Notes under the pieces: generated by a model
Seen by the model: only the letters and a program-made list of their open reading frames with translations
Told to the model about the DNA's origin: nothing
Databases searched by the model: none
In this document: one piece after another, positions 1-64,000 of the stretch
Layout of the letters: each line of letters starts with the position of its first letter
Position numbering within the stretch: the first letter of the stretch is position 1
Position numbers and translations under genes: made by a program
Assembly (NCBI RefSeq): GCF_040111675.1
Contig: NZ_CP157794.1
Span: 2,439,501 to 2,503,500, forward strand
Direction: 5' to 3'
DNA from: Salinarimonas sp.
GTDB lineage: Bacteria > Pseudomonadota > Alphaproteobacteria > Rhizobiales > Beijerinckiaceae
Length of the DNA: 64,000 bases

Positions 1-689
1 ACCTGCATGTCGTCGGCGCGGCTCTCCAGGACCCGCGTGCTGGCGTAGAGCGCCTCGTCCGTGGCGTTGACGCCGTCGAGCGGCAGGCGGACGAACTTGC
101 CGCCGCCCTGCTCCTGCAGGAGCCGGAAGTTCGCGGCGTCCACGATCGAGGCGTCGATCGTCCCCTGCAGCATCGCGCCCGCGCGGACCTCCGAGCCCGG
201 CACGTAGGAGATGTTGGAATATTCGATGCCGTGGACCTGCTCCATCAGCCGCATCAGGGCTTCCGTGCCCGAGCCGCGGGAATGGACGGTGACCTCCTCG
301 CCGTCGAGATCCTGCCAGCTCGAATACACCTCGGAATTGACGACGGGGAAGAACAGCAGCGTCGACATCCGGAAGAACATCCGGATCGGCGCCTCCGAGT
401 TGGCGATGAAGGCGTAGGGCGCGCCCACCCCGATATCGGCCTCTCCCGAGAGCACGGCCTGGACCGCGACGTCCTCGGAGTTGAAGAAGGTCATCTCCAT
501 CGGCACGCCGCGCTCCTCGGCGCGCTCCATGGCGACGAGGAGGTTGAGGCTCTCCACGCTGGCGATGTCGCCCAGCGCGACCCTCAACGGATCCCCCTGG
601 GCGGCGGCCGTACCGGCCGAGACCGCGATGCCGGCTGCGGCCGCAAAACCGGCGATCGTCTTCAACAGGCTCCGTCTTGCGAGCGTCAT
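1..689 (-). CDS. Periplasmic substrate-binding protein of an ABC importer (NMT1/TauA-like), 3' end outside window
   Basis: The N-terminal 229 residues are present; the gene runs off the left edge. It begins with a twin-arginine-like signal (ARRSLLK at residues 4-10, then a hydrophobic stretch ending AAAQ near residue 31). The following fold reads as a small-molecule binding protein: VALGDIASVES, a stretch on gene-dose-like capture (AVLSGEADIGVGAPYAF) and HSRGSGTEALM, the pattern of NMT1/TauA/SsuA-type periplasmic proteins. ATG at 689 follows GGGAGGACAGC, a good ribosome binding site. It lies 74 nt downstream of a GntR gene on the same strand, so the regulator probably controls it. Ligand unknown; permease and ATPase would be expected further left. 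Confidence 0.75.
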   Translation of the reverse strand, partial: MTLARRSLLKTIAGFAAAAGIAVSAGTAAAQGDPLRVALGDIASVESLNLLVAMERAEERGVPMEMTFFNSEDVAVQAVLSGEADIGVGAPYAFIANSEAPIRMFFRMSTLLFFPVVNSEVYSSWQDLDGEEVTVHSRGSGTEALMRLMEQVHGIEYSNISYVPGSEVRAGAMLQGTIDASIVDAANFRLLQEQGGGKFVRLPLDGVNATDEALYASTRVLESRADDMQ

Positions 690-763
690 GATGCTGTCCT
701 CCCTTGGACGTTTCCTCTTCTCCTCGCGGCGGCGCCCTCTTTCCGGGACGCTCGCCGGAATGC

Positions 764-1489
764 CTAATGCTCGCCCTCGAAGAGGCGCGCCGACACCGAG
801 CGGATGTGCGCGCGCATGGCTTCGTAGGCGGCTTCCGGATTGCGGTCGGCGATGGCGCGGGCGATCGCCTCGTGCTCGGCGAAGCTCGAATGGTCCGCCG
901 GAGGGCGCACGGTCTCGCGGGTGACGGCGCCCCACGCCACGGCGCGGCGCACCTGGTTGAGCTGATCGAACAGCGCGACGAGCAGCAGGTTGTCGCTCGC
1001 CTCCGCGATCGAACGATGGAAGGCGTCGTCCTGCCGCTCGTATTCCGCCCAGGTCGAGGCGGCGGCGGCCCGCTCCATCGCGAGCCGCATGCGCATCATC
1101 GCCTCGCCGGAGGCGTTGATGGCGGCCTCGCGGGAGATGGCGGGCTCGACGGCGATGCGTGCGCGCATCATCCGGAAGGGCGTGAGCTGACGCCCGAGAT
1201 CGACCAGCGGCCCGCCGGGCGCCACGCTTTCCCCTTTGGCCACGAAGGTGCCCTTGCCGACGTGCCGCCAGATCGCGCCTTCGCGCTCGAGCGCGTCGAG
1301 CCCCTTGCGCAGGGCGGTGCGCGACACGTCGAGGCTGACGATCAGCTCGCGCTCGGGAGGCAGGCGATCGCCCGGCGCGTAGCCGCCTTCGCGGATGAAG
1401 GCGCGCAGCCGATCGACCGGGTCGTCCTCCCGGCCACCTGCCGGAGCCAGGGTCGCGATGCTGCCGGATTGGTCGCGCAATTGGTCCAT
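764..1489 (-). CDS. GntR-family regulator, FadR/FCD type
   Basis: A 241-residue repressor-type regulator. The N-terminal winged helix reads DRLPPERELIVSLDVSRTALRKGLDALEREGAI, with the wing GKGTFVAKGE; the C-terminal all-helical FCD domain (about residues 95-235) contains the ligand and metal pocket typical of the family (ERQDDAFHRSIAEAS, and AHIRS near the end). The open frame extends upstream to 1624, but the start at 1489 gives a normal family length and leaves the divergent promoter free. It lies upstream of a binding-protein gene and divergent from the fumarylacetoacetate-hydrolase-family gene, so both are plausible targets. The effector is probably a small organic acid, but this cannot be read from the sequence. 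Confidence 0.85.
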   Translation of the reverse strand: MDQLRDQSGSIATLAPAGGREDDPVDRLRAFIREGGYAPGDRLPPERELIVSLDVSRTALRKGLDALEREGAIWRHVGKGTFVAKGESVAPGGPLVDLGRQLTPFRMMRARIAVEPAISREAAINASGEAMMRMRLAMERAAAASTWAEYERQDDAFHRSIAEASDNLLLVALFDQLNQVRRAVAWGAVTRETVRPPADHSSFAEHEAIARAIADRNPEAAYEAMRAHIRSVSARLFEGEH

Positions 1490-1515
1490 ATCGTGCTCGC
1501 CATCGGCCGATTTGC

Positions 1516-1549
1516 GCGGATCAAGCCGGATTTTTTCTACTTGATCCGC
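1516..1549. promoter_or_regulatory. Inverted repeat between divergent genes, candidate GntR operator
   Basis: GCGGATCAAG at 1516-1525 and its exact reverse complement CTTGATCCGC at 1540-1549 are separated by 14 nt of AT-rich sequence. A third half-site TTGATCC lies at 1561-1567. The block sits between the GntR gene and the divergent hydrolase gene, where an autoregulatory operator is expected. It does not match a named consensus, so the assignment is by position and symmetry only. Confidence 0.45.
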
Positions 1550-1622
1550 ATTGGTCGGGATTGATCCTAGCACAGCTTCGCCGTATGACAAGCCATAAGC
1601 CAGCTGAAGAAGGGAGTGCTCC

Positions 1623-2306
1623 ATGTCCGATTTCGTGATCGCCCCGCCGGAGACGGTGTCCGTGCCCGTGGCGGGCGGCGGGTCCTTTCCGGTGCGCCGG
1701 GTCTATTGCATCGGGCGCAATTACGCGGCCCACGCCGTCGAGATGGGGCACGACCCGGATCGGGAGCCGCCGTTCTTCTTCCAGAAGAACCCCGACAACC
1801 TCGATCCCTCCGGCGAATTCCCCTATCCGCCGAAGACCTCCGACGTGCATCACGAGGCGGAGGTCGCGGTGATGCTGAAGGCGGGCGGTCGCGACATCCC
1901 CGTCGAGCGGGCGCTGGAGTGCGTCTTCGGCTACGCGCTCGCGCTCGACATGACGCGGCGCGACCTTCAGGGCGAGGCGAAGAAGCTCGGCCGTCCCTGG
2001 GAGATCGGCAAGGCCTTCGAGCGCTCCGCCCCTGTCGGCCCCGTGCGCCGGGTCGAGGAGATCGGCCATCTCGCCGAGGGGCGCATCGCGCTCTCCGTGA
2101 ACGGCGCGCTGCGCCAGGAGGGCGACCTCAACCAGATGATCTGGAAGGTGCCGGAGATGATCTCCTGCCTCTCGCACTATTTCGAGTTGAAGGCCGGCGA
2201 CGTCATCCTGTCCGGCACGCCGGCGGGCGTCGGCGCGGTGAAGCCCGGCGACGCGATGACGATCGAGGTGGAGAGGCTCGGCTCGATGACCGTCCGGGTC
2301 GTCTGA
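1623..2306 (+). CDS. Fumarylacetoacetate hydrolase family protein, probably fumarylpyruvate hydrolase
   Basis: A 227-residue single-domain FAH protein. The start region APPETVSVPVAGG, then RRVYCIGRNYAAHA and PFFFQKNPDN closely follow the fumarylpyruvate hydrolases of gentisate pathways, which split fumarylpyruvate into fumarate and pyruvate. Metal ligands are visible as HHEAEV (Glu78, Glu80) and the Asp in ALALDMTRRDLQ; ILSGTPAGVG is the C-terminal family signature. No gentisate dioxygenase or isomerase is present in the window, so the substrate may be another acylpyruvate. It is divergent from the GntR gene and converges with the BKACE gene, leaving 2 nt between the stop codons. Confidence 0.82.
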   Translation: MSDFVIAPPETVSVPVAGGGSFPVRRVYCIGRNYAAHAVEMGHDPDREPPFFFQKNPDNLDPSGEFPYPPKTSDVHHEAEVAVMLKAGGRDIPVERALECVFGYALALDMTRRDLQGEAKKLGRPWEIGKAFERSAPVGPVRRVEEIGHLAEGRIALSVNGALRQEGDLNQMIWKVPEMISCLSHYFELKAGDVILSGTPAGVGAVKPGDAMTIEVERLGSMTVRVV

Positions 2307-2308
2307 GA

Positions 2309-3154
2309 TCAGGACCGGCGCTCGGCGCTGGCGCGCAACCCCAGCATCTCGCGGGCCTGCGCCGGCGTCGCGACGGGCCGCTCGTACCGGTCGCACAGCG
2401 CGACCACGCGCCGAACGAGCGCGGCGTTCGAAGGCGCGAGCGTCTCGCGATCGAGGCGCACGTTGTCCTCGAGGCCGGTGCGGGCGTGCCCGCCCGCGGC
2501 GACCGCCCATTCGTTCAGCTCGATCTGATGCCGGCCGATGCCGGCCGCGCACCATTCCGCGTCCGGCGCGAGCCGCCGGACGGTGCGGACGTAGTAGTCG
2601 AACACGTCCTTGTCGGCAGGCATGGCGTTCTTCACGCCCATGACGAACTGGACGTAGAGGGCGCCCGGGATGCGGCCGTCGCGGTTCATCGCGACGGCCT
2701 GGTGGATGTGGGAGAGATCGAAGGCCTCGACCTCCGGCTTGACGTCGTATTCGCGCATCTCGGCGGCGAGCCAGTCGACGAGGTCCGGCGGGTTCTCGTA
2801 GACGCGGGTCGGGAAGTTGTTCGAGCCGACCGAGAGCGAGGCCATGTCCGGGCGAAGCCCGAGCATGCCGCCGCGCGCCTTGCCCGCCCCCGAGCGCCCG
2901 CCGGTGGAGAATTGCACGATCATCCCGGGGCAGTGCTTCTCGACGCCCTGCTTGAGCCGCGCGAACTTCTCCGGGTCCGAGGAGGGCGTCTCGTCGTCGT
3001 TGCGCACGTGGGCGTGGACGATGGAGGCGCCCGCCTCGAAGGCCTCGTGGGCCGAGTCCACCTGCTCCGAGACCTTGATCGGGACGGCGGGGTTGTCGCT
3101 CTTCCTCGGCAGCGAGCCGGTGATGGCGACGCAGATGATGCAGGGCTTCGTCAT
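2309..3154 (-). CDS. Beta-keto acid cleavage enzyme (BKACE, DUF849 family)
   Basis: A 281-residue TIM-barrel enzyme of the 3-keto-5-aminohexanoate cleavage family, which condense a beta-keto acid with acetyl-CoA to give acetoacetate and a shortened CoA ester. Zinc ligands are visible in IVHAHVRND (His47, His49), and the catalytic glutamate in GLEDNVRL (Glu229). FSTGGRSG and MASLSVGSNNFPTRVYEN are family blocks. It is the last gene of the aromatic operon, 31 nt after hydroxyquinol dioxygenase. The pathway product upstream would be 3-oxoadipate, itself a beta-keto acid, so cleavage to succinyl-CoA and acetoacetate is a reasonable inference. Substrate is not proven by sequence. Confidence 0.85.
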   Translation of the reverse strand: MTKPCIICVAITGSLPRKSDNPAVPIKVSEQVDSAHEAFEAGASIVHAHVRNDDETPSSDPEKFARLKQGVEKHCPGMIVQFSTGGRSGAGKARGGMLGLRPDMASLSVGSNNFPTRVYENPPDLVDWLAAEMREYDVKPEVEAFDLSHIHQAVAMNRDGRIPGALYVQFVMGVKNAMPADKDVFDYYVRTVRRLAPDAEWCAAGIGRHQIELNEWAVAAGGHARTGLEDNVRLDRETLAPSNAALVRRVVALCDRYERPVATPAQAREMLGLRASAERRS

Positions 3155-3185
3155 GATGCGGGCTCTTCCAGCATGCCGGCGCCCC

Positions 3186-4067
3186 TCATCGCGGGGCGAG
3201 CGCGAAGTCGAACGCCACCTCCCAGAACGGGTTTCCGACGCCGAGATCGGCGGCGCGGGCCGGGTCGTCGCGCTGCTCGAAATCGGCGATCAGGCTCGCC
3301 TTCACGCCGAAGACCGCATCCGAGTCGATATAGGGGTCGTCCGGCACGAAGATGTGCGTCGTCAGGGTCTCGTAGCCGTCGGCCGAGACGATGTAGTGCA
3401 GGTGCGCCGGTCGGTAGGGGTGGCGCCCGAGACGGGCCAGCAGCTGTCCGACCGGGCCGTCCGCGGGAATGGGGTAGTATTTCGGCTTCACCGCGCGAAA
3501 CCAGTAGCCCCCCTCCGCGTCCGTCTCGAACACCCCGCGCAGGTTGAAGTCGGGCTGGTGGCCCTTCTGCTGCACGTCGTAGAAGCCCTCGTCGTTCGCC
3601 TGCCAGACGTCGAGCTTCGCCCCGGCGATCGGCCGCCCCTCGGAATCGGTGACGCGCCCGCGCACCACCATGGGCTCGCCCTTCTGGTCGAGGCAGATGT
3701 TCGCCCCGTTGGGCAGGACCGGCGCGTCGGCCACGTGGAAGGGGCCGAGCACGGTCGATTCGGTGGCGCCCGACGGCTTGCGATGGTTGATCGCGTCGAC
3801 CAGCATCGACACGCCGAGCACGTCCGACAGGAGGATGAACTCCTGGCGCCAGTCGTCGCACATGTGCCCGGTCTTCGTCAGGAACCGGATCGCGGCGAAC
3901 CATTCGGCCTCGGTCGGCTCGATCTCCTTCACGGCGGCGTGGAGGTGGCGGATGATCACCGCCATCACCTCCTTCAGGCGTTCGTCGGTGCAGGCGGCGT
4001 TGCGGCCGATGACGACCTCGGCCGAGTTTTCCTCGGTGAAGTAGCCCTGCTCGGTCTGTGCGCTCAC
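3186..4067 (-). CDS. Hydroxyquinol 1,2-dioxygenase (intradiol ring cleavage)
   Basis: A 293-residue non-haem Fe(III) intradiol dioxygenase of the hydroxyquinol/catechol type; it would open 1,2,4-trihydroxybenzene to maleylacetate. The N-terminal helical dimerisation domain (about residues 20-100, with DWRQEFILLSDVLGVSMLVD) is followed by the beta-sandwich catalytic domain. All four iron ligands are present: Tyr163 in DEGFYDVQ, Tyr198 in KPKYYPIP, and His222 and His224 in RPAHLHYIV. It follows the monooxygenase gene by 27 nt. ATG at 4067 is preceded by an AGGAGACCTCGCC-type binding site. The pairing with maleylacetate reductase favours hydroxyquinol over catechol as substrate. Confidence 0.9.
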   Translation of the reverse strand: MSAQTEQGYFTEENSAEVVIGRNAACTDERLKEVMAVIIRHLHAAVKEIEPTEAEWFAAIRFLTKTGHMCDDWRQEFILLSDVLGVSMLVDAINHRKPSGATESTVLGPFHVADAPVLPNGANICLDQKGEPMVVRGRVTDSEGRPIAGAKLDVWQANDEGFYDVQQKGHQPDFNLRGVFETDAEGGYWFRAVKPKYYPIPADGPVGQLLARLGRHPYRPAHLHYIVSADGYETLTTHIFVPDDPYIDSDAVFGVKASLIADFEQRDDPARAADLGVGNPFWEVAFDFALAPR

Positions 4068-4094
4068 GGCGAGGTCTCCTTGGCTGGGGCGCGA

Positions 4095-5861
4095 TCAGCG
4101 CGCGAGGATGGTCGTCAGCACCCGGGTCAGCTCCGCGGCCGGATCGGCGGCGATCGTCTCGCTGCGCCAGGCCACGTGCTGGTCCGGACGCACCAGGACG
4201 CAGCCGGAATCGCGCACCTCGCGGGCGCGCGCCCAGGCGCCGAGATGGTCCTCGAAGTCGCAGCGCGGGCCGATGCGGCAGGCGGCGATCTCGATGCCCA
4301 GCGCCTCGCCCACGCGCGCCGCCGCCTCGAGCCAGCCCTCGCCGCCGATGCCGGTGAGGAGCGTGAACCGGCCCTTGCCGGTGACGTCGAGGGTCGAGAG
4401 CGTCTGCGCGCCGCGATAGAGCCAGACGTGCGGCACGCGGGCGCCGGGGTAGGTGGTGGGCTGGTCGTGCAGCTCCGGATCGTCCGCGAAGGCGGGCTCC
4501 GGCGCGTCGTCGGTCGTGACGGCGCCCGAGCGGTAGCGCTGGTTCATCTCGACGCCGTGGCAGTCGAACTCGTAGACCTTCGCCGCGATCGCCTCGCGCA
4601 GCGCCGCGCGCTGGGCCTCCGCGTCGGGGCCGCTGTCGGCGCGCTTGTCCATGTTCGCCTGCATCTCGACCGGGTCCTTGGTCTCGAGCAGGCCCAGCGC
4701 CTGGAAGATCGGCCCGAACTCCTCGATCGACCTGTTGGCCCGCTTGACGATCTGCTTCGCCACGGGGGCGCGCTCGGCGTCGTAGCTGTCGAGCAGCGCC
4801 GGCCCGGCCTGGCCCTTGAGCACCATCGCCAGCTTCCAGGCGAGGTTGAAGCCGTCCTGGATCGAGGTGTTGGAGCCGAGCCCGTTCGAGGGCGGGTGGC
4901 GATGGATGGCGTCGCCCATGCAGAAGACCCGCCCGTTCATCACCTTGGTCGCGTACATGTCGTTGACGGTCCAGGTCGAGACCGAGGTGATCTCGATGGG
5001 GATCGTGTCGTCGCCGATGAGGTCGTGCGCGACCTTGGTGGCGAAGGCCTCGTCGACCACGGGCTCGGGCCCGTCGATGTCGTAGCCCCAGACGATCAGC
5101 CACTCGTTCCAGGGCCGCACCATGCGCACGAGGCCCATGCCGATGCCGCCGACGTCGGCGCCGGGCTGGACGACCCAGTAGAGCACGCTCGGCCGGTGGG
5201 CGACGTATTTCGACAGGTCGGCCTTGAAGATGATGTTCATCGAGCCGCCGACGCCCATCTTGCCCTCGAAGGGCAGGCCCGCATGCTCGGCGACGAGCGA
5301 GCGCCCGCCGTCGGCGCCCACCAGGTATTTCGAGCGCACCTGGAACTCCCGGCCCGAGAGCCGGTCGCGGCAGGTCGTGGTGACGCCCTCCGCGTCCTGG
5401 ACGTGGGAGAGGTATTCCGTCGACATCCGCGCCTGCGCGCCCCGCGAGCAGGCGGTCTTGAACAGGATCGGCTCCATGAAGGTCTGGGGCAGGTCGTTCA
5501 TCTCGCAGGGCGAGGAGAGCAGGTGCTCGGCCTTCGAATGGGGCGCGTTGCCCCACGAGAGCATGCGCCCGAGCTCCTCGCCCGCGAGCGAGGCGCAGAA
5601 CACGTTGTTGCCCATCAGGTGCTGCGGCGTCGCGTGCATCATCGCCTCGGCCTCGACCTCCGGCCCGAGGTCGCGCAGCACCTCCATCGTGCGCTGGTTG
5701 GTGATGTGGGCGCGCGGCGTGTTGGCGAGCCAGCGGTAGCGGTTGATGACGAGGCAGTCGACGCCGTAGGAGGCGAGCAGGGCCGCCGTGGCCGAGCCCG
5801 CCGGGCCGGTGCCCACGATCATGACGTCGGTGGTGATCTCGGGCTGCGTGTTGTCCGGCAT
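4095..5861 (-). CDS. FAD-dependent aromatic monooxygenase, PheA/TfdB type
   Basis: A 588-residue class A flavoprotein hydroxylase, about the length of 2,4-dichlorophenol 6-monooxygenase and phenol 2-monooxygenases. The Rossmann motif GTGPAG is at residues 17-22, the DG motif in VGADGGRS near 181-188, and the GD flavin motif in FCMGDAIHRHPPSNG near 313-326; the C-terminal part (after about 450) is the thioredoxin-like domain. It would use NAD(P)H and oxygen to hydroxylate a phenol ortho to its hydroxyl group. In this operon the expected product is hydroxyquinol, so resorcinol, a catechol-level phenol or a halogenated phenol are possible substrates. It lies 4 nt downstream of livM. Confidence 0.88.
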   Translation of the reverse strand: MPDNTQPEITTDVMIVGTGPAGSATAALLASYGVDCLVINRYRWLANTPRAHITNQRTMEVLRDLGPEVEAEAMMHATPQHLMGNNVFCASLAGEELGRMLSWGNAPHSKAEHLLSSPCEMNDLPQTFMEPILFKTACSRGAQARMSTEYLSHVQDAEGVTTTCRDRLSGREFQVRSKYLVGADGGRSLVAEHAGLPFEGKMGVGGSMNIIFKADLSKYVAHRPSVLYWVVQPGADVGGIGMGLVRMVRPWNEWLIVWGYDIDGPEPVVDEAFATKVAHDLIGDDTIPIEITSVSTWTVNDMYATKVMNGRVFCMGDAIHRHPPSNGLGSNTSIQDGFNLAWKLAMVLKGQAGPALLDSYDAERAPVAKQIVKRANRSIEEFGPIFQALGLLETKDPVEMQANMDKRADSGPDAEAQRAALREAIAAKVYEFDCHGVEMNQRYRSGAVTTDDAPEPAFADDPELHDQPTTYPGARVPHVWLYRGAQTLSTLDVTGKGRFTLLTGIGGEGWLEAAARVGEALGIEIAACRIGPRCDFEDHLGAWARAREVRDSGCVLVRPDQHVAWRSETIAADPAAELTRVLTTILAR

Positions 5862-5865
5862 GGCG

Positions 5866-6969
5866 TCAGGCTCCCTTCGTATCGGTTCTCGGTCCCTTCA
5901 GCCGGCGGCGGACCGGGAAGAGGTGCAGGTCGTAGCGGTCTGAGATCAGGCCCCAGAGGCCGCGCGGGGCGAACAGCATCACGGCGATGGCGATGACGCC
6001 GAGCGCGATCAGGTACCAGGCGCCGAGATCGGCGAGGAAGTACTGCAGCACGAAGAAGACGATCACGCCCAGGATCGGCCCCTCGATCGTGCCGATCCCG
6101 CCGATCACCACGATGAAGATCACGTAGGCCGTCCAGTCGAGGACGGAGAAGGCGGCGTCGGGCGAGATCCGGGCCGACTGCATGTAGATCAGCGCGCCGG
6201 CGAGCCCGGTGCCGAAGGCGGCGAAGAAGTAGACCAGCGTCTTCAGCCGGCGCGCGTCGACGCCCACAGCCCCCGCCGCCGCCTCGTTGTCGCGCACGGC
6301 GGCGAGGCCGAGGCCGGCGCGCGAGCGCATCAAGGCGTAGACGAAGCCGATCGTCGCGAGCGCCAGCGCCAGCGCCAGCCAATAGGCGAGGATGTCGCGC
6401 GCCTCGCCTCCGCGCACGCCGAAGGTCGCCTCGATCCACTCGACGCCCCACAGGCCGCGCACGGCGCCGCGGGGCAGCGAGGTGCCTGTGCCGCCGCCGA
6501 GCGCCTGCCACTGCATGACGAGGAGCCGCACGACCTCGGCGACGACCCAGGTGCCGATGGCGAAGTACGCCCCCTGGAGCCGGAAGACGAAGAAGGCGGT
6601 GGGCACCGCGAGGATCGCGGCCGCGAGCCCGCCGATCAGGATCGCGGCCACGGGATCGAGCCCGCCGATCACCACGCCCGCGAAGAGCGCGTAGCCGCCG
6701 ATGCCGACGAAGGCCTGCTGGCCGACCGAGACGAGGCCGGCATAGCCGGCGAGCATGTTCCAGTTCTGGGCGAGCGTGAGCATGGTCAGCACGCCGAAGA
6801 GCTGCTGGATCAGCGTGCGCGAGCCGAACACGGGCAGGGCGATCGCCACGAGGACGAGCGCGACGGCGAGGATCGCGAAGGTGCGCGAGGCGCGCGTCGC
6901 GGTCTCGACGCGCCAGGGCGACGGCGCCGACGCGGCCTCGGAGAGGGGCAGGGCGGGCTCGTTGCGCAT
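5866..6969 (-). CDS. livM: Branched-chain amino acid-type ABC permease LivM
   Basis: A 367-residue inner-membrane permease with about ten hydrophobic segments and the family block GYAGLVSVGQQAFVGIGGYA. The longer upstream frame has no membrane character; MRNEPALPL at 6969 overlaps the livH stop codon by one base (TGATG arrangement), which fixes the start. With LivH it forms the channel of the importer whose ATPases and binding protein are encoded upstream in the same operon. In aromatic catabolic operons such Liv-type systems usually import aromatic acids or phenols rather than amino acids; that is the inferred role here. Confidence 0.88.
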   Translation of the reverse strand: MRNEPALPLSEAASAPSPWRVETATRASRTFAILAVALVLVAIALPVFGSRTLIQQLFGVLTMLTLAQNWNMLAGYAGLVSVGQQAFVGIGGYALFAGVVIGGLDPVAAILIGGLAAAILAVPTAFFVFRLQGAYFAIGTWVVAEVVRLLVMQWQALGGGTGTSLPRGAVRGLWGVEWIEATFGVRGGEARDILAYWLALALALATIGFVYALMRSRAGLGLAAVRDNEAAAGAVGVDARRLKTLVYFFAAFGTGLAGALIYMQSARISPDAAFSVLDWTAYVIFIVVIGGIGTIEGPILGVIVFFVLQYFLADLGAWYLIALGVIAIAVMLFAPRGLWGLISDRYDLHLFPVRRRLKGPRTDTKGA

Positions 6970-7832
6970 CAGTCCACGGCTCTCGGGAAGAGGCCGCGCG
7001 GGCGCACGACCAGCACGAGCAAGAAGGCGAGATGCCCGGCGAGGATCTGCCATTCGGGGTTGATCGCCGCGCCCAGCGTCTGCGCCACGCCGATGATGAT
7101 CCCGCCGGCGAGCGTGCCCCACAGCGAGCCGAGCCCGCCGATGATCACCGCCTCGAAGGCGTAGAGCAGCCGCGCGGGACCGATCGTCGGGTCGAAGTTC
7201 GAGCGAACGCCGAGATAGAGCGCGGCGATGGTGACCACGATCAGCGCGATGCCGGTCGCCGTGGCGAAGATGCGCCCGGGCGACACGCCCATCAGGCTCG
7301 CCGTGACCGGGTCGTCGGAGGTGGCGCGGAAAGCGCGGCCGAGCGTCGTGCGGTAGAACACGGTATTCAGCGCGACGATGACGAGGATCGCCGAAACGAA
7401 GCCCATGAGCGGCATCAGCCCCACGTTGATCGGCCCGAGCGCGACCGTCGCGGTCTCGAGCGTGCCCGCCGGGATGCGGCGGCTGTCGGCGGAATAGGTC
7501 TCGAGCAGCGCGTTCTGCAGGACGATCGAGAGGCCGAAGGTGACCAGCAGCGGCGGCAGGATGTCGTCGCCGAGCGTGCGGTTGAGGAGATAGCGCTGCA
7601 GCAGCCAGCCGACCGCGAACATCAACGGCGCGGCGATGGCCGCGGCGAGGAAGGGGTTGATCCCGAACAGGCTCACCGCGGTGAGGATCACGAAGGCGGC
7701 GAGCACGATCAGGTCGCCGTGCGCCAGGTTGACGAGGCGCATGATGCCGAAGACGAGCGAGAGCCCCGCGGCGAAGAGCGCGTAGAGCCCGCCGAGCAGC
7801 ACGCCCTGGATGATTGTCTCGACCCAGATCAT
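6969..7832 (-). CDS. livH: Branched-chain amino acid-type ABC permease LivH
   Basis: A 287-residue permease starting MIWVETIIQGVLLGGLYALF, with the LivH blocks LVNLAHGDLIVLAAF and EAVIIGGLGSLWGTLAGG. About eight membrane segments are visible. Its start codon overlaps the end of livF by 4 nt (TCAT at 7829-7832 on the plus strand) and its stop overlaps livM by one base, so the four transporter genes are translationally coupled. It partners LivM in the inner membrane. Confidence 0.88.
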   Translation of the reverse strand: MIWVETIIQGVLLGGLYALFAAGLSLVFGIMRLVNLAHGDLIVLAAFVILTAVSLFGINPFLAAAIAAPLMFAVGWLLQRYLLNRTLGDDILPPLLVTFGLSIVLQNALLETYSADSRRIPAGTLETATVALGPINVGLMPLMGFVSAILVIVALNTVFYRTTLGRAFRATSDDPVTASLMGVSPGRIFATATGIALIVVTIAALYLGVRSNFDPTIGPARLLYAFEAVIIGGLGSLWGTLAGGIIIGVAQTLGAAINPEWQILAGHLAFLLVLVVRPRGLFPRAVD

Positions 7833-8542
7833 GCGTGCGCCCTCCCGAAATAGGCGTCGTGGATCGCCTCGCGGGAGAGGTCGGCCGGGCGGCCCGCGAG
7901 CGTGACGCGCCCCTCCATGAAGCAATAGACCCGGTCGGCGACCTCGAGAGCCTGGCCGATGTCCTGCTCCACCACGATCAGCGAGGCGCCGCTCGCCTTG
8001 ATCCGCGGCATCGCGGCGTAGATGTCGCGGATGACCACCGGCGCGAGGCCGAGCGAGATCTCGTCGCAAAGCAGCACGAGCGGGTTCGCCATCAGCGCGC
8101 GGCCGATGGCGACCATCTGCTGCTGCCCGCCGGAGAGCGCGGTGCCCGGCTTCGCGCGGCGCTCGCGCAGGACGGGGAAGAGCGCGTAGACGCTCTCCAG
8201 CGTCCAGGGCCCGGGCGCCTTGCGGGCGTAGCGGCCCATCAGGAGGTTCTCTTCCACCGTCAGCGAGGGGAAGAGCCGTCGGCCTTCCGGCACCATGGCG
8301 ATCCCGCGCTGGAGGATCGCATCCGGCGCGAGCCCGCCGATCGGCGCGCCGTCGAGCAGCACCTGGTCGGGCGCGCTCTTCAGGATGCCGGTGACCGCAC
8401 GCAGGAAGGTGGTCTTGCCCGCGCCGTTGGCGCCGATGATCGCCACCGTCTCGCCGACGCCGAGCGTGACGTCGGCGCCGAAAAGGGCGCGGAAGTCGCC
8501 GTAGCCGGCCTCGAGGCCGCGGGTCTCGAGAAGCGGCGTCAT
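7829..8542 (-). CDS. livF: ABC transporter ATP-binding protein LivF
   Basis: A 237-residue ATPase. Walker A is GANGAGKTT, the ABC signature LSGGQQQM and Walker B LVLLCDEIS, followed by the H-loop region SLIVVEQDIGQAL. The length and the MVPEGRRLFPSLTVEENL block are typical of LivF. It overlaps livG by 4 nt at its start and livH by 4 nt at its end. It would work as the heterodimer partner of LivG, powering uptake through LivHM. Confidence 0.9.
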   Translation of the reverse strand: MTPLLETRGLEAGYGDFRALFGADVTLGVGETVAIIGANGAGKTTFLRAVTGILKSAPDQVLLDGAPIGGLAPDAILQRGIAMVPEGRRLFPSLTVEENLLMGRYARKAPGPWTLESVYALFPVLRERRAKPGTALSGGQQQMVAIGRALMANPLVLLCDEISLGLAPVVIRDIYAAMPRIKASGASLIVVEQDIGQALEVADRVYCFMEGRVTLAGRPADLSREAIHDAYFGRAHA

Positions 8543-9258
8543 ATCTCGATCCCCAGATAGATCTCGCGCACGTCCTGCCGGGCCATCACCGCGTCCGGCG
8601 CGCCCATGGCGATGATCTTGCCGAAGTCGAGGACGAGGATGCGGGAGACGACAGCGGTGAGGGCGTGCAGCACGTGCTCGATCCAGACGATGGCGACGCC
8701 CTCGGCGTGGATCGCGCGGATGGTCTCGACGAGCTCCGCCGCCTCGCCCTCGGTGAGGCCGCCGGCGATCTCGTCGAGGAGCAGCACCTTCGGATCGGTG
8801 GCCAGCGCCCGGGCGAGCTCGAGGCGCTTGCGCTGGAGGAGCGTGAGGCCGCCGGCCGGGCTGTTGGCGCGTGCGATCAGGCCGGTGCGTTCCAGGATCT
8901 CCGCGCAGCGCGCGGTCACCTCGGCCTCGCGCCGGCCCGCGCCGAAGCTCGCCGCGACGACGAGGTTCTCGAACACGGTGAGCTTGCCGAAGGGCTGCGG
9001 GATCTGGAACGAGCGGCCCACCCCCGCGAGACAGCGCGCCATCGGCTTCTCGCGGGTGACGTCGAGGCCGTCGAGGAAGATCGTGCCGGAATCGGCGCGC
9101 ACGTTCCCGGTGATCAGGTTGAACAGCGTCGACTTGCCCGCCCCGTTCGGCCCGATGATGCCGAGCGTCTCCCCCGGCTCGACCGTGAAGGACACGTCGT
9201 CCGTCACGGTGAGCGCGCCGAAGGCCTTGGAGACGTGGCGCAATTCGAGGATGGGCAT
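8539..9258 (-). CDS. livG: ABC transporter ATP-binding protein LivG
   Basis: A 239-residue ATPase with Walker A GPNGAGKST and Walker B VLLLDEIAGGL. The signature is unusual: where most ABC proteins have LSGGQ or LivG has LSYGQ, this one reads GLTLLQRKRLELARAL. The H-loop is present in AIVWIEHVLHAL. The variant signature, together with DEIAGGL rather than DEPxAGL, suggests a LivG subgroup rather than an inactive protein, since the catalytic Glu and His remain. It is the first ATPase gene after a palindromic element that separates it from the binding-protein gene. Confidence 0.87.
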   Translation of the reverse strand: MPILELRHVSKAFGALTVTDDVSFTVEPGETLGIIGPNGAGKSTLFNLITGNVRADSGTIFLDGLDVTREKPMARCLAGVGRSFQIPQPFGKLTVFENLVVAASFGAGRREAEVTARCAEILERTGLIARANSPAGGLTLLQRKRLELARALATDPKVLLLDEIAGGLTEGEAAELVETIRAIHAEGVAIVWIEHVLHALTAVVSRILVLDFGKIIAMGAPDAVMARQDVREIYLGIEI

Positions 9259-9280
9259 GGCTTGAAGGTCCTCGGCGTCT

Positions 9281-9433
9281 TTCTCCCTCCCTGTAGGGGA
9301 GGGGACGATCCGCGCAGCGGATCAGGGGTGGGGTCCGGCGGCGGCTTCCGCTTCGCGGAACGCGGCTCGCGCCGCGCCCCATCCGTCTCGCCGCTGCGCG
9401 GCGATCCACCTTCCCCTACAGGGAAGGAAAAGA
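9281..9433. repeat. Palindromic intergenic element between binding-protein gene and livG
   Basis: About 153 bp bounded by imperfect inverted arms: CCCTCCCTGTAGGGGAGGG near 9285-9303 and CCTTCCCCTACAGGGAAGG near 9408-9426. Inside are smaller palindromes, such as GATCCGCGCAGCGGATC at 9308-9324. It ends 6 nt before the binding-protein stop codon region and so lies inside the operon. It looks like one copy of a dispersed intergenic repeat; in the transcript it would form a long hairpin that may protect the binding-protein mRNA or reduce expression of the downstream ATPases and permeases. Confidence 0.65.
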
Positions 9434-9438
9434 AGGGA

Positions 9439-10737
9439 TCACCCCTCGATCGCCTCCATCGTGCCGCCGGTGGGGATGTCCGGGTGGTCGCCGTTCTCGG
9501 TGACGACGAGGTCGTAGCCGCCGCCCTCGCGCAGCCGCCATTGCCCGCCGACGAGGGGCGTCTTGGCGACGTTGGCCTGGGCGAAGGGCGGCAGCCCCGC
9601 GCCGTTCCAGGAAACGCGCCCGACCACCGTGTCGAGCGCGGTCGCGGCGATCGCCTCGGCGACGGCGTCCGGATCGTCCGGCGCGCCGGCCCGGCGCATG
9701 ACGTCGACGGCGACCTCGAACAGCGCGTGGACGAAGCCGATGGGCTGCGTCCATTGCCGCCCGGTCGCCTCGGAATAGGCCGCCGCCACCTGCCCGGCGC
9801 TCTGCTTCGTCAGCGAGGAGGTGAAGGGGTGCGACGGCGACCACCAGACCTCGGAGGAGAGGTTGTGGCCGGCGTCTCCCAGCGCCTCCACCGCCTGCGG
9901 GAACAGGATGGCCTTGCCGATGGAGGCCACCTTCGGGCGGAAGCCCTGCTGGCGCGCCTGGGTCCAGAAGGTGGTGAAGTCCGGCGGGATGACGACGCCC
10001 GTCACGATCTCGGCGTTGGCCTGCTTGAAGGCGTTGATCTGGGCGGTGAAGTCGTCCGTCAGGTTCTGGTAGCGGCCGGGATCGGTGAGCGTGTAGCCCT
10101 TCTCGGCCAGCACCGGCGGGAAGCCCACGACGGGATCGCCCCAGGCGTTGCCGTCGCCGTCGTTGGGAAAGAGGCCGCCGACCGACTTGTTGGTCTCGAC
10201 CTGGTTCCACATGCCGGTGAAGACCGAGATGACGTCCTCCAGGCCCCAGAAGAAGTGGTAGGCGTAGTAGAACCGCTCCCACGAGGCGGGGTCGCCGGGA
10301 TTGCCCTGCTGCCCGATGAACCAGGGCTGCCAGGGCGCCACGGTCGAGATGCAGGGCACCTCCTCGAGCTCGCAGGTCGTGGTGACCGGATTCGTGGTCT
10401 CCGGCGTCGAGGCGACCAGCATCAGGTCGATGCCGTCCTGGACGATCAGCTCGCGGGCGACCTCGGCCGCGCGGTTGGGGTTCGACTGGCTGTCCTTGAC
10501 GATCACCTCGAAGGTCTCGCCGAGCCCGGCCGTCGCCTGGCGGAAGCCGTCGAGGATGAAGGCGTCGGCCTCGGCGAAGGCGGCGAGCGGCCCGGTCTGC
10601 GGGCTGACGTAGCCGAGCCTGATCGTGCGGCCCTGCGCGATCGCCGGAGCGGCGAGCTTCGTGCCGGCCAGCCCGACGAGGCCGGTCGCGGCGCCGGCCT
10701 TGAGGAGGCCGCGGCGGGTGATGAGATGCGTCGACAT
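9439..10737 (-). CDS. Liv-type periplasmic substrate-binding protein
   Basis: A 432-residue type I periplasmic binding protein with a twin-arginine-type leader (TRRGLLKAG at residues 7-15, cleavage probably after APAIAQ near residue 35). The mature part starts RTIRLGYVSPQTGPLAAFAEAD, the usual Leu/Ile/Val-binding fold entry, and includes FEVIVKDSQSNPNRAAEVA. It sits between maleylacetate reductase (30 nt upstream) and the Liv ATPases. Its ligand is inferred to be the aromatic substrate of this operon rather than an amino acid. Confidence 0.87.
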   Translation of the reverse strand: MSTHLITRRGLLKAGAATGLVGLAGTKLAAPAIAQGRTIRLGYVSPQTGPLAAFAEADAFILDGFRQATAGLGETFEVIVKDSQSNPNRAAEVARELIVQDGIDLMLVASTPETTNPVTTTCELEEVPCISTVAPWQPWFIGQQGNPGDPASWERFYYAYHFFWGLEDVISVFTGMWNQVETNKSVGGLFPNDGDGNAWGDPVVGFPPVLAEKGYTLTDPGRYQNLTDDFTAQINAFKQANAEIVTGVVIPPDFTTFWTQARQQGFRPKVASIGKAILFPQAVEALGDAGHNLSSEVWWSPSHPFTSSLTKQSAGQVAAAYSEATGRQWTQPIGFVHALFEVAVDVMRRAGAPDDPDAVAEAIAATALDTVVGRVSWNGAGLPPFAQANVAKTPLVGGQWRLREGGGYDLVVTENGDHPDIPTGGTMEAIEG

Positions 10738-10767
10738 CGGCGTTTCTCCCAGCGTGTTCTTCTGTCG

Positions 10768-11832
10768 TCAGGCGTTTGGCGGATCGCCCCGCCAGGCGGC
10801 GTCGAGGAGGGCGCGCACCCCCTCGCGCGTCACCGGGCGCGGGTTCCAGTAGGGATTGCGGGTGGCGAGATCGGCTGCGCGGTCGAGGTCCGCCTCCGCG
10901 AGGCCGAGATCGCGCAACGCGGTCGGCGCGCCGATGCGCGTCGCGAAGGCGTGCAGCCCCGCCCCGGCGCGCTCCGCCCTCAGCGCCTGCGCGATCGGGG
11001 CGAGGAGGTCGGGCGCCGCGGCCTCGTTGTAGGCCACCGCGTGCGGCAGCACGATCGCGTGCGTCTGCGCGTGCGGCAGGTCGAAGGAGCCGCCGAGCGT
11101 GTGGCAGAGCTTGTGGTGCAGCGCCATGCCCACCGTGCCGAGCACGGTCCCGCACAGCCAGGCCCCGTAGAGCGCCTGCGTGCGCGCGGGCAGGTCACGC
11201 GGCGCCTCGGCGAGCGTCGGCAGGGCCTCGACGAAGGCGCGCACGCCCTCCGCCGCCATCAGTGAGGAGACGGGGTTGCGGTCCCTCGCGTACAGCGCCT
11301 CCGCCGCGTGGGCGACGGCATTGAGCGCCGAGGTGACGGTCATGCCCGGGGGCAGCCCCAGCGTCAGCTCCGGATCGTAGATCACGATCTCGGGCAGGAC
11401 CCGCGGCGATGTCAGCGTCGTCTTCACGCCGTCCTCGGTCTGGCCGAGGATCGGGGTGACCTCCGAGCCGGCGTAGGTCGTCGGAATCGCGATCTGCGGC
11501 GTGTCGAGCCGGTAGGCGATCGCCTTGCCGAGCCCGGTGGTGGAGCCGCCGCCGAGCGCGATGGTGGAATCCGCGCCCGCCGTGCGCATGGCCTCCAGCG
11601 CGCGCTCGCTGACCGCGACCGGCGTGTGCATCGCCGCCTCGGCGAAGACGCCCGCCGCGAGGGGGCCGAGCCTATCGGCGAGCGCCTCGGCGTCCGCCTC
11701 CTGGTGGGGTGTCGCCAGCACGAGGGCGCGGCCGCAGCCGAGCGCCTCGATCATCTCGGCCGTGCGGGCGATCGCGCCCGCGCCGAAGACGATCCGCGCC
11801 GGCGAGCCGGCATAGTCGAAGGCCTCGATCAT
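10768..11832 (-). CDS. Maleylacetate reductase
   Basis: A 354-residue iron-containing alcohol dehydrogenase-family enzyme that reduces maleylacetate to 3-oxoadipate with NAD(P)H. The nucleotide-binding block IALGGGSTTGLGKAIAYR is at residues 91-108; PTTYAGSEVTPILGQT, the histidines in MALHHKLCHTLGG, and FDLPHAQTHAIVLPH match the maleylacetate reductase group rather than general alcohol dehydrogenases. The start at 11832 overlaps the upstream dioxygenase-like gene by 4 nt. It supplies the step after hydroxyquinol ring opening. Confidence 0.9.
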   Translation of the reverse strand: MIEAFDYAGSPARIVFGAGAIARTAEMIEALGCGRALVLATPHQEADAEALADRLGPLAAGVFAEAAMHTPVAVSERALEAMRTAGADSTIALGGGSTTGLGKAIAYRLDTPQIAIPTTYAGSEVTPILGQTEDGVKTTLTSPRVLPEIVIYDPELTLGLPPGMTVTSALNAVAHAAEALYARDRNPVSSLMAAEGVRAFVEALPTLAEAPRDLPARTQALYGAWLCGTVLGTVGMALHHKLCHTLGGSFDLPHAQTHAIVLPHAVAYNEAAAPDLLAPIAQALRAERAGAGLHAFATRIGAPTALRDLGLAEADLDRAADLATRNPYWNPRPVTREGVRALLDAAWRGDPPNA

Positions 11833-12683
11833 GGCGCGTCTCCGGCGGCGAGCGGGGCGAGGGCGAAGGTGAGCGCCACCGACCAGCCCTCGCCCGCGCG
11901 CGCGAAGGGCGCGGCGAGGCCGGCGCGAACGGCGAAGATCGCGTCCGCGGCGAGCGCCGGGTCGGCGGCGTCGAAGATCTGCGTCGTCAGCGTCTCGTAG
12001 CCCCGCGCCGAGACGCGGAAATTGAGATGGGCCGGCGTGACGGCCGAGCGCCCGAGCCGCGCGAGCAGCGCGCCGACCGGACCGTCGACGGGCACGCGAT
12101 AGCAGCCGGGGCGGATGGTGCGGAACGAGACCCGTCCCTCGGCATCCGTGCGGAAGACGCCGCGCAGATTGTGCTCGGGCTGGCCGTCCGGGTCCTGCAG
12201 ATCGCTGACGCCCTCGCCGTTCGCCTGCCAGGTCTCGACCCGCGCCCCGGCCACGCCCGCGCCGGCGAGATCGACCACCCGAAGCGACACGGAAAGCGGC
12301 GCGCCCGTACCCGCGAGGCGGATGTCGGCTCCGCCGGCGCGCTCCGGCGCGTCGGGCACGTAGAACGGGTCGCGCAGGGTGTTGGGCGTCGCGTCGGCGG
12401 GGCGGCGGGCGTTGATCGCCTCGACAAGCGCCGAGACGCCGAGCACGTCCGAGAGGAGCACGAATTCCTGCCGGCGCGCGTCGGAGATGCGGCCGGTCTC
12501 GGCCAGGAAGGACGCCGCCGCGAGGAGCTCGGCGCGGGTGGGCGCCGCCTCGCGCACCGCCGCATGCAGGTGCGCGGCGATCACGCCGAGCGCGTCCTCC
12601 AGACGCTCCACCCCCTCGGCCGCGCGCCGCCCGGTCCGCGCCGGCGGCTCCTCGATGGCGGCGGTCGTGGGCCGGTCGGCCAT
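11829..12683 (-). CDS. Intradiol dioxygenase paralogue lacking two iron ligands
   Basis: A 284-residue protein clearly homologous over its length to the hydroxyquinol dioxygenase at 3186-4067 (shared RQEFVLLSDVLGVSALVEAIN, HNLRGVF, DGPVGALLARLGR and GYETLTTQIF). Two of four Fe(III) ligands are replaced: the first Tyr is Ser160 (GEGVSDLQ against DEGFYDVQ) and the second His is Asn221 (PAHLNFRV against PAHLHYIV). Tyr195 and His219 remain. The reading frame is intact, so this is not a decayed pseudogene by frameshift. The start at 12683 (MADRPTTAA) is chosen over the longer frame because it has a better ribosome site and family length. It is the first gene of the operon; a sensing, chaperone or new catalytic role is possible. 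Confidence 0.85.
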   Translation of the reverse strand: MADRPTTAAIEEPPARTGRRAAEGVERLEDALGVIAAHLHAAVREAAPTRAELLAAASFLAETGRISDARRQEFVLLSDVLGVSALVEAINARRPADATPNTLRDPFYVPDAPERAGGADIRLAGTGAPLSVSLRVVDLAGAGVAGARVETWQANGEGVSDLQDPDGQPEHNLRGVFRTDAEGRVSFRTIRPGCYRVPVDGPVGALLARLGRSAVTPAHLNFRVSARGYETLTTQIFDAADPALAADAIFAVRAGLAAPFARAGEGWSVALTFALAPLAAGDAP

Positions 12684-12808
12684 GCGCGCTCCTCCGTGGG
12701 CGGTTCTTGCTGGCCGTCGCTCTCGAACGGCGACGCTCGACAGGCAGCTTGCCAAGGCGCTTGGATGATGGAAAATGCTTTTGTTCGGCGCGATCATACC
12801 GAGACGAT
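12684..12808. promoter_or_regulatory. Divergent promoter region with inverted repeat, LysR target
   Basis: These 125 nt separate the ten-gene aromatic operon from the divergent lysR gene. A perfect palindrome CCAAG-GCG-CTTGG lies at 12752-12764, and the stretch 12765-12810 is richer in A and T than its surroundings. A LysR-type activator normally binds such a shared region; the exact box is not resolved. Confidence 0.5.
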
Positions 12809-13765
12809 ATGAAGATCGATCCCCGCCACCTGATGCAGCTCGCCGCCATCGTCGAGGCCGGCGGGATGACCGAGGGCGCGGCGCTGGTCGGCTCGACGCA
12901 GCCGGCCCTGTCGCGCACCGTCGCCATGCTGGAGGCGCGCCTCGGCGAGCCGCTCTTCCTGCGCGGGCGCCGGCCGCTCGAGCCGACGCCGCTCGGTCGG
13001 GCGCTGGCCGAGCAGGGCGCGGCGATCCTGCTCGCGGCGGACCGCGCCTCGAAGGCGGTGGACTCGTTCCGGCGCGGCGAGAGCGGGGCGATCCGCATCG
13101 GCGGCACGCCCTTCTTCATGGACGCGCTGATCTCGGGCATGGTCGCCTCGTTCCAGAAGCGGGTGCCCGGCGTGCGGGTGGACCAGTCCTACGGCTACAC
13201 GAGCGACCTCGTCGCCCGCGTGCGGGGCGGGCGGCTCGATCTCGCCATCTGCCCGATCGAGGTGCTGGAGGACGAGGACGACGATCTCGCCTTCGAGGAG
13301 ATCCTGCCAGGCCGCAACGTCGTCGCCTGCCGGGCCGGCCATCCGCTGCTCGAGCGCCGCCCCTTCCGGCCCTCGGCGCTGCTCGACTATCCCTGGATCG
13401 AGCCGCCGCCCGGCAGCCCGCTCAACGCCGACCTGCGCACGACGCTGCTGTCCCTGCGCGCCGACCGCATCCGCGTCTCCTATGCGGGCGGATCGCTGGC
13501 GAGCATCGTCAACCACATGATCGGGTCGGACAGCCTCGCCGTGCTGCCGCATTCGGTGGTCTTCGCCATGCGCCGGGCCGGCGAGATCTCGGCGCTGCCG
13601 CTGCAGCTCGAGCATCCGCCCCGCGCGCTCGGCGTCCTGCGCCTGCGCGGCCCCGGCCGCCTGCCGGCGGCGGAGCGCTTCGCGGTCCACGTCCGCGAGG
13701 AGTTCGGCAAGCTCCGCGACCTGATCCGCCGGCACGAGCAGGTGGTGATCTGGGGACGGGGCTGA
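12809..13765 (+). CDS. LysR-family transcriptional regulator
   Basis: A 318-residue LysR protein beginning MKIDPRHLMQLAAIVEAGG. The helix-turn-helix reads MTEGAALVGSTQPALSRTVAMLEARLGEPLFLRG (residues about 19-52) and the effector-binding domain follows from about residue 92 (GAIRIGGTPFFMDALISGM). The frame is open upstream to 12707, but ATG at 12809 gives the canonical LysR N-terminus. It is divergent from the hydroxyquinol operon and is its likely activator; the inducer would be a pathway intermediate. Its own repression by binding the shared region is usual for the family. Confidence 0.9.
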   Translation: MKIDPRHLMQLAAIVEAGGMTEGAALVGSTQPALSRTVAMLEARLGEPLFLRGRRPLEPTPLGRALAEQGAAILLAADRASKAVDSFRRGESGAIRIGGTPFFMDALISGMVASFQKRVPGVRVDQSYGYTSDLVARVRGGRLDLAICPIEVLEDEDDDLAFEEILPGRNVVACRAGHPLLERRPFRPSALLDYPWIEPPPGSPLNADLRTTLLSLRADRIRVSYAGGSLASIVNHMIGSDSLAVLPHSVVFAMRRAGEISALPLQLEHPPRALGVLRLRGPGRLPAAERFAVHVREEFGKLRDLIRRHEQVVIWGRG

Positions 13766-14130
13766 GGCGCGGTCCGTTGCTCTCTTCACCGTTCTGCTGT
13801 GCGGGACTTTCCCTCTCCACCAGGGCCCTCGCGGAGACGGGTCGGGGGCGAGGGGCGTCGAGACGCGCCCGGTACCCGCTCTGGGCGGCGCGGCGGACCT
13901 CCGTCGAGCCGGGCCAATCGGTCTCGACGAAGGCGACGATCATCGGTGCTCTCCGGCGCGCGGGGGCGCCGGGTCGACGGTATGGTGTCCCGTTCCGATC
14001 CCGGATCGTCTGCAGCACGCCTTGCGCGCGCGTGAAAAACGCACCGTCCGGTGCGTTGCAGGTCCGCTCGTCGTCGCATACGTTTTTTCCCTAGGGTCCT
14101 GCGATCCGGACCCTTCGCGGAGGGTCGGGT
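13766..14130. other. Noncoding stretch between lysR and the PAS kinase
   Basis: No convincing gene in 365 nt. It holds a GC-rich segment (13800-13870) resembling dispersed intergenic sequence, a perfect 8-bp stem AACGCACC/GGTGCGTT at 14038-14057, and an inverted pair GGGTCC/GGACCC at 14094-14113 just before the kinase start. The kinase promoter must be in the last part. Confidence 0.5.
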
Positions 14131-16329
14131 ATGCGGCATGCGAAGAGTCCCGATCTCGAAGATGCGCTGCGCCGGAGCGAAGAGCGGCTGCGCCTGGCGC
14201 AGGACGCGGGCGGCGTGGGATCCTGGGAGTTCGATCTCGGCTCGAGAACCGTGCTCTGGTCGGATTCGGCGAGGCGCCTGTTCGGCGTCGACGCGGATTT
14301 CCGGCCGAGCTACGAGCGCTTCATGGCCCTGGTCCACCCGGACGACCGCGCCGGCGTGCGCGCGACCGTGGAAGCCGCGATCGCCGGGCGCGGGTCGATC
14401 GACCAGCAGTTCCGCGTGGTCACGCCGGACGGCGCGGTGCGCTGGCTCACGAGCCGCGCCCGCTTCCTCTCCGACACGCCCGACGGCCCGGGTCGCCTCG
14501 TCGGCGTGGACATCGACATCACCGCGTTGAAGGAGACCGAGGCGGCCCTGCGCGCCCGCGAGGCGGAGCTCGAGGCGGTGCAGGCCGCCGCGGGGCTCGC
14601 GGAGCTGGAAGTCGATCTCCTGCGCGACGACGAGGCCGTCTATTCGCCCGCCTACGGCGCGATGCACGGGCTCGTCCCGGGCACCGTCGAGCATCGCGAG
14701 GACTGGCTGCGACGCGTCCATCCGGAGGATCGCGAGCGCGTGCTCGCCGAGTTCGAGGCCGCCCTCGCGGGACGGGGCGAGGGCTTCACGGCGGAGTACC
14801 GCATCGTCGGCCCGAGGCGCGCCGTCCGCTGGATCGAGGCGGCGATGCGCATCGAGCGCGACGATACCGGTCGGCCCGTCCGGCTCGTCGGCTCCCATCG
14901 AGACGTCACCGTGCGACGGGAGCGCGAGGAGGCGCAGCGCGCCGGCGAGGATCGATTGCGCGCCATCCTCGACACGATGCCGCCGGCCGTCTGGTCGGCG
15001 CGCCCGGACGGCACGCGCGATTACTTCAACCGCCGCTGGTTCGAGATGACGGGCCTGCCCGAGATCGACGGCGCCGATCACTGGGAGCAGGCGCTCCATC
15101 CGGACGACCGCCCGGTCGTCGAGGCGGGCTGGCGGGAAAGCCTCGCGGCGTCGCAGCCGCTCGAGGTCGAGGCGCGCATCCGCCATGCCGACGGGGGCTA
15201 CCGCTGGCATCTGTGCCGCGCCCGCCCGATCCGCGGGACGACCGGCGCGGTCGAGCGCTGGTACGGCACCTGCTCCGACATCGACACCCGCAAGCGCCTC
15301 GAGGAGCGGCTGCGCCTGAGCGAGGCGCGGCTCCAGCTCGCGCTGGACGCCTCCGACGTGGTCGGCACCTGGGATTGGGACGTCCCCACGGACGTCGTCT
15401 ATGCCGACGCACGCTTCGCCCGGCTCTTCGGCGTCCCCGCCGAGATGGCCGAGTCCGGCGCGCCTGCGTCCTTCTACTTCGCCGGCGTCGACGAGCGGGA
15501 CCGCGCCCGGGTCGAGGCGGAGGTCATGCGCGTCGCGCGCGATGGCGGGGTCTTCGCGACGGAATACCGGGTCGCCGCTCCGGACGGTGGCGTCCGCTGG
15601 ATCTCGGCGCGCGGCTCCGCCGATCGCGACGAGACCGGGAGCATCACCCGCTGCCTCGGCGCCATCGTCGACGTCACCGAGCTGAAATCCGTCCAGGAGG
15701 CCCGCGAGCTCCTCGCCCGCGAGCTGGCGCACCGGATCAAGAACGTGTTCGGCCTCCTGGGGGCCATCGCCTCCATGTCGGCGCGCGGGCGCGGCCCGGA
15801 GGTGGAGAGCTACGCGGCGGACCTGCGGGGGCGGTTCGTATCGCTGTCGCGCGCGCTGGTCTACGCCCAGCCCGGCGTGAGCCTTCTCGCCGGGGAGCGA
15901 GAGCCCGTCACCGTGCTCGGCCTCGCGCGCGAGCTGCTCGCGCCCTTCGCTCCGCCGGGAGGCGAGCGCCTGAGGATCTCGGGCGAGGACGCGCCGGTCG
16001 AGGGCGACGTCATCACCGGGCTCGCCCTCGTCCTGCACGAGCTCGCCACCAACGCGCTGAAATACGGCGCGCTCTCCGACGAAGCCGGGCGCGTTACGCT
16101 GGAGGGGCGGCGCGAGGGAGCGGACTACCTCCTCGCCTGGGTCGAGGAGGGCGGCCCGTCGGTCGCCGGCCCGCCGGCGCGCACCGGTTTCGGCCTGCAG
16201 ATGGCCGAGCGCACGCTCGCGCGCCAGATGCACGGCGGGATCGAGCTGGACTGGCGCCCCGAAGGTCTCGCCGTCGCCCTGCACATGACGGGCCTGCGCG
16301 GCGGCACGCAGACCCGCGCAGCGGGCTGA
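14131..16329 (+). CDS. Four-PAS HWE-family sensor histidine kinase
   Basis: A 732-residue soluble kinase without visible membrane segments. Four PAS/PAC repeats follow each other (about residues 15-135, 140-265, 270-390, 395-515); each has the PAS_3 pattern such as LVHPDDRAGVRATVEAAI and the PAC end VGVDIDITALK. The kinase part has the HWE/HisKA_2 H-box ELAHRIKNVF with His534 and the N-box HELATNALKYGALS (Asn641), then GFGLQMAERTL. Such kinases in alphaproteobacteria often sense light, redox or small ligands through PAS domains and feed the general stress response. No response regulator gene is adjacent. No LOV cysteine motif was recognised, so flavin binding is not supported. Confidence 0.9.
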   Translation: MRHAKSPDLEDALRRSEERLRLAQDAGGVGSWEFDLGSRTVLWSDSARRLFGVDADFRPSYERFMALVHPDDRAGVRATVEAAIAGRGSIDQQFRVVTPDGAVRWLTSRARFLSDTPDGPGRLVGVDIDITALKETEAALRAREAELEAVQAAAGLAELEVDLLRDDEAVYSPAYGAMHGLVPGTVEHREDWLRRVHPEDRERVLAEFEAALAGRGEGFTAEYRIVGPRRAVRWIEAAMRIERDDTGRPVRLVGSHRDVTVRREREEAQRAGEDRLRAILDTMPPAVWSARPDGTRDYFNRRWFEMTGLPEIDGADHWEQALHPDDRPVVEAGWRESLAASQPLEVEARIRHADGGYRWHLCRARPIRGTTGAVERWYGTCSDIDTRKRLEERLRLSEARLQLALDASDVVGTWDWDVPTDVVYADARFARLFGVPAEMAESGAPASFYFAGVDERDRARVEAEVMRVARDGGVFATEYRVAAPDGGVRWISARGSADRDETGSITRCLGAIVDVTELKSVQEARELLARELAHRIKNVFGLLGAIASMSARGRGPEVESYAADLRGRFVSLSRALVYAQPGVSLLAGEREPVTVLGLARELLAPFAPPGGERLRISGEDAPVEGDVITGLALVLHELATNALKYGALSDEAGRVTLEGRREGADYLLAWVEEGGPSVAGPPARTGFGLQMAERTLARQMHGGIELDWRPEGLAVALHMTGLRGGTQTRAAG

Positions 16330-16366
16330 GCAGGCACGCCCCCCGGCGCTTTCCGCCGGTCCGCAT

Positions 16367-16391
16367 GGAACCTCGATCCCGCCTCTCCGCT
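16367..16391 (+). promoter_or_regulatory. Weak EcfG-like promoter candidate upstream of formate dehydrogenase
   Basis: GGAAC at 16367-16371 and CGCT at 16388-16391 are 16 nt apart. This resembles the alphaproteobacterial general-stress sigma factor consensus GGAAC-N16-CGTT with one mismatch. It lies 33 nt before the first gene of the formate dehydrogenase operon. With one mismatch in four bases of the -10 this is only suggestive. Confidence 0.25.
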
Positions 16392-16423
16392 TGGCTTCCT
16401 CGAAGAACATCGAGGAGGAAGCG

Positions 16424-16630
16424 ATGGCAGACCGCGGCGAGCGACCCGAAACCGATCGGCAGCGGCGCGATCTCCTGAAAGGCGTCGCCCTCGCGCCCGC
16501 GGCCGCGGCGGCCCCGATCCTCGGCGGGGCAGGGGAGGCGCAGGCGCTGATCGCCACCCCCGAGCAGCGCGCGCCGCGCTATCGCGAGACCGAGCACGTC
16601 CGCGCCTTCTATCGCACCAACGCGCGCTGA
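16424..16630 (+). CDS. Small twin-arginine protein of the formate dehydrogenase operon (FdhX-like)
   Basis: A 68-residue protein beginning MADRGERPETDRQRRDLLKG; QRRDLLKGVALAP is a twin-arginine-like signal and the hydrophobic Ala-rich stretch (residues about 22-40) follows. The C-terminal tail RYRETEHVRAFYRTNAR matches the small proteins often found directly before fdhA in membrane formate dehydrogenase operons. ATG at 16424 has a strong AGGAGGAAGCG site; the in-frame ATG at 16391 has none. Its function is unknown; a role in export or maturation of the catalytic subunit is inferred from position, 12 nt upstream of fdhA. Confidence 0.75.
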   Translation: MADRGERPETDRQRRDLLKGVALAPAAAAAPILGGAGEAQALIATPEQRAPRYRETEHVRAFYRTNAR

Positions 16631-16642
16631 GGAGGCCGGCCG

Positions 16643-19570
16643 ATGCTGATGCGCAAGCGCGATCGTCACGCCCGTCACTCGCAAGCCCACCACGCGAACG
16701 GCCGCTCGGCCGTCCCGATCCCCGGCGCCGAGCGGCGCACCCTCGACCGCCGCGCCTTCCTCAAGGCGTCCGGCCTCTCCGCCGCCGGCATCGGCGCGCT
16801 CGCCGCGCTGCCGAAGGACGGCCTGATCCGCCCCTCGCAGGCCGCGACCGAGATTCCGGGCGGCCCGCCCATCGAGATCCGCAAGTCGATCTGCACCCAT
16901 TGCTCGGTGGGCTGCACCGTGATCGCCGAGGTGCAGAACGGCGTCTGGGTCGGCCAGGAGCCCGCCTTCGAGAGCCCGATCAATCTCGGCACGCACTGCG
17001 CGAAGGGCGCCTCCGTCCGCGAGATCGCCCACGGCGACCGGCGCATCAAGTATCCGTTGAAGCGCACCGGCGGCGAATGGGTGCGCGTCTCCTGGGAGCA
17101 GGCCATCGACGAGATCGGCGACAAGCTCCTCGCCATCCGCGAGGAGAGCGGGCCGGATTCCGTGTTCTGGCTCGGCTCCGCCAAGTTCTCCAACGAGAAC
17201 GCCTATCTCTACCGCAAGCTCGCCGCCTTCTGGGGCACCAATTCCGTCGATCACCAGGCCCGCATCTGCCACTCCACCACCGTCGCTGGCGTCGCCAACA
17301 CGGTCGGCTACGGGGCGATGACCAACTCCTTCAACGACATCACGAATTCCAAATGCATCATGATCATGGGCGGCAACCCGGCCGAGGCCCATCCGATCTC
17401 GATGCAGCACGTCCTGCTCGGCAAGGAGCGCAACCGCGCGCGGATGATCGTGGTCGACCCGCGCTTCACCCGCACCGCCGCCCACGCCACCGACTACGTC
17501 CGCCTGCGGCCCGGCACCGACATCCCCGTCATCTGGGGCATGCTCTGGCACATCTTCGAGAACGGCTGGGAGGACGCGGAGTACATCCGGGCGCGTGTCT
17601 TCGGCATGGACGAGGTCCGCGCCGAGGTCGCCCGCTGGACGCCCGAGGAGGTCGAGCGCGTCTCGGGCGTGCCGGGCGAGCAATTGCGCCACATCGCGTG
17701 GCTGATGAGCCACGAGAAGCCCTCCACCCTGATCTGGTGCATGGGCGCGACGCAGAAGACGGTCGGCACGGCCAACGTACGCGCCTACACGATCCTGCAG
17801 CTCGCGCTCGGAAACATCGGCGTCGCCGGCGGGGGCGCGAACATCTTCCGCGGCCATTCCAACGTCCAGGGCGCCACCGACCTCGGCCTCGACGTCACGA
17901 CGCTGCCCGCCTATTACGGCCTCCAGGAAAGCTCCTGGCGGCACTGGGCCCGCGTCTGGGACGTCGACTACGACTGGATGGTCTCGCGCTTCCATTCCAA
18001 GGAGCTGATGGAGACCAAGGGCATCCCGACGACCCGCTGGTTCGACGCGGTGAACTACCCCGCCGAGGACGTCCAGCAGCCCGGCAAGATCCGCGGCATG
18101 ATGGTCTTCGGCCACGGCGGCAACACCGTCGTGCGCATGCCGGAGGCGGTGGAGGGGATCGACAACCTCGACCTCCTGGTGGTCTGCGACCCGCACCCGA
18201 CCACCTTCGCCGTGCTCGGCTCGCGCCAGGAGAACACGTATCTCCTGCCCGCCGCCACGCAGTTCGAGATCCGCGGCACCCGCACCGCCTCGAACCGCTC
18301 GCTGCAATGGGCCGACGAGGTGATCCCACCGATCTTCGAAGCGAAGGGCGACCACGAGACCATGCATCTCCTCGCCACCAAGCTCGGCTTCGGCGAGGAG
18401 ATGTTCAAGCACATCGCCATCGAGGAGGGCGGCATCCCCTCGATCGAGGACATCCTGCGCGAGATCAACCGCGGCACATGGTCGATCGGCTATACGGGCC
18501 AGTCCCCGGAGCGGCTCAAGCAGCACATGGAGTACCAGCACCTGTTCGACCCGGAGACGCTGCGCGCCTCCGAGGGGCCGGTCGCGGGGGAAATCTACGG
18601 GCTGCCCTGGCCCTGCTGGGGCACGCCCGAGGAGAAGCATCCCGGCACGGCGATCCTCTACAACCTGAACCTCCCCGTCGCGCAGGGCGGCGGCGGCTTC
18701 CGCGCCCGCTTCGGCGTCGAGCGCGAGGGCGTGCCGCTCCTCGCCGAGGGCGTCTCGACGCCGGGCTCGGACCTGCAGGACGGCTATCCCGAGTTCACCA
18801 TGGCCGTGCTCCAGCGGCTGGGCTGGGACGGCGAGCTCACCGATACCGAGCGCGCGGTGATCGCGCGCATCGGCGGCGACAAGATCGAGGACGTGTCCTG
18901 GACCACCGACCTCTCCGGCGGCATCCAGCGCGTCGCCATCGCCCATGGCTGTTCGCCCTACGGCAATTCCAAGGCCCGGGCGCTCGCCTGGAACCTGCCC
19001 GACCCGGTGCCGATGCACCACGAGCCGATCTACACGCCGCGCACCGACCTCCTCGCGGAGTACCCGACGCTCCCGGACCGGGTCGACTTCCGCCTGCCCA
19101 CGATCAACCTCACCGTCCAGATGCGGGCGGCCGAGCTCGGCATCCCGCAGGACTACCCGTTCATCCTCACCTCCGGGCGCCTCGTCGAGTACGAGGGCGG
19201 CGGCGAGGAGACGCGCTCCAACAAGTGGCTCGCCGAGCTCCAGCAGGAGGCCTTCATCGAGATCAACCCGGCCGACGCGGCCCGGCTCGGCATCGAGAAC
19301 GGCCGCATGGTCTGGATGCACGGTCCGGAGAACCAGGCCCGGATCATCGCCCGCGCCATGGTGACCGAGCGCGTCTCGGAGGGCGTCCTGTTCATGCCCT
19401 TCCATTTCGGCGGCATCTACATGGGCGACGACCTGCGGGCCCAGTACCCGCAGGGAACCGACCCGATCGTGCTCGGCGAGAGCGTCAACACGGTCACCAC
19501 CTACGGCTACGACCCCGTCACCGCCATGCAGGAGACGAAGGTCACGCTCGCCCGCATCGTCCCGGCCTGA
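16643..19570 (+). CDS. Formate dehydrogenase catalytic (alpha) subunit, Cys type
   Basis: A 975-residue molybdopterin oxidoreductase. A twin-arginine leader (LDRRAFLKASGLS near residues 34-46) is followed by a [4Fe-4S] site CTHCSVGC plus the later Cys in THCAKG, then the molybdopterin domains. The metal ligand is Cys209 in QARICHSTTV, where the E. coli FdnG enzyme has selenocysteine; the codon is TGC and no UGA is used. It oxidises formate in the periplasm and passes electrons to the beta subunit. C-terminal dinucleotide-binding domain includes ILTSGRLVEYEGGGEETRSN. It is followed by beta (12 nt) and gamma genes. Confidence 0.93.
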   Translation: MLMRKRDRHARHSQAHHANGRSAVPIPGAERRTLDRRAFLKASGLSAAGIGALAALPKDGLIRPSQAATEIPGGPPIEIRKSICTHCSVGCTVIAEVQNGVWVGQEPAFESPINLGTHCAKGASVREIAHGDRRIKYPLKRTGGEWVRVSWEQAIDEIGDKLLAIREESGPDSVFWLGSAKFSNENAYLYRKLAAFWGTNSVDHQARICHSTTVAGVANTVGYGAMTNSFNDITNSKCIMIMGGNPAEAHPISMQHVLLGKERNRARMIVVDPRFTRTAAHATDYVRLRPGTDIPVIWGMLWHIFENGWEDAEYIRARVFGMDEVRAEVARWTPEEVERVSGVPGEQLRHIAWLMSHEKPSTLIWCMGATQKTVGTANVRAYTILQLALGNIGVAGGGANIFRGHSNVQGATDLGLDVTTLPAYYGLQESSWRHWARVWDVDYDWMVSRFHSKELMETKGIPTTRWFDAVNYPAEDVQQPGKIRGMMVFGHGGNTVVRMPEAVEGIDNLDLLVVCDPHPTTFAVLGSRQENTYLLPAATQFEIRGTRTASNRSLQWADEVIPPIFEAKGDHETMHLLATKLGFGEEMFKHIAIEEGGIPSIEDILREINRGTWSIGYTGQSPERLKQHMEYQHLFDPETLRASEGPVAGEIYGLPWPCWGTPEEKHPGTAILYNLNLPVAQGGGGFRARFGVEREGVPLLAEGVSTPGSDLQDGYPEFTMAVLQRLGWDGELTDTERAVIARIGGDKIEDVSWTTDLSGGIQRVAIAHGCSPYGNSKARALAWNLPDPVPMHHEPIYTPRTDLLAEYPTLPDRVDFRLPTINLTVQMRAAELGIPQDYPFILTSGRLVEYEGGGEETRSNKWLAELQQEAFIEINPADAARLGIENGRMVWMHGPENQARIIARAMVTERVSEGVLFMPFHFGGIYMGDDLRAQYPQGTDPIVLGESVNTVTTYGYDPVTAMQETKVTLARIVPA

Positions 19571-19582
19571 GGAGGCGCGCCC

Positions 19583-20251
19583 ATGGCCCGCATGAAGTTC
19601 ATCTGCGACGCCGAGCGCTGCATCGAGTGCAATGCCTGCGTCTCGATCTGCAAGAACGAGCACGAGGTCCCCTGGGGCATGACCCGTCGGCGCGTCGTCA
19701 CGCTGAACGACGGCCGTCCCGGCGAGGCCTCGATCTCCATGGCCTGCATGCACTGCACGGACGCGCCCTGCGCCAGCGTCTGCCCGGTCGACTGCTTCAT
19801 GCAGACCTACGACGGCATCGTGCTGCATTCGAAGAAGGTCTGCATCGGCTGCGGCTACTGCTTCTACGCCTGCCCCTTCGGCGCGCCGCAATACCCGAGG
19901 ACGACCGCCTTCGGCGCCCGCGGCAAGATGGACAAGTGCACCTATTGCGCCGGCGGCCCGGACGGCGACAACGAGCCGGACAGCTTCGCGGTCTACGGCC
20001 GCAACCGCCTGCGGGAGGGCAAGCTGCCGATCTGCGCGGAGGCCTGCTCGACCAAGGCGCTGCTCGCCGGGGACGGGGCGATCATCGCCGAGATCTACCG
20101 CGAGCGCGTCCTGCGCCGCGGCTACGGCTCCGCCGCCTGGGGCTGGGCGACGGCCTACCAGGACAGTCCCACCGTCCTGTCCGAGGGCAGCAGCGAATGG
20201 CCGCCGTCCATGGCCACCGAATCGATGCGCACGCCGAGCGGCACGCTGTGA
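19583..20251 (+). CDS. Formate dehydrogenase iron-sulfur (beta) subunit
   Basis: A 222-residue ferredoxin-like subunit with four cysteine clusters: CIECNACVSICKNE, CMHCTDAPCASVCPVDC, CIGCGYCFYACPFG, and a last group formed by CTYC together with CAEAC. These carry four [4Fe-4S] clusters that relay electrons from the alpha subunit to the cytochrome b subunit. The C-terminal region lacks the long anchor helix seen in E. coli FdnH, so membrane attachment probably depends on the gamma subunit. ATG at 19583 has a GAGGAGGCGCGCCC site. Confidence 0.92.
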   Translation: MARMKFICDAERCIECNACVSICKNEHEVPWGMTRRRVVTLNDGRPGEASISMACMHCTDAPCASVCPVDCFMQTYDGIVLHSKKVCIGCGYCFYACPFGAPQYPRTTAFGARGKMDKCTYCAGGPDGDNEPDSFAVYGRNRLREGKLPICAEACSTKALLAGDGAIIAEIYRERVLRRGYGSAAWGWATAYQDSPTVLSEGSSEWPPSMATESMRTPSGTL

Positions 20252-20265
20252 GGGAGAGAGACGCC

Positions 20266-21339
20266 ATGAGGATCTCCGCGCAAGCCTCTGCGCCGGCGCG
20301 CCTTCTCGGCGCACTCGCGCTCGCCCTCCTGCTGCTGGCCTCCGGGTTCGCGTTCGCGCAGGACGAGGAGGCCCGCCCCGAGGCCTTCCCGGAGGAGCGC
20401 GGCGTTTATCTCAACCCGGACCGCGCCCCCGTCGACGACGTCGGCGTCCTCCTGCGACAGCTCAGCGACCGCGAGATGCCGGAGGAGACCCTCGAGGGCT
20501 TCACCTCCTACCAGAACCCCGCGCTCGGCTTCGTCACCGCCGCCGACAACCGCGCCTGGCGCGATTTCCGCACGGTCTGGACGAAATGGATCCACGGCCT
20601 CCTCATCGTGCTCGCGGTCGCGGCGGTGCTCGGCCTGTTCTTCTGGCGCGGATCGCAGGGCTACGAGCGCGATCCGCAGGGCCGGCGCGTGCCGCGCTTC
20701 CGCTTCCTCGACCGCGTCGTGCACTGGACGACGGCGATCTCCTTCGTCCTCCTGGCGCTGACCGGGCTCAACTTCGTCTTCGGCCGGCAGCTGATCCAGC
20801 CCTGGGCGGGCGATGCCGCCTTCGGCGCGCTCTCCCAGGGCGCGCTCCTCGTCCACAACCAGCTCGGCTTCGCCTTCCTGATCGGCATCGTCGCCATGGC
20901 GGGGCTGTGGGTGCAGGACAACCTGTTCAACCGCGTCGACCGGGACTGGCTGCGCCAGGCCGGCGGCCTGCCGTCGGGCCGGCACGTCCCGGCGGAGAAG
21001 TTCAACGCCGGCCAGAAGATCATCTTCTGGGTCTCCATCCTGGGCGGCCTCGCCCTGGGGATCTCGGGCATCCTCCTGATGCTGCCGATCTCGACCGTCG
21101 GCATGGGGTGGATGCAGATCCTCCACGGCGCCCACACGATCGTCGCCGCGCTGCTGATCGCCGTCATCATCGGCCACGCCTACCTCGGCTCGGTCGGTGT
21201 CAACGGCTCCTTCGACGCCATGTGGAAGGGCGACGTCGACCGGCAATGGGCGAAGACCCACCACCCCCTCTGGATCGAGAAGCTCGAGCGCGAGCCCGGC
21301 CGGAAGGCCGAAGCGCCCCGCGCCGAGCCGGCCGAATAG
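20266..21339 (+). CDS. Formate dehydrogenase cytochrome b556 (gamma) subunit
   Basis: A 357-residue membrane subunit. It has a cleavable-looking leader (LALALLLLASGFAFAQ, residues about 16-31), a periplasmic segment of about 80 residues, then four membrane helices. Candidate haem ligands are the histidines in KWIHGLLIV, RVVHWTTAISF and HGAHTIVAALLIAVIIGHAY. It would take electrons from the beta subunit to quinone. The long N-terminal periplasmic extension and Glu/Ala-rich C-terminal tail (REPGRKAEAPRAEPAE) are typical of the proteobacterial FdhC group, longer than E. coli FdnI. ATG at 20266 follows AGGGAGAGAGACGCC. Confidence 0.9.
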   Translation: MRISAQASAPARLLGALALALLLLASGFAFAQDEEARPEAFPEERGVYLNPDRAPVDDVGVLLRQLSDREMPEETLEGFTSYQNPALGFVTAADNRAWRDFRTVWTKWIHGLLIVLAVAAVLGLFFWRGSQGYERDPQGRRVPRFRFLDRVVHWTTAISFVLLALTGLNFVFGRQLIQPWAGDAAFGALSQGALLVHNQLGFAFLIGIVAMAGLWVQDNLFNRVDRDWLRQAGGLPSGRHVPAEKFNAGQKIIFWVSILGGLALGISGILLMLPISTVGMGWMQILHGAHTIVAALLIAVIIGHAYLGSVGVNGSFDAMWKGDVDRQWAKTHHPLWIEKLEREPGRKAEAPRAEPAE

Positions 21340-21350
21340 GGAGCCCAGCG

Positions 21351-21587
21351 ATGCGATCCTTCCTCGTCTCCTGCGCCGTCGTCGTGGTGATCGGCCTCGT
21401 CTCCTACGGGATCTTCGGGGGGCTCCTGTCCCGGAGCGCGGCGGAGGCCTATTCGGTCGAGCGCTCCGTGCGGATCCCCGTCGAGGCCTGGCCCGACCCG
21501 GACGGTCTCCTCAGCCACGTCTACGATCCGGTCGGCGGCATCGAAGCGGGCCGCAGCCCGGCGGGCGATCCCGGCGGCGACAGCTGA
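21351..21587 (+). CDS. Small single-pass membrane protein at end of formate dehydrogenase operon
   Basis: A 78-residue protein with one hydrophobic helix (LVSCAVVVVIGLVSYGIFGGLL, residues about 5-26) and a short acidic tail ending GRSPAGDPGGDS. It starts 11 nt after the gamma subunit stop with a GGGAGCCCAGCG site, so it is co-transcribed. I do not recognise the family. Position suggests an accessory membrane peptide of the formate dehydrogenase; function unproven. Confidence 0.6.
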   Translation: MRSFLVSCAVVVVIGLVSYGIFGGLLSRSAAEAYSVERSVRIPVEAWPDPDGLLSHVYDPVGGIEAGRSPAGDPGGDS

Positions 21588-21621
21588 GAAGCGCACGAGC
21601 AGATCGACGGCGCGATCAGCT

Positions 21622-21798
21622 GTGATCCCGGGCCGCGAAACGGATTCGGGACCCATACCCGCGACGTCGGCTCGAGCGCGCATCGCGCGCGCGTCGCGCC
21701 GCGTATGCGCATGGTCATGTCGCGCGACGCAGCCTGAAGGCTGCGACACCAGCGTCGGCGTTGATGGGTCCCGGATCGCCTTCGGCGTCCGGGATGAC
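21622..21798. repeat. Diverged copy of the 185-bp palindrome-bounded intergenic repeat
   Basis: Begins GTGATCCCGGGCC and ends GGCGTCCGGGATGAC. It shares with the array at 31-35 kb the blocks CGGGACCCATA, GCAGCCTGAAGGCTGC and GATGGGTCCCGGAT, and the same bounding arrangement of two hairpin modules in opposite orientation. It lies between converging genes, so may also act as a bidirectional terminator. Confidence 0.7.
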
Positions 21799-21815
21799 GG
21801 TGAGGGAACGGCCGC

Positions 21816-22127
21816 TCAATCGCGCCGCGGCCGGATCGGCTGCGGCTCGTCGGCGTCGCCGCTCTCCTCGTGCGCCTCGTCGATCAGCGCCTGGAGCTCG
21901 TCGGTGCTCTCGCCCGGCAGCGCGTTGGGCGGCGTGCGGCCGAGCGGGGTGATTCCCGGCGGCAGGCTCTCGACCACGGGTTCGGCGTCGCTCCAGTCGA
22001 TCCAGGGGATGCGCTCTTCCCAATCGAGCGGCGGCTCCAACTGCCGCTGCGCCGTCGCCGGCCCCGCGAGCGAGACGGCGAGGGCGGCCCCCGCCACGGC
22101 CGTGATGGAAAGCCTCGCGCACCGCAT
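21816..22127 (-). CDS. Hypothetical secreted protein
   Basis: A 103-residue protein with a clear signal peptide (MRCARLSITAVAGAALAVSL, cleavage likely after GPATAQ near residue 26). The mature part is Pro- and acid-rich: LEPPLDWEERIPWIDWSDAE and a tail ending EESGDADEPQPIRPRRD. No family recognised. ATG at 22127 is preceded by GGAGGCGGGC and is preferred over the upstream in-frame ATG at 22226. It is divergent from the metallo-beta-lactamase-fold gene with a 131-nt gap. Confidence 0.6.
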   Translation of the reverse strand: MRCARLSITAVAGAALAVSLAGPATAQRQLEPPLDWEERIPWIDWSDAEPVVESLPPGITPLGRTPPNALPGESTDELQALIDEAHEESGDADEPQPIRPRRD

Positions 22128-22258
22128 GCCCGCCTCCTTCTTCCCGCGCCCGCGAGGGGGCGCATCGAAGGGAACCGGGGAGGGCGGTCGCGGTTCCGCG
22201 CTGGCCCCGGCGCGGGCGCGCCCCATCTCCTGGGCATCCGCCCCGCCGGAGGCCGCCC

Positions 22259-22957
22259 ATGTCCGACGAACCCCTCGCCATCGCGAGACCCTTCCTGATG
22301 CCGCTGATGTCGACGGCCTATCTCGTACGCGCCGGAGCGGACGTCGTCGTCGTCGACGCCGGCCTGCCGCAGACGGCGCCGGCGCTGATCCGCGCCGTCG
22401 CCCGCTTCGGGACGCCGCGCGCGATCCTCGTCACGCACGCCCATTACGACCATGTCGGCGGCGCCGCGGCCCTGGCCGCCGCCACCGGCGCGCGGGTCCA
22501 CGCCTCCGATCACGAGGCCGACGAGATGGCGCGCGGGCACGCCGGCGCGCGCTTCGAGGGCAAGCGCAACATCCGCGGCCTGATCTTCACGCCCTTCGTC
22601 CGGCTCGAGCGCAACCGCACCGTCCCGCCGGTGATTGACTGCGCGCGCGTGCGCGACGGCGACCTGCTGCCGATCGGGGAGGGGGTGCGCGTCGTCGCGC
22701 TGCCCGGCCACACCATCGGGCAGGTGGGCTACCTCTTCGAGGGCACGGGCGATTTCTTCGTCGGCGACGCCTTCGCCAGCATCGTGCGTCCCGGCCGCCC
22801 GCCCTGGCACGAGGACGAGGCGGCGGAGCTCGCGAGCCTGAGGCGGATCGCAGGCCTTTCCTGGTCGCGGCTCCACCCCGGCCATGGCGGGCCGGTCGAG
22901 CGGCCCGCCTTCGAGCGCTTCCTGGCGAGGCTCCCGAAGGAGCCGCGCCGCGGCTGA
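22259..22957 (+). CDS. Metallo-beta-lactamase-fold hydrolase
   Basis: A 232-residue single-domain hydrolase. The zinc motif is THAHYDHVGG (His60, His62, Asp64, His65), followed by LPGHTIGQVGYLFEG, FVGDAF and LHPGHGG, a complete set of ligands for a di-metal centre. The fold is shared by glyoxalase II, lactonases and others; nothing specific to N-acyl-homoserine lactonases was seen. It ends 4 nt before the converging betaine synthase gene. Confidence 0.83.
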   Translation: MSDEPLAIARPFLMPLMSTAYLVRAGADVVVVDAGLPQTAPALIRAVARFGTPRAILVTHAHYDHVGGAAALAAATGARVHASDHEADEMARGHAGARFEGKRNIRGLIFTPFVRLERNRTVPPVIDCARVRDGDLLPIGEGVRVVALPGHTIGQVGYLFEGTGDFFVGDAFASIVRPGRPPWHEDEAAELASLRRIAGLSWSRLHPGHGGPVERPAFERFLARLPKEPRRG

Positions 22958-22961
22958 CGCC

Positions 22962-24662
<1,701 letters not shown>

Positions 24663-25280
24663 GGCGTCATCCTCTTCGTCGTTCGTTCAAGGCGGCCGCC
24701 GGCGATCGCCCGCGCGAAACGCGCGCACGTCGGGACGGCCGGTCGCGGACGCGGCGGGCGCCGCGCATCGGCAGGGCGCGCGGGATCGAACGGACGAGGC
24801 GACGAAACCGCGGATGAGACGACCACGGAGCCGCAGGAAGGCCGCCCGGAACGGCCCCGCAGACGAGAGCGCTCGTACGGGGAGGCGCGACGCCGACGAG
24901 GCTGGTCGCGCCGGCGGCGTGATCCACGCGCTGGACGACGCGGATGATATCGGCAGATACTCGAATTCCTAGGCTTACATGTCAGATTTGTTTGTGCTAT
25001 CACGGACGGCTAGAAGCGCGGCGGTGAGACGACGAACAGACGACGCCGCCTTGCCTCGTGCGGATGCTCGCACTCCCTGCGGCGGTTATCTGGCAAGCGT
25101 TTCACGAAATCTGTCGCCGTCATCGCGGATAGCCTCGCGCGGTTCTCGCTGCAGCGCGAAACCGCCGACTTGTCGGCGCAGGCGACACCCGATGCGCGAC
25201 GCCGGAGGCGCCGGCCTCCCCCGGCGCTGCGGCGCGTGCGCGCAAGACGCCGCCTCTCCTGGAAAGGCGCAGCTCACGAA
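24663..25280. other. Noncoding region with AT-rich block upstream of betaine synthase and yajC
   Basis: No gene is supported in this stretch. Most is GC-rich and without codon structure. An unusually AT-rich block at 24943-25005 contains ATTCCTAGGCTTACATGTC and TTTGTTTGTGCTATC, the likely promoter area of the minus-strand betaine synthase gene, giving a leader of about 280 nt. No tRNA or riboswitch fold was recognised. Confidence 0.5.
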
Positions 25281-25308
25281 TTGCTTTCGCGCGCCCCATC
25301 GCTATAGT
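25281..25308 (+). promoter_or_regulatory. Sigma-70-type promoter upstream of yajC
   Basis: TTGCTT at 25281-25286 and TATAGT at 25303-25308 are 16 nt apart, within a GC-rich background. Transcription would start near 25315, about 85 nt before the yajC start codon. This is the expected promoter for the yajC-secDF operon. Confidence 0.5.
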
Positions 25309-25400
25309 CCGCGCCGCTTTCCGACCTTCGCGCGGATGCGAGCCTCTTCACCAGCGCCGCCGGCGCGGGCCGCGCCGCGGACATCGCAATGGAGCAGCGT

Positions 25401-25730
25401 GTGATCACTCCAGCTTACGCACAGGCCGCGGGAGCGGGCGGCGGGGACATCTTCCTCCAGCTCGTCCCCTTCATCCTGATCTTCGTCATCATGTGGTTCC
25501 TGATCATCCGCCCGCAGCAGAAGCGGGTGAAGGCGCATCAAGAGATGGTGAAGAGCCTGCGCCGGGGCGACAACGTGGTGACGTCGGGCGGTCTCGTCGG
25601 CAAGATCTCGAAGGTCGTCGACGACGGCGAGATCGAGGTGGAAATCGCCGACGGCGTGCGCGTTCGCGTCGTGCGCGCCATGGTCACCGAGGTCCGCTCG
25701 AAGAGCGAGCCCGTGAAGATCGACAAGTAA
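25401..25730 (+). CDS. yajC: Preprotein translocase subunit YajC
   Basis: A 109-residue protein from the GTG at 25401 (GGAGCAGC lies 3-10 nt upstream); an in-frame ATG at 25389 would add four residues but has no ribosome site. A single membrane helix (LQLVPFILIFVIMWFLII) is followed by RPQQKRVKAHQEMVKSLRRGDNVVTSGGLVGKI, the hallmark of YajC. It associates with SecDF and the SecYEG channel at the inner membrane. First gene of the Sec accessory operon. Confidence 0.93.
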   Translation: MITPAYAQAAGAGGGDIFLQLVPFILIFVIMWFLIIRPQQKRVKAHQEMVKSLRRGDNVVTSGGLVGKISKVVDDGEIEVEIADGVRVRVVRAMVTEVRSKSEPVKIDK

Positions 25731-25841
25731 GGTCCGTCAGGCGTAAGGCGTTCGGGCCCCGGCGCGCCGCGCATGCGGCGCGCGCGAGACGGGGTCGCCG
25801 GCGCCGCGCGAGCGGCGCGCGCAAGGAAGGTTCGTTCGGGA

Positions 25842-27446
25842 ATGTTGCGCTTCAAGACATCGACCACCATCGCCATTCTGGTGGCGGTCGCCTTCGGCAT
25901 GCTGCTGGCGATGCCCAACCTGCTCAGCCAGGGGCAGCGCGACGCGCTGGCCGAGGCCACCCCCGGCTTCGTCCCCTCCTTCCTGGTGCCGACGCAGGGG
26001 GTCGTGCTCGGCCTCGACCTGCAGGGGGGCTCGCACGTCCTGCTCCAGGTCGACATCGCCGAATTGATGCGTCGCGAGGCCCAGAACCTGCGCGACCAGG
26101 TGCGTCAGGCCCTGCGCGAGACCCGCACGCCGCTCGAGGGCGGCATCCAGATGACGTCGCGGGGCGTGCAGCTGCGCGTGCCCGACGCCGCCGCCCGCGC
26201 GCAGCTGATGCCGCTCCTGAACGAGCTCGAGATCCCCGTCGAGAACGCGGTCCTGGGCCAGGCCGGCAACGCGGTCGAGGTGACGGAGGGGCCCGACGGG
26301 CTCATCACCGCTCTCTACACCGAGGCCGGCGTCACAGAGCGGGTGAACCGCGCGGTGGCCCAGACCATCGAGGTCCTGCGCCGGCGCGTCGACGCGCTCG
26401 GCACCACCGAGCCCAACATCCAGCGCCAGGGCGAGGACCGCGTCCTCGTCCAGGTGCCGGGCCTGCAGGATCCCGAGCGGCTCAAGGCGATTCTCGGCGA
26501 GACCGCCCAGCTCGAGTTCCGCTTCCTCGCCAATCCCGGCGACAGCGACGTCGAGATGCTGCCCTCGCAGGATCTCGGCGGCGAGCCCGTCTCGGTCGAG
26601 CGCCAGATCATCGTCGGCGGCGAGGACCTCACCGACGCCCAGCCCGCCTTCGACCCGCAGACCAACGAGCCCGTCGTCAACTTCCGCTTCAACGTGTCGG
26701 GCGCCCAGCGCTTCGGCGAGGCGACGACGCGCAATGTCGGCCGCCAGCTCGCAATCGTGCTCGACGACGAAGTGATCTCCGCCCCGCGCATCCAGTCGCC
26801 GATCACCGGCGGCTCGGGCCAGATCTCCGGTCGGTTCTCTGTCCAGGAGGCGAACGATCTCTCCGTGCTGCTGCGCGCCGGCGCGCTGCCCGCGCGGCTC
26901 ACCATCGTCGAGGAGCGCACCGTCGGGCCCGGCCTCGGCGCCGATTCGATCCGCGCCGGCGTGACCGCCGCGATCGTGGGCGCCATCGCCGTCGTCGCCT
27001 TCATGATCGTGTCCTACGGCTTCTTCGGCCTGCTCGCGACGGTCTCGCTGACGGTCAACGTCATCCTGATCCTCGGCCTGCTCTCGGCGCTCGGCGCGAC
27101 GCTGACGCTGCCGGGCATCGCCGGCATCGTGCTCACGATCGGCATGGCGGTCGATTCGAACGTCCTGATCTTCGAGCGCATCCGCGAGGAGGAGCGCGTC
27201 GGGCGATCGGCGGCCTCCGCCCTCGACACGGGCTTCTCGCGCGCGCTCGCCACCATCCTCGACGCCAACCTGACGACGCTGATCGCCGCCGCGGTGCTGT
27301 TCTTCCTCGGCACGGGGCCGGTGCGCGGCTTCGCCGTGACCCTGTCGCTGGGCATCATCACGACCGTCTTCACCGCCTACACCCTCACGCGCCTGATGGT
27401 CGCGACCTGGTTCCGGGTCAAGCGGCCGAAGAAGCTCGCGGTCTGA
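25842..27446 (+). CDS. secD: Protein translocase subunit SecD
   Basis: A 534-residue membrane protein with an N-terminal anchor, a large periplasmic P1 region and six C-terminal helices. Diagnostic blocks are GLDLQGGSHVLLQVD, RRRVDALGTTEPNIQRQGEDRVLVQVPG and the pore helix region GMAVDSNVLIFERIREE, carrying the proton-path Asp. ATG at 25842 follows AAGGAAGGTTCG. Uses the proton gradient to help pull exported proteins across the membrane with SecF. Confidence 0.95.
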   Translation: MLRFKTSTTIAILVAVAFGMLLAMPNLLSQGQRDALAEATPGFVPSFLVPTQGVVLGLDLQGGSHVLLQVDIAELMRREAQNLRDQVRQALRETRTPLEGGIQMTSRGVQLRVPDAAARAQLMPLLNELEIPVENAVLGQAGNAVEVTEGPDGLITALYTEAGVTERVNRAVAQTIEVLRRRVDALGTTEPNIQRQGEDRVLVQVPGLQDPERLKAILGETAQLEFRFLANPGDSDVEMLPSQDLGGEPVSVERQIIVGGEDLTDAQPAFDPQTNEPVVNFRFNVSGAQRFGEATTRNVGRQLAIVLDDEVISAPRIQSPITGGSGQISGRFSVQEANDLSVLLRAGALPARLTIVEERTVGPGLGADSIRAGVTAAIVGAIAVVAFMIVSYGFFGLLATVSLTVNVILILGLLSALGATLTLPGIAGIVLTIGMAVDSNVLIFERIREEERVGRSAASALDTGFSRALATILDANLTTLIAAAVLFFLGTGPVRGFAVTLSLGIITTVFTAYTLTRLMVATWFRVKRPKKLAV

Positions 27447-27461
27447 GGAGGAGCGAAACCC

Positions 27462-28418
27462 ATGTGGCTCGTCCGCTACATCCCGACCGAGACCAAATAC
27501 GAGTTCATGCAATGGCGCCGCTGGAGCTTCCCGCTCTCGGCGCTGCTCTCGGTCCTGTGCGTCCTCGCCTTCTTCGCGCTGGGCATGAATTTCGGCATCG
27601 ACTTCCGCGGCGGCACGCTCGTCGAGCTGCAATCGCGCGAGGGGCCGGCGAATCTGTCGGCCATCCGCGAGGAGGCGAACACGCTCGGCTTCGGCCAGGT
27701 CGAGGTGCAGGAATTCGGCGCGCCGACCGACGTCTCGCTGCGCGTCCAGCTCCAGGAGGCGCGGGACGACCTCACCGAGGAGCAGGTCCAGCAGCAGGTC
27801 GTCGCCGACCTGCGCGCCGCCTTCGAGGACGCGTACGAGTTCCGCCGCGTCGAGGTGGTGGGCCCGCGCGTCTCCGGCGAGCTCGTCCAGTCCGGCACGC
27901 TCGGCGTCGTCTTCGCCATCTTCGGCGTGCTGGTCTATCTCTGGTTCCGCTTCGAGTGGCACTTCGCGGTGGGCGCCGTCATCGCCACCCTGCACGACCT
28001 CGTCCTGACGATCGGCTTCTTCGCCATCACCCAGATCGAGTTCAACATGACCTCGATCGCCGCGATCCTCACCATCCTCGGCTACTCGCTCAACGACACG
28101 GTCGTGGTCTACGACCGCATCCGCGAGACGCTGCGCAAGTACAAGAAGCTGACCATCCATCAGGTGCTCGACGCCGCGATCAACGCCACGCTCTCGCGCA
28201 CGATCCTCACCGGCGTCACCACCTTCCTCGCGCTGATCGCGCTGGCGATTCTCGGCGGCGAGATCATCAAGGGCTTCGCCTACGCGATGATCTTCGGCCT
28301 CGTGGTGGGCACCTATTCCTCGGTGTTCATCGCCGCGCCGATCCTGATCTATCTCGGCGTGCGCCCGTCGAGCGAGATCGCCGATTCGGAGGCCGCCCAG
28401 GCCATGGCCGCGGAGTGA
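27462..28418 (+). CDS. secF: Protein translocase subunit SecF
   Basis: A 318-residue partner of SecD, 15 nt downstream of it. FGIDFRGGTLVELQ is the N-terminal signature; the C-terminal membrane domain includes ILTILGYSLNDTVVVYDRIRE with the conserved Asp, and TTFLALIALAILGG. Complete length. The stop is 4 nt before the Mth938-like gene, so the three genes and the next one are one transcript. Confidence 0.95.
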   Translation: MWLVRYIPTETKYEFMQWRRWSFPLSALLSVLCVLAFFALGMNFGIDFRGGTLVELQSREGPANLSAIREEANTLGFGQVEVQEFGAPTDVSLRVQLQEARDDLTEEQVQQQVVADLRAAFEDAYEFRRVEVVGPRVSGELVQSGTLGVVFAIFGVLVYLWFRFEWHFAVGAVIATLHDLVLTIGFFAITQIEFNMTSIAAILTILGYSLNDTVVVYDRIRETLRKYKKLTIHQVLDAAINATLSRTILTGVTTFLALIALAILGGEIIKGFAYAMIFGLVVGTYSSVFIAAPILIYLGVRPSSEIADSEAAQAMAAE

Positions 28419-28422
28419 GCCC

Positions 28423-28827
28423 ATGCCGGCGGACAAGCCCCACCGAGCGCCTCTGCACGACGGCTTCGTCCCCGGGCGTCACGCCATAGACGCCTATGGC
28501 GGCGGCGGCTTCCGCTTCGCGGACATGTCGCACGTGGGCTCGCTCCTGGCGCTGCCCTCCGGCGTCCACGCCTGGAAGGGCGTGACGACGCCGCGGGATT
28601 TGACGCTCGACGCCTTCGCCCCAGTTCTCGAGGAGGCGTCGGAAATCGAGCTCCTCCTCGTCGGCGTGGGCGCCGATCTCGTCCACCTCCAGGAGAGCGT
28701 GCTCTGGGGCCTGCGCGAGGCGGGGCTGCGCGTCGAGGTCATGCAGACCGGCGCCGCGGCGCGGACCTACACGATCCTGCTCGGCGAGAACCGGCGCGTC
28801 GCGGCCGCCCTCCTCGCGGTGGGCTAG
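28423..28827 (+). CDS. Mth938-like (DUF498) protein, NDUFAF3-related
   Basis: A 134-residue single-domain protein: GFVPGRHAIDAYGGGGFRFADM, GVHAWKG, and the end GAAARTYTILLGENRRVAAALLAVG are the Mth938 fold pattern. Human NDUFAF3, a complex I assembly factor, belongs to this family, and alphaproteobacterial members are commonly encoded next to secDF and an NDUFAF6-like gene. A role in complex I assembly or membrane protein insertion is inferred from that. The gene is intact; an IS110 element begins about 12 nt after its stop codon. Confidence 0.85.
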   Translation: MPADKPHRAPLHDGFVPGRHAIDAYGGGGFRFADMSHVGSLLALPSGVHAWKGVTTPRDLTLDAFAPVLEEASEIELLLVGVGADLVHLQESVLWGLREAGLRVEVMQTGAAARTYTILLGENRRVAAALLAVG

Positions 28828-28849
28828 AGGAGGCGGCGTAATGAGCAAG

Positions 28850-30028
28850 TCAAGCAGCTTTTCGATCGGGATCGAAGGCTTCGCGGCGCTGAAGCATGGT
28901 CCAGATCACGGTGACGCGGCGCCTTGCGAGTGCGATGAGGGCCTGGGTGTGGTGCTTTCCTTCGCGTCGCTTGCGGTCGTAGAAGGCCTTGGAGAGAGGG
29001 TCTTTGGTCGTGACGGCGCAGAAGGCGCTCTGGTAAAAGACGCGCTTGAGGGCCTTGTCGCCGCCGTAGGCGCGCCGCCAGCCTGCGCGCTTTCCGGACT
29101 GGCGCTGGACGGGCGCGAGACCGGCAGCGGAAGCCAGCGCGTCGGCCGACCCGAAGCGCCGGATGTCGCCGACGCAAGCGATGAACTCTGCCGCGAGGAC
29201 CGCCCCCATCCCCGGCAGCGAACGGATGAGGGCGCCGTCAGGGTGGTCGGCGAGCAAGCCTTCGAGATCGCGCTCGATCCGGACGATCCTGGCGCGCGCC
29301 TCGAGTGCCTCGTTTGCAAGCTCGCGGATCAGTTCGGCCGTAGGCGCCTCGCCCGGCACGACGATCTTCTGCGCCCGGGCGGCCTCCAGCGCGCGATCGA
29401 CGAGGGCGTCCGTCCCGTGCAGGTGCGGCGTCCTCTTCAGATGCGCGAGCAGGCGGGGTTTTCCGGCGCGTCGGATCTCGGACGGCGTGACGTAGCGCGT
29501 GAGCAGGGCCAGCGGCCCCTTGCAGGTGAGGTCCAGCGTCCGTTCGAGGCCGGGGTGGATGCCGCACAGAAGTCCACGCAGGCGGGAGATGCGCCGCGTC
29601 TGATCCTGGATCAGCTCGCGCCGGCGACCGACCTTCAGCCGGAGCGCGACGAGCGTGTCGTCGTCCGGCAGGATCGGGCGCAGATCGCGGGTGCGCACCA
29701 GGTCCGCGATGGTGCGCGCATCCCGCGGGTCGGACTTGCGTTCGCCCCCCGAGAAGCCCTGGCCGGCGCGGTTCACCGCGATGCCGGGCGTGTGCACGAG
29801 GGCAAAGCCCTCGGCCAGCAGGACCGCTTCGAGGAAGCGGGCGAAGGAGCCCACGACGTCGAGCCCGATCACCACCTCTCGCCCGAGCGCGCGAAGCTCC
29901 CCGACCAGCGCGTCGATCGCGTCCGGGTCGTTCTCGACCGCGCGGTCGAGAACGACCCGGCCCTCGCCGTCGACCGCCACCGCCCAATGCGTGCCCTTCG
30001 CGGCATCGATGCCGACGCATATCCTCAT
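28850..30028 (-). CDS. IS110 family transposase (DEDD-type, bridge-RNA class)
   Basis: A 392-residue, apparently intact recombinase. The N-terminal RuvC-like DEDD domain shows CVGIDAAKGTHWA, VVIGLDVVGSF and KSDPRDARTIADL; the C-terminal Transposase_20 domain shows LPGMGAVLAAEFIA and FGSADALASAAGLAPVQRQSGKR in which the Ser is the expected nucleophile position. No frameshift or stop. It differs strongly from the two other transposases in the window, which belong to the IS1111 group. Confidence 0.93.
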   Translation of the reverse strand: MRICVGIDAAKGTHWAVAVDGEGRVVLDRAVENDPDAIDALVGELRALGREVVIGLDVVGSFARFLEAVLLAEGFALVHTPGIAVNRAGQGFSGGERKSDPRDARTIADLVRTRDLRPILPDDDTLVALRLKVGRRRELIQDQTRRISRLRGLLCGIHPGLERTLDLTCKGPLALLTRYVTPSEIRRAGKPRLLAHLKRTPHLHGTDALVDRALEAARAQKIVVPGEAPTAELIRELANEALEARARIVRIERDLEGLLADHPDGALIRSLPGMGAVLAAEFIACVGDIRRFGSADALASAAGLAPVQRQSGKRAGWRRAYGGDKALKRVFYQSAFCAVTTKDPLSKAFYDRKRREGKHHTQALIALARRRVTVIWTMLQRREAFDPDRKAA

Positions 30029-30245
30029 CGTTCACCCCCCCTTCCGACCCCGGAACGCAGGCCTCGTCTCGCCGGCATCGCCTTACAAAGCCATCGAGGG
30101 CATCGCGTAATCAGCGGTCGATCAGAGGCGGCGATGCGGGCGGCCAAGCCTCCCGAGCCATCGAGGACAGCCGGCATGACAGCCATACCCGCATCGCCTG
30201 CGCCACAGCAGCTTCTCACTACCGACAGCGCTAGGAAAAGGGGTA
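30029..30245 (-). ncRNA. Candidate bridge RNA region of the IS110 element
   Basis: The noncoding segment before the transposase start can form a long-range stem: GGCGATGCGGG at 30130-30140 and its reverse complement CCCGCATCGCC at 30188-30198, with a 47-nt internal part. AGCCATCGAGG occurs twice (30089-30099 and 30156-30166). Published IS110-group elements encode their bridge RNA in exactly this position. Loops and guides were not assigned, so the call rests on position and the stem. Confidence 0.45.
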
Positions 30246-30252
30246 AGGCGGC

Positions 30253-31158
30253 GTGAGCGAGGCGGACACAGCGGACGAGGCCCCCCGTCCGGGCGCGAGC
30301 GCGCTCGGGGAGGACGCCGCGGCGCATGCCCGCGAATGCGAGCGAATCGTCTACACGGACGACCGGGACCGCTATCTCGCGACCCTCTTCGCCCCCGCCG
30401 ACAAGCGCCCGGGCCTGTTCGCCCTCTACGCCTTCGCCGTCGAGGTCGCCCGCATTCCCGCGCGCGTCAGCGAGCCCCTGCCCGGCGAGATCCGCCTGCA
30501 ATGGTGGCGCGACGCGCTGGAGGGCGCGCGCGTCGAGGAGGCCCGCGCCAACCCGGTCTTCGCCGCCCTCGACGAGACCATCGCGCGCTATTCCCTGCCG
30601 CGCGCGGCCCTCCTCGCGCTGGTCGAGGCCCGCATCCAAGACCTCTACGAGGACCCGCTCGCCACCGTGAACGATCTCGAGGGCTATGCCGGCGAGACCG
30701 CCTCCGTGCTGATGCGCCTCGCGAGCCTGATCCTGGCGGAGGGCGCCGATCCCGGCCACGTCGACGCCGCCGGCCACGGCGGGGTCGCCTACGCCGTCAC
30801 GGGGCTGATGCGCGCCTTCCCCTGGCACGTCCGGCGCGGGCAGCTCTACGTTCCGCCCGTGGAGAGCCTCGCGCGCCACGGGCTGACGCGGGAGAAGGCG
30901 CTCGCGGGGGAGGGGGGGCTCGCGCTCGCCGCCGCGCTGCAGGACATGCGCGCGCTGGCCCGCCGGCATCTGGCGCAGGCCCGCGCCGACCTCGCCGGCG
31001 CGCCCGCCGCCATCAAGCCCGCCTTCCTGCCGCTCGCGCTGGTCGAGCCCGCGCTGAAGCGCATGGATCGGCCCGATTACGATCCCTACCGAAGCGTGAT
31101 CGAGGTCCCCCAATGGCGCCGCCAGCTCGCTTTGTGGTGGGCCGCGCGGCGGATGTGA
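30253..31158 (+). CDS. Squalene/phytoene synthase-family protein, NDUFAF6-like
   Basis: A 301-residue all-helical protein starting at GTG (30253). It has the family segments FALYAFAVEVARI, RLQWWRDALEG and YAGETASVLMRLASLIL, but the canonical DxxxD prenyl-diphosphate motifs of true squalene synthases are absent or altered, as in NDUFAF6. In many alphaproteobacteria it follows secDF and the Mth938-like gene. Here the IS110 element separates it from its old ribosome site; AGGAAAAGGGG at 30233-30243 inside the element end could serve instead. Function as complex I assembly factor is inferred from the human homologue. Confidence 0.82.
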   Translation: MSEADTADEAPRPGASALGEDAAAHARECERIVYTDDRDRYLATLFAPADKRPGLFALYAFAVEVARIPARVSEPLPGEIRLQWWRDALEGARVEEARANPVFAALDETIARYSLPRAALLALVEARIQDLYEDPLATVNDLEGYAGETASVLMRLASLILAEGADPGHVDAAGHGGVAYAVTGLMRAFPWHVRRGQLYVPPVESLARHGLTREKALAGEGGLALAAALQDMRALARRHLAQARADLAGAPAAIKPAFLPLALVEPALKRMDRPDYDPYRSVIEVPQWRRQLALWWAARRM

Positions 31159-31167
31159 CGATCTCCC

Positions 31168-31711
31168 GTCATCCCGGGCGCCGAAGGCGACCCGGGACCC
31201 ATACGCGCCATCGCGTCCCGAGCGGCGCTCGCGCCGCGTCCCGCCGCCCTCGATGCCGCTTCGTTCGCACAGGGCGTGCGATGCGACCTGAAGGTCGCAA
31301 GACCGGCGTCGGCACGTATGGGTCCCGGATCCGCTTCGCGGTCCGGGATGACGGGGGAGGGCGTCATCCCGGGCGCCGAAGGCGACCCGGGACCCATAAG
31401 CGCCATCGTGTCCCGAGCGGCGCTCGCGCCGCGTCCCTCCGCCCTCGATGCAGCCTCGTTCGCCTGGGGCGTGCGATGCGACCTGAAGGTCGCAAGACCG
31501 GCGTCGGCGCGTATGGGTCCCGGGTCCGCTTCGCGGTCCGGGATGACGGGGGGAGGGTGTCATCCCGGGCGCCGAAGGCGACCCGGGACCCATACGCGCC
31601 ATCGCGTCCCGAGCGGCGCTCGCGCCGCGTCCCGCCGCCCTCGATGCCGCTTCGGTCGCACAGGGCGTGCGACGCAGCCTGAAGGCTGCGACACCGACGC
31701 CGGAGAGAATG
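31168..31711. repeat. Array of 185-bp palindrome-bounded repeats, left block
   Basis: Two complete units (31168-31352 and 31363-31547) and the left part of a third (31559-31711), which is cut by an IS. Each unit starts GTCATCCCGGGCGCCGAAGG and ends GCGGTCCGGGATGAC. The two ends are inverted copies of a 36-bp module that itself folds (TCCCGGG...CCCGGGA). A central part of about 110 bp carries GCGACCTGAAGGTCGC, another palindrome. Units are separated by 10-11 nt. Confidence 0.85.
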
Positions 31712-31791
31712 TTGGTGTGGACGGCCCCACCCGGCGGCATCTGTGTGCCAAGATGGAGTATCTGCAGCTCGATCTGAGGGAGGGACCGTCC

Positions 31792-32856
31792 ATGAAGGAG
31801 TTTAGCGCGATCGGCATCGACACGTCCAAGGCTCATTTCGCGGTGTCCGGCGCGGACGCGTCGGGCCGGGAGGTCTGGCGCGAGAGCGGGACGCCGGCGC
31901 GGATGAAGAAGAAGCTTTCGGCGCTTGCGCCGACGCTGATCGGGATCGAGGCGTGCCGGGGCGCGCACCTTCTCGCGCGCGAGCTCGTCGCCATGGGCCA
32001 CGACGCGCGCATCGTGCCGCCCCAGCTCGCCAAGCCCTTCGTCGGGCGCAACAAGAACGACGCCGCCGACGCCCGGGCGATCTGCCGGGCCGTGCGGGAG
32101 CCGGACACGACCTTCGTGCCGATCAAGAGCGAGGCGCAGCAGGCGGCCGCCATGCTCGTCGACCACCGGCGGGCGCTCCAGGCGCGCCGAACCGAGATCG
32201 GCAACCGCGTTCGCGGCTACGCCGCCGAGCTCGGGATCGTGGCTCCGCAGGGCGCCCGATACATCCCCACGATCCTCGGCGAGATCCTCGCCCGCACGGA
32301 CCTGCCGACGCACGCGCGGCTCGTCTTCGAGGATCTCGCCGACGAATGGGAGCGCCTCGGCCCGCGGGTCGCGGCCGCGGAGGCCGCGCTCGTGAAGGCG
32401 GCGCGGGCGAGCGAGGCCTGCCGCCGGCTGATGGAGGTGCCCTGCGTCGGCCCGGTCGTGGCCTGGCGCACGATGGTGGCGGTGGGCGATCCGCGGCGCT
32501 TCCGCTCGGGACGCGCCTTCGCCGGCTGGCTCGGGCTCACTCCGCGCGACCACACCACCGCCAACAGGCAGCGCCTCGGCGCCATCACCCGCGCGGGCGA
32601 CATGGCGCTCAGGGCCGATCTCGTCTGCGCGGCGACGGCGCTGCTCCAGCAGGTGAAGCGCCGCGGCGAGGAGGCCTGCGGCGGCGGGCGGCTCGTCGCC
32701 TGGGCGGCGCGGCTCCTGCCCAAGAAGAAGTTCAAGGAGGTCGCGGTCGCGCTGGCCAACCGGGTGGCGCGGATCCTGTGGAAGCTCCTCGCCTCCGGCG
32801 CGCGCTTCGACCGCGATCACGGCCCGGCCCTCGAGCCGCTGGAGGCCGCGGCGTGA
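31792..32856 (+). CDS. IS1111-group transposase, copy 1
   Basis: A 354-residue recombinase starting MKEFSAIGIDTSKAHF, with GGAGGG 7 nt upstream of the ATG. DEDD-domain blocks GIDTSKAHF, IGIEACRGAH and KNDAADARAICRAVR are present, and the C-terminal Transposase_20 block VPCVGPVVAWRTMVAVGDPRRF. The usual DHS(T)AG segment is DHTTANRQRLG: the residue expected to be the nucleophilic Ser is Thr255. Protein identical to copy 2. Complete frame. Confidence 0.92.
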   Translation: MKEFSAIGIDTSKAHFAVSGADASGREVWRESGTPARMKKKLSALAPTLIGIEACRGAHLLARELVAMGHDARIVPPQLAKPFVGRNKNDAADARAICRAVREPDTTFVPIKSEAQQAAAMLVDHRRALQARRTEIGNRVRGYAAELGIVAPQGARYIPTILGEILARTDLPTHARLVFEDLADEWERLGPRVAAAEAALVKAARASEACRRLMEVPCVGPVVAWRTMVAVGDPRRFRSGRAFAGWLGLTPRDHTTANRQRLGAITRAGDMALRADLVCAATALLQQVKRRGEEACGGGRLVAWAARLLPKKKFKEVAVALANRVARILWKLLASGARFDRDHGPALEPLEAAA

Positions 32857-33185
32857 GCGCCGCCGCACCCCGTTTCGCGCCGGCCGGCCGCACCTGCGGC
32901 CGCCCCGGCGCGCCCGAGACGCCCGCCGCCCGCCGTGCCCTCCGGGGCCGACAAGCGAGGGCGTGACCTGCAGGAACGAGAGGTGGACCATCGACACGTC
33001 GATGATCGGGCCAAGCCGCGGGACCCAATGGCGCGATGAAATCGCGGGTATGTTCGGCGCCCGATCAAGCGTAACCCATCTTGGCCAGCGGCCCTCGGGC
33101 CGCGCGAACAGGTCGGACATATGGGTGCAGGCGATCTCGATGAGCCGGCTCGACCCTCTTGCAGACCAGGGGCCGTCCACATATG
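32857..33185 (+). ncRNA. Candidate bridge RNA in the 3' end of IS1111 copy 1
   Basis: Noncoding 329 nt with a row of perfect hairpins: CGGCCGC/GCGGCCG at 32885-32902, CATCGA/TCGATG at 32989-33004, CGCGAT/ATCGCG at 33032-33046. Between the last two lies GGGACCCA (33020-33027), the complement of TGGGTCCC, the target sequence on the right of the insertion point; CATATGGGT (33118-33126) resembles the target top strand. IS1111-group bridge RNAs lie 3' of the transposase. Guide assignment is inference. Confidence 0.45.
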
Positions 33186-33380
33186 GTCCCGGATCCGCTT
33201 CGCGGTCCGGGATGACGGGGGGAGGGCGTCATCCCGGGCGCTGAAGGCGACCCGGGACCCATACGCGCCATCGCGTCCCGAGCGGCGCTCGCGCCGCGTC
33301 CCGCCGCCCTCGATGCCGCTTCGTTCGCACAGGGCGTGCGATGCGACCTGAAGGTCGCAAGACCGGCGTCGGCGCGTATG
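33186..33380. repeat. Repeat array between the two IS copies
   Basis: The right end of the unit cut by copy 1 (33186-33216, ending GGGATGAC) and the left 153 nt of the next unit (33228-33380), which is cut by copy 2 at the equivalent place, after GCGCGTATG. The sequence differs from the neighbouring units by only a few bases (for example GCGCTGAAGG for GCGCCGAAGG). Confidence 0.8.
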
Positions 33381-33460
33381 TTGGTGTGGACGGCCCCACC
33401 CGGCGGCATCTGTGTGCCAAGATGGAGTATCTGCAGCTCGATCTGAGGGAGGGACCGTCC

Positions 33461-34525
33461 ATGAAGGAGTTTAGCGCGATCGGCATCGACACGTCCAAGG
33501 CTCATTTCGCGGTGTCCGGCGCGGACGCGTCGGGCCGGGAGGTCTGGCGCGAGAGCGGGACGCCGGCGCGGATGAAGAAGAAGCTTTCGGCGCTTGCGCC
33601 GACGCTGATCGGGATCGAGGCGTGCCGGGGCGCGCACCTTCTCGCGCGCGAGCTCGTCGCCATGGGCCACGACGCGCGCATCGTGCCGCCCCAGCTCGCC
33701 AAGCCCTTCGTCGGGCGCAACAAGAACGACGCCGCCGACGCCCGGGCGATCTGCCGGGCCGTGCGGGAGCCGGACACGACCTTCGTGCCGATCAAGAGCG
33801 AGGCGCAGCAGGCGGCCGCCATGCTCGTCGACCACCGGCGGGCGCTCCAGGCGCGCCGAACCGAGATCGGCAACCGCGTTCGCGGCTACGCCGCCGAGCT
33901 CGGGATCGTGGCTCCGCAGGGCGCCCGATACATCCCCACGATCCTCGGCGAGATCCTCGCCCGCACGGACCTGCCGACGCACGCGCGGCTCGTCTTCGAG
34001 GATCTCGCCGACGAATGGGAGCGCCTCGGCCCGCGGGTCGCGGCCGCGGAGGCCGCGCTCGTGAAGGCGGCGCGGGCGAGCGAGGCCTGCCGCCGGCTGA
34101 TGGAGGTGCCCTGCGTCGGCCCGGTCGTGGCCTGGCGCACGATGGTGGCGGTGGGCGATCCGCGGCGCTTCCGCTCGGGACGCGCCTTCGCCGGCTGGCT
34201 CGGGCTCACTCCGCGCGACCACACCACCGCCAACAGGCAGCGCCTCGGCGCCATCACCCGCGCGGGCGACATGGCGCTCAGGGCCGATCTCGTCTGCGCG
34301 GCGACGGCGCTGCTCCAGCAGGTGAAGCGCCGCGGCGAGGAGGCCTGCGGCGGCGGGCGGCTCGTCGCCTGGGCGGCGCGGCTCCTGCCCAAGAAGAAGT
34401 TCAAGGAGGTCGCGGTCGCGCTGGCCAACCGGGTGGCGCGGATCCTGTGGAAGCTCCTCGCCTCCGGCGCGCGCTTCGACCGCGATCACGGCCCGGCCCT
34501 CGAGCCGCTGGAGGCCGCGGCGTGA
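33461..34525 (+). CDS. IS1111-group transposase, copy 2
   Basis: Identical 354-residue product to copy 1, including Thr255 in the DHTTANRQ segment and the DEDD blocks. Because both copies are intact and identical, transposition or duplication was recent. Same ribosome site GGAGGG upstream of the ATG. Confidence 0.92.
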   Translation: MKEFSAIGIDTSKAHFAVSGADASGREVWRESGTPARMKKKLSALAPTLIGIEACRGAHLLARELVAMGHDARIVPPQLAKPFVGRNKNDAADARAICRAVREPDTTFVPIKSEAQQAAAMLVDHRRALQARRTEIGNRVRGYAAELGIVAPQGARYIPTILGEILARTDLPTHARLVFEDLADEWERLGPRVAAAEAALVKAARASEACRRLMEVPCVGPVVAWRTMVAVGDPRRFRSGRAFAGWLGLTPRDHTTANRQRLGAITRAGDMALRADLVCAATALLQQVKRRGEEACGGGRLVAWAARLLPKKKFKEVAVALANRVARILWKLLASGARFDRDHGPALEPLEAAA

Positions 34526-34854
34526 GCGCCGCCGCACCCCGTTTCGCGCCGGCCGGCCGCACCTGCGGCCGCCCCGGCGCGCCCGAGACGCCCGCCGCCC
34601 GCCGTGCCCTCCGGGGCCGACAAGCGAGGGCGTGACCTGCAGGAACGAGAGGTGGACCATCGACACGTCGATGATCGGGCCAAGCCGCGGGACCCAATGG
34701 CGCGATGAAATCGCGGGTATGTTCGGCGCCCGATCAAGCGTAACCCATCTTGGCCAGCGGCCCTCGGGCCGCGCGAACAGGTCGGACATATGGGTGCAGG
34801 CGATCTCGATGAGCCGGCTCGACCCTCTTGCAGACCAGGGGCCGTCCACATATG
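34526..34854 (+). ncRNA. Candidate bridge RNA in the 3' end of IS1111 copy 2
   Basis: Identical to the segment after copy 1; GGGACCCA is at 34689-34696 and CATATGGGT at 34787-34795. See copy 1 for hairpins and the complementarity to the repeat unit. Not demonstrated as a transcript. Confidence 0.45.
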
Positions 34855-35366
34855 GGTCCCGGATCCGCTTCGCGGTCCGGGATGACGGGGGGAGGGTATC
34901 ATCCCGGGCGCCGAAGGCGACCCGGGACCCATACGCGCCATCGTGTCCCGAGCGGCGTTCACGCCGCGTCCCGCCGCCCTCGATGCAGCCTCGTTCGCAC
35001 GGGGCTCGTGATGCGACCTGAAGGTCGCAAGACCGGCGTCGGCGCGTATGGGTCCCGGATCCGCTTCGCGGTCCGGGATGACGGGGGAGGGCGTCATCCC
35101 GGGCGCCGAAGGCGACCCGGGACACCCTCCATCGCGTCCCGAGCGGCGCTCGCGCCGCGTCCCGTCGCCCTCGATGCCGCTTCGTTCGCACAGGGCGTGC
35201 GATGCGACCTGAAGGTCGCAAGACCGGCGTCGGCGCGATCCGCTTCGCGGTCCGGGATGACGGGGGGAGGGTGTCATCCCGGGCGCCGAAGGCGACCCGG
35301 GACCCATACCCTCCATCGCGTCCCGAGCGGCGCTCGCGCCGCGTCGCTCGCCCTCGATGCCCTTCG
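34855..35366. repeat. Array of 185-bp palindrome-bounded repeats, right block
   Basis: Contains the right end of the unit cut by copy 2 (34855-34886), a full unit (34897-35082), a unit missing TATGGGTCCCGG near its right end (35093-35261) and a truncated unit (35273 to about 35366) that degenerates before the flavin reductase gene. Internal sequence changes between units are few, pointing to recent amplification or homogenisation. No gene was found in this 510-nt stretch. Confidence 0.82.
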
Positions 35367-35392
35367 CGCGCTGGCCGCCGGGTCACCGAGCC

Positions 35393-35935
35393 TCACAGCC
35401 CCCGGGCCGCGCAATAGCCGCCCTCGCGATACATCAGGCTCTCGCCCCCGCGCACGTCGATCGCCAGCACCCGGCCGACGACGATCGAATGCGTGCGCCA
35501 GTCCACCAGCGAATCCACCACGCAGTCGATCCCGAAGGCCGCGTCGGCGAGGAGCGGGGCGCCGCTGTCGAGCGCCGTCCAGTCGCCCATCGAGAAGCGC
35601 TCGGCGCCCTTCGAGCCGTCGCGGCCGGCGAAGCGGTCGGCGAGCGCGGCATGGGCGCAGGTGAGCCCGCTCACGCCGAAGCGGCGCGTCTCGGCCAGCA
35701 CGGGATGAATCGAGGCGCTCTTGGCCACCGCCAGCGTCACCGCGGGCGGGGAGAGCGACAGCGAGGCGAGCGAGGTCAGCGTCATGCCGGTGAGGCTCTC
35801 GCCGCGCCCGGCGGCGACGATGCAGACCTGCGCGCCGACGAGGCGCATGGCTCGCTTGAAATCGGCTACGAGCGGCGAGGATTCGAGCGAGGCGGTCGCG
35901 TCGCGCGCGGCGGCGGCGGGGGAGGCGGGGCGCAT
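35393..35935 (-). CDS. Flavin reductase domain protein (NAD(P)H:FMN oxidoreductase)
   Basis: A 180-residue flavin reductase: FKRAMRLVGAQVCIVAAG, ESLTGMTLTSLASLSLSPPAVTLAV and the end RVLAIDVRGGESLMYREGGY are the split-barrel flavoprotein pattern of HpaC/RutF-type reductases. It supplies reduced FMN to a partner monooxygenase; the LLM-class monooxygenase gene 75 nt upstream on the same strand is the obvious partner. ATG at 35935 follows GGAGGGTCCCCCG. Confidence 0.88.
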   Translation of the reverse strand: MRPASPAAAARDATASLESSPLVADFKRAMRLVGAQVCIVAAGRGESLTGMTLTSLASLSLSPPAVTLAVAKSASIHPVLAETRRFGVSGLTCAHAALADRFAGRDGSKGAERFSMGDWTALDSGAPLLADAAFGIDCVVDSLVDWRTHSIVVGRVLAIDVRGGESLMYREGGYCAARGL

Positions 35936-36010
35936 CGGGGGACCCTCCGTTCGATATGGACAAGCGACGGACGCGGCGGCGAACGAAAGCCCGCCGCCGC
36001 GCCGGTCTCC

Positions 36011-37108
36011 TCAGCGCAGGCCACGCTCGGCGAGGATCGGCAGCACCGTATCCCGGAAATACGGGAACTCGGCCACGTAGTCGATGAACGAGAGCGTCGT
36101 ACCTTTGAAGCCAGCCTCGGCCAAGGCCGTGATCCCGTCCGCCACCTGGATCGGCGTGCCCACCAGCGGAAAGCCGCCATGGCCCATGGCCATCCGGTCG
36201 CGGATCAGAGCCAGGAGATCGTGCGGGAAGGAATGGGCGTGGGCGAATTGCAGGCGCACCAGGTTGTCGACCGCCTCCCAATCCGCGTTGTCGCGCGCCG
36301 TGTACTCGAGATAGGCGCGCGCCTCCTCCTCGGTGGGCCGGCAAATGACGTGTGAGAAGGTGAGGACGCCCACGTCCCGCCCGTGCGTCGCCGCCTGGCC
36401 CTTCAGCTCCTGGATCTCGTCCTTCGAGCGGGCGAGATCGATCGCCGGCGTGAACAGGAAGTTCGCGTTCCTCGTCGCAAAGTCGCGGCCCTGCGGCGAG
36501 CCGGCGGCGTTGAGGATCGGCGGCGTGCCGGAGACCGGGCGCGGGTCGCCCCTGACGTGCTTCAGGGTGAAGTACCGGCCGTTCCAGTCGAAATATTCGC
36601 TCTCGCGCCAGAGCTTGCGCACGACGTCGAACCATTCCTGCGCGTAGCCGTAGCGGGTCTCGTGGTCGTCCGGCAGGGTGAGGCCGAGCGCCTCGTATTC
36701 CGGCTTGTTCCAGCCCGCCACGATGTTGAGCCCGGCGCGGCCCTGCCCGATCTGGTCGATGGTCGCGATCTGCTTGGCCACCACCACCGGATTGTTGGCC
36801 GCCGTGTGGATCGTCGCGAAGACGGCGATGTCGCGCGTGTGGGCGAGCAGGCCCGCCGCCCAGGTCATGGTCTCCAGCACCGAGCCGTGGAAGTCGGTCT
36901 CGCCGCCGTAGCCGATCCAGCGGGCGATCGGCAGCATGAAGTCGATGCCCGCCTCGTCGAGCAGCTTGGCGAGGCGGACGTTGTTCTCGAAGGAGTTCAC
37001 CCAGCGCTCGGGCACCTTCGTCACCGACATGCCCGACGAGCAGTTGGACGAGAAGGTGCCGAGAAGGAAGCGGTCCTCGGCGAACATGGGGTTGCGTGTG
37101 GCCGTCAT
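36011..37108 (-). CDS. LLM-class flavin-dependent monooxygenase
   Basis: A 365-residue luciferase-like TIM barrel. RWIGYGGETDFHGSVLETMTWAAG, IATIDQIGQGRAGLNIVAGWNKPEYEALG and FSHVICRPTEEEARAYL resemble the RutA/dimethylsulfone monooxygenase branch of two-component FMNH2 enzymes. Flavin reductase follows directly. Substrate unknown; oxidation of a pyrimidine, sulfone or similar small organic compound is possible. It is related to a second LLM gene at 51089-52195. Divergent from the winged-helix regulator. Confidence 0.87.
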   Translation of the reverse strand: MTATRNPMFAEDRFLLGTFSSNCSSGMSVTKVPERWVNSFENNVRLAKLLDEAGIDFMLPIARWIGYGGETDFHGSVLETMTWAAGLLAHTRDIAVFATIHTAANNPVVVAKQIATIDQIGQGRAGLNIVAGWNKPEYEALGLTLPDDHETRYGYAQEWFDVVRKLWRESEYFDWNGRYFTLKHVRGDPRPVSGTPPILNAAGSPQGRDFATRNANFLFTPAIDLARSKDEIQELKGQAATHGRDVGVLTFSHVICRPTEEEARAYLEYTARDNADWEAVDNLVRLQFAHAHSFPHDLLALIRDRMAMGHGGFPLVGTPIQVADGITALAEAGFKGTTLSFIDYVAEFPYFRDTVLPILAERGLR

Positions 37109-37235
37109 GAGTTCCCCTCTGATTTTCAGATATATTTTAGGCTTGAAAGTCTATCGTAAAATCGCGTTTGAGCAAGCGGTCGGAACCGGTAAGATGTTGT
37201 GCGGTGCAAGAGGACGAGACGAGCCGGGAGACGGG
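37109..37235. promoter_or_regulatory. AT-rich divergent promoter region
   Basis: The 127 nt between the monooxygenase and winged-helix genes contain an AT-rich core (37118-37168) with TGATTTTCAGATATATTTTA and CTTGAAAGTCTATCGTAAAA, in sharp contrast to the surrounding GC content. It probably holds promoters for both genes and the regulator binding site. Individual boxes were not assigned. Confidence 0.5.
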
Positions 37236-37802
37236 ATGGGGCGCGGCGAGGGCAAGGTGGAGAGCGAGCGCTCGGGCGAAACCGCCGCGGACGCGCTCGA
37301 TCGGCGCTGGCATCTGGCGCAGACGCCGGCGGAGGTGGACTTCACCGAGCTCGAGTTCGCGGTGATGCGCACCTTCGAGTCGTTCGGCCGCTGGCAGTCG
37401 GAATGCCTCGCGGGCTCCGTTGACCTCGCCGCCAGCGGGCCGGAGAACGCGCTCCTCCACATCATCCGCATGAACGACCGGCCGAAATCGGTGAAGGAGC
37501 TCGCCCGCCTCGCCAACCGGGACGACATCCCCAACATCCAGTACAGCCTGCGCAAGCTGATCGGCGCGGGGCTCGTGGAGCGCTCCGGCTCCGGCCGCGC
37601 GGGCGTGGTCTATTTCGTCACCGAGCGGGGCAGGGCGGTGACCGACAAGTACGCCGCCATCCGCCGCGCCCTGCTCCTCGCCGCGGTTGAGGGCGTTCCC
37701 GACTTCCGCGAGCGCCTCGCCGAGGCGACGCGCACGCTCAACCTGCTCGCGGGCATCTACGAGGAAGCGGCGCGGGTCGCCGCGACCCACCGCCGGTCTT
37801 GA
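37236..37802 (+). CDS. Winged-helix (MarR-like) transcriptional regulator
   Basis: A 188-residue protein. The DNA-binding region is NDRPKSVKELARLANRDDIPNIQYSLRKLIGAGLVERSGS, followed by the wing GVVYFVTERGRAVTDKY; the flanking helices (ELEFAVMRTFESFGRW and the C-terminal LNLLAGIYEEA) would form a dimer. ATG at 37236 with GGGAGACGGG is preferred over earlier in-frame starts. Position suggests control of the divergent flavin monooxygenase genes. Confidence 0.8.
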   Translation: MGRGEGKVESERSGETAADALDRRWHLAQTPAEVDFTELEFAVMRTFESFGRWQSECLAGSVDLAASGPENALLHIIRMNDRPKSVKELARLANRDDIPNIQYSLRKLIGAGLVERSGSGRAGVVYFVTERGRAVTDKYAAIRRALLLAAVEGVPDFRERLAEATRTLNLLAGIYEEAARVAATHRRS

Positions 37803-37814
37803 GGCGCCGCCGCC

Positions 37815-38444
37815 TCACCCCGGCGGGATCTCCCCCACCGCCTTCGGCACGTCGTAGCCCTTCCGCACCGCCGGCCGCGCGGCGATCGCCTGGTACCAGC
37901 GGCGCACGTGGGGATGAGCCGAGAGGTCGATCTCCTGCCATTCGTAGCGCGAGATCCAGGGCCAGATCGCGATGTCGGCGATGGAATAGTCGCCGGCCAC
38001 GAACTCCGCCTCGGCCAGCCGCCGGTCGAGAACCCCGTAGAGGCGCTTCGCCTCGTCGGAGAAGCGCGTCTCGGCATAGGGCGCCGCGCCCTTGTTGAAG
38101 CGCAGGAAATGGTGGGCCTGGCCGAGCATGGGGCCGGCGCCGCCCATCTGCCACATCAGCCATTCCAGCACCCGGTAGCGGCCCTCGCCCGAGGCCGGCA
38201 TCAGCCGCCCCGTCTTCTCGGCGAGGTAGATCAGGATCGCGCCCGATTCCATCAGCGTCTGGCCGGTGTCGTGGTCGACGATGGCGGGGATCTTGTTGTT
38301 GGGGCTGATCGCCAGGAAGTCCGGCGCGTGCTGCTCGCCCTTGCCGATGTCGATCGCGTGCGCGCGGTAGGGCAGGGCGAGCTCCTCCAGCGCGATCGAG
38401 ACCTTGCGGCCGTTGGGCGTGGTCCAGGTGTAGAGGTCGATCAT
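37815..38444 (-). CDS. Glutathione S-transferase-family protein
   Basis: A 209-residue GST: N-terminal thioredoxin fold MIDLYTWTTPNGRKVSIALEEL, with PNNKIPAIVD and the TLMESGAILIYLAEK motif that binds the gamma-glutamyl part of glutathione; C-terminal helical domain with FVAGDYSIADIAIWPW. The TWTTPNGRK start places it near YfcG/YghU nu-class enzymes, which often act as disulfide reductases. It overlaps the GntR gene by 4 nt and is therefore in the same transcript. Confidence 0.88.
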   Translation of the reverse strand: MIDLYTWTTPNGRKVSIALEELALPYRAHAIDIGKGEQHAPDFLAISPNNKIPAIVDHDTGQTLMESGAILIYLAEKTGRLMPASGEGRYRVLEWLMWQMGGAGPMLGQAHHFLRFNKGAAPYAETRFSDEAKRLYGVLDRRLAEAEFVAGDYSIADIAIWPWISRYEWQEIDLSAHPHVRRWYQAIAARPAVRKGYDVPKAVGEIPPG

Positions 38445-39262
38445 GAGGTTTCTCTCGGGATGTCCCGCGGCGGGGTCTCGCCGCGGCGGGCCTCGAAGCC
38501 CAGCATGCGGTCGCGCGAGCGGCCGATATGGGCGCGCATGGCGTCGCGGGCGCGGCCCGGCTCCTGCGCGCGGATGGCGTCGACGACCGCAGCGTGCTCG
38601 TCGAGCACGATCGGCAGGCGCATGGCGGCGCTCCTCTGGGCGAGGCGGCGCGCGGTGGCGATGCCGTCGCGCAGCGGCCGGCGCAGGAGCTCCATCACCT
38701 GCGAGAACAGGTGGTTCTGCGTCGCCGCCGCGATGGCGCGGTGGAAGGCGACGTCGGCGGCCGCGCCCGAATCCGGCCCGTCGAACTCCCGCGCGAGCCG
38801 GGCGGCCTCCGCCTCGATGGCGGCGAGGTCGCGCGCCGTGCGCCGCTCGGCGGCGAGGAAGGCGGCCTCGCCCTCCAGCGCGACGCGCATCTCGTAGCAG
38901 CGCAGGAGCTCGGCGATCGCACCGCTCGGGGCCTCGCCCATGAAGTCGGCGCTGAGCGTGCGCACGACGAAGGACCCCGCGCCCTGGCGCGATTCGATCA
39001 GCCCGTCCGCCCGCAGCCGCGCCAGCGCCGTGCGCACGACCGGGCGCGAGACGCCGAACGCGCGCGAGAGCTGCGTCTCGGACGGAAGCCGCTCGCCGAC
39101 CGAGAGCCGGCCCGTTCCGAGCTGGATCAGGATCTGCTCGTAGATCTGGTCGGGCAGGCTCTCCTGCCGATGCGGCGCGAAGAACGCCGCTTGGGCGGCG
39201 ATGTCCGCCTCTCTCGCCCGGCCTGCTGCGTCGTCCACGATCCCCGCCCCGCGCGCGCCCAT
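38441..39262 (-). CDS. GntR-family regulator, FadR/FCD type
   Basis: A 273-residue regulator with N-terminal winged helix (GERLPSETQLSRAFGVSRPVVRTALARLRADGLIESRQG, wing GAGSFVVRT) and C-terminal FCD domain with AFHRAIAAATQNHLF and DAMRAHIGRS. The frame extends upstream, but ATG at 39262 gives family length. It is divergent from the Ldh-TRAP-dehydratase operon and probably represses it until a sugar acid or other ligand binds. Co-transcribed with the GST gene. Confidence 0.88.
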   Translation of the reverse strand: MGARGAGIVDDAAGRAREADIAAQAAFFAPHRQESLPDQIYEQILIQLGTGRLSVGERLPSETQLSRAFGVSRPVVRTALARLRADGLIESRQGAGSFVVRTLSADFMGEAPSGAIAELLRCYEMRVALEGEAAFLAAERRTARDLAAIEAEAARLAREFDGPDSGAAADVAFHRAIAAATQNHLFSQVMELLRRPLRDGIATARRLAQRSAAMRLPIVLDEHAAVVDAIRAQEPGRARDAMRAHIGRSRDRMLGFEARRGETPPRDIPRETS

Positions 39263-39305
39263 CGGTCTCGTCCTTGCGGAAAACCATAGCGCGGATGCCC
39301 GTTTC

Positions 39306-39326
39306 GACAAGTTGTCTTTCAACTTG
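39306..39326. promoter_or_regulatory. Overlapping palindromes in divergent promoter, candidate GntR operator
   Basis: GACAA-G-TTGTC is a perfect palindrome at 39306-39316, and CAAGTTG (39308-39314) is repeated inverted as CAACTTG (39320-39326). They lie between the GntR gene and the operon starting with the Ldh-family gene, in a locally AT-rich spot. Likely operator by position and symmetry. Confidence 0.45.
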
Positions 39327-39404
39327 ACAGGTTCGCGCCCCCCGGCGAACCTCGTCCTCACGAGACGCCGCAAACGGCGCAGGACCAGGGAACGGAGACG
39401 CTGG

Positions 39405-40529
39405 ATGAGCGTGCACGCGGGCGCCCCCGCCGGAGCCGTCGCGCATGCCGAGAGGGCAGGCGGCCTCGTCGTCACGGCGGAGCGCCTTCGTGCGCAGCTG
39501 GAGGCGCTGTTCACGGCCTGGACCGGCCCGGAGCACGCCCGCGCCTCGGCGCAAACGCTCGTCGAGGCCGACCTGATGGGCATCGACAGCCACGGCATCA
39601 CGCTGGTTCCGCTCTACGAGGAGCTCGTGCGCTCGGGCAAGATCGCCCGCGATCCGCAGGTCGGCGTCGCGCACGCCTTCGGCGCCGTCGCGACGATCGA
39701 CGGCGGCGGCGGCTTCGGCCACGCGCCGTCGCTCCAGGCGATGGATCTCGCCGTGGAGAAGGCTCGCGCCTTCGGCATCGGGGCGGTGGGCGTGCGCCAT
39801 TCCAACCATTTCGGCGCGGCCGGCGTCTACGCGCTGCGCGCTGCGGCGGAGGGCATGATCGGCGTCGTCACCAGCGCCGTGCACCTGCCGTCCATCGTCC
39901 CGGTCTTCGGCCGCGTTCCGCGCATGGGCACGAACCCGATCGCCTTCGCGGCGCCGGGCGCCGAGGGCGCGCCCTTCCTCCTCGACATCGCGACGAGCAC
40001 CATCGCCATCGGCAAGCTCAAGCTCGCCGCCCGCGAGGGCCGCAGCCTGCCCGAGGGCTGGGCGGTCGACCGCGACGGCAAGCCCCAGAACGACCCCGAG
40101 GCGGCGCTCCGCGACCGGATGATGACCCCGCTCGGCGGCAGCCGCGCCATGGGCGGCCACAAGGGCTACGGCCTCGCGGCCATGGTCGAGATCCTCTCGA
40201 CGCTCCTGCCCGGCGCCTCCTACGCGCCGCTGCGCGATCCGGACGCCGCGCACTACGACGTCGGCCATTTCTGCCTCGCGCTCCATCCCGACGCCTTTCG
40301 CGAGGCGGGCGGCTTCGGGCGCGACCTCGACGCCTTCGTCGCCTGCCTGCGCGAGACGCCGCCGGCCGAGGGCTGCGAACGCGTCCTCGCCCCGGGCGAC
40401 CCGGAGCACGCCATGCGGGCCGTGCGCGCCCGCGACGGCATTCCCGTTCCGCGCTCCCTCGCCGACGCCGCCAGGGCGATCGCGGCCGAGCGGGGCGTGC
40501 GCTTCCTGCTGGAGGATCCGGCGGAATAG
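39405..40529 (+). CDS. Malate/L-lactate dehydrogenase-family (Ldh_2) oxidoreductase
   Basis: A 374-residue enzyme of the Ldh_2 family, which reduces 2-oxo acids or cyclic imines with NAD(P)H. Family blocks are MGIDSHGITLVPLYEELVRSG, GVRHSNHFGAAGVYAL, RMGTNPIAFAAPG and GGHKGYGLAAMVEILS; catalytic His lies in RHSNHFG. Starts at ATG 39405. First gene of an operon with a TAXI-TRAP transporter, an IlvD/Edd dehydratase and an RraA-like protein; the natural substrate is probably a sugar-acid-derived keto acid, not malate. Confidence 0.87.
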   Translation: MSVHAGAPAGAVAHAERAGGLVVTAERLRAQLEALFTAWTGPEHARASAQTLVEADLMGIDSHGITLVPLYEELVRSGKIARDPQVGVAHAFGAVATIDGGGGFGHAPSLQAMDLAVEKARAFGIGAVGVRHSNHFGAAGVYALRAAAEGMIGVVTSAVHLPSIVPVFGRVPRMGTNPIAFAAPGAEGAPFLLDIATSTIAIGKLKLAAREGRSLPEGWAVDRDGKPQNDPEAALRDRMMTPLGGSRAMGGHKGYGLAAMVEILSTLLPGASYAPLRDPDAAHYDVGHFCLALHPDAFREAGGFGRDLDAFVACLRETPPAEGCERVLAPGDPEHAMRAVRARDGIPVPRSLADAARAIAAERGVRFLLEDPAE

Positions 40530-40560
40530 GCCGCCCGGCAGGGCCGGCCGTCACAGCAGA

Positions 40561-40581
40561 GGCCGTCCGCGAGAGACGGCC
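40561..40581 (+). other. Hairpin between Ldh-family gene and TAXI binding-protein gene
   Basis: GGCCGTC/GACGGCC with a 7-nt loop, without a following T-run. It lies 24 nt before the binding-protein start and could be an RNA processing or stabilising element that sets relative expression in the operon. Confidence 0.4.
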
Positions 40582-40604
40582 GTCATCTAGGGAGGAACCG
40601 ACCC

Positions 40605-41546
40605 ATGAGAAAGACGACACTGGCTCTCCTCGCCACCGTCGCGACCGCCGGCTTCGGCGGCGCGGCGCAAGCCGAGAACCTCATGCTGATGACCGGCCCG
40701 CAGGGCGGCTCCTGGTACCCGCTCGGCGGCGCGATCCAGAACATCGTGCAGAGCAACATGGAGGGCGTCTCGGTCCAGGTGCTCCCCGGCGGCGGCATCG
40801 CCAACGTCAAGGGCATCGCCACCGGCCGCGCCGACGTCGCCTTCGCCAACTCCGTCTCGACGGTGGACGCCATCGAGGGCCGCGGCGCCTTCGAGGAAAA
40901 GGCCCAGAACGTCTGCAACGTCGCGACGCTCTATCCCCAGTACTTCCAGATCGTCACGCTCGAGAGCAGCGGCATCGACAGCGTCGCCGACATCTCGGGC
41001 AAGGCGCTCGCCACCCAGCCCCGCGGCAACACCGCCGAGGACATCACCCGCCAGCTTCTCGACGCGGCCGGCCTGTCCTACGACGACATGTCCCAGATGC
41101 ACTTCGTCTCCTACTCGGACGGCGTCGCGCTGATGAAGGACGGCAACGCCGCCGCCATGACGCTCGGCACCACCGTGCCGGCCTCCGCCATCATGGATCT
41201 CGCCAGCGGCTCCGACATCAAGATGCTGAGCCTCGAGGGCGCGATGATGGACGAGATGCAGAGCCGCAATCCCGGCTTCCAGAAGCTCACCATCCCCGCC
41301 GGCTCCTATCCGGGCCAGGACGAGGACGTGCAGGCCATCGGCTACGCCACCCACGTCGTCGCGCGCTGCGACCTCTCGCCGGACATCGTCCACGACATGC
41401 TGGCCGGCATGGTCGAGAACATCGGCGATCTGCAGGCGATCGCCGGCGCGATGAAGGGCGTCACGCCCGCGCAGATGGCGCAGGACGTCGGCGTGCCCAT
41501 GCACGAGGGCGCCAAGCGCTACTACGAGGAGCAGGGCGTGCTCTGA
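40605..41546 (+). CDS. TAXI-family TRAP transporter solute-binding protein
   Basis: A 313-residue periplasmic protein with a signal peptide (LALLATVATAGFGGAAQA, cleavage near residue 23). LMTGPQGGSWYPLGGAIQNIVQ and LPGGGIANVKGIATGRADVAFANS are the TAXI signature (TRAP-associated extracytoplasmic immunogenic). It delivers a carboxylate-type ligand to the fused DctQM protein encoded next. A good GGAGG site precedes the ATG. Confidence 0.9.
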   Translation: MRKTTLALLATVATAGFGGAAQAENLMLMTGPQGGSWYPLGGAIQNIVQSNMEGVSVQVLPGGGIANVKGIATGRADVAFANSVSTVDAIEGRGAFEEKAQNVCNVATLYPQYFQIVTLESSGIDSVADISGKALATQPRGNTAEDITRQLLDAAGLSYDDMSQMHFVSYSDGVALMKDGNAAAMTLGTTVPASAIMDLASGSDIKMLSLEGAMMDEMQSRNPGFQKLTIPAGSYPGQDEDVQAIGYATHVVARCDLSPDIVHDMLAGMVENIGDLQAIAGAMKGVTPAQMAQDVGVPMHEGAKRYYEEQGVL

Positions 41547-41565
41547 CGCACGCCCGCGCGCCCCG

Positions 41566-41600
41566 CGCGCCCGCCGGACCGGACCCTCCCGGCGGGCGCG
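41566..41600 (+). other. Strong intercistronic hairpin after TAXI gene
   Basis: CGCGCCCGCCGG at 41566-41577 and CCGGCGGGCGCG at 41589-41600 form a 12-bp perfect stem with an 11-nt loop. No T-run follows, so it is more likely a 3' stabiliser of the binding-protein mRNA with partial read-through than a full terminator. Confidence 0.6.
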
Positions 41601-41631
41601 ACCCCACGGCTCATACAGGCGACGCCCGGCG

Positions 41632-43557
41632 ATGGCCCCCACCTCGACATATCTGAAGCTCGTGCGGTGGATCGCGCTCGCGGTCGCGCTCTCGATGAGC
41701 TGCTACCACCTATACGTCGGCTTCTTCGGCACGCCGGACGCCTTCACCCTGCGCGCCACCCATGTCGGCTTCGCGCTCGTCCTGTGCTTCCTGACGCTGC
41801 CCGCCCGCGAGGCCGACGCCGGCCGCGGGCCCCGGATCTGGGACTGGGCGCTGATCGCGCTCTCCCTCGCGGCCGCCGCCTATCCGGTGCTGGTGAAGGA
41901 CTACATCTACGCGCGCTTCATCTACATCGACGAGCTGCGCACGGCGGACATCGTGCTCGGCGTCGCGCTCACCCTCCTCGTCATCGAGGCGGCGCGCCGG
42001 GCGCTCGGCCTCGTCCTGCCGATCACGGTGGTGCTCTTCCTCGGCTATGCGCTCTTCCTGACGAACACGGCGCCGCTGCTCCTGCTCGAGCAGCTGTACC
42101 TGACGACCGAGGGCATCTTCGGCATTCCGGTCGCGGTCTCAGCGACCTACGTCGTGCTCTTCATCCTGTTCGGCGCCTTCGTCGAGCGCTCCGGCGCCGG
42201 CAAGCTCTTCATGGATTTCGCCATCAGCCTCACCGGCCACACCGCCGGCGGGCCGGCCAAGGTCGCCTGCGTCACGAGCGGCCTGTTCGGCTCGGTCTCG
42301 GGCTCGGCGGTGGCGAACGTGATGACGACGGGCGCCTTCACCATCCCGCTGATGAAGCGGCTCGGCTACCGCCCGGCCTTCGCCGGCGCGGTCGAGGCGG
42401 TGGCTTCGACCGGCGGGCAGATCATGCCGCCGATCATGGGCGCGGCCGCCTTCGTGATGGCCGAGTTCATGGGCGTGAGCTACCTCACGGTCGCCGCCTA
42501 CGCGCTGATCCCGGCCTTCCTCTACTACGTCGCCGTCTTCTCGGCCGTGCATTTCGAGGCGCGCCGGCTCGGCATGCGCGGGCTGCCGCGCGAGGAGCTG
42601 CCGCGGCTTTCCGAGGTGCTGCGCGAGCGCGGGCACCTGTTCCTGCCCCTCGTCATCATCGTCGCCGTGCTGTTCGTCGGCTACAGCGCCCCCTTCGCGG
42701 CGCTCTGCGGCATCGTCTCGGTGATCCCCACCGCGCTTCTGCGCAAGACCACCCGCTCGGCGGTGAACCTGCGCATGATCGTCGAGGGCCTCGAGGCCGG
42801 CGCCGTCGGCTCGATCATGGTCGCGCTCGCCTGCGCGGCGGCGGGCATCGTCATCGGCGTGATCACGCTCACCGGCGCGGGGCTCAGCTTCTCGGGCTTC
42901 GTCATCTCGGCGGCGAACGAGATGCTGCTGCCGGCGCTGCTCCTGACCATGGTCGCGGGAATCATCCTCGGCATGGGCATGCCGACGACGCCCGCCTACA
43001 TCATCCAGGTCTCGCTCCTCGTGCCGGCGCTCGTGCGCCTCGGCGTCCCGGTCGAGAGCGCGCACATGTTCGTGTTCTACTTCGCCATCCTCTCCGCGAT
43101 CACGCCCCCCGTCGCCATCGCGGTCTACGCGGCGAACGGCATCTCCGGCGCGCAGCTCTGGCCGAGCTCGGTGGCGGCGGTGAAGCTCGGGCTGACCGGC
43201 TACATCATCCCCTTCATGTTCGTCTTCGGCCCCTCGCTCCTGATGATCGGGCCCTGGACGACGATCGCCGCCACGACGCTCACCGCGATGGTCGGCGTGA
43301 TCTTCCTCGCGGCCGGACTCGGCGGCTGGCTGCTCACGGAGGCCTCGCGGCTCCAGCGCGTGCTCCTCGTCGCGGCCGCCTTCGTCCTGATCAAGCCGGG
43401 CCTGTGGACCGACGCCGTCGGCATCGGCCTCGGCGCCGTGGCGCTCGCGCTCCAGCTGCGCGCCCGCCGCCTGGAGAGCCGTACGGCGCCCGCGGCCGAG
43501 AAGGCGTCCGAGCCCGCCGCCGAGCCCGCGCGCAATCCCGTCAGACCGGCCGAGTGA
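41632..43557 (+). CDS. TRAP transporter fused DctQ-DctM permease
   Basis: A 641-residue membrane protein with the small DctQ part (about residues 1-110) fused to the large DctM part. Conserved DctM blocks are ARRALGLVLPITVVLFLGYALF, GPAKVACVTSGLFGSVSGSAVANV, MTTGAFTIPLMKRLGYRP and GMGMPTTPAYIIQ. The C-terminal tail after residue 600 is Ala/Glu/Pro-rich. Uses the sodium or proton gradient to import the ligand bound by the TAXI protein. 10 nt before the dehydratase gene. Confidence 0.92.
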   Translation: MAPTSTYLKLVRWIALAVALSMSCYHLYVGFFGTPDAFTLRATHVGFALVLCFLTLPAREADAGRGPRIWDWALIALSLAAAAYPVLVKDYIYARFIYIDELRTADIVLGVALTLLVIEAARRALGLVLPITVVLFLGYALFLTNTAPLLLLEQLYLTTEGIFGIPVAVSATYVVLFILFGAFVERSGAGKLFMDFAISLTGHTAGGPAKVACVTSGLFGSVSGSAVANVMTTGAFTIPLMKRLGYRPAFAGAVEAVASTGGQIMPPIMGAAAFVMAEFMGVSYLTVAAYALIPAFLYYVAVFSAVHFEARRLGMRGLPREELPRLSEVLRERGHLFLPLVIIVAVLFVGYSAPFAALCGIVSVIPTALLRKTTRSAVNLRMIVEGLEAGAVGSIMVALACAAAGIVIGVITLTGAGLSFSGFVISAANEMLLPALLLTMVAGIILGMGMPTTPAYIIQVSLLVPALVRLGVPVESAHMFVFYFAILSAITPPVAIAVYAANGISGAQLWPSSVAAVKLGLTGYIIPFMFVFGPSLLMIGPWTTIAATTLTAMVGVIFLAAGLGGWLLTEASRLQRVLLVAAAFVLIKPGLWTDAVGIGLGAVALALQLRARRLESRTAPAAEKASEPAAEPARNPVRPAE

Positions 43558-43567
43558 CGAGCGACAG

Positions 43568-45307
43568 ATGACCGAGAGACGCAAGACGCCCGAGACCCTG
43601 CGCAGCGCCCGCTGGTTCGCCCCCGACGACCTGCGCGGCTTCGGCCATCGCTCGCGCATGATGCAGATGGGGCTCTCCCCGGAGGACTGGGCCGGGCGCC
43701 CGGTGATCGCCATCCTCAACACCTGGTCCGACCTCAACGCCTGCCACGCGCATTTCAAGCACCGGGTCGAGGACGTGAAGCGCGGCGTGCTGCAGGCCGG
43801 CGGCTTTCCCGTCGAGCTGCCCGCGCTGTCGCTGTCGGAGACCAACGTCAAGCCGACCACGATGCTCTACCGCAACATGCTCGCCATGGACGCGGAGGAG
43901 CTGATCCGCTCGCACCCGGTCGACGGCGTCGTGCTGATGGGCGGTTGCGACAAGACCACGCCGGCGCTGCTGCTCGGCGCGACCAGCGCCAACGTCCCGG
44001 CGATCTACGTCCCCGCCGGGCCGATGCTGCGCGGCAACTGGAAGGGCAGGGTGCTCGGCTCGGGCTCCGACGCCTGGAAATACTGGGACGAGCGCCGTGC
44101 CGGCAACATTTCCGACGCCGACTGGCTCGCCGTCGAGGGCGGCATCGCGCGCTCCTACGGCACCTGCATGACGATGGGCACGGCCTCCACCATGACCTCC
44201 ATCGTCGACGCGCTCGGCATGACGCTGCCCGGCGCGTCCTCGATCCCGGCGGCCGACGCGAACCATATCCGCATGGCGGCGGCTGCGGGCCGGCGCATCG
44301 TCGAGATGGTCTGGGAGGACCTGACGCCGGACCGCATCCAGACCCGCCCGGCCTTCCTCAACGCCGTCAAGGTCGCGATGGCGCTCGGCTGCTCGACCAA
44401 CGCCATCATCCACCTCATCGCCCAGGCGCGCCGCGCGGGCGTCATGATCGGTCTCGACGATTTCGACCGGGCGAGCCGGGAGGTGCCGGTCCTCGCCAAC
44501 ATCCGTCCCTCGGGCGAGCGCTACCTGATGGAGGACTTCTTCTACGCCGGCGGGCTGCGCGGCCTGCTCGCGCGCCTCGCGCCGCTGCTCGACCTCTCCT
44601 GCCTGACGGCGACGGGCAGGACGCTCGGCGAGACCATCGAGGGCGCCGAGGTCTACGACGACGACGTCATCCGCCCTCTCGACAACCCGGTCTACGCCGA
44701 GGGCGCGCTCGCGGTCCTGCGCGGCAACCTCGCGCCGGAGGGCTGCGTGATCAAGCCCTCCGCCTGCGAGCAGCGCTTCCTGCGCCATTCCGGCCCCGCC
44801 CTCGTCTTCGACGACTACCCGTCCATGAAGGCGGCGATCGACCGGGAGGATCTCGACGTCACGCCCGACCACGTCATGATCCTGCGCAACGCCGGCCCGC
44901 AGGGCGGGCCCGGCATGCCGGAATGGGGCATGCTGCCGATCCCCACGAAGCTCGTGAAACAGGGCGTACGGGACATGGTGCGCATCTCCGACGCGCGCAT
45001 GTCCGGCACGAGCTACGGCGCCTGCATCCTGCACGTCTCGCCGGAGAGCTACGTCGGCGGCCCGCTGGCGCTGGTGCGGACCGGGGACATCGTCACCATC
45101 GACGTGCCCGCCCGCGCGATCCGGATGGAGGTCTCGGAGGAGGAGCTCGCCGCCCGGCGCGCCGCCTGGGAGCCGCCTCCGCCCCGCTTCGAAAGGGGTT
45201 GGGGCTGGATGTTCTCGCGCCACATCAAGCAGGCCCACGACGGCTGCGACTTCGATTTCCTCGAGACGGACTTCGGCCGCCCGGTCGACGAGCCCGTGAT
45301 CTATTGA
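43568..45307 (+). CDS. IlvD/Edd-family dehydratase, probably sugar-acid (arabinonate-type) dehydratase
   Basis: A 579-residue iron-sulfur dehydratase. Cluster cysteines are visible in SDLNACHAHF, LMGGCDKTTP and SYGTCMTMGTAS. Blocks RSARWFAPDDLRGFGHRSRMMQMG and QGGPGMPEWGMLPIPTKL are closer to L-arabinonate/pentonate dehydratases than to dihydroxy-acid dehydratase of valine synthesis. It would remove water from an aldonic acid to give a 2-keto-3-deoxy acid. Transporter and dehydrogenase genes upstream support a sugar-acid pathway. Confidence 0.88.
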   Translation: MTERRKTPETLRSARWFAPDDLRGFGHRSRMMQMGLSPEDWAGRPVIAILNTWSDLNACHAHFKHRVEDVKRGVLQAGGFPVELPALSLSETNVKPTTMLYRNMLAMDAEELIRSHPVDGVVLMGGCDKTTPALLLGATSANVPAIYVPAGPMLRGNWKGRVLGSGSDAWKYWDERRAGNISDADWLAVEGGIARSYGTCMTMGTASTMTSIVDALGMTLPGASSIPAADANHIRMAAAAGRRIVEMVWEDLTPDRIQTRPAFLNAVKVAMALGCSTNAIIHLIAQARRAGVMIGLDDFDRASREVPVLANIRPSGERYLMEDFFYAGGLRGLLARLAPLLDLSCLTATGRTLGETIEGAEVYDDDVIRPLDNPVYAEGALAVLRGNLAPEGCVIKPSACEQRFLRHSGPALVFDDYPSMKAAIDREDLDVTPDHVMILRNAGPQGGPGMPEWGMLPIPTKLVKQGVRDMVRISDARMSGTSYGACILHVSPESYVGGPLALVRTGDIVTIDVPARAIRMEVSEEELAARRAAWEPPPPRFERGWGWMFSRHIKQAHDGCDFDFLETDFGRPVDEPVIY

Positions 45308-45318
45308 GGCCGCCGCTC

Positions 45319-46035
45319 ATGCCGCTCTCCGACGACACCCGCGCGAAGCTGAAGACCGTGTCCACCGCGACGCTGTGCACGGGGCTCTACAAGCGCGGCC
45401 TGCGCAGCCAGTTCGTCCAGGACGTGCGCCCGCTCGACCCCGAGGTCGAGACCATGGTCGGCGAGGCCTACACGCTGCGCACCATCCCCGCGCGCGAGGA
45501 CCTCAACCCGATCACGGTCTTCCAGGACCGCGCTCATCCCCAGCGAAAGGCGATCGAGGAATGCCCGCCGGGCGCCGTCCTCGTCGTCGACAGCCGCAAG
45601 GACCCGCGCGCGGCCTCCGCCGGCGCGATCCTGGTCACGCGCCTGATGACCCGCGGCGCCGCCGGCATCGTCACGGACGGCGGCTTCCGCGACGCGCCGG
45701 AGATCGCCCGCCTCGGCTTCCCCGCCTTCCACGTGCGCCCCACCGCGCCGACGAACCTGACGCATCATCAGGCGATCGAGATCGGCGTCCCCATCGGCTG
45801 CGGCGACGCGCCCGTCTTCCCCGGCGACGTGATCGTCGGCGACGGCGACGGCGTCGTCGTCATCCCCGCCGCTCTCGCCGACGAGATCGCCGAGGAGGCG
45901 GTGGAGATGACCGCCTTCGAGGATTTCGTCATCGAGGAAGTCCGTGGCGGCCGCTCCATCCTCGGCCTCTACCCGCCCACCGACCCGCAGGCGAAGGAGG
46001 ATTTCGCCGCCTGGCGCGCCGCACGGGGGCGGTGA
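45319..46035 (+). CDS. RraA-like/HMG aldolase-family protein
   Basis: A 238-residue protein starting MPLSDDTRAKLKTVSTATLCTGL. The fold signature RGAAGIVTDGGFRDAPEIARLGFP and VHPGDVIVGDGDGVVVIP-type segment (PVFPGDVIVGDGDGVVVIP) belong to the RraA / 4-hydroxy-4-methyl-2-oxoglutarate aldolase superfamily. In this operon an aldolase or decarboxylase role on a keto acid is more likely than RNase E regulation. It starts 11 nt after the dehydratase stop. Exact reaction unknown. Confidence 0.82.
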   Translation: MPLSDDTRAKLKTVSTATLCTGLYKRGLRSQFVQDVRPLDPEVETMVGEAYTLRTIPAREDLNPITVFQDRAHPQRKAIEECPPGAVLVVDSRKDPRAASAGAILVTRLMTRGAAGIVTDGGFRDAPEIARLGFPAFHVRPTAPTNLTHHQAIEIGVPIGCGDAPVFPGDVIVGDGDGVVVIPAALADEIAEEAVEMTAFEDFVIEEVRGGRSILGLYPPTDPQAKEDFAAWRAARGR

Positions 46036-46071
46036 GGCGGGGGGCGCCCCTCTTCGGCAGGAATCTGGACG

Positions 46072-47034
46072 CTAGAACTCCTCCCGCAGGCTCGCCCAGC
46101 GCCGCCCCGTCTCGCGGCCCCCCTCCATGTAGTCTTCCGGCGCGTGGGTGTAGGGCGGTCGCGGCGGGCCGCTCTTCACGAGCCGCGACCCTTCCAGCCG
46201 CGCGTGGGCGATGGGAATGTTGTAGTCGACGAAATTCTCCAGCTTGCCGCCGGGGAACATCGGCGCCTGCGCCCAGGCCATGCGTTCGCAGATGCGCTCG
46301 GCCAGCGTCCAGTCCCGTCGCTCCACCGCGACGGCGAGCGCGACCAGCGGCTCCGGGCCGTCGGCGACGTTCCCCGTCCAGCAGGCGCGGGCCTCGTCCG
46401 GGAACGCCTTCGCGAACGCCGCCCATTGCGAATCGACCGGCAGGACGCGCATGCGCCCGGCAGCGGCGCGCAGGTCGTCGGCCATGCTCGGGCCGCCGAT
46501 GTGCTTCGTCGCGACGATCTCGGGGATCTCGGCGAGCGCCGCGTAGGTCGGCGTATCGATCTTGCCCTTGAAGGCGAAGGAATTGTCGTAGACGACGATG
46601 GGCACGCCCGGCAGCGCCTCCGTCACGTCCCGGTAGTATTTCACGATCCCCGCCGGATCGAGCGCCATCCACATCGGCCGCCCGAGGAACAACCCGTCCG
46701 CGCCGATCTCGACGAGGCGGCGCGCCCGGCGGATCGTCTCGCGGGTGTTGAGCGTGGTCACGCCGGCGAAGAGGAGGCCGCGCCCGCCGAGCGTGCGGGC
46801 GATGCAGTCGGTGAAGTCCTCGTTCTCCTCCGGCAGGAGGCTCGGCCCCTCGCCGAAGGACCCGCAGGTCATCAGCGTGGTCACGCCCGCGCTGGCGATC
46901 GTCGCGACCATGCGCGCGGTCTCTTCCAGATCGACGGAGGCGGTGCAGGACCAATGGTCGGCGTCGGGCGTCGAGGGCGTCGGCAGGATGCCGACGATTC
47001 CGACGACGTCGTCCGGGGTGAGGCTGCGCGGCAT
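46072..47034 (-). CDS. DHDPS/NAL-family aldolase, hydratase-aldolase (NahE) like
   Basis: A 320-residue TIM-barrel lyase. ILPTPSTPDADHWSCTASVDLEETARM, GADGLFLGRPMWMALDP, IVVYDNSFAFKGKI and the C-terminal GPPRPPYTHAPEDYMEGGRETGRRWASL follow the trans-o-hydroxybenzylidenepyruvate hydratase-aldolases of naphthalene pathways, as recalled. The Schiff-base Lys is probably in ATKHIGGP (VATKHIG). It converges with the RraA gene and lies 19 nt after an ABC permease gene. Substrate may be an aryl- or alkylidene pyruvate. Confidence 0.82.
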   Translation of the reverse strand: MPRSLTPDDVVGIVGILPTPSTPDADHWSCTASVDLEETARMVATIASAGVTTLMTCGSFGEGPSLLPEENEDFTDCIARTLGGRGLLFAGVTTLNTRETIRRARRLVEIGADGLFLGRPMWMALDPAGIVKYYRDVTEALPGVPIVVYDNSFAFKGKIDTPTYAALAEIPEIVATKHIGGPSMADDLRAAAGRMRVLPVDSQWAAFAKAFPDEARACWTGNVADGPEPLVALAVAVERRDWTLAERICERMAWAQAPMFPGGKLENFVDYNIPIAHARLEGSRLVKSGPPRPPYTHAPEDYMEGGRETGRRWASLREEF

Positions 47035-47053
47035 CGGGTGTTTCCTTGTGTTC

Positions 47054-47728
47054 TCAGCGCGCGAGCGAGCGCTTCTGGCGCTCTTCGAGCACGCCGACGA
47101 GGCGCACGAGCGGCCAGAGGATGGCGAGGTAGACGACGGCGGCGCCGATCAGCGGCGTCGGGTTGCCGAAGAAGGCCTGCGCGTCCGTCGCCTGCTTGAG
47201 CAGGTCCGGCATGGCGACGACGGAGGCCAGCGAGGTGTCCTTCAGGAGCGAGATGCAGTTCGACGTCTGCGGCGGGACGGCGATGCGCGCCGCCTGCGGC
47301 AGCACGACGAGGCGCATGGTCTGGGCGAAGGAGAGCCCCATGGCGTGCGCCGCCTCGAACTGGCCCTTCGGGATCGCCTCGATGCCCGACCGCAGCACCT
47401 CGGCGGTGAAGGCGCCGAAGACGAGCGAGAGCGCGATCCAGGCCGAGGCGAAGGACGAGAGCCTGATCCCGAGGAAGGGCAGGGCGTAGTAGATCATGAT
47501 CAGCAGCACCAGCACCGGCACCGCGCGAAACACGTCGATGACGACGATCGCGGCGAGCCGCAGGGGCTTGGGCGCGTAGAGCCGCGTCAGCGCCAGCACG
47601 AGGCCGACGACCGAGCCGGCCGCGATGCTGGTGATGCCGAGCTGCACCGTGGTGACGAGCCCGCTGACGAGGAGCGGCAAGGCGCGGGCGAAAACGTCCG
47701 CGTTGAAGAAGGTTTCGATCAGATCCAT
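47054..47728 (-). CDS. Amino-acid-type ABC transporter permease (HisM/GlnP family)
   Basis: A 224-residue permease starting MDLIETFFNADVFARALPLL. The EAA loop is EAAHAMGLSFAQTMRLVVLPQAARIAVPP and five membrane segments are visible (for example LVTTVQLGITSIAAGSVVGLVL). It belongs to the polar amino acid uptake class that works with a binding protein of the type encoded upstream. No ATP-binding protein gene is adjacent in this operon, so an ATPase encoded elsewhere must be used. Confidence 0.88.
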   Translation of the reverse strand: MDLIETFFNADVFARALPLLVSGLVTTVQLGITSIAAGSVVGLVLALTRLYAPKPLRLAAIVVIDVFRAVPVLVLLIMIYYALPFLGIRLSSFASAWIALSLVFGAFTAEVLRSGIEAIPKGQFEAAHAMGLSFAQTMRLVVLPQAARIAVPPQTSNCISLLKDTSLASVVAMPDLLKQATDAQAFFGNPTPLIGAAVVYLAILWPLVRLVGVLEERQKRSLAR

Positions 47729-47806
47729 GGGGGTGCGTCCGTCCGAGCCGTGAGGCCTGCCCCGCGGGCGGGCGCGGGAAATGACGCGCCGCCCCCGGTT
47801 CACGGG

Positions 47807-47832
47807 GCCGGCGCGATGCGTGTCGCGCCGGC
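47807..47832 (-). other. Intercistronic hairpin between binding-protein and permease genes
   Basis: GCCGGCGCGA (47807-47816) pairs with TCGCGCCGGC (47823-47832) across a 6-nt loop, a 10-bp perfect stem on either strand. It lies 7 nt after the binding-protein stop codon on the minus strand and matches the pattern of strong stems after other binding-protein genes in the window. Confidence 0.55.
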
Positions 47833-47839
47833 GCGCGGA

Positions 47840-48628
47840 TCAATTCGCGGTCGGGATCGGCAGCACGGTCACCGTGCTCGTGCCCTCGTCCGCCGGGGCG
47901 CCGAGCCATTTCTCGTGGAGCTCGGCGAGATAGCCCTCCTCCTTCAGCTCGGAGATGGCGGCGTTCACCTCCTCGAGCAGCGGCGAGGTCTTCGGCATCA
48001 TGATGCCGTACTGGTCGCCGGTCTCGATGCGCTGGGCGATCTCGAGGCCGGGCATCTTCTGGAAGGTGAACTGCAGGCCGGCGATGTCCGAGATCGCGCC
48101 GTCGACGCGGCCGTTGCGCGTGTCGAGCAGCAGGTCCTGCTGGGTGTTGTAGGTCTTGATCTCGGAGAAGCCGTACTTCTCCTGGTTCTCCCGGGCCCAC
48201 TTCTCGCCGGTGGAGGTCGCGAGGGCGCCGGCGATCTTGCCCTGCATGTCCTCCAGGCTGTCGACCTCGGAGCCCTCGGCGGTGGCGAGCGCCATGTCGC
48301 TGTCGTAGTAGCCCTGGGTGAAGGCCTGGCTCTCGAGCCGCTCGGGCGTGATGGTGATGGTCGAGATCGCCAGGTCGATGCGGCCAGACGAGGTCGCGGC
48401 GAACAGCGCCTGGAAGCCGAGATCCTGGATCTCGACCTCGCGGCCCATCTTCTCGGCGATGGCGTGGACGAGGTCGACCTCGAAGCCCTCGAACTCGCCG
48501 CGCTCGTTCTTCACCTCCCACGGCGGGTTGGCGGGATAGGCGCCGACCTGGAGCGTCTGCGCCGCCGCCGGGGCGGCGAAAGCGGCGACGACGGCCGCCG
48601 CGGCGAGTGTGCGAAGCATGCTCTTCAT
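47840..48628 (-). CDS. Amino-acid-type ABC substrate-binding protein
   Basis: A 262-residue periplasmic binding protein (family 3). Signal peptide MKSMLRTLAAAAVVAAFAAP with cleavage after AAAQ near residue 24; then VGAYPANPPWEVKNERGEFEGFEVDLVHAIAEKMGREV and FAATSSGRIDLAISTITITPERL, the usual hinge blocks. The ligand is a small amino-acid-like compound. ATG at 48628 follows GAGGGGAACACG. Co-transcribed with the permease; promoter likely in 48629-48905. Confidence 0.88.
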   Translation of the reverse strand: MKSMLRTLAAAAVVAAFAAPAAAQTLQVGAYPANPPWEVKNERGEFEGFEVDLVHAIAEKMGREVEIQDLGFQALFAATSSGRIDLAISTITITPERLESQAFTQGYYDSDMALATAEGSEVDSLEDMQGKIAGALATSTGEKWARENQEKYGFSEIKTYNTQQDLLLDTRNGRVDGAISDIAGLQFTFQKMPGLEIAQRIETGDQYGIMMPKTSPLLEEVNAAISELKEEGYLAELHEKWLGAPADEGTSTVTVLPIPTAN

Positions 48629-48905
48629 CGTGTTCCCCTCTTCGGGCGCTCCGGCTGCGGAGCGCGGTCGATACTGCAGGTTCGAGTTGTTATCGCCCTG
48701 GTTCGTGAGGCAGCCGCCGGTTCTTCGCGGAGGCTGGACCCGTTCCCGTATAGACCCGGTTGACCCGGGTTTTCCTTTCGTTTTCCGGGAAATCGGCAGA
48801 AAACGCCGCCGATTTCCGGTTCCACCCGGCGATTTCACCCCGTCGCGGCCCCGGACGCAAGATCCATTGAAAGCCCGCAGTTCGATGACCGCCGATTGAA
48901 AGGCT
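48629..48905. other. Intergenic region before the binding-protein gene
   Basis: 277 nt without a gene. It probably holds the promoter of the minus-strand binding-protein operon; AT-richer sequence occurs at 48766-48790. ACCCGGTTGACCCGGGT at 48747-48764 is an inverted repeat that may be an operator or part of a transcription stop for the upstream FAD oxidase gene. Nothing further recognised. Confidence 0.4.
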
Positions 48906-50276
48906 TCAGAGCACGCGCCCCCTGTTCAGGATGTCCTTCGGGTCGAGGGCCCGCTTCACGGCGCGCATCAGCGCGAGCTCCTCGGGCTTGCGCGAGAGCG
49001 CGAGATAGGCGCGCTTGTTGCGGCCGATTCCGTGCTCCGCCGATACCGATCCGCCCTGAGCGGCGACGATCCCGTAGATGCGGTTCTCGACCGCCGCCTT
49101 GTCGATCCCCTCGCCGCCGACGATCAAATGGAGGTTCGAATCCGCGACGTGCCCGAAGATCACGCTGAGCGCCCCCGGCCAGCTCTCGCGCGCCGCCGCG
49201 CGCATCGCCTCCACCGCCGCGCCGATCCGCGCGCGGGGGAAGCTCACGTCGAACGAGACGAAGACCGGCAGCTTGCCCTGGTATTCGTAGGGCGATTCGC
49301 GATAGGCCCACAGCCGCGCGCGGTCCGCCTCGGAGCGCGCGAGGATCGCGTCGGAGACGAGCCCTTCCTCGAGGCAGGCGGCGAGCGCCTCCTCGAAGCG
49401 CGCGGCGCCGGCCTCGCCGGGCCCGGTGGCGGCCTCGACGAGCACCAGCACGTCGTGCTCCTCGGCGAAGGGCGCCGACAGGCCTGCACCCTCCACCGCC
49501 TGGCGCACGAACTCGCGCCACATCGCCTCGAAGACGAGGAGGCCGCCGGCGAAACGCCGATCGAGCGCGCGCAGCAGCGCGAGCGCCGCCTCGGCGTTCG
49601 CGACCGCGCAGAGCGCCGTGTGGACGCCCTCCGGCTTCGGCTGGAGACCCAGCACCACCCGGGTGACGATGCCGAGCGTCCCTTCCGAGCCGATGAAGAG
49701 CTGCGTCCAGTCGTAACCGGCGTTGTTCTTGAGCATCTTGTTGAGCGAGCCGACCACGGTTCCGTCGGCGAGCACGGCCTCGAGGCCCAGCACGTTGCGC
49801 CGCGCCATGCCGTAGCGCAGGACGGTGTTGCCGCCGGCGTTCGTCGCGACGTTGCCGCCGATCGTGCAGGTGCCCCGTGCGCCGAGATCGATGCCGCATT
49901 GGAAGCCGGCCTCCGACGCCGCCTCCTGGATCGCCTGCAGCGGCGTGCCGGCTCGGGCGGTCAGCGTCGCCGAGACGGGATCGATCTCCTCGATGCCGTT
50001 CATTCTCTGGAGCGAGATGGCGATCTCGCCTTCGACCGGATGGGCGCCGCCCGCGAGGCCGGTCATGCCGCCCTGGGTGACGACCGGCTGGCCGTGCGCG
50101 TGGCAGATGCCGAGCGCGCGCGCGACGTCCTCGGTCGTGCGCGGCAGGAGGAGCGCGAGCGGGCGCGTGGGCGCGAGGCCGCTCGCGTCGGCCGTGGCGC
50201 GCTCGGGGATGTCGACGCCGGTGCGGACCACGTCCGGGCCGAGCGTCGCGGCGAGCGCCTCGAGGACGGGGCTCAT
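48906..50276 (-). CDS. FAD-binding oxidase of the D-lactate/glycolate dehydrogenase (GlcD) family
   Basis: A 456-residue flavoprotein with N-terminal PCMH-type FAD domain (VVTQGGMTGLAGGAHPVEGEI, GGNVATNAGGNTVLRYG, WTQLFIGSEGTLGIVT) and C-terminal oxidase domain (FGHVADSNLHLIVGG, SAEHGIGRNKRAYL with substrate-binding His). It oxidises a 2-hydroxy acid to a 2-oxo acid. Start at ATG 50276 overlaps the aldolase gene by 4 nt, so the aldolase product or substrate and the hydroxy acid are probably in one pathway. Confidence 0.9.
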   Translation of the reverse strand: MSPVLEALAATLGPDVVRTGVDIPERATADASGLAPTRPLALLLPRTTEDVARALGICHAHGQPVVTQGGMTGLAGGAHPVEGEIAISLQRMNGIEEIDPVSATLTARAGTPLQAIQEAASEAGFQCGIDLGARGTCTIGGNVATNAGGNTVLRYGMARRNVLGLEAVLADGTVVGSLNKMLKNNAGYDWTQLFIGSEGTLGIVTRVVLGLQPKPEGVHTALCAVANAEAALALLRALDRRFAGGLLVFEAMWREFVRQAVEGAGLSAPFAEEHDVLVLVEAATGPGEAGAARFEEALAACLEEGLVSDAILARSEADRARLWAYRESPYEYQGKLPVFVSFDVSFPRARIGAAVEAMRAAARESWPGALSVIFGHVADSNLHLIVGGEGIDKAAVENRIYGIVAAQGGSVSAEHGIGRNKRAYLALSRKPEELALMRAVKRALDPKDILNRGRVL

Positions 50277-51046
50277 CGCGCACGTCTCCGCTTCGGCCGC
50301 GACAAGGCTTCCGTGGCTTCTCGGAACCCGCGCGCGACGATGTCGACGTCGTTGGCGGCGACGACCATCCGATACCCCTCGCCGCGCCGCGTCTCGGCGG
50401 CCTCGACCGAGCTCGTGAACACGCCGCACGGCTTGCCGGCGCGCGCGCAGGCCTCGCGAATCGCTGCGCAGCTCTGGGCGTGCCGACGCTCGGCATCTTC
50501 GCCGTCGCCGAGGCACAGCGCGAGATCGCCGGTCCCGATGAAGACCATGTCGATCCCCCGCGCCGCGGCGATCGCGCCCGCATTCTCCAATCCCTTCAGC
50601 GTCTCGATCATGACGATGACCACGACTCCGCGCTCGGCGGCCGCGACATAGGCGCCGAAATCGACGAGCGGGCGCACGCCGCCGCCGGAGCGCACGCCGC
50701 CCGGCGGAAAGCGGGCGTAGCGCGCGGCCTCCTCGGCCTGCTCCACGGTCTCGACGAGCGGTACGATCACGCCCTCGGCGCCGGCGTCGAGAGCGACGCC
50801 GATCGGGGTCGCGCCGCTCTCCGCCACGCGCACGAGAACCGGCACCTCCGCCGGGACCACGCCGATCGCGGCCTCGAGGTCGCGCCGGTCGAACAGGCCG
50901 TGCTGGAGATCGAGCACGATCGCATCGGGCCGCGCCCGCGCCGCCGCCTCGACCATCGCGACGGAGCCCATGGCGAGCCACGCGACGGCGAGGTCGTCGC
51001 CGCGATCGAGGCGGTCGCGCAGGGGCGAGCGGGTGGAATCGAACAT
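50273..51046 (-). CDS. HpcH/HpaI-family class II aldolase
   Basis: A 257-residue metal-dependent pyruvate aldolase. DAIVLDLQHGLFD, ETLKGLENAGAIAAARGIDMVFIGTGDLALCLG and TSSVEAAETRRGEGYRMVVAANDVD match the HpcH/HpaI (4-hydroxy-2-oxoheptanedioate aldolase) family; the catalytic His lies in DLQHG. It would release pyruvate from a 4-hydroxy-2-oxo acid. Between an LLM monooxygenase (42 nt upstream) and the FAD oxidase. Confidence 0.88.
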   Translation of the reverse strand: MFDSTRSPLRDRLDRGDDLAVAWLAMGSVAMVEAAARARPDAIVLDLQHGLFDRRDLEAAIGVVPAEVPVLVRVAESGATPIGVALDAGAEGVIVPLVETVEQAEEAARYARFPPGGVRSGGGVRPLVDFGAYVAAAERGVVVIVMIETLKGLENAGAIAAARGIDMVFIGTGDLALCLGDGEDAERRHAQSCAAIREACARAGKPCGVFTSSVEAAETRRGEGYRMVVAANDVDIVARGFREATEALSRPKRRRAR

Positions 51047-51088
51047 CAGGACGCTCCGTGTGAACGCGAGGGCCGGATCACGAGCGCC

Positions 51089-52195
51089 TCACTGCGTGCG
51101 CAAGCCGGCCTGCCGCATCAAGGGCAGGACGCGCTCGCAGAAGAAGGGCAGCTCGCCGGCATAGTCGACGAAGGTGAGCGCCGCCCCGGCATAGCCCTGG
51201 GCGGCGATCCGGATCAGGTCCTCGACGATCCGCTCGGGCGTGCCGACGAGGGGATAGGTGCCCGCGCCCCCGGCGAAGCGCTGGCGATACAGGTCGAAGG
51301 CCTCACGGTCGTGAGACCCCGCGAATTCCTTCTTCCTGGCCATGTGATCGTCGACGGCGGCGTGATCCGCCTCGTGCACGGCGTAACGCTCGTAATAGGC
51401 CTCGGCCTCCGCCTGCGTCTCGCGGCAGACGACGTGGCAGACGGTGTAGACGCCGACCTCGCGTCCGGCCTCGGCCGCGCGCGACCGCATGTCGTCGACG
51501 TGCCGTCGGCCGTCGTCGATATCTGAGAAGGTGGAGAACAGGTAGTCGCAGTGCCGGGCCGCGAAGGCGCGCCCGGGCGGGCCGAAGGCGGCGTTCATGG
51601 TCACCGGCCGCGGCGCCTGGACGCTCGCGGGGCGGCTGACGACGCCCTCGAGGTCGTAGAAGCGCCCCTTGAAGTCGAACGGCTCGCAGGCGGCGTAGGC
51701 GCGCTCGATGATGGTGATCCACTCCGCAGCCCGCGCGTAGGCGTCCTGGTCGACGCTCGCGCCGAACATGGCGAACTCGGCCGGATTCCAGCCGCAGACG
51801 ATGTTGAGCCCGGCGCGCCCGCCGCTGACGTGGTCCACGGTGGCCAGCGCCTTGGCGGCGTAGACCGGGTGGACGAGCGGAACGTGCACCGTCGCGAACA
51901 GCCCGATCCGGCGCGTCGCCGCCGCCAGCGCCGCCGCCCAGGTGAAGGTCTCGAACGACCATTCGCGCACGTTGGTCGCTCCGCCGAAGCCCTTCCAGCG
52001 CGCGATCGGCAAGGCGAACTCGAGGCCGGCCTCGTCGGCGAGGGTCACGGCGGCGAGATTGTCCTGCCACGTCGCCCGCCAGCGCTCGGGCACGGTGGTG
52101 ATCGCGAGCCCGCCGTCGGCGTTCGTCGAGAAAACGCCGAGCTTGAAGCGGTTCGGGCCGTCGAGAGGGTGCTTCGCAGCCGAGCTGGGGGCCAT
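51089..52195 (-). CDS. LLM-class flavin-dependent monooxygenase, paralogue
   Basis: A 368-residue luciferase-like enzyme, related throughout to the one at 36011-37108: RWKGFGGATNVREWSFETFTWAAAL, ALATVDHVSGGRAGLNIVCGWNPAEFAMFG and VCHVVCRETQAEAEAYYERY. It likely uses FMNH2 supplied by a reductase; none is adjacent, so the flavin reductase at 35393 may serve both. It lies 24 nt after the GntR gene and before the aldolase gene, within one operon. Confidence 0.86.
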   Translation of the reverse strand: MAPSSAAKHPLDGPNRFKLGVFSTNADGGLAITTVPERWRATWQDNLAAVTLADEAGLEFALPIARWKGFGGATNVREWSFETFTWAAALAAATRRIGLFATVHVPLVHPVYAAKALATVDHVSGGRAGLNIVCGWNPAEFAMFGASVDQDAYARAAEWITIIERAYAACEPFDFKGRFYDLEGVVSRPASVQAPRPVTMNAAFGPPGRAFAARHCDYLFSTFSDIDDGRRHVDDMRSRAAEAGREVGVYTVCHVVCRETQAEAEAYYERYAVHEADHAAVDDHMARKKEFAGSHDREAFDLYRQRFAGGAGTYPLVGTPERIVEDLIRIAAQGYAGAALTFVDYAGELPFFCERVLPLMRQAGLRTQ

Positions 52196-52219
52196 GGGCC
52201 TCGTCCTTCCGGGAGCGCG

Positions 52220-52924
52220 TCAGACGGCGCGCAGATGCGACTTCGTCGCCTCGGGCCCGAGCTGCGCCTTGCGCGCGGCGAAGTAGGCCTGCTCGGCCGC
52301 GCCGATGAAGGCCGCCATGCGGTCGCTCGCCGCGATCGGATCGCGGGCCACGAAGGCGGCGTGGAGATCCTCCAGGCCCTCGATCACCACCTGGCGGGTC
52401 GCGGGCCGGCGCAGCGTCTCCAGCCGCACCGTCTGGACGTGATCGACGAAGCGCGAGATCGTCGAGGCGAGGCGCTCGTTGCGTACGCAGCCGAGCCAGG
52501 AATTGCGGAACTCGATGTTGGCGAGGATGAAGCGCTCGACGTCGTCCTCCTCGGTGGCGGCCTTCGCGTCGGCGAGGGCGGACGTCAGCTGGGCCTCGGT
52601 CGAGGCGTCGAGAGCGCGCGCGGCGTGCGCCGCCGCGCGGGGCTCCAGCAGCTTGCGCATCTCGAAGACGTCGCGCACGTCCTGAAGCGTCAACGTCGGC
52701 ACTGCGAAACCGCGGGTCGTGCCGACGAGGTAGCCCTCGTTCACGAGCTGGAGCAAGGCCTCGCGGGCCGGCATGCGCGAGGCCCCGTACGCGCTCGCGA
52801 TCTCCACGTCGACGAGCTTGTCCTCGGGGCCGAACTCGGAGCGCTGCAGGCGCCGGCGCAGATCGGCGTAGATCCGCTCGCGGATGCTCTCCCGCTTGCT
52901 CTGCGCATTCGTCGCCATACTCAT
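52220..52924 (-). CDS. GntR-family regulator, FCD type
   Basis: A 234-residue regulator. The winged helix is DKLVDVEIASAYGASRMPAREALLQLVNEGYLVGTTRGFAV (residues about 34-75) and the FCD domain follows from about 88 (VRDVFEMRKLLEPRAAAHAARALD). ATG at 52924 is chosen; a second ATG at 52918 is also possible and no strong ribosome site distinguishes them. First gene of the LLM-aldolase-oxidase operon and divergent from the aminotransferase, with a 234-nt promoter region between. Confidence 0.88.
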   Translation of the reverse strand: MSMATNAQSKRESIRERIYADLRRRLQRSEFGPEDKLVDVEIASAYGASRMPAREALLQLVNEGYLVGTTRGFAVPTLTLQDVRDVFEMRKLLEPRAAAHAARALDASTEAQLTSALADAKAATEEDDVERFILANIEFRNSWLGCVRNERLASTISRFVDHVQTVRLETLRRPATRQVVIEGLEDLHAAFVARDPIAASDRMAAFIGAAEQAYFAARKAQLGPEATKSHLRAV

Positions 52925-52964
52925 CCCCGCGTTGCTCTTTCTCGCCCGTTCGAGCCCTTTCCGG

Positions 52965-52973
52965 ATACAGTAT
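52965..52973. promoter_or_regulatory. ATACAGTAT palindrome, candidate GntR operator
   Basis: ATAC-A-GTAT is a perfect short palindrome in the divergent promoter between the GntR gene and the aminotransferase gene, with a similar GGATAC element at 53097-53102. FCD-type GntR operators are often short palindromes with central A or T. Low certainty. Confidence 0.3.
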
Positions 52974-53158
52974 GCAGTTCGCGCGGAGCGGTCAAACCCG
53001 GCGACCATCCCGGAAGGCGCGAATTCTCCCGGTTCGTCCGGAAAATTTCGCCCTTGTTTCATGCTTGAACTGGATGCGGATTTGAGGGACACTGCAGGAT
53101 ACGGGAAATGACGTGGTTCCGCCGCGGGGCGGATGCGGGCTGAAAGGGCTGGCGATCC

Positions 53159-54379
53159 ATGCAGGGCAATCCACAGACGGCGGCACCTTTCCTGCGCAAC
53201 GTTCCGGAGAGTCTCGCCGTCGCGCGTGCGCGTCCGCTCGTCCAGGATCTGCCGACCGAGAACATCGCCGAGCTCGCCGTGCGCGCGCGTGAGATCGGCG
53301 ACGTGATCCCGCTCTGGTACGGCGAGGGCGACCTCGTCACCCCGCCCTTCATCCGGGACGCGGCCAAGGCCGCGCTCGACGCCGGACGCACCTTCTACGA
53401 GCCGAACATGCGCGGCGCGCCGGGGCTCACCGAGGCGCTGGCCGCCTATCAGACGCGGCTGCACGGCCGCGAGATCGCGCGCGAGCGCTCGACGGTGACG
53501 CCGGGCGGCATGCAGGCGCTGGCGCTCGCCTTCCAGCTCGTGCTCGAGCCGGGGCACAACATCGTCTACGTCGAGCCGCAATGGCCGAACATCGCCAACC
53601 TGATCCACCTCAGCGGCGGCGAGGGACGGCCGGTGCCGCTCGCCCTGCGGGACGGTGATTGGCGGCTCGACCTCGACGCGGTCGCCCGCGCCTGCGACGC
53701 GCGGACGCGCGCGATCGTCTTCTCGACGCCGGCCAACCCGACGGGGTGGACCGCGAGCCGGGAGGACCTGGCCGCGCTCCTCGCCTTCGGGCGCGAGCGG
53801 GGCGTGTGGATCGTCTCGGACGAGGTCTACAATCGTCTCTATTGGGCCGGGCCCTCGGCGCCCTCCATTCTCGAGATCGCCGAGCCGGAAGACCTGGTCC
53901 TGTCGATCAACAGCTTCTCCAAGGCCTGGGCGATGACGGGCTGGCGGATCGGCTGGCTGACGCATCCCGCGTCCGTCGCCCCGCACCTCGCGGCGATGAC
54001 GCAGTACGTCAACAGTGGCGTCTCGCCCTTCGTGCAGGCCGGTGCGGAGGCCGCGATCCGGGACGGCGAGGACCTCGTCGAGACCATGCGCGAGCGCTGC
54101 CGACGGGGCGTGGATCTCGCCTATGCGGCGCTCGACCGTCTGCCGGACGTGCGCCTGCCGGCGAAGCCGCGCGGCGGCATGTACGTGTTCTTCGCGCTGG
54201 AATCGGAGCCGGACTCCACCGCGGCCTGCAGGCGCGTGCTCGAGGCGGCCCGCGTCGGTCTCGCGCCCGGGGCGCTGTTCGGCGCCTCCGCGCGCCCTTA
54301 CCTGCGGATGTGCGTGGCCCGCGATCCCGATCAGCTCCAGACGGCCCTCGACCGTCTGGTCGTGGCCTTGGGCGGTTGA
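53159..54379 (+). CDS. PLP-dependent class I/II aminotransferase
   Basis: A 406-residue fold-type I aminotransferase. FYEPNMRGAPGLTEALAAYQ, FSTPANPTGWTASREDL, VSDEVYNRLYW and SFSKAWAMTGWRIGWL (the PLP Lys) are visible, plus the C-terminal Arg in YLRMCVARD. Close to aspartate/aromatic aminotransferases by pattern, but substrate is unknown. Divergent from the GntR gene; probably linked to the aldolase operon, for instance by converting an amino acid to its keto acid. Followed after 150 nt by a terminator-like hairpin. Confidence 0.9.
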   Translation: MQGNPQTAAPFLRNVPESLAVARARPLVQDLPTENIAELAVRAREIGDVIPLWYGEGDLVTPPFIRDAAKAALDAGRTFYEPNMRGAPGLTEALAAYQTRLHGREIARERSTVTPGGMQALALAFQLVLEPGHNIVYVEPQWPNIANLIHLSGGEGRPVPLALRDGDWRLDLDAVARACDARTRAIVFSTPANPTGWTASREDLAALLAFGRERGVWIVSDEVYNRLYWAGPSAPSILEIAEPEDLVLSINSFSKAWAMTGWRIGWLTHPASVAPHLAAMTQYVNSGVSPFVQAGAEAAIRDGEDLVETMRERCRRGVDLAYAALDRLPDVRLPAKPRGGMYVFFALESEPDSTAACRRVLEAARVGLAPGALFGASARPYLRMCVARDPDQLQTALDRLVVALGG

Positions 54380-54530
54380 GAGATGGTCGCCCGCGAACAC
54401 GCCCCGCTCGCCGGCCGGCAGTCGGTCGGTCGTGAGCCCGACTCCCAGGCGAATCGCGGGCGAGCCGGGGCGGCACTCCCGGCGCGTGTTTCCACGAAGC
54501 GGCTGCAGCCATGGCGGGCTCTTTTCGAAA
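54380..54530. other. Noncoding start of a 724-nt gap after the aminotransferase
   Basis: The gap 54380-55103 contains no supported gene. After this segment come a terminator-like hairpin (54531-54551), about 400 nt of GC-rich sequence without recognisable structure, and a promoter candidate for the XRE gene (54964-54991). Confidence 0.4.
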
Positions 54531-54558
54531 CCGCACATTCACGATGTGCGGATTTTCC
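54531..54558 (+). terminator. Rho-independent terminator candidate after aminotransferase
   Basis: CCGCACAT (54531-54538), loop TCACG, ATGTGCGG (54544-54551), then ATTTTCC. An 8-bp perfect stem with a short T-run, 150 nt after the stop codon. Confidence 0.5.
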
Positions 54559-54963
54559 CCAGATTTCATGGGAAAAACAATTCCCGGTTACGCCACCCGC
54601 GTCTGTCGCCGCGATCGACGGACGCATGCCGGCTCCGGCGGGCGTCCGAGCGCGTGCGTCGGAGCGAGTACGATTCGGAGGGCCTCCGGTTGAGCGTGCG
54701 ACGGCAAGTCTGACCAGACATGCCCGACGGCGCGCCGCACCCGCTCTGCGCGCGGCAATCCTCAGGAGGTCGGCGCGACTATTCGGAGTGTCCCGCGGCC
54801 GGGGGCGCATCACAATCGAGGCTCCGGTCGCTCGTGCGGCGCTTGCGGCAATTCCGCACGGCCGCACCTCGAATTTCGCTTTGCCGGTTCTCTCGCCCCC
54901 ATACGACGCGCGTGGGCGATCCCGTCGCCCGCCTCGATCTCGACAGGATCGGGGAGCGATGCT

Positions 54964-54991
54964 TTGTCCTGCACCGGAGAAAGGCTATAGA
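54964..54991 (+). promoter_or_regulatory. Sigma-70-type promoter candidate upstream of XRE gene
   Basis: TTGTCC at 54964-54969 and TATAGA at 54986-54991 are 16 nt apart, in a stretch less GC-rich than its surroundings. Transcription would start near 54998, leaving a leader of about 105 nt before the ATG at 55104. Not confirmed. Confidence 0.4.
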
Positions 54992-55103
54992 ACCGCAAAG
55001 TATCGCGAGGGTCTTGCAGCCGATCTTTCGAGGTCTCGCGATCAGCGAACTCTGGGGCAACTTTTCGGTTCAACACCGGTAACAACACGTCGGGAAACGG
55101 CTC

Positions 55104-55463
55104 ATGACACGCTCACCCACTGAAATCGACCGCGAGATCGGCCAGCGCATCCGCCTGGCCCGCAAGCAGGCCAAGCTCTCGCAGAGCGAGCTCGGCCAGG
55201 CCATCGGCGTCACCTACCAGCAGGTCCAGAAGTACGAGAACGGCACCGACCGCGTCGCGGCCTCCCGTCTCGTGCAGATCGCCACGGTGCTGGAGCAGCC
55301 CGCCTCCGCCTTGCTGGGCGGCGTGGAGCAGGGCCAGGCGCGCCTGATGGACGAGGACGCCATCGCGCTGGTCGCGCTGTTCAACGAGATCAAGCGCCCG
55401 GCGCTCCGCGGCGCTGCGCTCCAGACCGTCAAGAGCCTCGTCGCAGCCGGCAACGAGGTCTGA
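55104..55463 (+). CDS. XRE-family transcriptional regulator
   Basis: A 119-residue protein with an N-terminal Cro/C1 helix-turn-helix (RIRLARKQAKLSQSELGQAIGVTYQQVQKYENGTDRVAASRLVQIA, residues about 15-60) and a short C-terminal helix region. This is the common alphaproteobacterial SinR-like group that regulates exopolysaccharide or motility genes in some species. The gene stands alone. A GGAAACGGCTC site precedes ATG 55104. Confidence 0.88.
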   Translation: MTRSPTEIDREIGQRIRLARKQAKLSQSELGQAIGVTYQQVQKYENGTDRVAASRLVQIATVLEQPASALLGGVEQGQARLMDEDAIALVALFNEIKRPALRGAALQTVKSLVAAGNEV

Positions 55464-55672
55464 GGTCGCCCGCGACCGAGCCGCGAGACGGCCGGCGCGC
55501 GCCCGCGCCGGCCCCTCGGGCTGTCCCTTAGGCGTCGGCCGCCGGCGCCGGCTTCCGGCGCGTTTCTCGCGACGCCGTTCCCGCGCCGACCCCGCGAACG
55601 ATCGACGCAGATCGCGGTTTCGCGTCGGCGATCACGGCACTACGGACGCTCCGGGCGCGTTGCGCCTCGACC

Positions 55673-56491
55673 ATGAGCGAGCGTCTTCCCTTCACCTTCG
55701 CCATTCCCCTCGTCGGTCGCGCAGCGGCGGCCGACTTCGCCCGCGTCGAGGCCCTGCTCGGGCTGACGCTGGCCTCGATCCGCGCGCAGTCCGATCCGGA
55801 TTTCCGAGTCCTGATCATGGGCCACGATCGGCCCCGCACGCTCCCCGACGATCCGCGCGTCACCTTTCTCGCCGCCGACTGGCCGGCGCGGCCGCCGGAC
55901 GCCGCCAACAACGATTCGGGCTGCAAGAAATACGCGCTCGGCGAGGCCGCCCTGCGGGGCGGGGAGGGGCTTCTCATGTATGTCGACGCCGACGACTGGG
56001 TCTCCCGTGGCCTCGTCGCCGCGGCGCGCGCCCGCATCGGGCCGGACGTCCTCGGCGGCGTGATCGCGGCGGGCGAGATGCTCGATTTCTGCAGCGGCCG
56101 GATCGCGCCGCTGCCGTTCCCGGACGTCTTCGAGAAGCCGTTCTACGCGCTGTGCGGCTCCTCCATCGTCGCCCGGCTGCGGCCGGACGATTCCGATGCG
56201 CTCCGCCGCAACCCGCTCGCCGTCCTGCGGGACCATCACGTCTGGCCGCGGGCGGCGGCCGAGCGCGGCGCGCGCACGGCGACGCTCGATGCGCCGGGCG
56301 CCTATCTCGTCGGCACGGCGGAGAACCATTCCGAGCGCCACGGCCCCTTCGCCGGCTGGCGCGCAGAGCTCAACGACGCGCTCCAGCGACGCGGGAGGGA
56401 CGTCACGGACGAAGACCTCGCCCGCTACGGGATCGACCGCGCCCGCCTGGCCGATGCCGGGGGGCCGGCCGCACAGGCCGCCGGAGCCTGA
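55673..56491 (+). CDS. Glycosyltransferase-like protein (GT-A fold)
   Basis: A 272-residue protein with an N-terminal nucleotide-sugar-like fold: FTFAIPLVGRAAAADFARVE, LTLASIRAQSDPDFRVLIMGHDRP and a DxD-type metal motif YVDADDW (residues 103-109). These are features of family A glycosyltransferases, though the rest is not clearly assigned to a known family. Function unknown. ATG at 55673 follows a weak ribosome site (GCGCCTCGACC). It converges with the pcp gene. Confidence 0.65.
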   Translation: MSERLPFTFAIPLVGRAAAADFARVEALLGLTLASIRAQSDPDFRVLIMGHDRPRTLPDDPRVTFLAADWPARPPDAANNDSGCKKYALGEAALRGGEGLLMYVDADDWVSRGLVAAARARIGPDVLGGVIAAGEMLDFCSGRIAPLPFPDVFEKPFYALCGSSIVARLRPDDSDALRRNPLAVLRDHHVWPRAAAERGARTATLDAPGAYLVGTAENHSERHGPFAGWRAELNDALQRRGRDVTDEDLARYGIDRARLADAGGPAAQAAGA

Positions 56492-56506
56492 GATTCGGAG
56501 ATGCGG

Positions 56507-57160
56507 TCAGCCGTCCATCGGCCGAAGGGGCGAACGCCGCGAGACGCGGGTGAGGGCGAGCGCCGCGGACATCAGCGCGCGGCGCATGCGGGCCATTGCG
56601 AGCCGCCCGGGGGCGCCGCGATCCAGCGGACGCCCGGAGCCGGTCCGCGGCATCGGCACGTGCACGAAGACGAGGCCCGCCGGGTGGGGCTCCGCCAGCG
56701 CGTCGAAATAGGAGACGTTGCACAGATAGCGCCCGGCGTCGCGCGAGACACGGGTCGCGCCCGGTGCGCCCGCCCGCAGCGCCGCCGCGAGGACGGGAAC
56801 CGGCGCCCGCGCCGGCCGGACGAAGGGCGCGCCCGCCTTCCAGGCGAGGCGCGTCGGCAGCCGTCCCGACGCGTCCGGCAGCCGCCGCGTCGCCCGGTTC
56901 ACCGCGCGCGTCTCGAGGCAGATCGCGCGTCGGCGCGCGGCGACGCCCAGCATCAGCACAGCGTCCGGCCGGACATCCCGCAGCGCCGGCAGCAGCGCCC
57001 CCTCGATCGCGCCATAGGAGGTCTCGAGCACCAGCGCGCGCGCCTCGACCCCGAGCCGCCGCCAGCGCGGATCGGCCGCGAGGCTCTGCGCGAGCGCGGC
57101 GGTGGGGTTGCGGGGCACCCCGGGAAAGGGGCCGAAGCCGGTGATCAGCAGGCGAATCAT
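56507..57160 (-). CDS. pcp: Pyroglutamyl-peptidase I (pyrrolidone-carboxylate peptidase)
   Basis: A 217-residue cysteine peptidase of the C15 family. LLITGFGPFPGVPRNPT is the N-terminal signature; catalytic residues are Glu83 in CLETRAVNR, Cys147 in AGRYLCNVSYF and His167 in VFVHVPM. It removes N-terminal pyroglutamate from peptides in the cytoplasm. The usual AGTFVCNH is AGRYLCNV here, a tolerated variant. Start at 57160 overlaps the phosphoesterase gene by 4 nt. Confidence 0.85.
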   Translation of the reverse strand: MIRLLITGFGPFPGVPRNPTAALAQSLAADPRWRRLGVEARALVLETSYGAIEGALLPALRDVRPDAVLMLGVAARRRAICLETRAVNRATRRLPDASGRLPTRLAWKAGAPFVRPARAPVPVLAAALRAGAPGATRVSRDAGRYLCNVSYFDALAEPHPAGLVFVHVPMPRTGSGRPLDRGAPGRLAMARMRRALMSAALALTRVSRRSPLRPMDG

Positions 57161-57699
57161 GGCGTGCGCGCCTGTCGCGCAGGCGGCGGCCGCGGCGGGC
57201 CGCGCCGCCGCCGCGCCCGGATCTCGGCGAGGGTCACCGGCCGGTAGTCCCAGACGTCGACGCCGACGTCGTATTGCCGCGGGATCGGGGTCAGCCGGCC
57301 GTGGCTGTGCCCGTGCAGGTCGATCACGCCCTTCGCGCTGTCCCGCCAGGTCCGGAACGGGTAATGGCAGAGAACGAGCCGCTGGCCTTCGACCGCGATC
57401 TCCGCATAGGGCGCGACGCTCGCCCAGAAGGGCAGGGCGGTGACGCTGTCGGGATCGTTGTTGCCGACGAGGAGGTGCTTCTCCCCCGGCAGCCGCGCCA
57501 GGATCTCCGCCGCGCGCCCGGCCGGCCGGTCGCGGGCGAAGTCGCCGAGATGCCAGACGACGTCCCCCTCGCGCACGCGCTCCCGCCACGCGGCGATCAG
57601 CGCCGCGTCGTGATCGGCCAGCGAGGCGAAGGGGCGCCTGTCGATCGCCAGCACGCGCGGATCGGAGAAATGCGTGTCGGAGGTGAAGTAGACCGCCAT
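57157..57699 (-). CDS. Metallophosphoesterase
   Basis: A 180-residue calcineurin-like phosphoesterase: YFTSDTHFSD, WHLGDFA, LLVGNNDPD, LVLCHYPF and LHGHSHG give all metal ligands of the di-metal centre. Short single-domain form. The start at 57699 is within a longer frame that runs through the promoter of the antiporter gene. Co-transcribed with pcp. Substrate unknown. Confidence 0.87.
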   Translation of the reverse strand: MAVYFTSDTHFSDPRVLAIDRRPFASLADHDAALIAAWRERVREGDVVWHLGDFARDRPAGRAAEILARLPGEKHLLVGNNDPDSVTALPFWASVAPYAEIAVEGQRLVLCHYPFRTWRDSAKGVIDLHGHSHGRLTPIPRQYDVGVDVWDYRPVTLAEIRARRRRGPPRPPPARQARTP

Positions 57700-57862
57700 C
57701 GGCGCGGAGAATGCCCGTCTCCCGACCGCCTGGCTAGGTCGGGAGCACATTTCCCATTCCCAAACCGTGGAACTGATCGGGAACGTTCCCAGGTTTCGGG
57801 AGGCCGGCCGGGCGGATAGGGTCGGCGAGGTCCCGGAAACGCGAGAGGTCCGACAGCCCCCG

Positions 57863-59602
57863 ATGGCGGACGCCCACATCTTCCACGAGATCGCCGCGCT
57901 GCTCGCGCTGGCGGCGGCCTTCGGCCTCGTCGGCCTGGTGCTGAAGCAGCCCCTCGTCGTCGCCTTCATCGCGACGGGCATCCTCGCCGGGCCGGACATG
58001 CTCGGCGTCATCGAGACGAGCGCGCATGTCGATCTCCTCGCCGAGATCGGCATCGCGGTGCTGCTCTTCCTCGTGGGCCTCAAGCTCGACCTGTCGGTGG
58101 TGCGCTCGCTCGGCGTGGTGGCGCTCGCGACCGGCCTCGGCCAGGTCGGCTTCACGGCGATCGTCGGCTACGTCATCTGCCTCGCGCTCGGCATCGACCC
58201 GCTGACCAGCCTCTACGTCGCGGTCGCGCTCACCTTCTCCTCCACGATCATCATCGTGAAGCTGCTGTCCGACAAGCGCGAGGTCGACGCGCTGCACGGG
58301 CGCATCGCCATCGGCTTCCTGATCGTGCAGGACATCGTCGTGGTCGTCGCGATGATCGTGCTCTCGACCTTCGGCGTCGGCGCGGGGGCGAAGGGGGGGC
58401 TGGGGCTCGGCCTCGTCGGCACCTTCGCGGCGGGCTTCGCGCTCGTGGGCGCCGTGGTGCTGTTCGTGCGCTACGGCGCCGAGCGGCTGATGAAGCTCGT
58501 CTCGCGCACGCCCGAGCTGATGCTCACCTTCGCGCTGGCCTGGGCCGTGCTCTTCGCCTCGATCTGCGACCTGATCGGGCTCGGCAAGGAGCTCGGCGGC
58601 CTTCTCGCCGGCGTCTCGCTGGCTTCGACCTCGCTGCGGGAGGCGATCGCCTCGCGGCTGTCGAGCCTGCGCGACTTCCTGCTCCTGTTCTTCTTCGTCG
58701 GGCTCGGCGCCGGCCTGGGGCTCGGCACGCTCGGCGACCAGATCGTGCCGGCGCTGGTGCTCTCCGCCTTCGTGCTGATCGGCAATCCGCTCATCGTGAT
58801 GATCATCATGGCGGCTCTCGGCTACCGCAAGCGCACGGGCTTCTTCGCCGGCCTCACGGTGGCGCAGATCTCGGAATTCTCGCTCATCTTCATGGCGATG
58901 GGCGTCGCGCTGGGCCATGCGCCGTCGGAATCGATCGGGCTCGTCACGCTGGTCGGCCTCGTGACCATCACGCTCTCCACCTACATGATCCTCTACGCCC
59001 AGCGGCTCTATTCCTGGCTGGAGCCCTTCCTCGGCTGGGCCGAGCGGCGCGACCCGTTTCGCGAGCGGGAGGAGGCGCTTCCCCCGAGCGCGGCCTACGA
59101 CGTCGTGATCTTCGGGGTCGGCCGCTACGGGCGCGAGATCGCCAAGGTGCTCACCGCCCACGAGACGCGCATCCTCGGCGTCGATTTCGACCCGGAGGCG
59201 CTCGAGCGCTGGCGCAAGCGCGGTCACGACGGCCTGTTCGGGGACGCGCTCGACCCCGACTTCCCCGAAAGCCTGCCGCTCTCGGGCGCCGGCTGGCTGG
59301 TGATCGCGACGCCGCCGCCGTCGGGCCCCAGCGTCGTCCACGGCGACAGCCGGCTCGTGCTGATGCACGCCGTGCGGCACGCCGGCTTCACCGGCCGCAT
59401 CGCGGTGCGCAGCCACGACGCGGCCGACGCGCGCCGCCTGCTGCACGCCGGCGCCGACCTCGTGCTCCAGCCCTTCGCCGACGCCGCCGAGCGCGCCGCC
59501 GAGATGATCGGCTACGCGCCTCCGCGCGCCCCGTGCGAGCCGCCCAGGAGCGATCCGCCGCCGCGCGCGGCCCGCGGCGCCGCGGTCGGGGAGACGGGGT
59601 AG
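57863..59602 (+). CDS. CPA2-family cation:proton antiporter with TrkA-N domain (KefB/YbaL type)
   Basis: A 579-residue protein with about twelve membrane helices (residues about 10-380, for example FIATGILAGPDMLGVIETSAHVD and FALAWAVLFASICDLIGLGKELGG), followed by a cytoplasmic TrkA-N domain with a Rossmann motif VIFGVGRYGREIAKVL (about residues 412-427). It exchanges K+ or Na+ for protons and may be gated by nucleotide binding. An earlier in-frame ATG at 57767 lacks membrane or family support. A role in salt adaptation fits the betaine synthase in the window. Confidence 0.9.
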   Translation: MADAHIFHEIAALLALAAAFGLVGLVLKQPLVVAFIATGILAGPDMLGVIETSAHVDLLAEIGIAVLLFLVGLKLDLSVVRSLGVVALATGLGQVGFTAIVGYVICLALGIDPLTSLYVAVALTFSSTIIIVKLLSDKREVDALHGRIAIGFLIVQDIVVVVAMIVLSTFGVGAGAKGGLGLGLVGTFAAGFALVGAVVLFVRYGAERLMKLVSRTPELMLTFALAWAVLFASICDLIGLGKELGGLLAGVSLASTSLREAIASRLSSLRDFLLLFFFVGLGAGLGLGTLGDQIVPALVLSAFVLIGNPLIVMIIMAALGYRKRTGFFAGLTVAQISEFSLIFMAMGVALGHAPSESIGLVTLVGLVTITLSTYMILYAQRLYSWLEPFLGWAERRDPFREREEALPPSAAYDVVIFGVGRYGREIAKVLTAHETRILGVDFDPEALERWRKRGHDGLFGDALDPDFPESLPLSGAGWLVIATPPPSGPSVVHGDSRLVLMHAVRHAGFTGRIAVRSHDAADARRLLHAGADLVLQPFADAAERAAEMIGYAPPRAPCEPPRSDPPPRAARGAAVGETG

Positions 59603-59674
59603 GGGCTGGACAGCCCTTCGAGGGCAATGTTAAGGGCCGTTACATAAGGCCCTCGACCCGCTGCCGGAGCCCGC

Positions 59675-60073
59675 ATGACCCTCGCACCGCTTCTCGCGGC
59701 GCCGCCGCTCGTGCAGATCCACGCCCTCGCCGCCATCGGCGCGCTGTTCGTCGGCGCGGTCCAGCTCGCCCGGCCGAAGGGCGGGCAGGCGCATCGCTTC
59801 CTCGGCCGGCTCTGGGTCGCGCTGATGTTCGCGGTGACGCTGTCCTCCTTCGGCTTCGTCTACCGGCCGCTGATCGGGCCCTTCTCCTGGATCCACGGCC
59901 TGTCCGCCTTCACGACGGTGATGGTGGCGATCGGCGTCTACGAGGCGCGCCGCCGCAAGCTGAAGGCGCACCGCACGACCATGGTCATGCTGTTCTGGTT
60001 CGCCCTCGTCCTGACCGGCGCCTTCACGCTCCTGCCCGGCCGGATCATGCACGCCGTCGTTCTCGGTGGATGA
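59675..60073 (+). CDS. DUF2306 membrane protein
   Basis: A 132-residue membrane protein with four hydrophobic helices. IHALAAIGALFVGAVQLARPKG, QAHRFLGRLWVALMF and KAHRTTMVMLFWFALVLTGAFTL are the DUF2306 pattern. Function is not known. It starts 72 nt after the antiporter stop and precedes gyrA. Confidence 0.8.
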   Translation: MTLAPLLAAPPLVQIHALAAIGALFVGAVQLARPKGGQAHRFLGRLWVALMFAVTLSSFGFVYRPLIGPFSWIHGLSAFTTVMVAIGVYEARRRKLKAHRTTMVMLFWFALVLTGAFTLLPGRIMHAVVLGG

Positions 60074-60225
60074 CCGGACGACGTCGCCCCGCCGCGCTTG
60101 CGATTCGCGCGCGGAGAGGCCATCTAGGGGCTTGATTTCCCGTGGATTCGGCGGCCCGCGCGCCGCCTCGCGCCCATCCGGGCGCCGGCCGGTCCCGCGG
60201 GGCGCGATCCGGAGAGACAGTCGCT

Positions 60226-63054
<2,829 letters not shown>

Positions 63055-63083
63055 GCCGCGCGCATCGTCGCGACCGAGATCGA

Positions 63084-63116
63084 AGGCCCCGCGAGCGACG
63101 CTCGCGGGGCCTTTCT
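63084..63116. terminator. Bidirectional rho-independent terminator after gyrA
   Basis: AGGCCCCGCGAG (63084-63095) pairs with CTCGCGGGGCCT (63101-63112) across a 5-nt loop; TTCT follows on the plus strand, and CTTCGAT on the minus. The 12-bp GC stem lies 29 nt after the gyrA stop and 29 nt from the end of the converging EAL gene, so it could serve both. Confidence 0.8.
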
Positions 63117-63141
63117 CGATGCGCCGGAGCGGGTGCCCGCT

Positions 63142-64000
63142 CTATCCCGCGGCGGCTTCGCGACTGCCCGCGTCCGTGCCGTGGCGGGCGGCCCGCCAGC
63201 GTTCGGCGCGCACGAACGCGATGAGGTCGTCCGACGACATCGGGGCCGCGAAGGCGTAGCCCTGGAGCACGTTGCAGCCCAGCTCGTCGAGGATGGCGGC
63301 GTGGTCCATGGTCTCGACGCCTTCGGCGACGACCGCGATGCCGAGCGACTTGCCGATCTCGATGATCGAGGCCACGAGCCGGCGTTGATGCGCCGCATGC
63401 GTGATCGGCGTGACCAGGCGCCGTTCGATCTTCAGGCGCTTGGGCCTGAGCTGCAGCAGGCTGACGATCGAGGCGTAGCCGGTGCCGAAATCGTCGATCT
63501 CGACGTCGATGCCCATGTCGGCGAGCCGCGCGATGTTGCTCGTGGCCGTTTCGCTGCCCTCGTCGAGAAAGATCGACTCGAGCAGCTCGAAGGACAGCTC
63601 GCCGGGCGTGATCGGCAGGTCTCGGAGCCGGTCGATCAGGGCGCCGTCCTGCAGCTGGCCGGCCGAGACGTTGACCGACTTGCGGGGAATGACGATGCCC
63701 GCCGCCGCCCAGCGCGCCGACTGCCAGAGCGTCTCCTCGAGAACGATGCGGTCGATCAGAGGGACGACCCCGAGCTCCTCGGCCGTGGCGAGGAACGCGC
63801 CGGGCGCGAGGATCCCTCGGGTGGGATGGCGCCACCGCGCCAGGGCCTCGACGCCGACGATGTCGAGGGTCCGCGCATCGAACTGGGGCTGGAAGTAGGG
63901 CAGGAACTCCCGCCGCTCGAGCCCGGTCAGGATCTCGTCCGCCAGGATCTTGTTGGACACGATCTCGGCCTTCAGCGATGCGTCGAAGAACTCGTAGCGG
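63142..64000 (-). CDS. EAL-domain cyclic-di-GMP phosphodiesterase, 5' end outside window
   Basis: The visible C-terminal 285 residues read through to the window edge without a start; RYEFFDASLKAEIVSNKIL before the EAL domain resembles the end of a preceding GGDEF or sensor domain. EAL motifs present: VEALARWRHP, LSFELLES, IDDFGTGYAS and VVAEGVET. The active-site Asp of the usual KIDR is Glu in LKIERRLV, a conservative change. Degrades cyclic di-GMP or, if degenerate, binds it. The internal ATG used for the shorter frame (63960) is not a real start. Confidence 0.85.
   Translation of the reverse strand, partial: RYEFFDASLKAEIVSNKILADEILTGLERREFLPYFQPQFDARTLDIVGVEALARWRHPTRGILAPGAFLATAEELGVVPLIDRIVLEETLWQSARWAAAGIVIPRKSVNVSAGQLQDGALIDRLRDLPITPGELSFELLESIFLDEGSETATSNIARLADMGIDVEIDDFGTGYASIVSLLQLRPKRLKIERRLVTPITHAAHQRRLVASIIEIGKSLGIAVVAEGVETMDHAAILDELGCNVLQGYAFAAPMSSDDLIAFVRAERWRAARHGTDAGSREAAAG

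Follow-up and report, generated by a model that had tools for sequence, protein, structure and literature searches.

The window, i.e., the whole stretch of 64,000 nt that was analyzed, contains an array of palindromic repeats into which two copies of an insertion sequence are inserted, with the following features:

31168..35366, no strand: array of about seven ~185-bp palindromic units (the last one incomplete), with the element inserted in two of them
31710..33183, + strand: IS1111-group element, copy 1, 1474 bp, ends placed by the 7/3 rule (PMC11187229)
31717..31728, + strand: left subterminal inverted repeat (sTIR) of copy 1, GTGGACGGCCCC, preceded by the 7-bp extension TGTTGGT
31792..32856, + strand: tnp of copy 1, encoding a DEDD transposase of 354 aa with Pfam matches
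32857..33168, + strand: non-coding region (NCR) 3' of tnp in copy 1, predicted source of a seekRNA (bridge RNA), with a homologous slot in relatives
33169..33180, + strand: right sTIR of copy 1, GGGGCCGTCCAC, followed by the 3-bp extension ATA
33379..34852, + strand: IS1111-group element, copy 2, 1474 bp
33461..34525, + strand: tnp of copy 2, identical to tnp of copy 1

Both copies lie on the same strand and, as stated in the earlier note, are identical (1474 of 1474 bp). That note had placed them at 31712-33185 and 33381-34854; the length holds, but the placement is off by 2 bp, an offset that falls inside the TATG common to both ends of copy 2. With ends placed by the 7/3 rule, an uninterrupted repeat is restored when the flanks are joined. 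The left and right sTIR arms match at 12 of 12 positions (compared on copy L053 from the same genome); they can also be read as 13 bp, 12 bp being the reading that fits 7/3. The transposase matches PF01548 (DEDD_Tnp_IS110, RuvC-like, N-terminal; E = 1.3e-14) and PF02371 (Transposase_20, C-terminal; E = 2.2e-19), both above the cut-off. Residues D10, E53, D90, and D93 are invariant in ten aligned sequences and are taken, by their position, as the DEDD residues. The C-terminal GL-P----S/T-G motif is present as GLTPRDHTTA, the TA form, which PMC11187229 describes as occasional and which also occurs in three of nine aligned relatives; at two nearby positions, T255 and N258, nearly all relatives have S and G instead. 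The tnp stop is separated from the right sTIR by 312 bp of non-coding DNA. Hallmarks of IS1111 given in the same source are an sTIR of 11–13 bp, extensions of 7 bp on the left and 3 bp on the right, and an NCR downstream of tnp (PMC11187229). Judged by its sequence, the element is a member of the IS1111 group of the IS110 family, as it combines a DEDD transposase, 12-bp sTIRs with 7/3 extensions, and a long downstream NCR.

In total, six full-length copies are present in the single-contig 5.35-Mb genome at four chromosomal places: the window pair, a second pair at 1.29 Mb, and single copies at 1.66 Mb and at 2.63 Mb. Three of the four copies outside the window are identical to the window pair, and one differs by a single synonymous change. 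All six are inserted at one point and in one orientation in the arms of one palindromic repeat family, both kinds of arm being used, and target-site duplications are absent; such agreement is not a matter of chance. Joining the flanks restores an uninterrupted site in five of the six copies; copy 1 is one G short. This genome-wide survey of copies, which the earlier note had suggested, supports its claim that the element specifically targets the repeat family, since all copies share position and orientation within the repeat and a guide is readable (see below). The same element was absent from the 99 related genomes searched (best protein match 42%). Among 80 genome loci kept of 473 encoding a relative, the closest reach 48% (best segment), and relatives among the best 5000 plasmid records are all below 60% (best 48.2%). 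An array that truly holds one copy, doubled by the assembly, deserves mention because identical 1.47-kb copies only 195 bp apart within repeats are difficult to assemble. However, the genome is a single contig with 99.79% completeness and the window copies can be told apart by their flanks on both sides, which makes such an artefact extremely unlikely.

The host repeat was confirmed as a palindromic unit of ~185 bp, which may be called REP-like by its shape only. The family comprises well over a hundred arms genome-wide, and the target is present in both arms of the unit. Within the array, nine uninterrupted TATGGGTCCCGG were counted on both strands (a tenth match is the right junction of copy 2), in line with the previously noted minimum of five vacant sites. 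The 12-mer was counted 56 times genome-wide, compared to 0 for a reversed control pattern, and an exact search for the perfect uninterrupted 16-bp target gave 20 sites in this genome and none in 99 relatives (control 0). Two vacant features of the window are relevant here:

21647..21662, − strand: unoccupied target in a further repeat unit of the window, matching the guide perfectly over 16 bp (GCGGGTATGGGTCCCG)
35090..35272, + strand: unoccupied unit in which both arms have lost bases at the insertion point (left 4 nt, right 12 nt)

Arms with the off-target cores TCTGGG, TATAGG, TCTAGG, or TCCGGG are occupied in 0 of 62 cases, compared to 5 of 59 with TATGGG (one-sided p = 0.025, rising to 0.089 with copy 1 taken as off-consensus); of 135 arms, the 15 whose core differed from all of these, including the junction of copy 1, were left out of this comparison, and the occupied 1.66-Mb site was entered by hand. 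The arm count furthermore left out 32 T-only and 5 E-only matches. Most of these are chance matches, lie inside the element, are duplicates, or are truncated where a fetched stretch ends, but at least three T-only matches (1403749, 1464121, and 3796727) are real arms whose outer end has decayed. The arm at 1403749 shows a length change of 1 nt. Spread of the repeat by a RAYT was rejected, as Y1_Tnp (PF01797) has no match in the genome, with 5 of 14 control genomes being positive, and Rfam at the gathering threshold gave nothing within the window. In two genomes of the same genus, the repeat anchor is missing from the stretches fetched on either side of the phytoene synthase gene (L164 of G001; L165 and L166 of G002, where this gene is split across two contigs), and the neighbouring genes differ.

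Two short segments of the NCR are candidate guides to this target:

33003..33068, + strand: predicted target-binding stem-loop of copy 1, with helices and an internal loop holding both guides (13-sequence consensus fold)
33019..33027, + strand: predicted guide T of copy 1, CGGGACCCA, complementary to the top-strand sequence TGGGTCCCG on the right side of the insertion point
33044..33052, + strand: predicted guide B of copy 1, GCGGGTATG, matching the left flank (bottom-strand pairing)
34688..34696, + strand: predicted guide T of copy 2 (identical element, offset 1669)
34713..34721, + strand: predicted guide B of copy 2 (identical element, offset 1669)

The order T then B with 9 + 9 nt corresponds, by match and position only, to the published order in IS1111 seekRNAs. 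Guide B matches the left flank at all nine positions in the 1.29-Mb copies, at eight of nine in copy 2, and at six of nine in copy 1. A strict exact-run score amounts to 18 at the two 1.29-Mb copies and to 0 at copy 1, copy 2, L001, and L004, the zeros being due to mismatches near the insertion point. Among 119,458 other insertion points of the window, eight score the same or better, and one of these is a genuine vacant repeat site. Several observations count against the guide reading: the poor fit of copy 1 on both sides (the right one lacking one G), one to two guide B mismatches in three more of the six reconstructed targets, and the fact that 20 perfect sites are empty while mismatched sites are occupied. 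Across this element and 71 relatives with definable ends, which are not phylogenetically independent, an own-flank guide sum of at least 13 nt in the same slot was found for 51 of 72 elements, compared to 24 of 4926 swapped pairings (those with alike flanks excluded). The remaining 21 stayed below 13 nt, and in a freer test 5 of 72 lacked any guide pair. These elements derive from 110 loci, 38 of which were excluded from guide testing as they had no clear sTIR pair or ends too near the contig end; two poor elements, L113 (N in the flanks) and L157 (doubtful ends), were scored as failures. The guide slot is predicted to form an internal loop between covarying helices, and the consensus fold (13 sequences) contains 25 pairs, 16 of them with change on both sides. 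Its covariation score was 0.475, compared to 0.196 for shuffled and ≤ 0.116 for slid alignments; the count of further pair types, one of five measures of covariation, was not above shuffles (113/500). The left end (GCCAAGATGG) is complementary over 10 nt to a conserved motif of the NCR (CCATCTTGGC); this looked functional at first but was rejected as evidence, with mean values of 4.6 for own and 4.7 for swapped pairings in the 72 elements.

As all copies lie in arms of a strong palindrome, and as REP sequences are listed as targets of several IS families (PMC1525189), the transposase might sense the hairpin or cruciform of the repeat rather than its sequence via a guide RNA. We regard this as very unlikely, because two other palindromic arrays of the same architecture with TCTGGG, TATAGG, or TCTAGG cores are free of copies, and because guide–flank matches recur in relatives whose flanks are unlike the present repeat. 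With high confidence, we favor a recently active IS1111-group IS whose guide RNA directs it to a single position within the arms of a palindromic repeat specific to this host. RNA transcribed from downstream of tnp would fold into a seekRNA (bridge RNA), and the transposase loaded with it would insert the excised circle at the target, always in the same orientation and with no duplication of the target. Since both arms of the repeat contain the target and the genome has well over a hundred such arms, copies would gather in repeat arrays, and adjacent units could both be targeted. Transcription, RNA pairing, transposition, and recent activity of the element are all deduced from DNA sequence.

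To the earlier note, the window copies looked like independent insertions with the differing left flanks GAGAATG (copy 1) and GCGTATG (copy 2), and these flanks were found as stated. The right flanks differ as well (ATGGTCCC after copy 1 and ATGGGTCCC after copy 2, by one G). Because both flanks differ right beside the element, a simple unequal crossover would not yield the pair, and the copies are probably separate insertions. The part of the earlier view that needs qualification concerns the last ~40 nt of the left flank of copy 1, which resemble repeat subtypes elsewhere in the genome; this flank may owe its form to gene conversion or recombination. A single insertion followed by duplication or spread through homologous recombination between units (unequal crossover, gene conversion) could draw on this resemblance, on the identity of the window elements, on the tendency of repeat arrays to recombine, and on the second pair at 1.29 Mb, whose members are two units apart and share the same immediate flanks. 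We nevertheless consider such a course rather unlikely: the flanks at the element edges do not fit a simple crossover within the single intervening unit, another origin is needed anyway for the 1.66-Mb and 2.63-Mb copies, with transposition being the simplest, and random occupation of 57 sites gives at least two doubly-hit clusters in 12% of draws. Given this frequency, the pairs need no special explanation, and local hopping or a preference for arrays was dropped as unneeded.

REP-targeting IS1111 elements and their guiding by seekRNA have already been published, so the present element adds a new and clear case to an RNA-guided kind that is already known. ISPa11 (IS1111 family, Pseudomonas aeruginosa) likewise occupies one REP position in six of six copies (PMC1525189, Table 2), and its seekRNA, shown experimentally, has the top-strand match before the bottom-strand match (PMC11187229). 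As far as ISPa11 is known by description, its REP target differs from the present repeat, which is a ~185-bp composite unit with a target in both arms. Repeat arrays here reach about 11 units, the largest array having off-target cores. ISPpu9 and ISPpu10 of Pseudomonas putida, also of the IS110 family, lie in REP sequences in 7/7 copies each (PMC1525189, Table 2); their host is different, and the likeness is one of published description. IS621 (IS110 group, Escherichia coli) shares a DEDD transposase and a bridge RNA with this kind of element, and REP elements are named among IS110-family targets (PMC11208160). However, IS621 is described as carrying its bridge RNA in the left end and an STIR of 2–3 bp (PMC11208160), whereas the present element has a predicted downstream RNA region and a 12-bp sTIR. 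Elements from Bradyrhizobium (L083), Hyphomonadaceae (L094), and Rhizomicrobium (L084) encode transposases 46–48% identical to the present one and share the sTIR (0–1 of 12 differences), the guide slot, and an alignable structured NCR; in contrast, their guides and flanks differ, each element being aimed at another sequence.

Four vacant arms carry small deletions (1, 2, 4, and 12 nt) exactly at the insertion point. That these are footprints of earlier copies of the element appears unlikely. If they are, IS1111 excision would leave the donor site broken and bases would be lost in its repair, the footprints would address the published puzzle that the re-joined target is not recovered after IS1111 circle formation, and the repeat arrays would represent a fossil record of element turnover. 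The deletions offer a testable lead on the fate of the donor site after IS1111 excision. Furthermore, the predicted guide can be read against many occupied, vacant, and near-miss targets, which allows its mismatch tolerance to be scored in a natural setting, and a guide that fits a host-specific repeat would give the element ample landing sites.

The array at 31168-35366 (the 2.47-Mb array) was found to consist of about seven palindromic units of ~185 bp, the last one partial, and to carry the two same-strand elements described in the earlier note, which are identical over all 1474 bp. Their existence was thus confirmed, but their coordinates shift by 2 positions, to 31710-33183 (copy 1) and 33379-34852 (copy 2), when ends are set by the IS1111 rule of 7 bp on the left and 3 bp on the right beyond the subterminal inverted repeats, the extensions given for this family in PMC11187229. 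With these ends, joining the flanks of copy 2 yields ...GCGCGTA^TGGGTCCCGG..., i.e., an uninterrupted repeat. In agreement with the at least five vacant sites anticipated, the array holds nine further uninterrupted TATGGGTCCCGG sequences (three on the plus and six on the minus strand).

The genome, a single contig of 5,353,493 bases, contains six full-length copies, five of them identical and one with a single synonymous change. Suspected from the window to target this repeat family, the element sits at one and the same position within that family, and in one orientation relative to it, in all six cases. The copies are distributed over four chromosomal locations, with one pair in the window, another at 1.29 Mb, and single copies at 2.63 and 1.66 Mb. 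Both kinds of arm are used: window and 1.29-Mb copies reside in arms adjoining the CTGAAGG stem, and the 2.63- and 1.66-Mb copies in arms adjoining the other inner stem.

If one window copy had arisen from the other by simple unequal crossing over, both should be bordered by the same sequence. As noted earlier, their left flanks are unlike. Several of the last 40 nt before the element are mismatched, and on the right a single G distinguishes the two flanks directly at the edge. Because both flanks differ, two insertions are more likely than a duplication, judging from these sequences. The unit left of copy 1 (31560-31711) appears to be a chimera, with ~110 nt that agree with the array followed by ~40 nt akin to repeat subtypes elsewhere (e.g., at 810 kb and 1.56 Mb); recombination may therefore have played a part. 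Random filling of six of 57 sites produced at least two doubly hit clusters in 12% of draws; the pairing therefore needs no special cause.

Two predicted seekRNA guide segments were located in the non-coding region (NCR) downstream of the transposase gene:

33019-33027, plus strand: predicted guide T, CGGGACCCA, complementary to top-strand sequence on the right-hand side of the insertion point
33044-33052, plus strand: predicted guide B, GCGGGTATG, identical to the sequence that borders the 1.29-Mb copies on the left

The guides overlap at the TG core, and their T-then-B order is that published for IS1111 seekRNAs (PMC11187229). Guide T fits 9/9 at five of the six occupied sites, copy 1 being one G short, while guide B fits 9/9 at both 1.29-Mb copies, 8/9 at copy 2 and 2.63 Mb, 7/9 at 1.66 Mb, and 6/9 at copy 1; the strict guide score was 18 for each of the 1.29-Mb copies and 0 for the remaining four. 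Of the window's 119,458 other insertion points, eight scored at least as high as a perfect 9+9 pair arranged this way, one of them a genuine vacant repeat unit (21647-21662).

We complemented these data with 110 loci (one own-genome copy and 109 relatives, ~27-48% identical by tblastn), of which the 72 with definable ends entered the guide tests. Guides to the elements' own flanks recurred in similar places, T near -150 and B near -125 relative to the right inverted repeat, matching the window element; five of the 72 NCRs searched yielded no such pair. Restricted to these slots, the summed match reached at least 13 nt for 51 of 72 own flanks (21 fell below), compared to 24 of 4926 combinations with the flanks of a different element. 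A consensus fold of 13 aligned NCRs, picked from the closer ones of the 72, comprises 25 pairs, 16 of them changed on both sides, with a covariation score of 0.475 against 0.196 for shuffled and ≤0.116 for slid versions; the number of further pair types did not exceed shuffles (113/500). In this predicted fold, a single internal loop flanked by covarying helices would accommodate the two guide segments, one on each side. A 10-nt inverted match was also seen between the left end (31747-31756, GCCAAGATGG) and a conserved NCR motif (33076-33085, CCATCTTGGC); comparison with relatives did not support a role for it.

As to possible landing sites, the genome contains 56 occurrences of TATGGGTCCCGG (reversed control: 0), five of them element right junctions, and the full 16-bp target stands uninterrupted 20 times; the latter was absent from controls and from 99 related genomes, of which two belong to the same genus. 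One of the related genomes (G094; 8.0 Mb, same order) has 34 TATGGGTCCCGG occurrences, eight transposase matches, and no 16-bp target. Of 137 arms read, 135 had both anchors and two a broken target; five were element junctions. The core TATGGG is found in 58 of the 135 (four being junctions), and the off-target cores TCTGGG, TATAGG, TCTAGG, or TCCGGG in 62, none occupied. Occupancy was 5/59 for TATGGG, with the 1.66-Mb site added, versus 0/62 (one-sided p = 0.025, rising to 0.089 with copy 1 counted as off-consensus). The 1.40- and 3.79-Mb arrays, of the same palindromic architecture with off-target cores, contained no copy. Genome-wide, the REP-like repeat forms well over a hundred arms; a RAYT transposase gene (PF01797) was not found in this genome.

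Where both anchors are present (135 arms), the stem-loop part always measures 23 or 24 nt. Five arms are shortened at the insertion point, by 1, 1, 2, 4, or 12 nt, one being the right flank of copy 1 and four being vacant:

window 35090-35272; genome 2624980 (minus strand) and 3692698 (minus strand): vacant arms with 4, 12, 2, and 1 nt missing precisely where the element inserts

These losses could be natural footprints of element excision, which we consider improbable. Three of the four vacant arms lie in the 2.47- and 2.62-Mb arrays, which also carry copies, and five of six losses inside the 12-nt target give p = 0.006 if losses were even over the 45-nt arm, a post hoc value with two losses sharing one unit. 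Against footprints count outer-end decay in at least three other arms, one of which (1403749) has a 1-nt length change that slightly lowers the odds, and a 1-nt mid-unit loss in the 3.79-Mb array; the losses may be ordinary deletions in palindromes. PMC11187229 describes a re-joined target as not detected after IS1111 circle formation and the process as yet to be established.

The window holds a second IS110-family element:

~28828-30263, minus strand: element with a 391-aa transposase, present in three genomic copies

Two of its copies lie between a Shine-Dalgarno-like GAGGAGGC stretch and a GTG, which we infer to be a start codon; the window copy parts this stretch from a phytoene/squalene synthase gene at 30253.

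The 354-aa transposase of copies 1 and 2 has the Pfam domains DEDD_Tnp_IS110 and Transposase_20, and D10, E53, D90, and D93, unchanged across ten aligned transposases, are taken as the DEDD residues by their position. Its C-terminal motif is GLTPRDHTTA; the TA form, shared by three of nine aligned relatives, is termed occasional in PMC11187229. The subterminal inverted repeats (GTGGACGGCCCC/GGGGCCGTCCAC), 7/3 extensions, and 312-bp NCR are those of the IS1111 group. In the collections searched, the best protein match among those listed was ~48%, and there is no close relative among them; literature queries by family and repeat words returned no publication recognised as treating the element or its repeat among the matches listed. 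REP-targeting IS110-family members have been published (ISPa11 6/6, ISPpu9 7/7, ISPpu10 7/7, and ISRm19 4/4; PMC1525189), as have seekRNA guiding of IS1111 elements including ISPa11 (PMC11187229) and right-end bridge RNAs of IS1111 elements (PMC11208160). As a class, REP targeting and seekRNA guiding are already known; this particular element is new.
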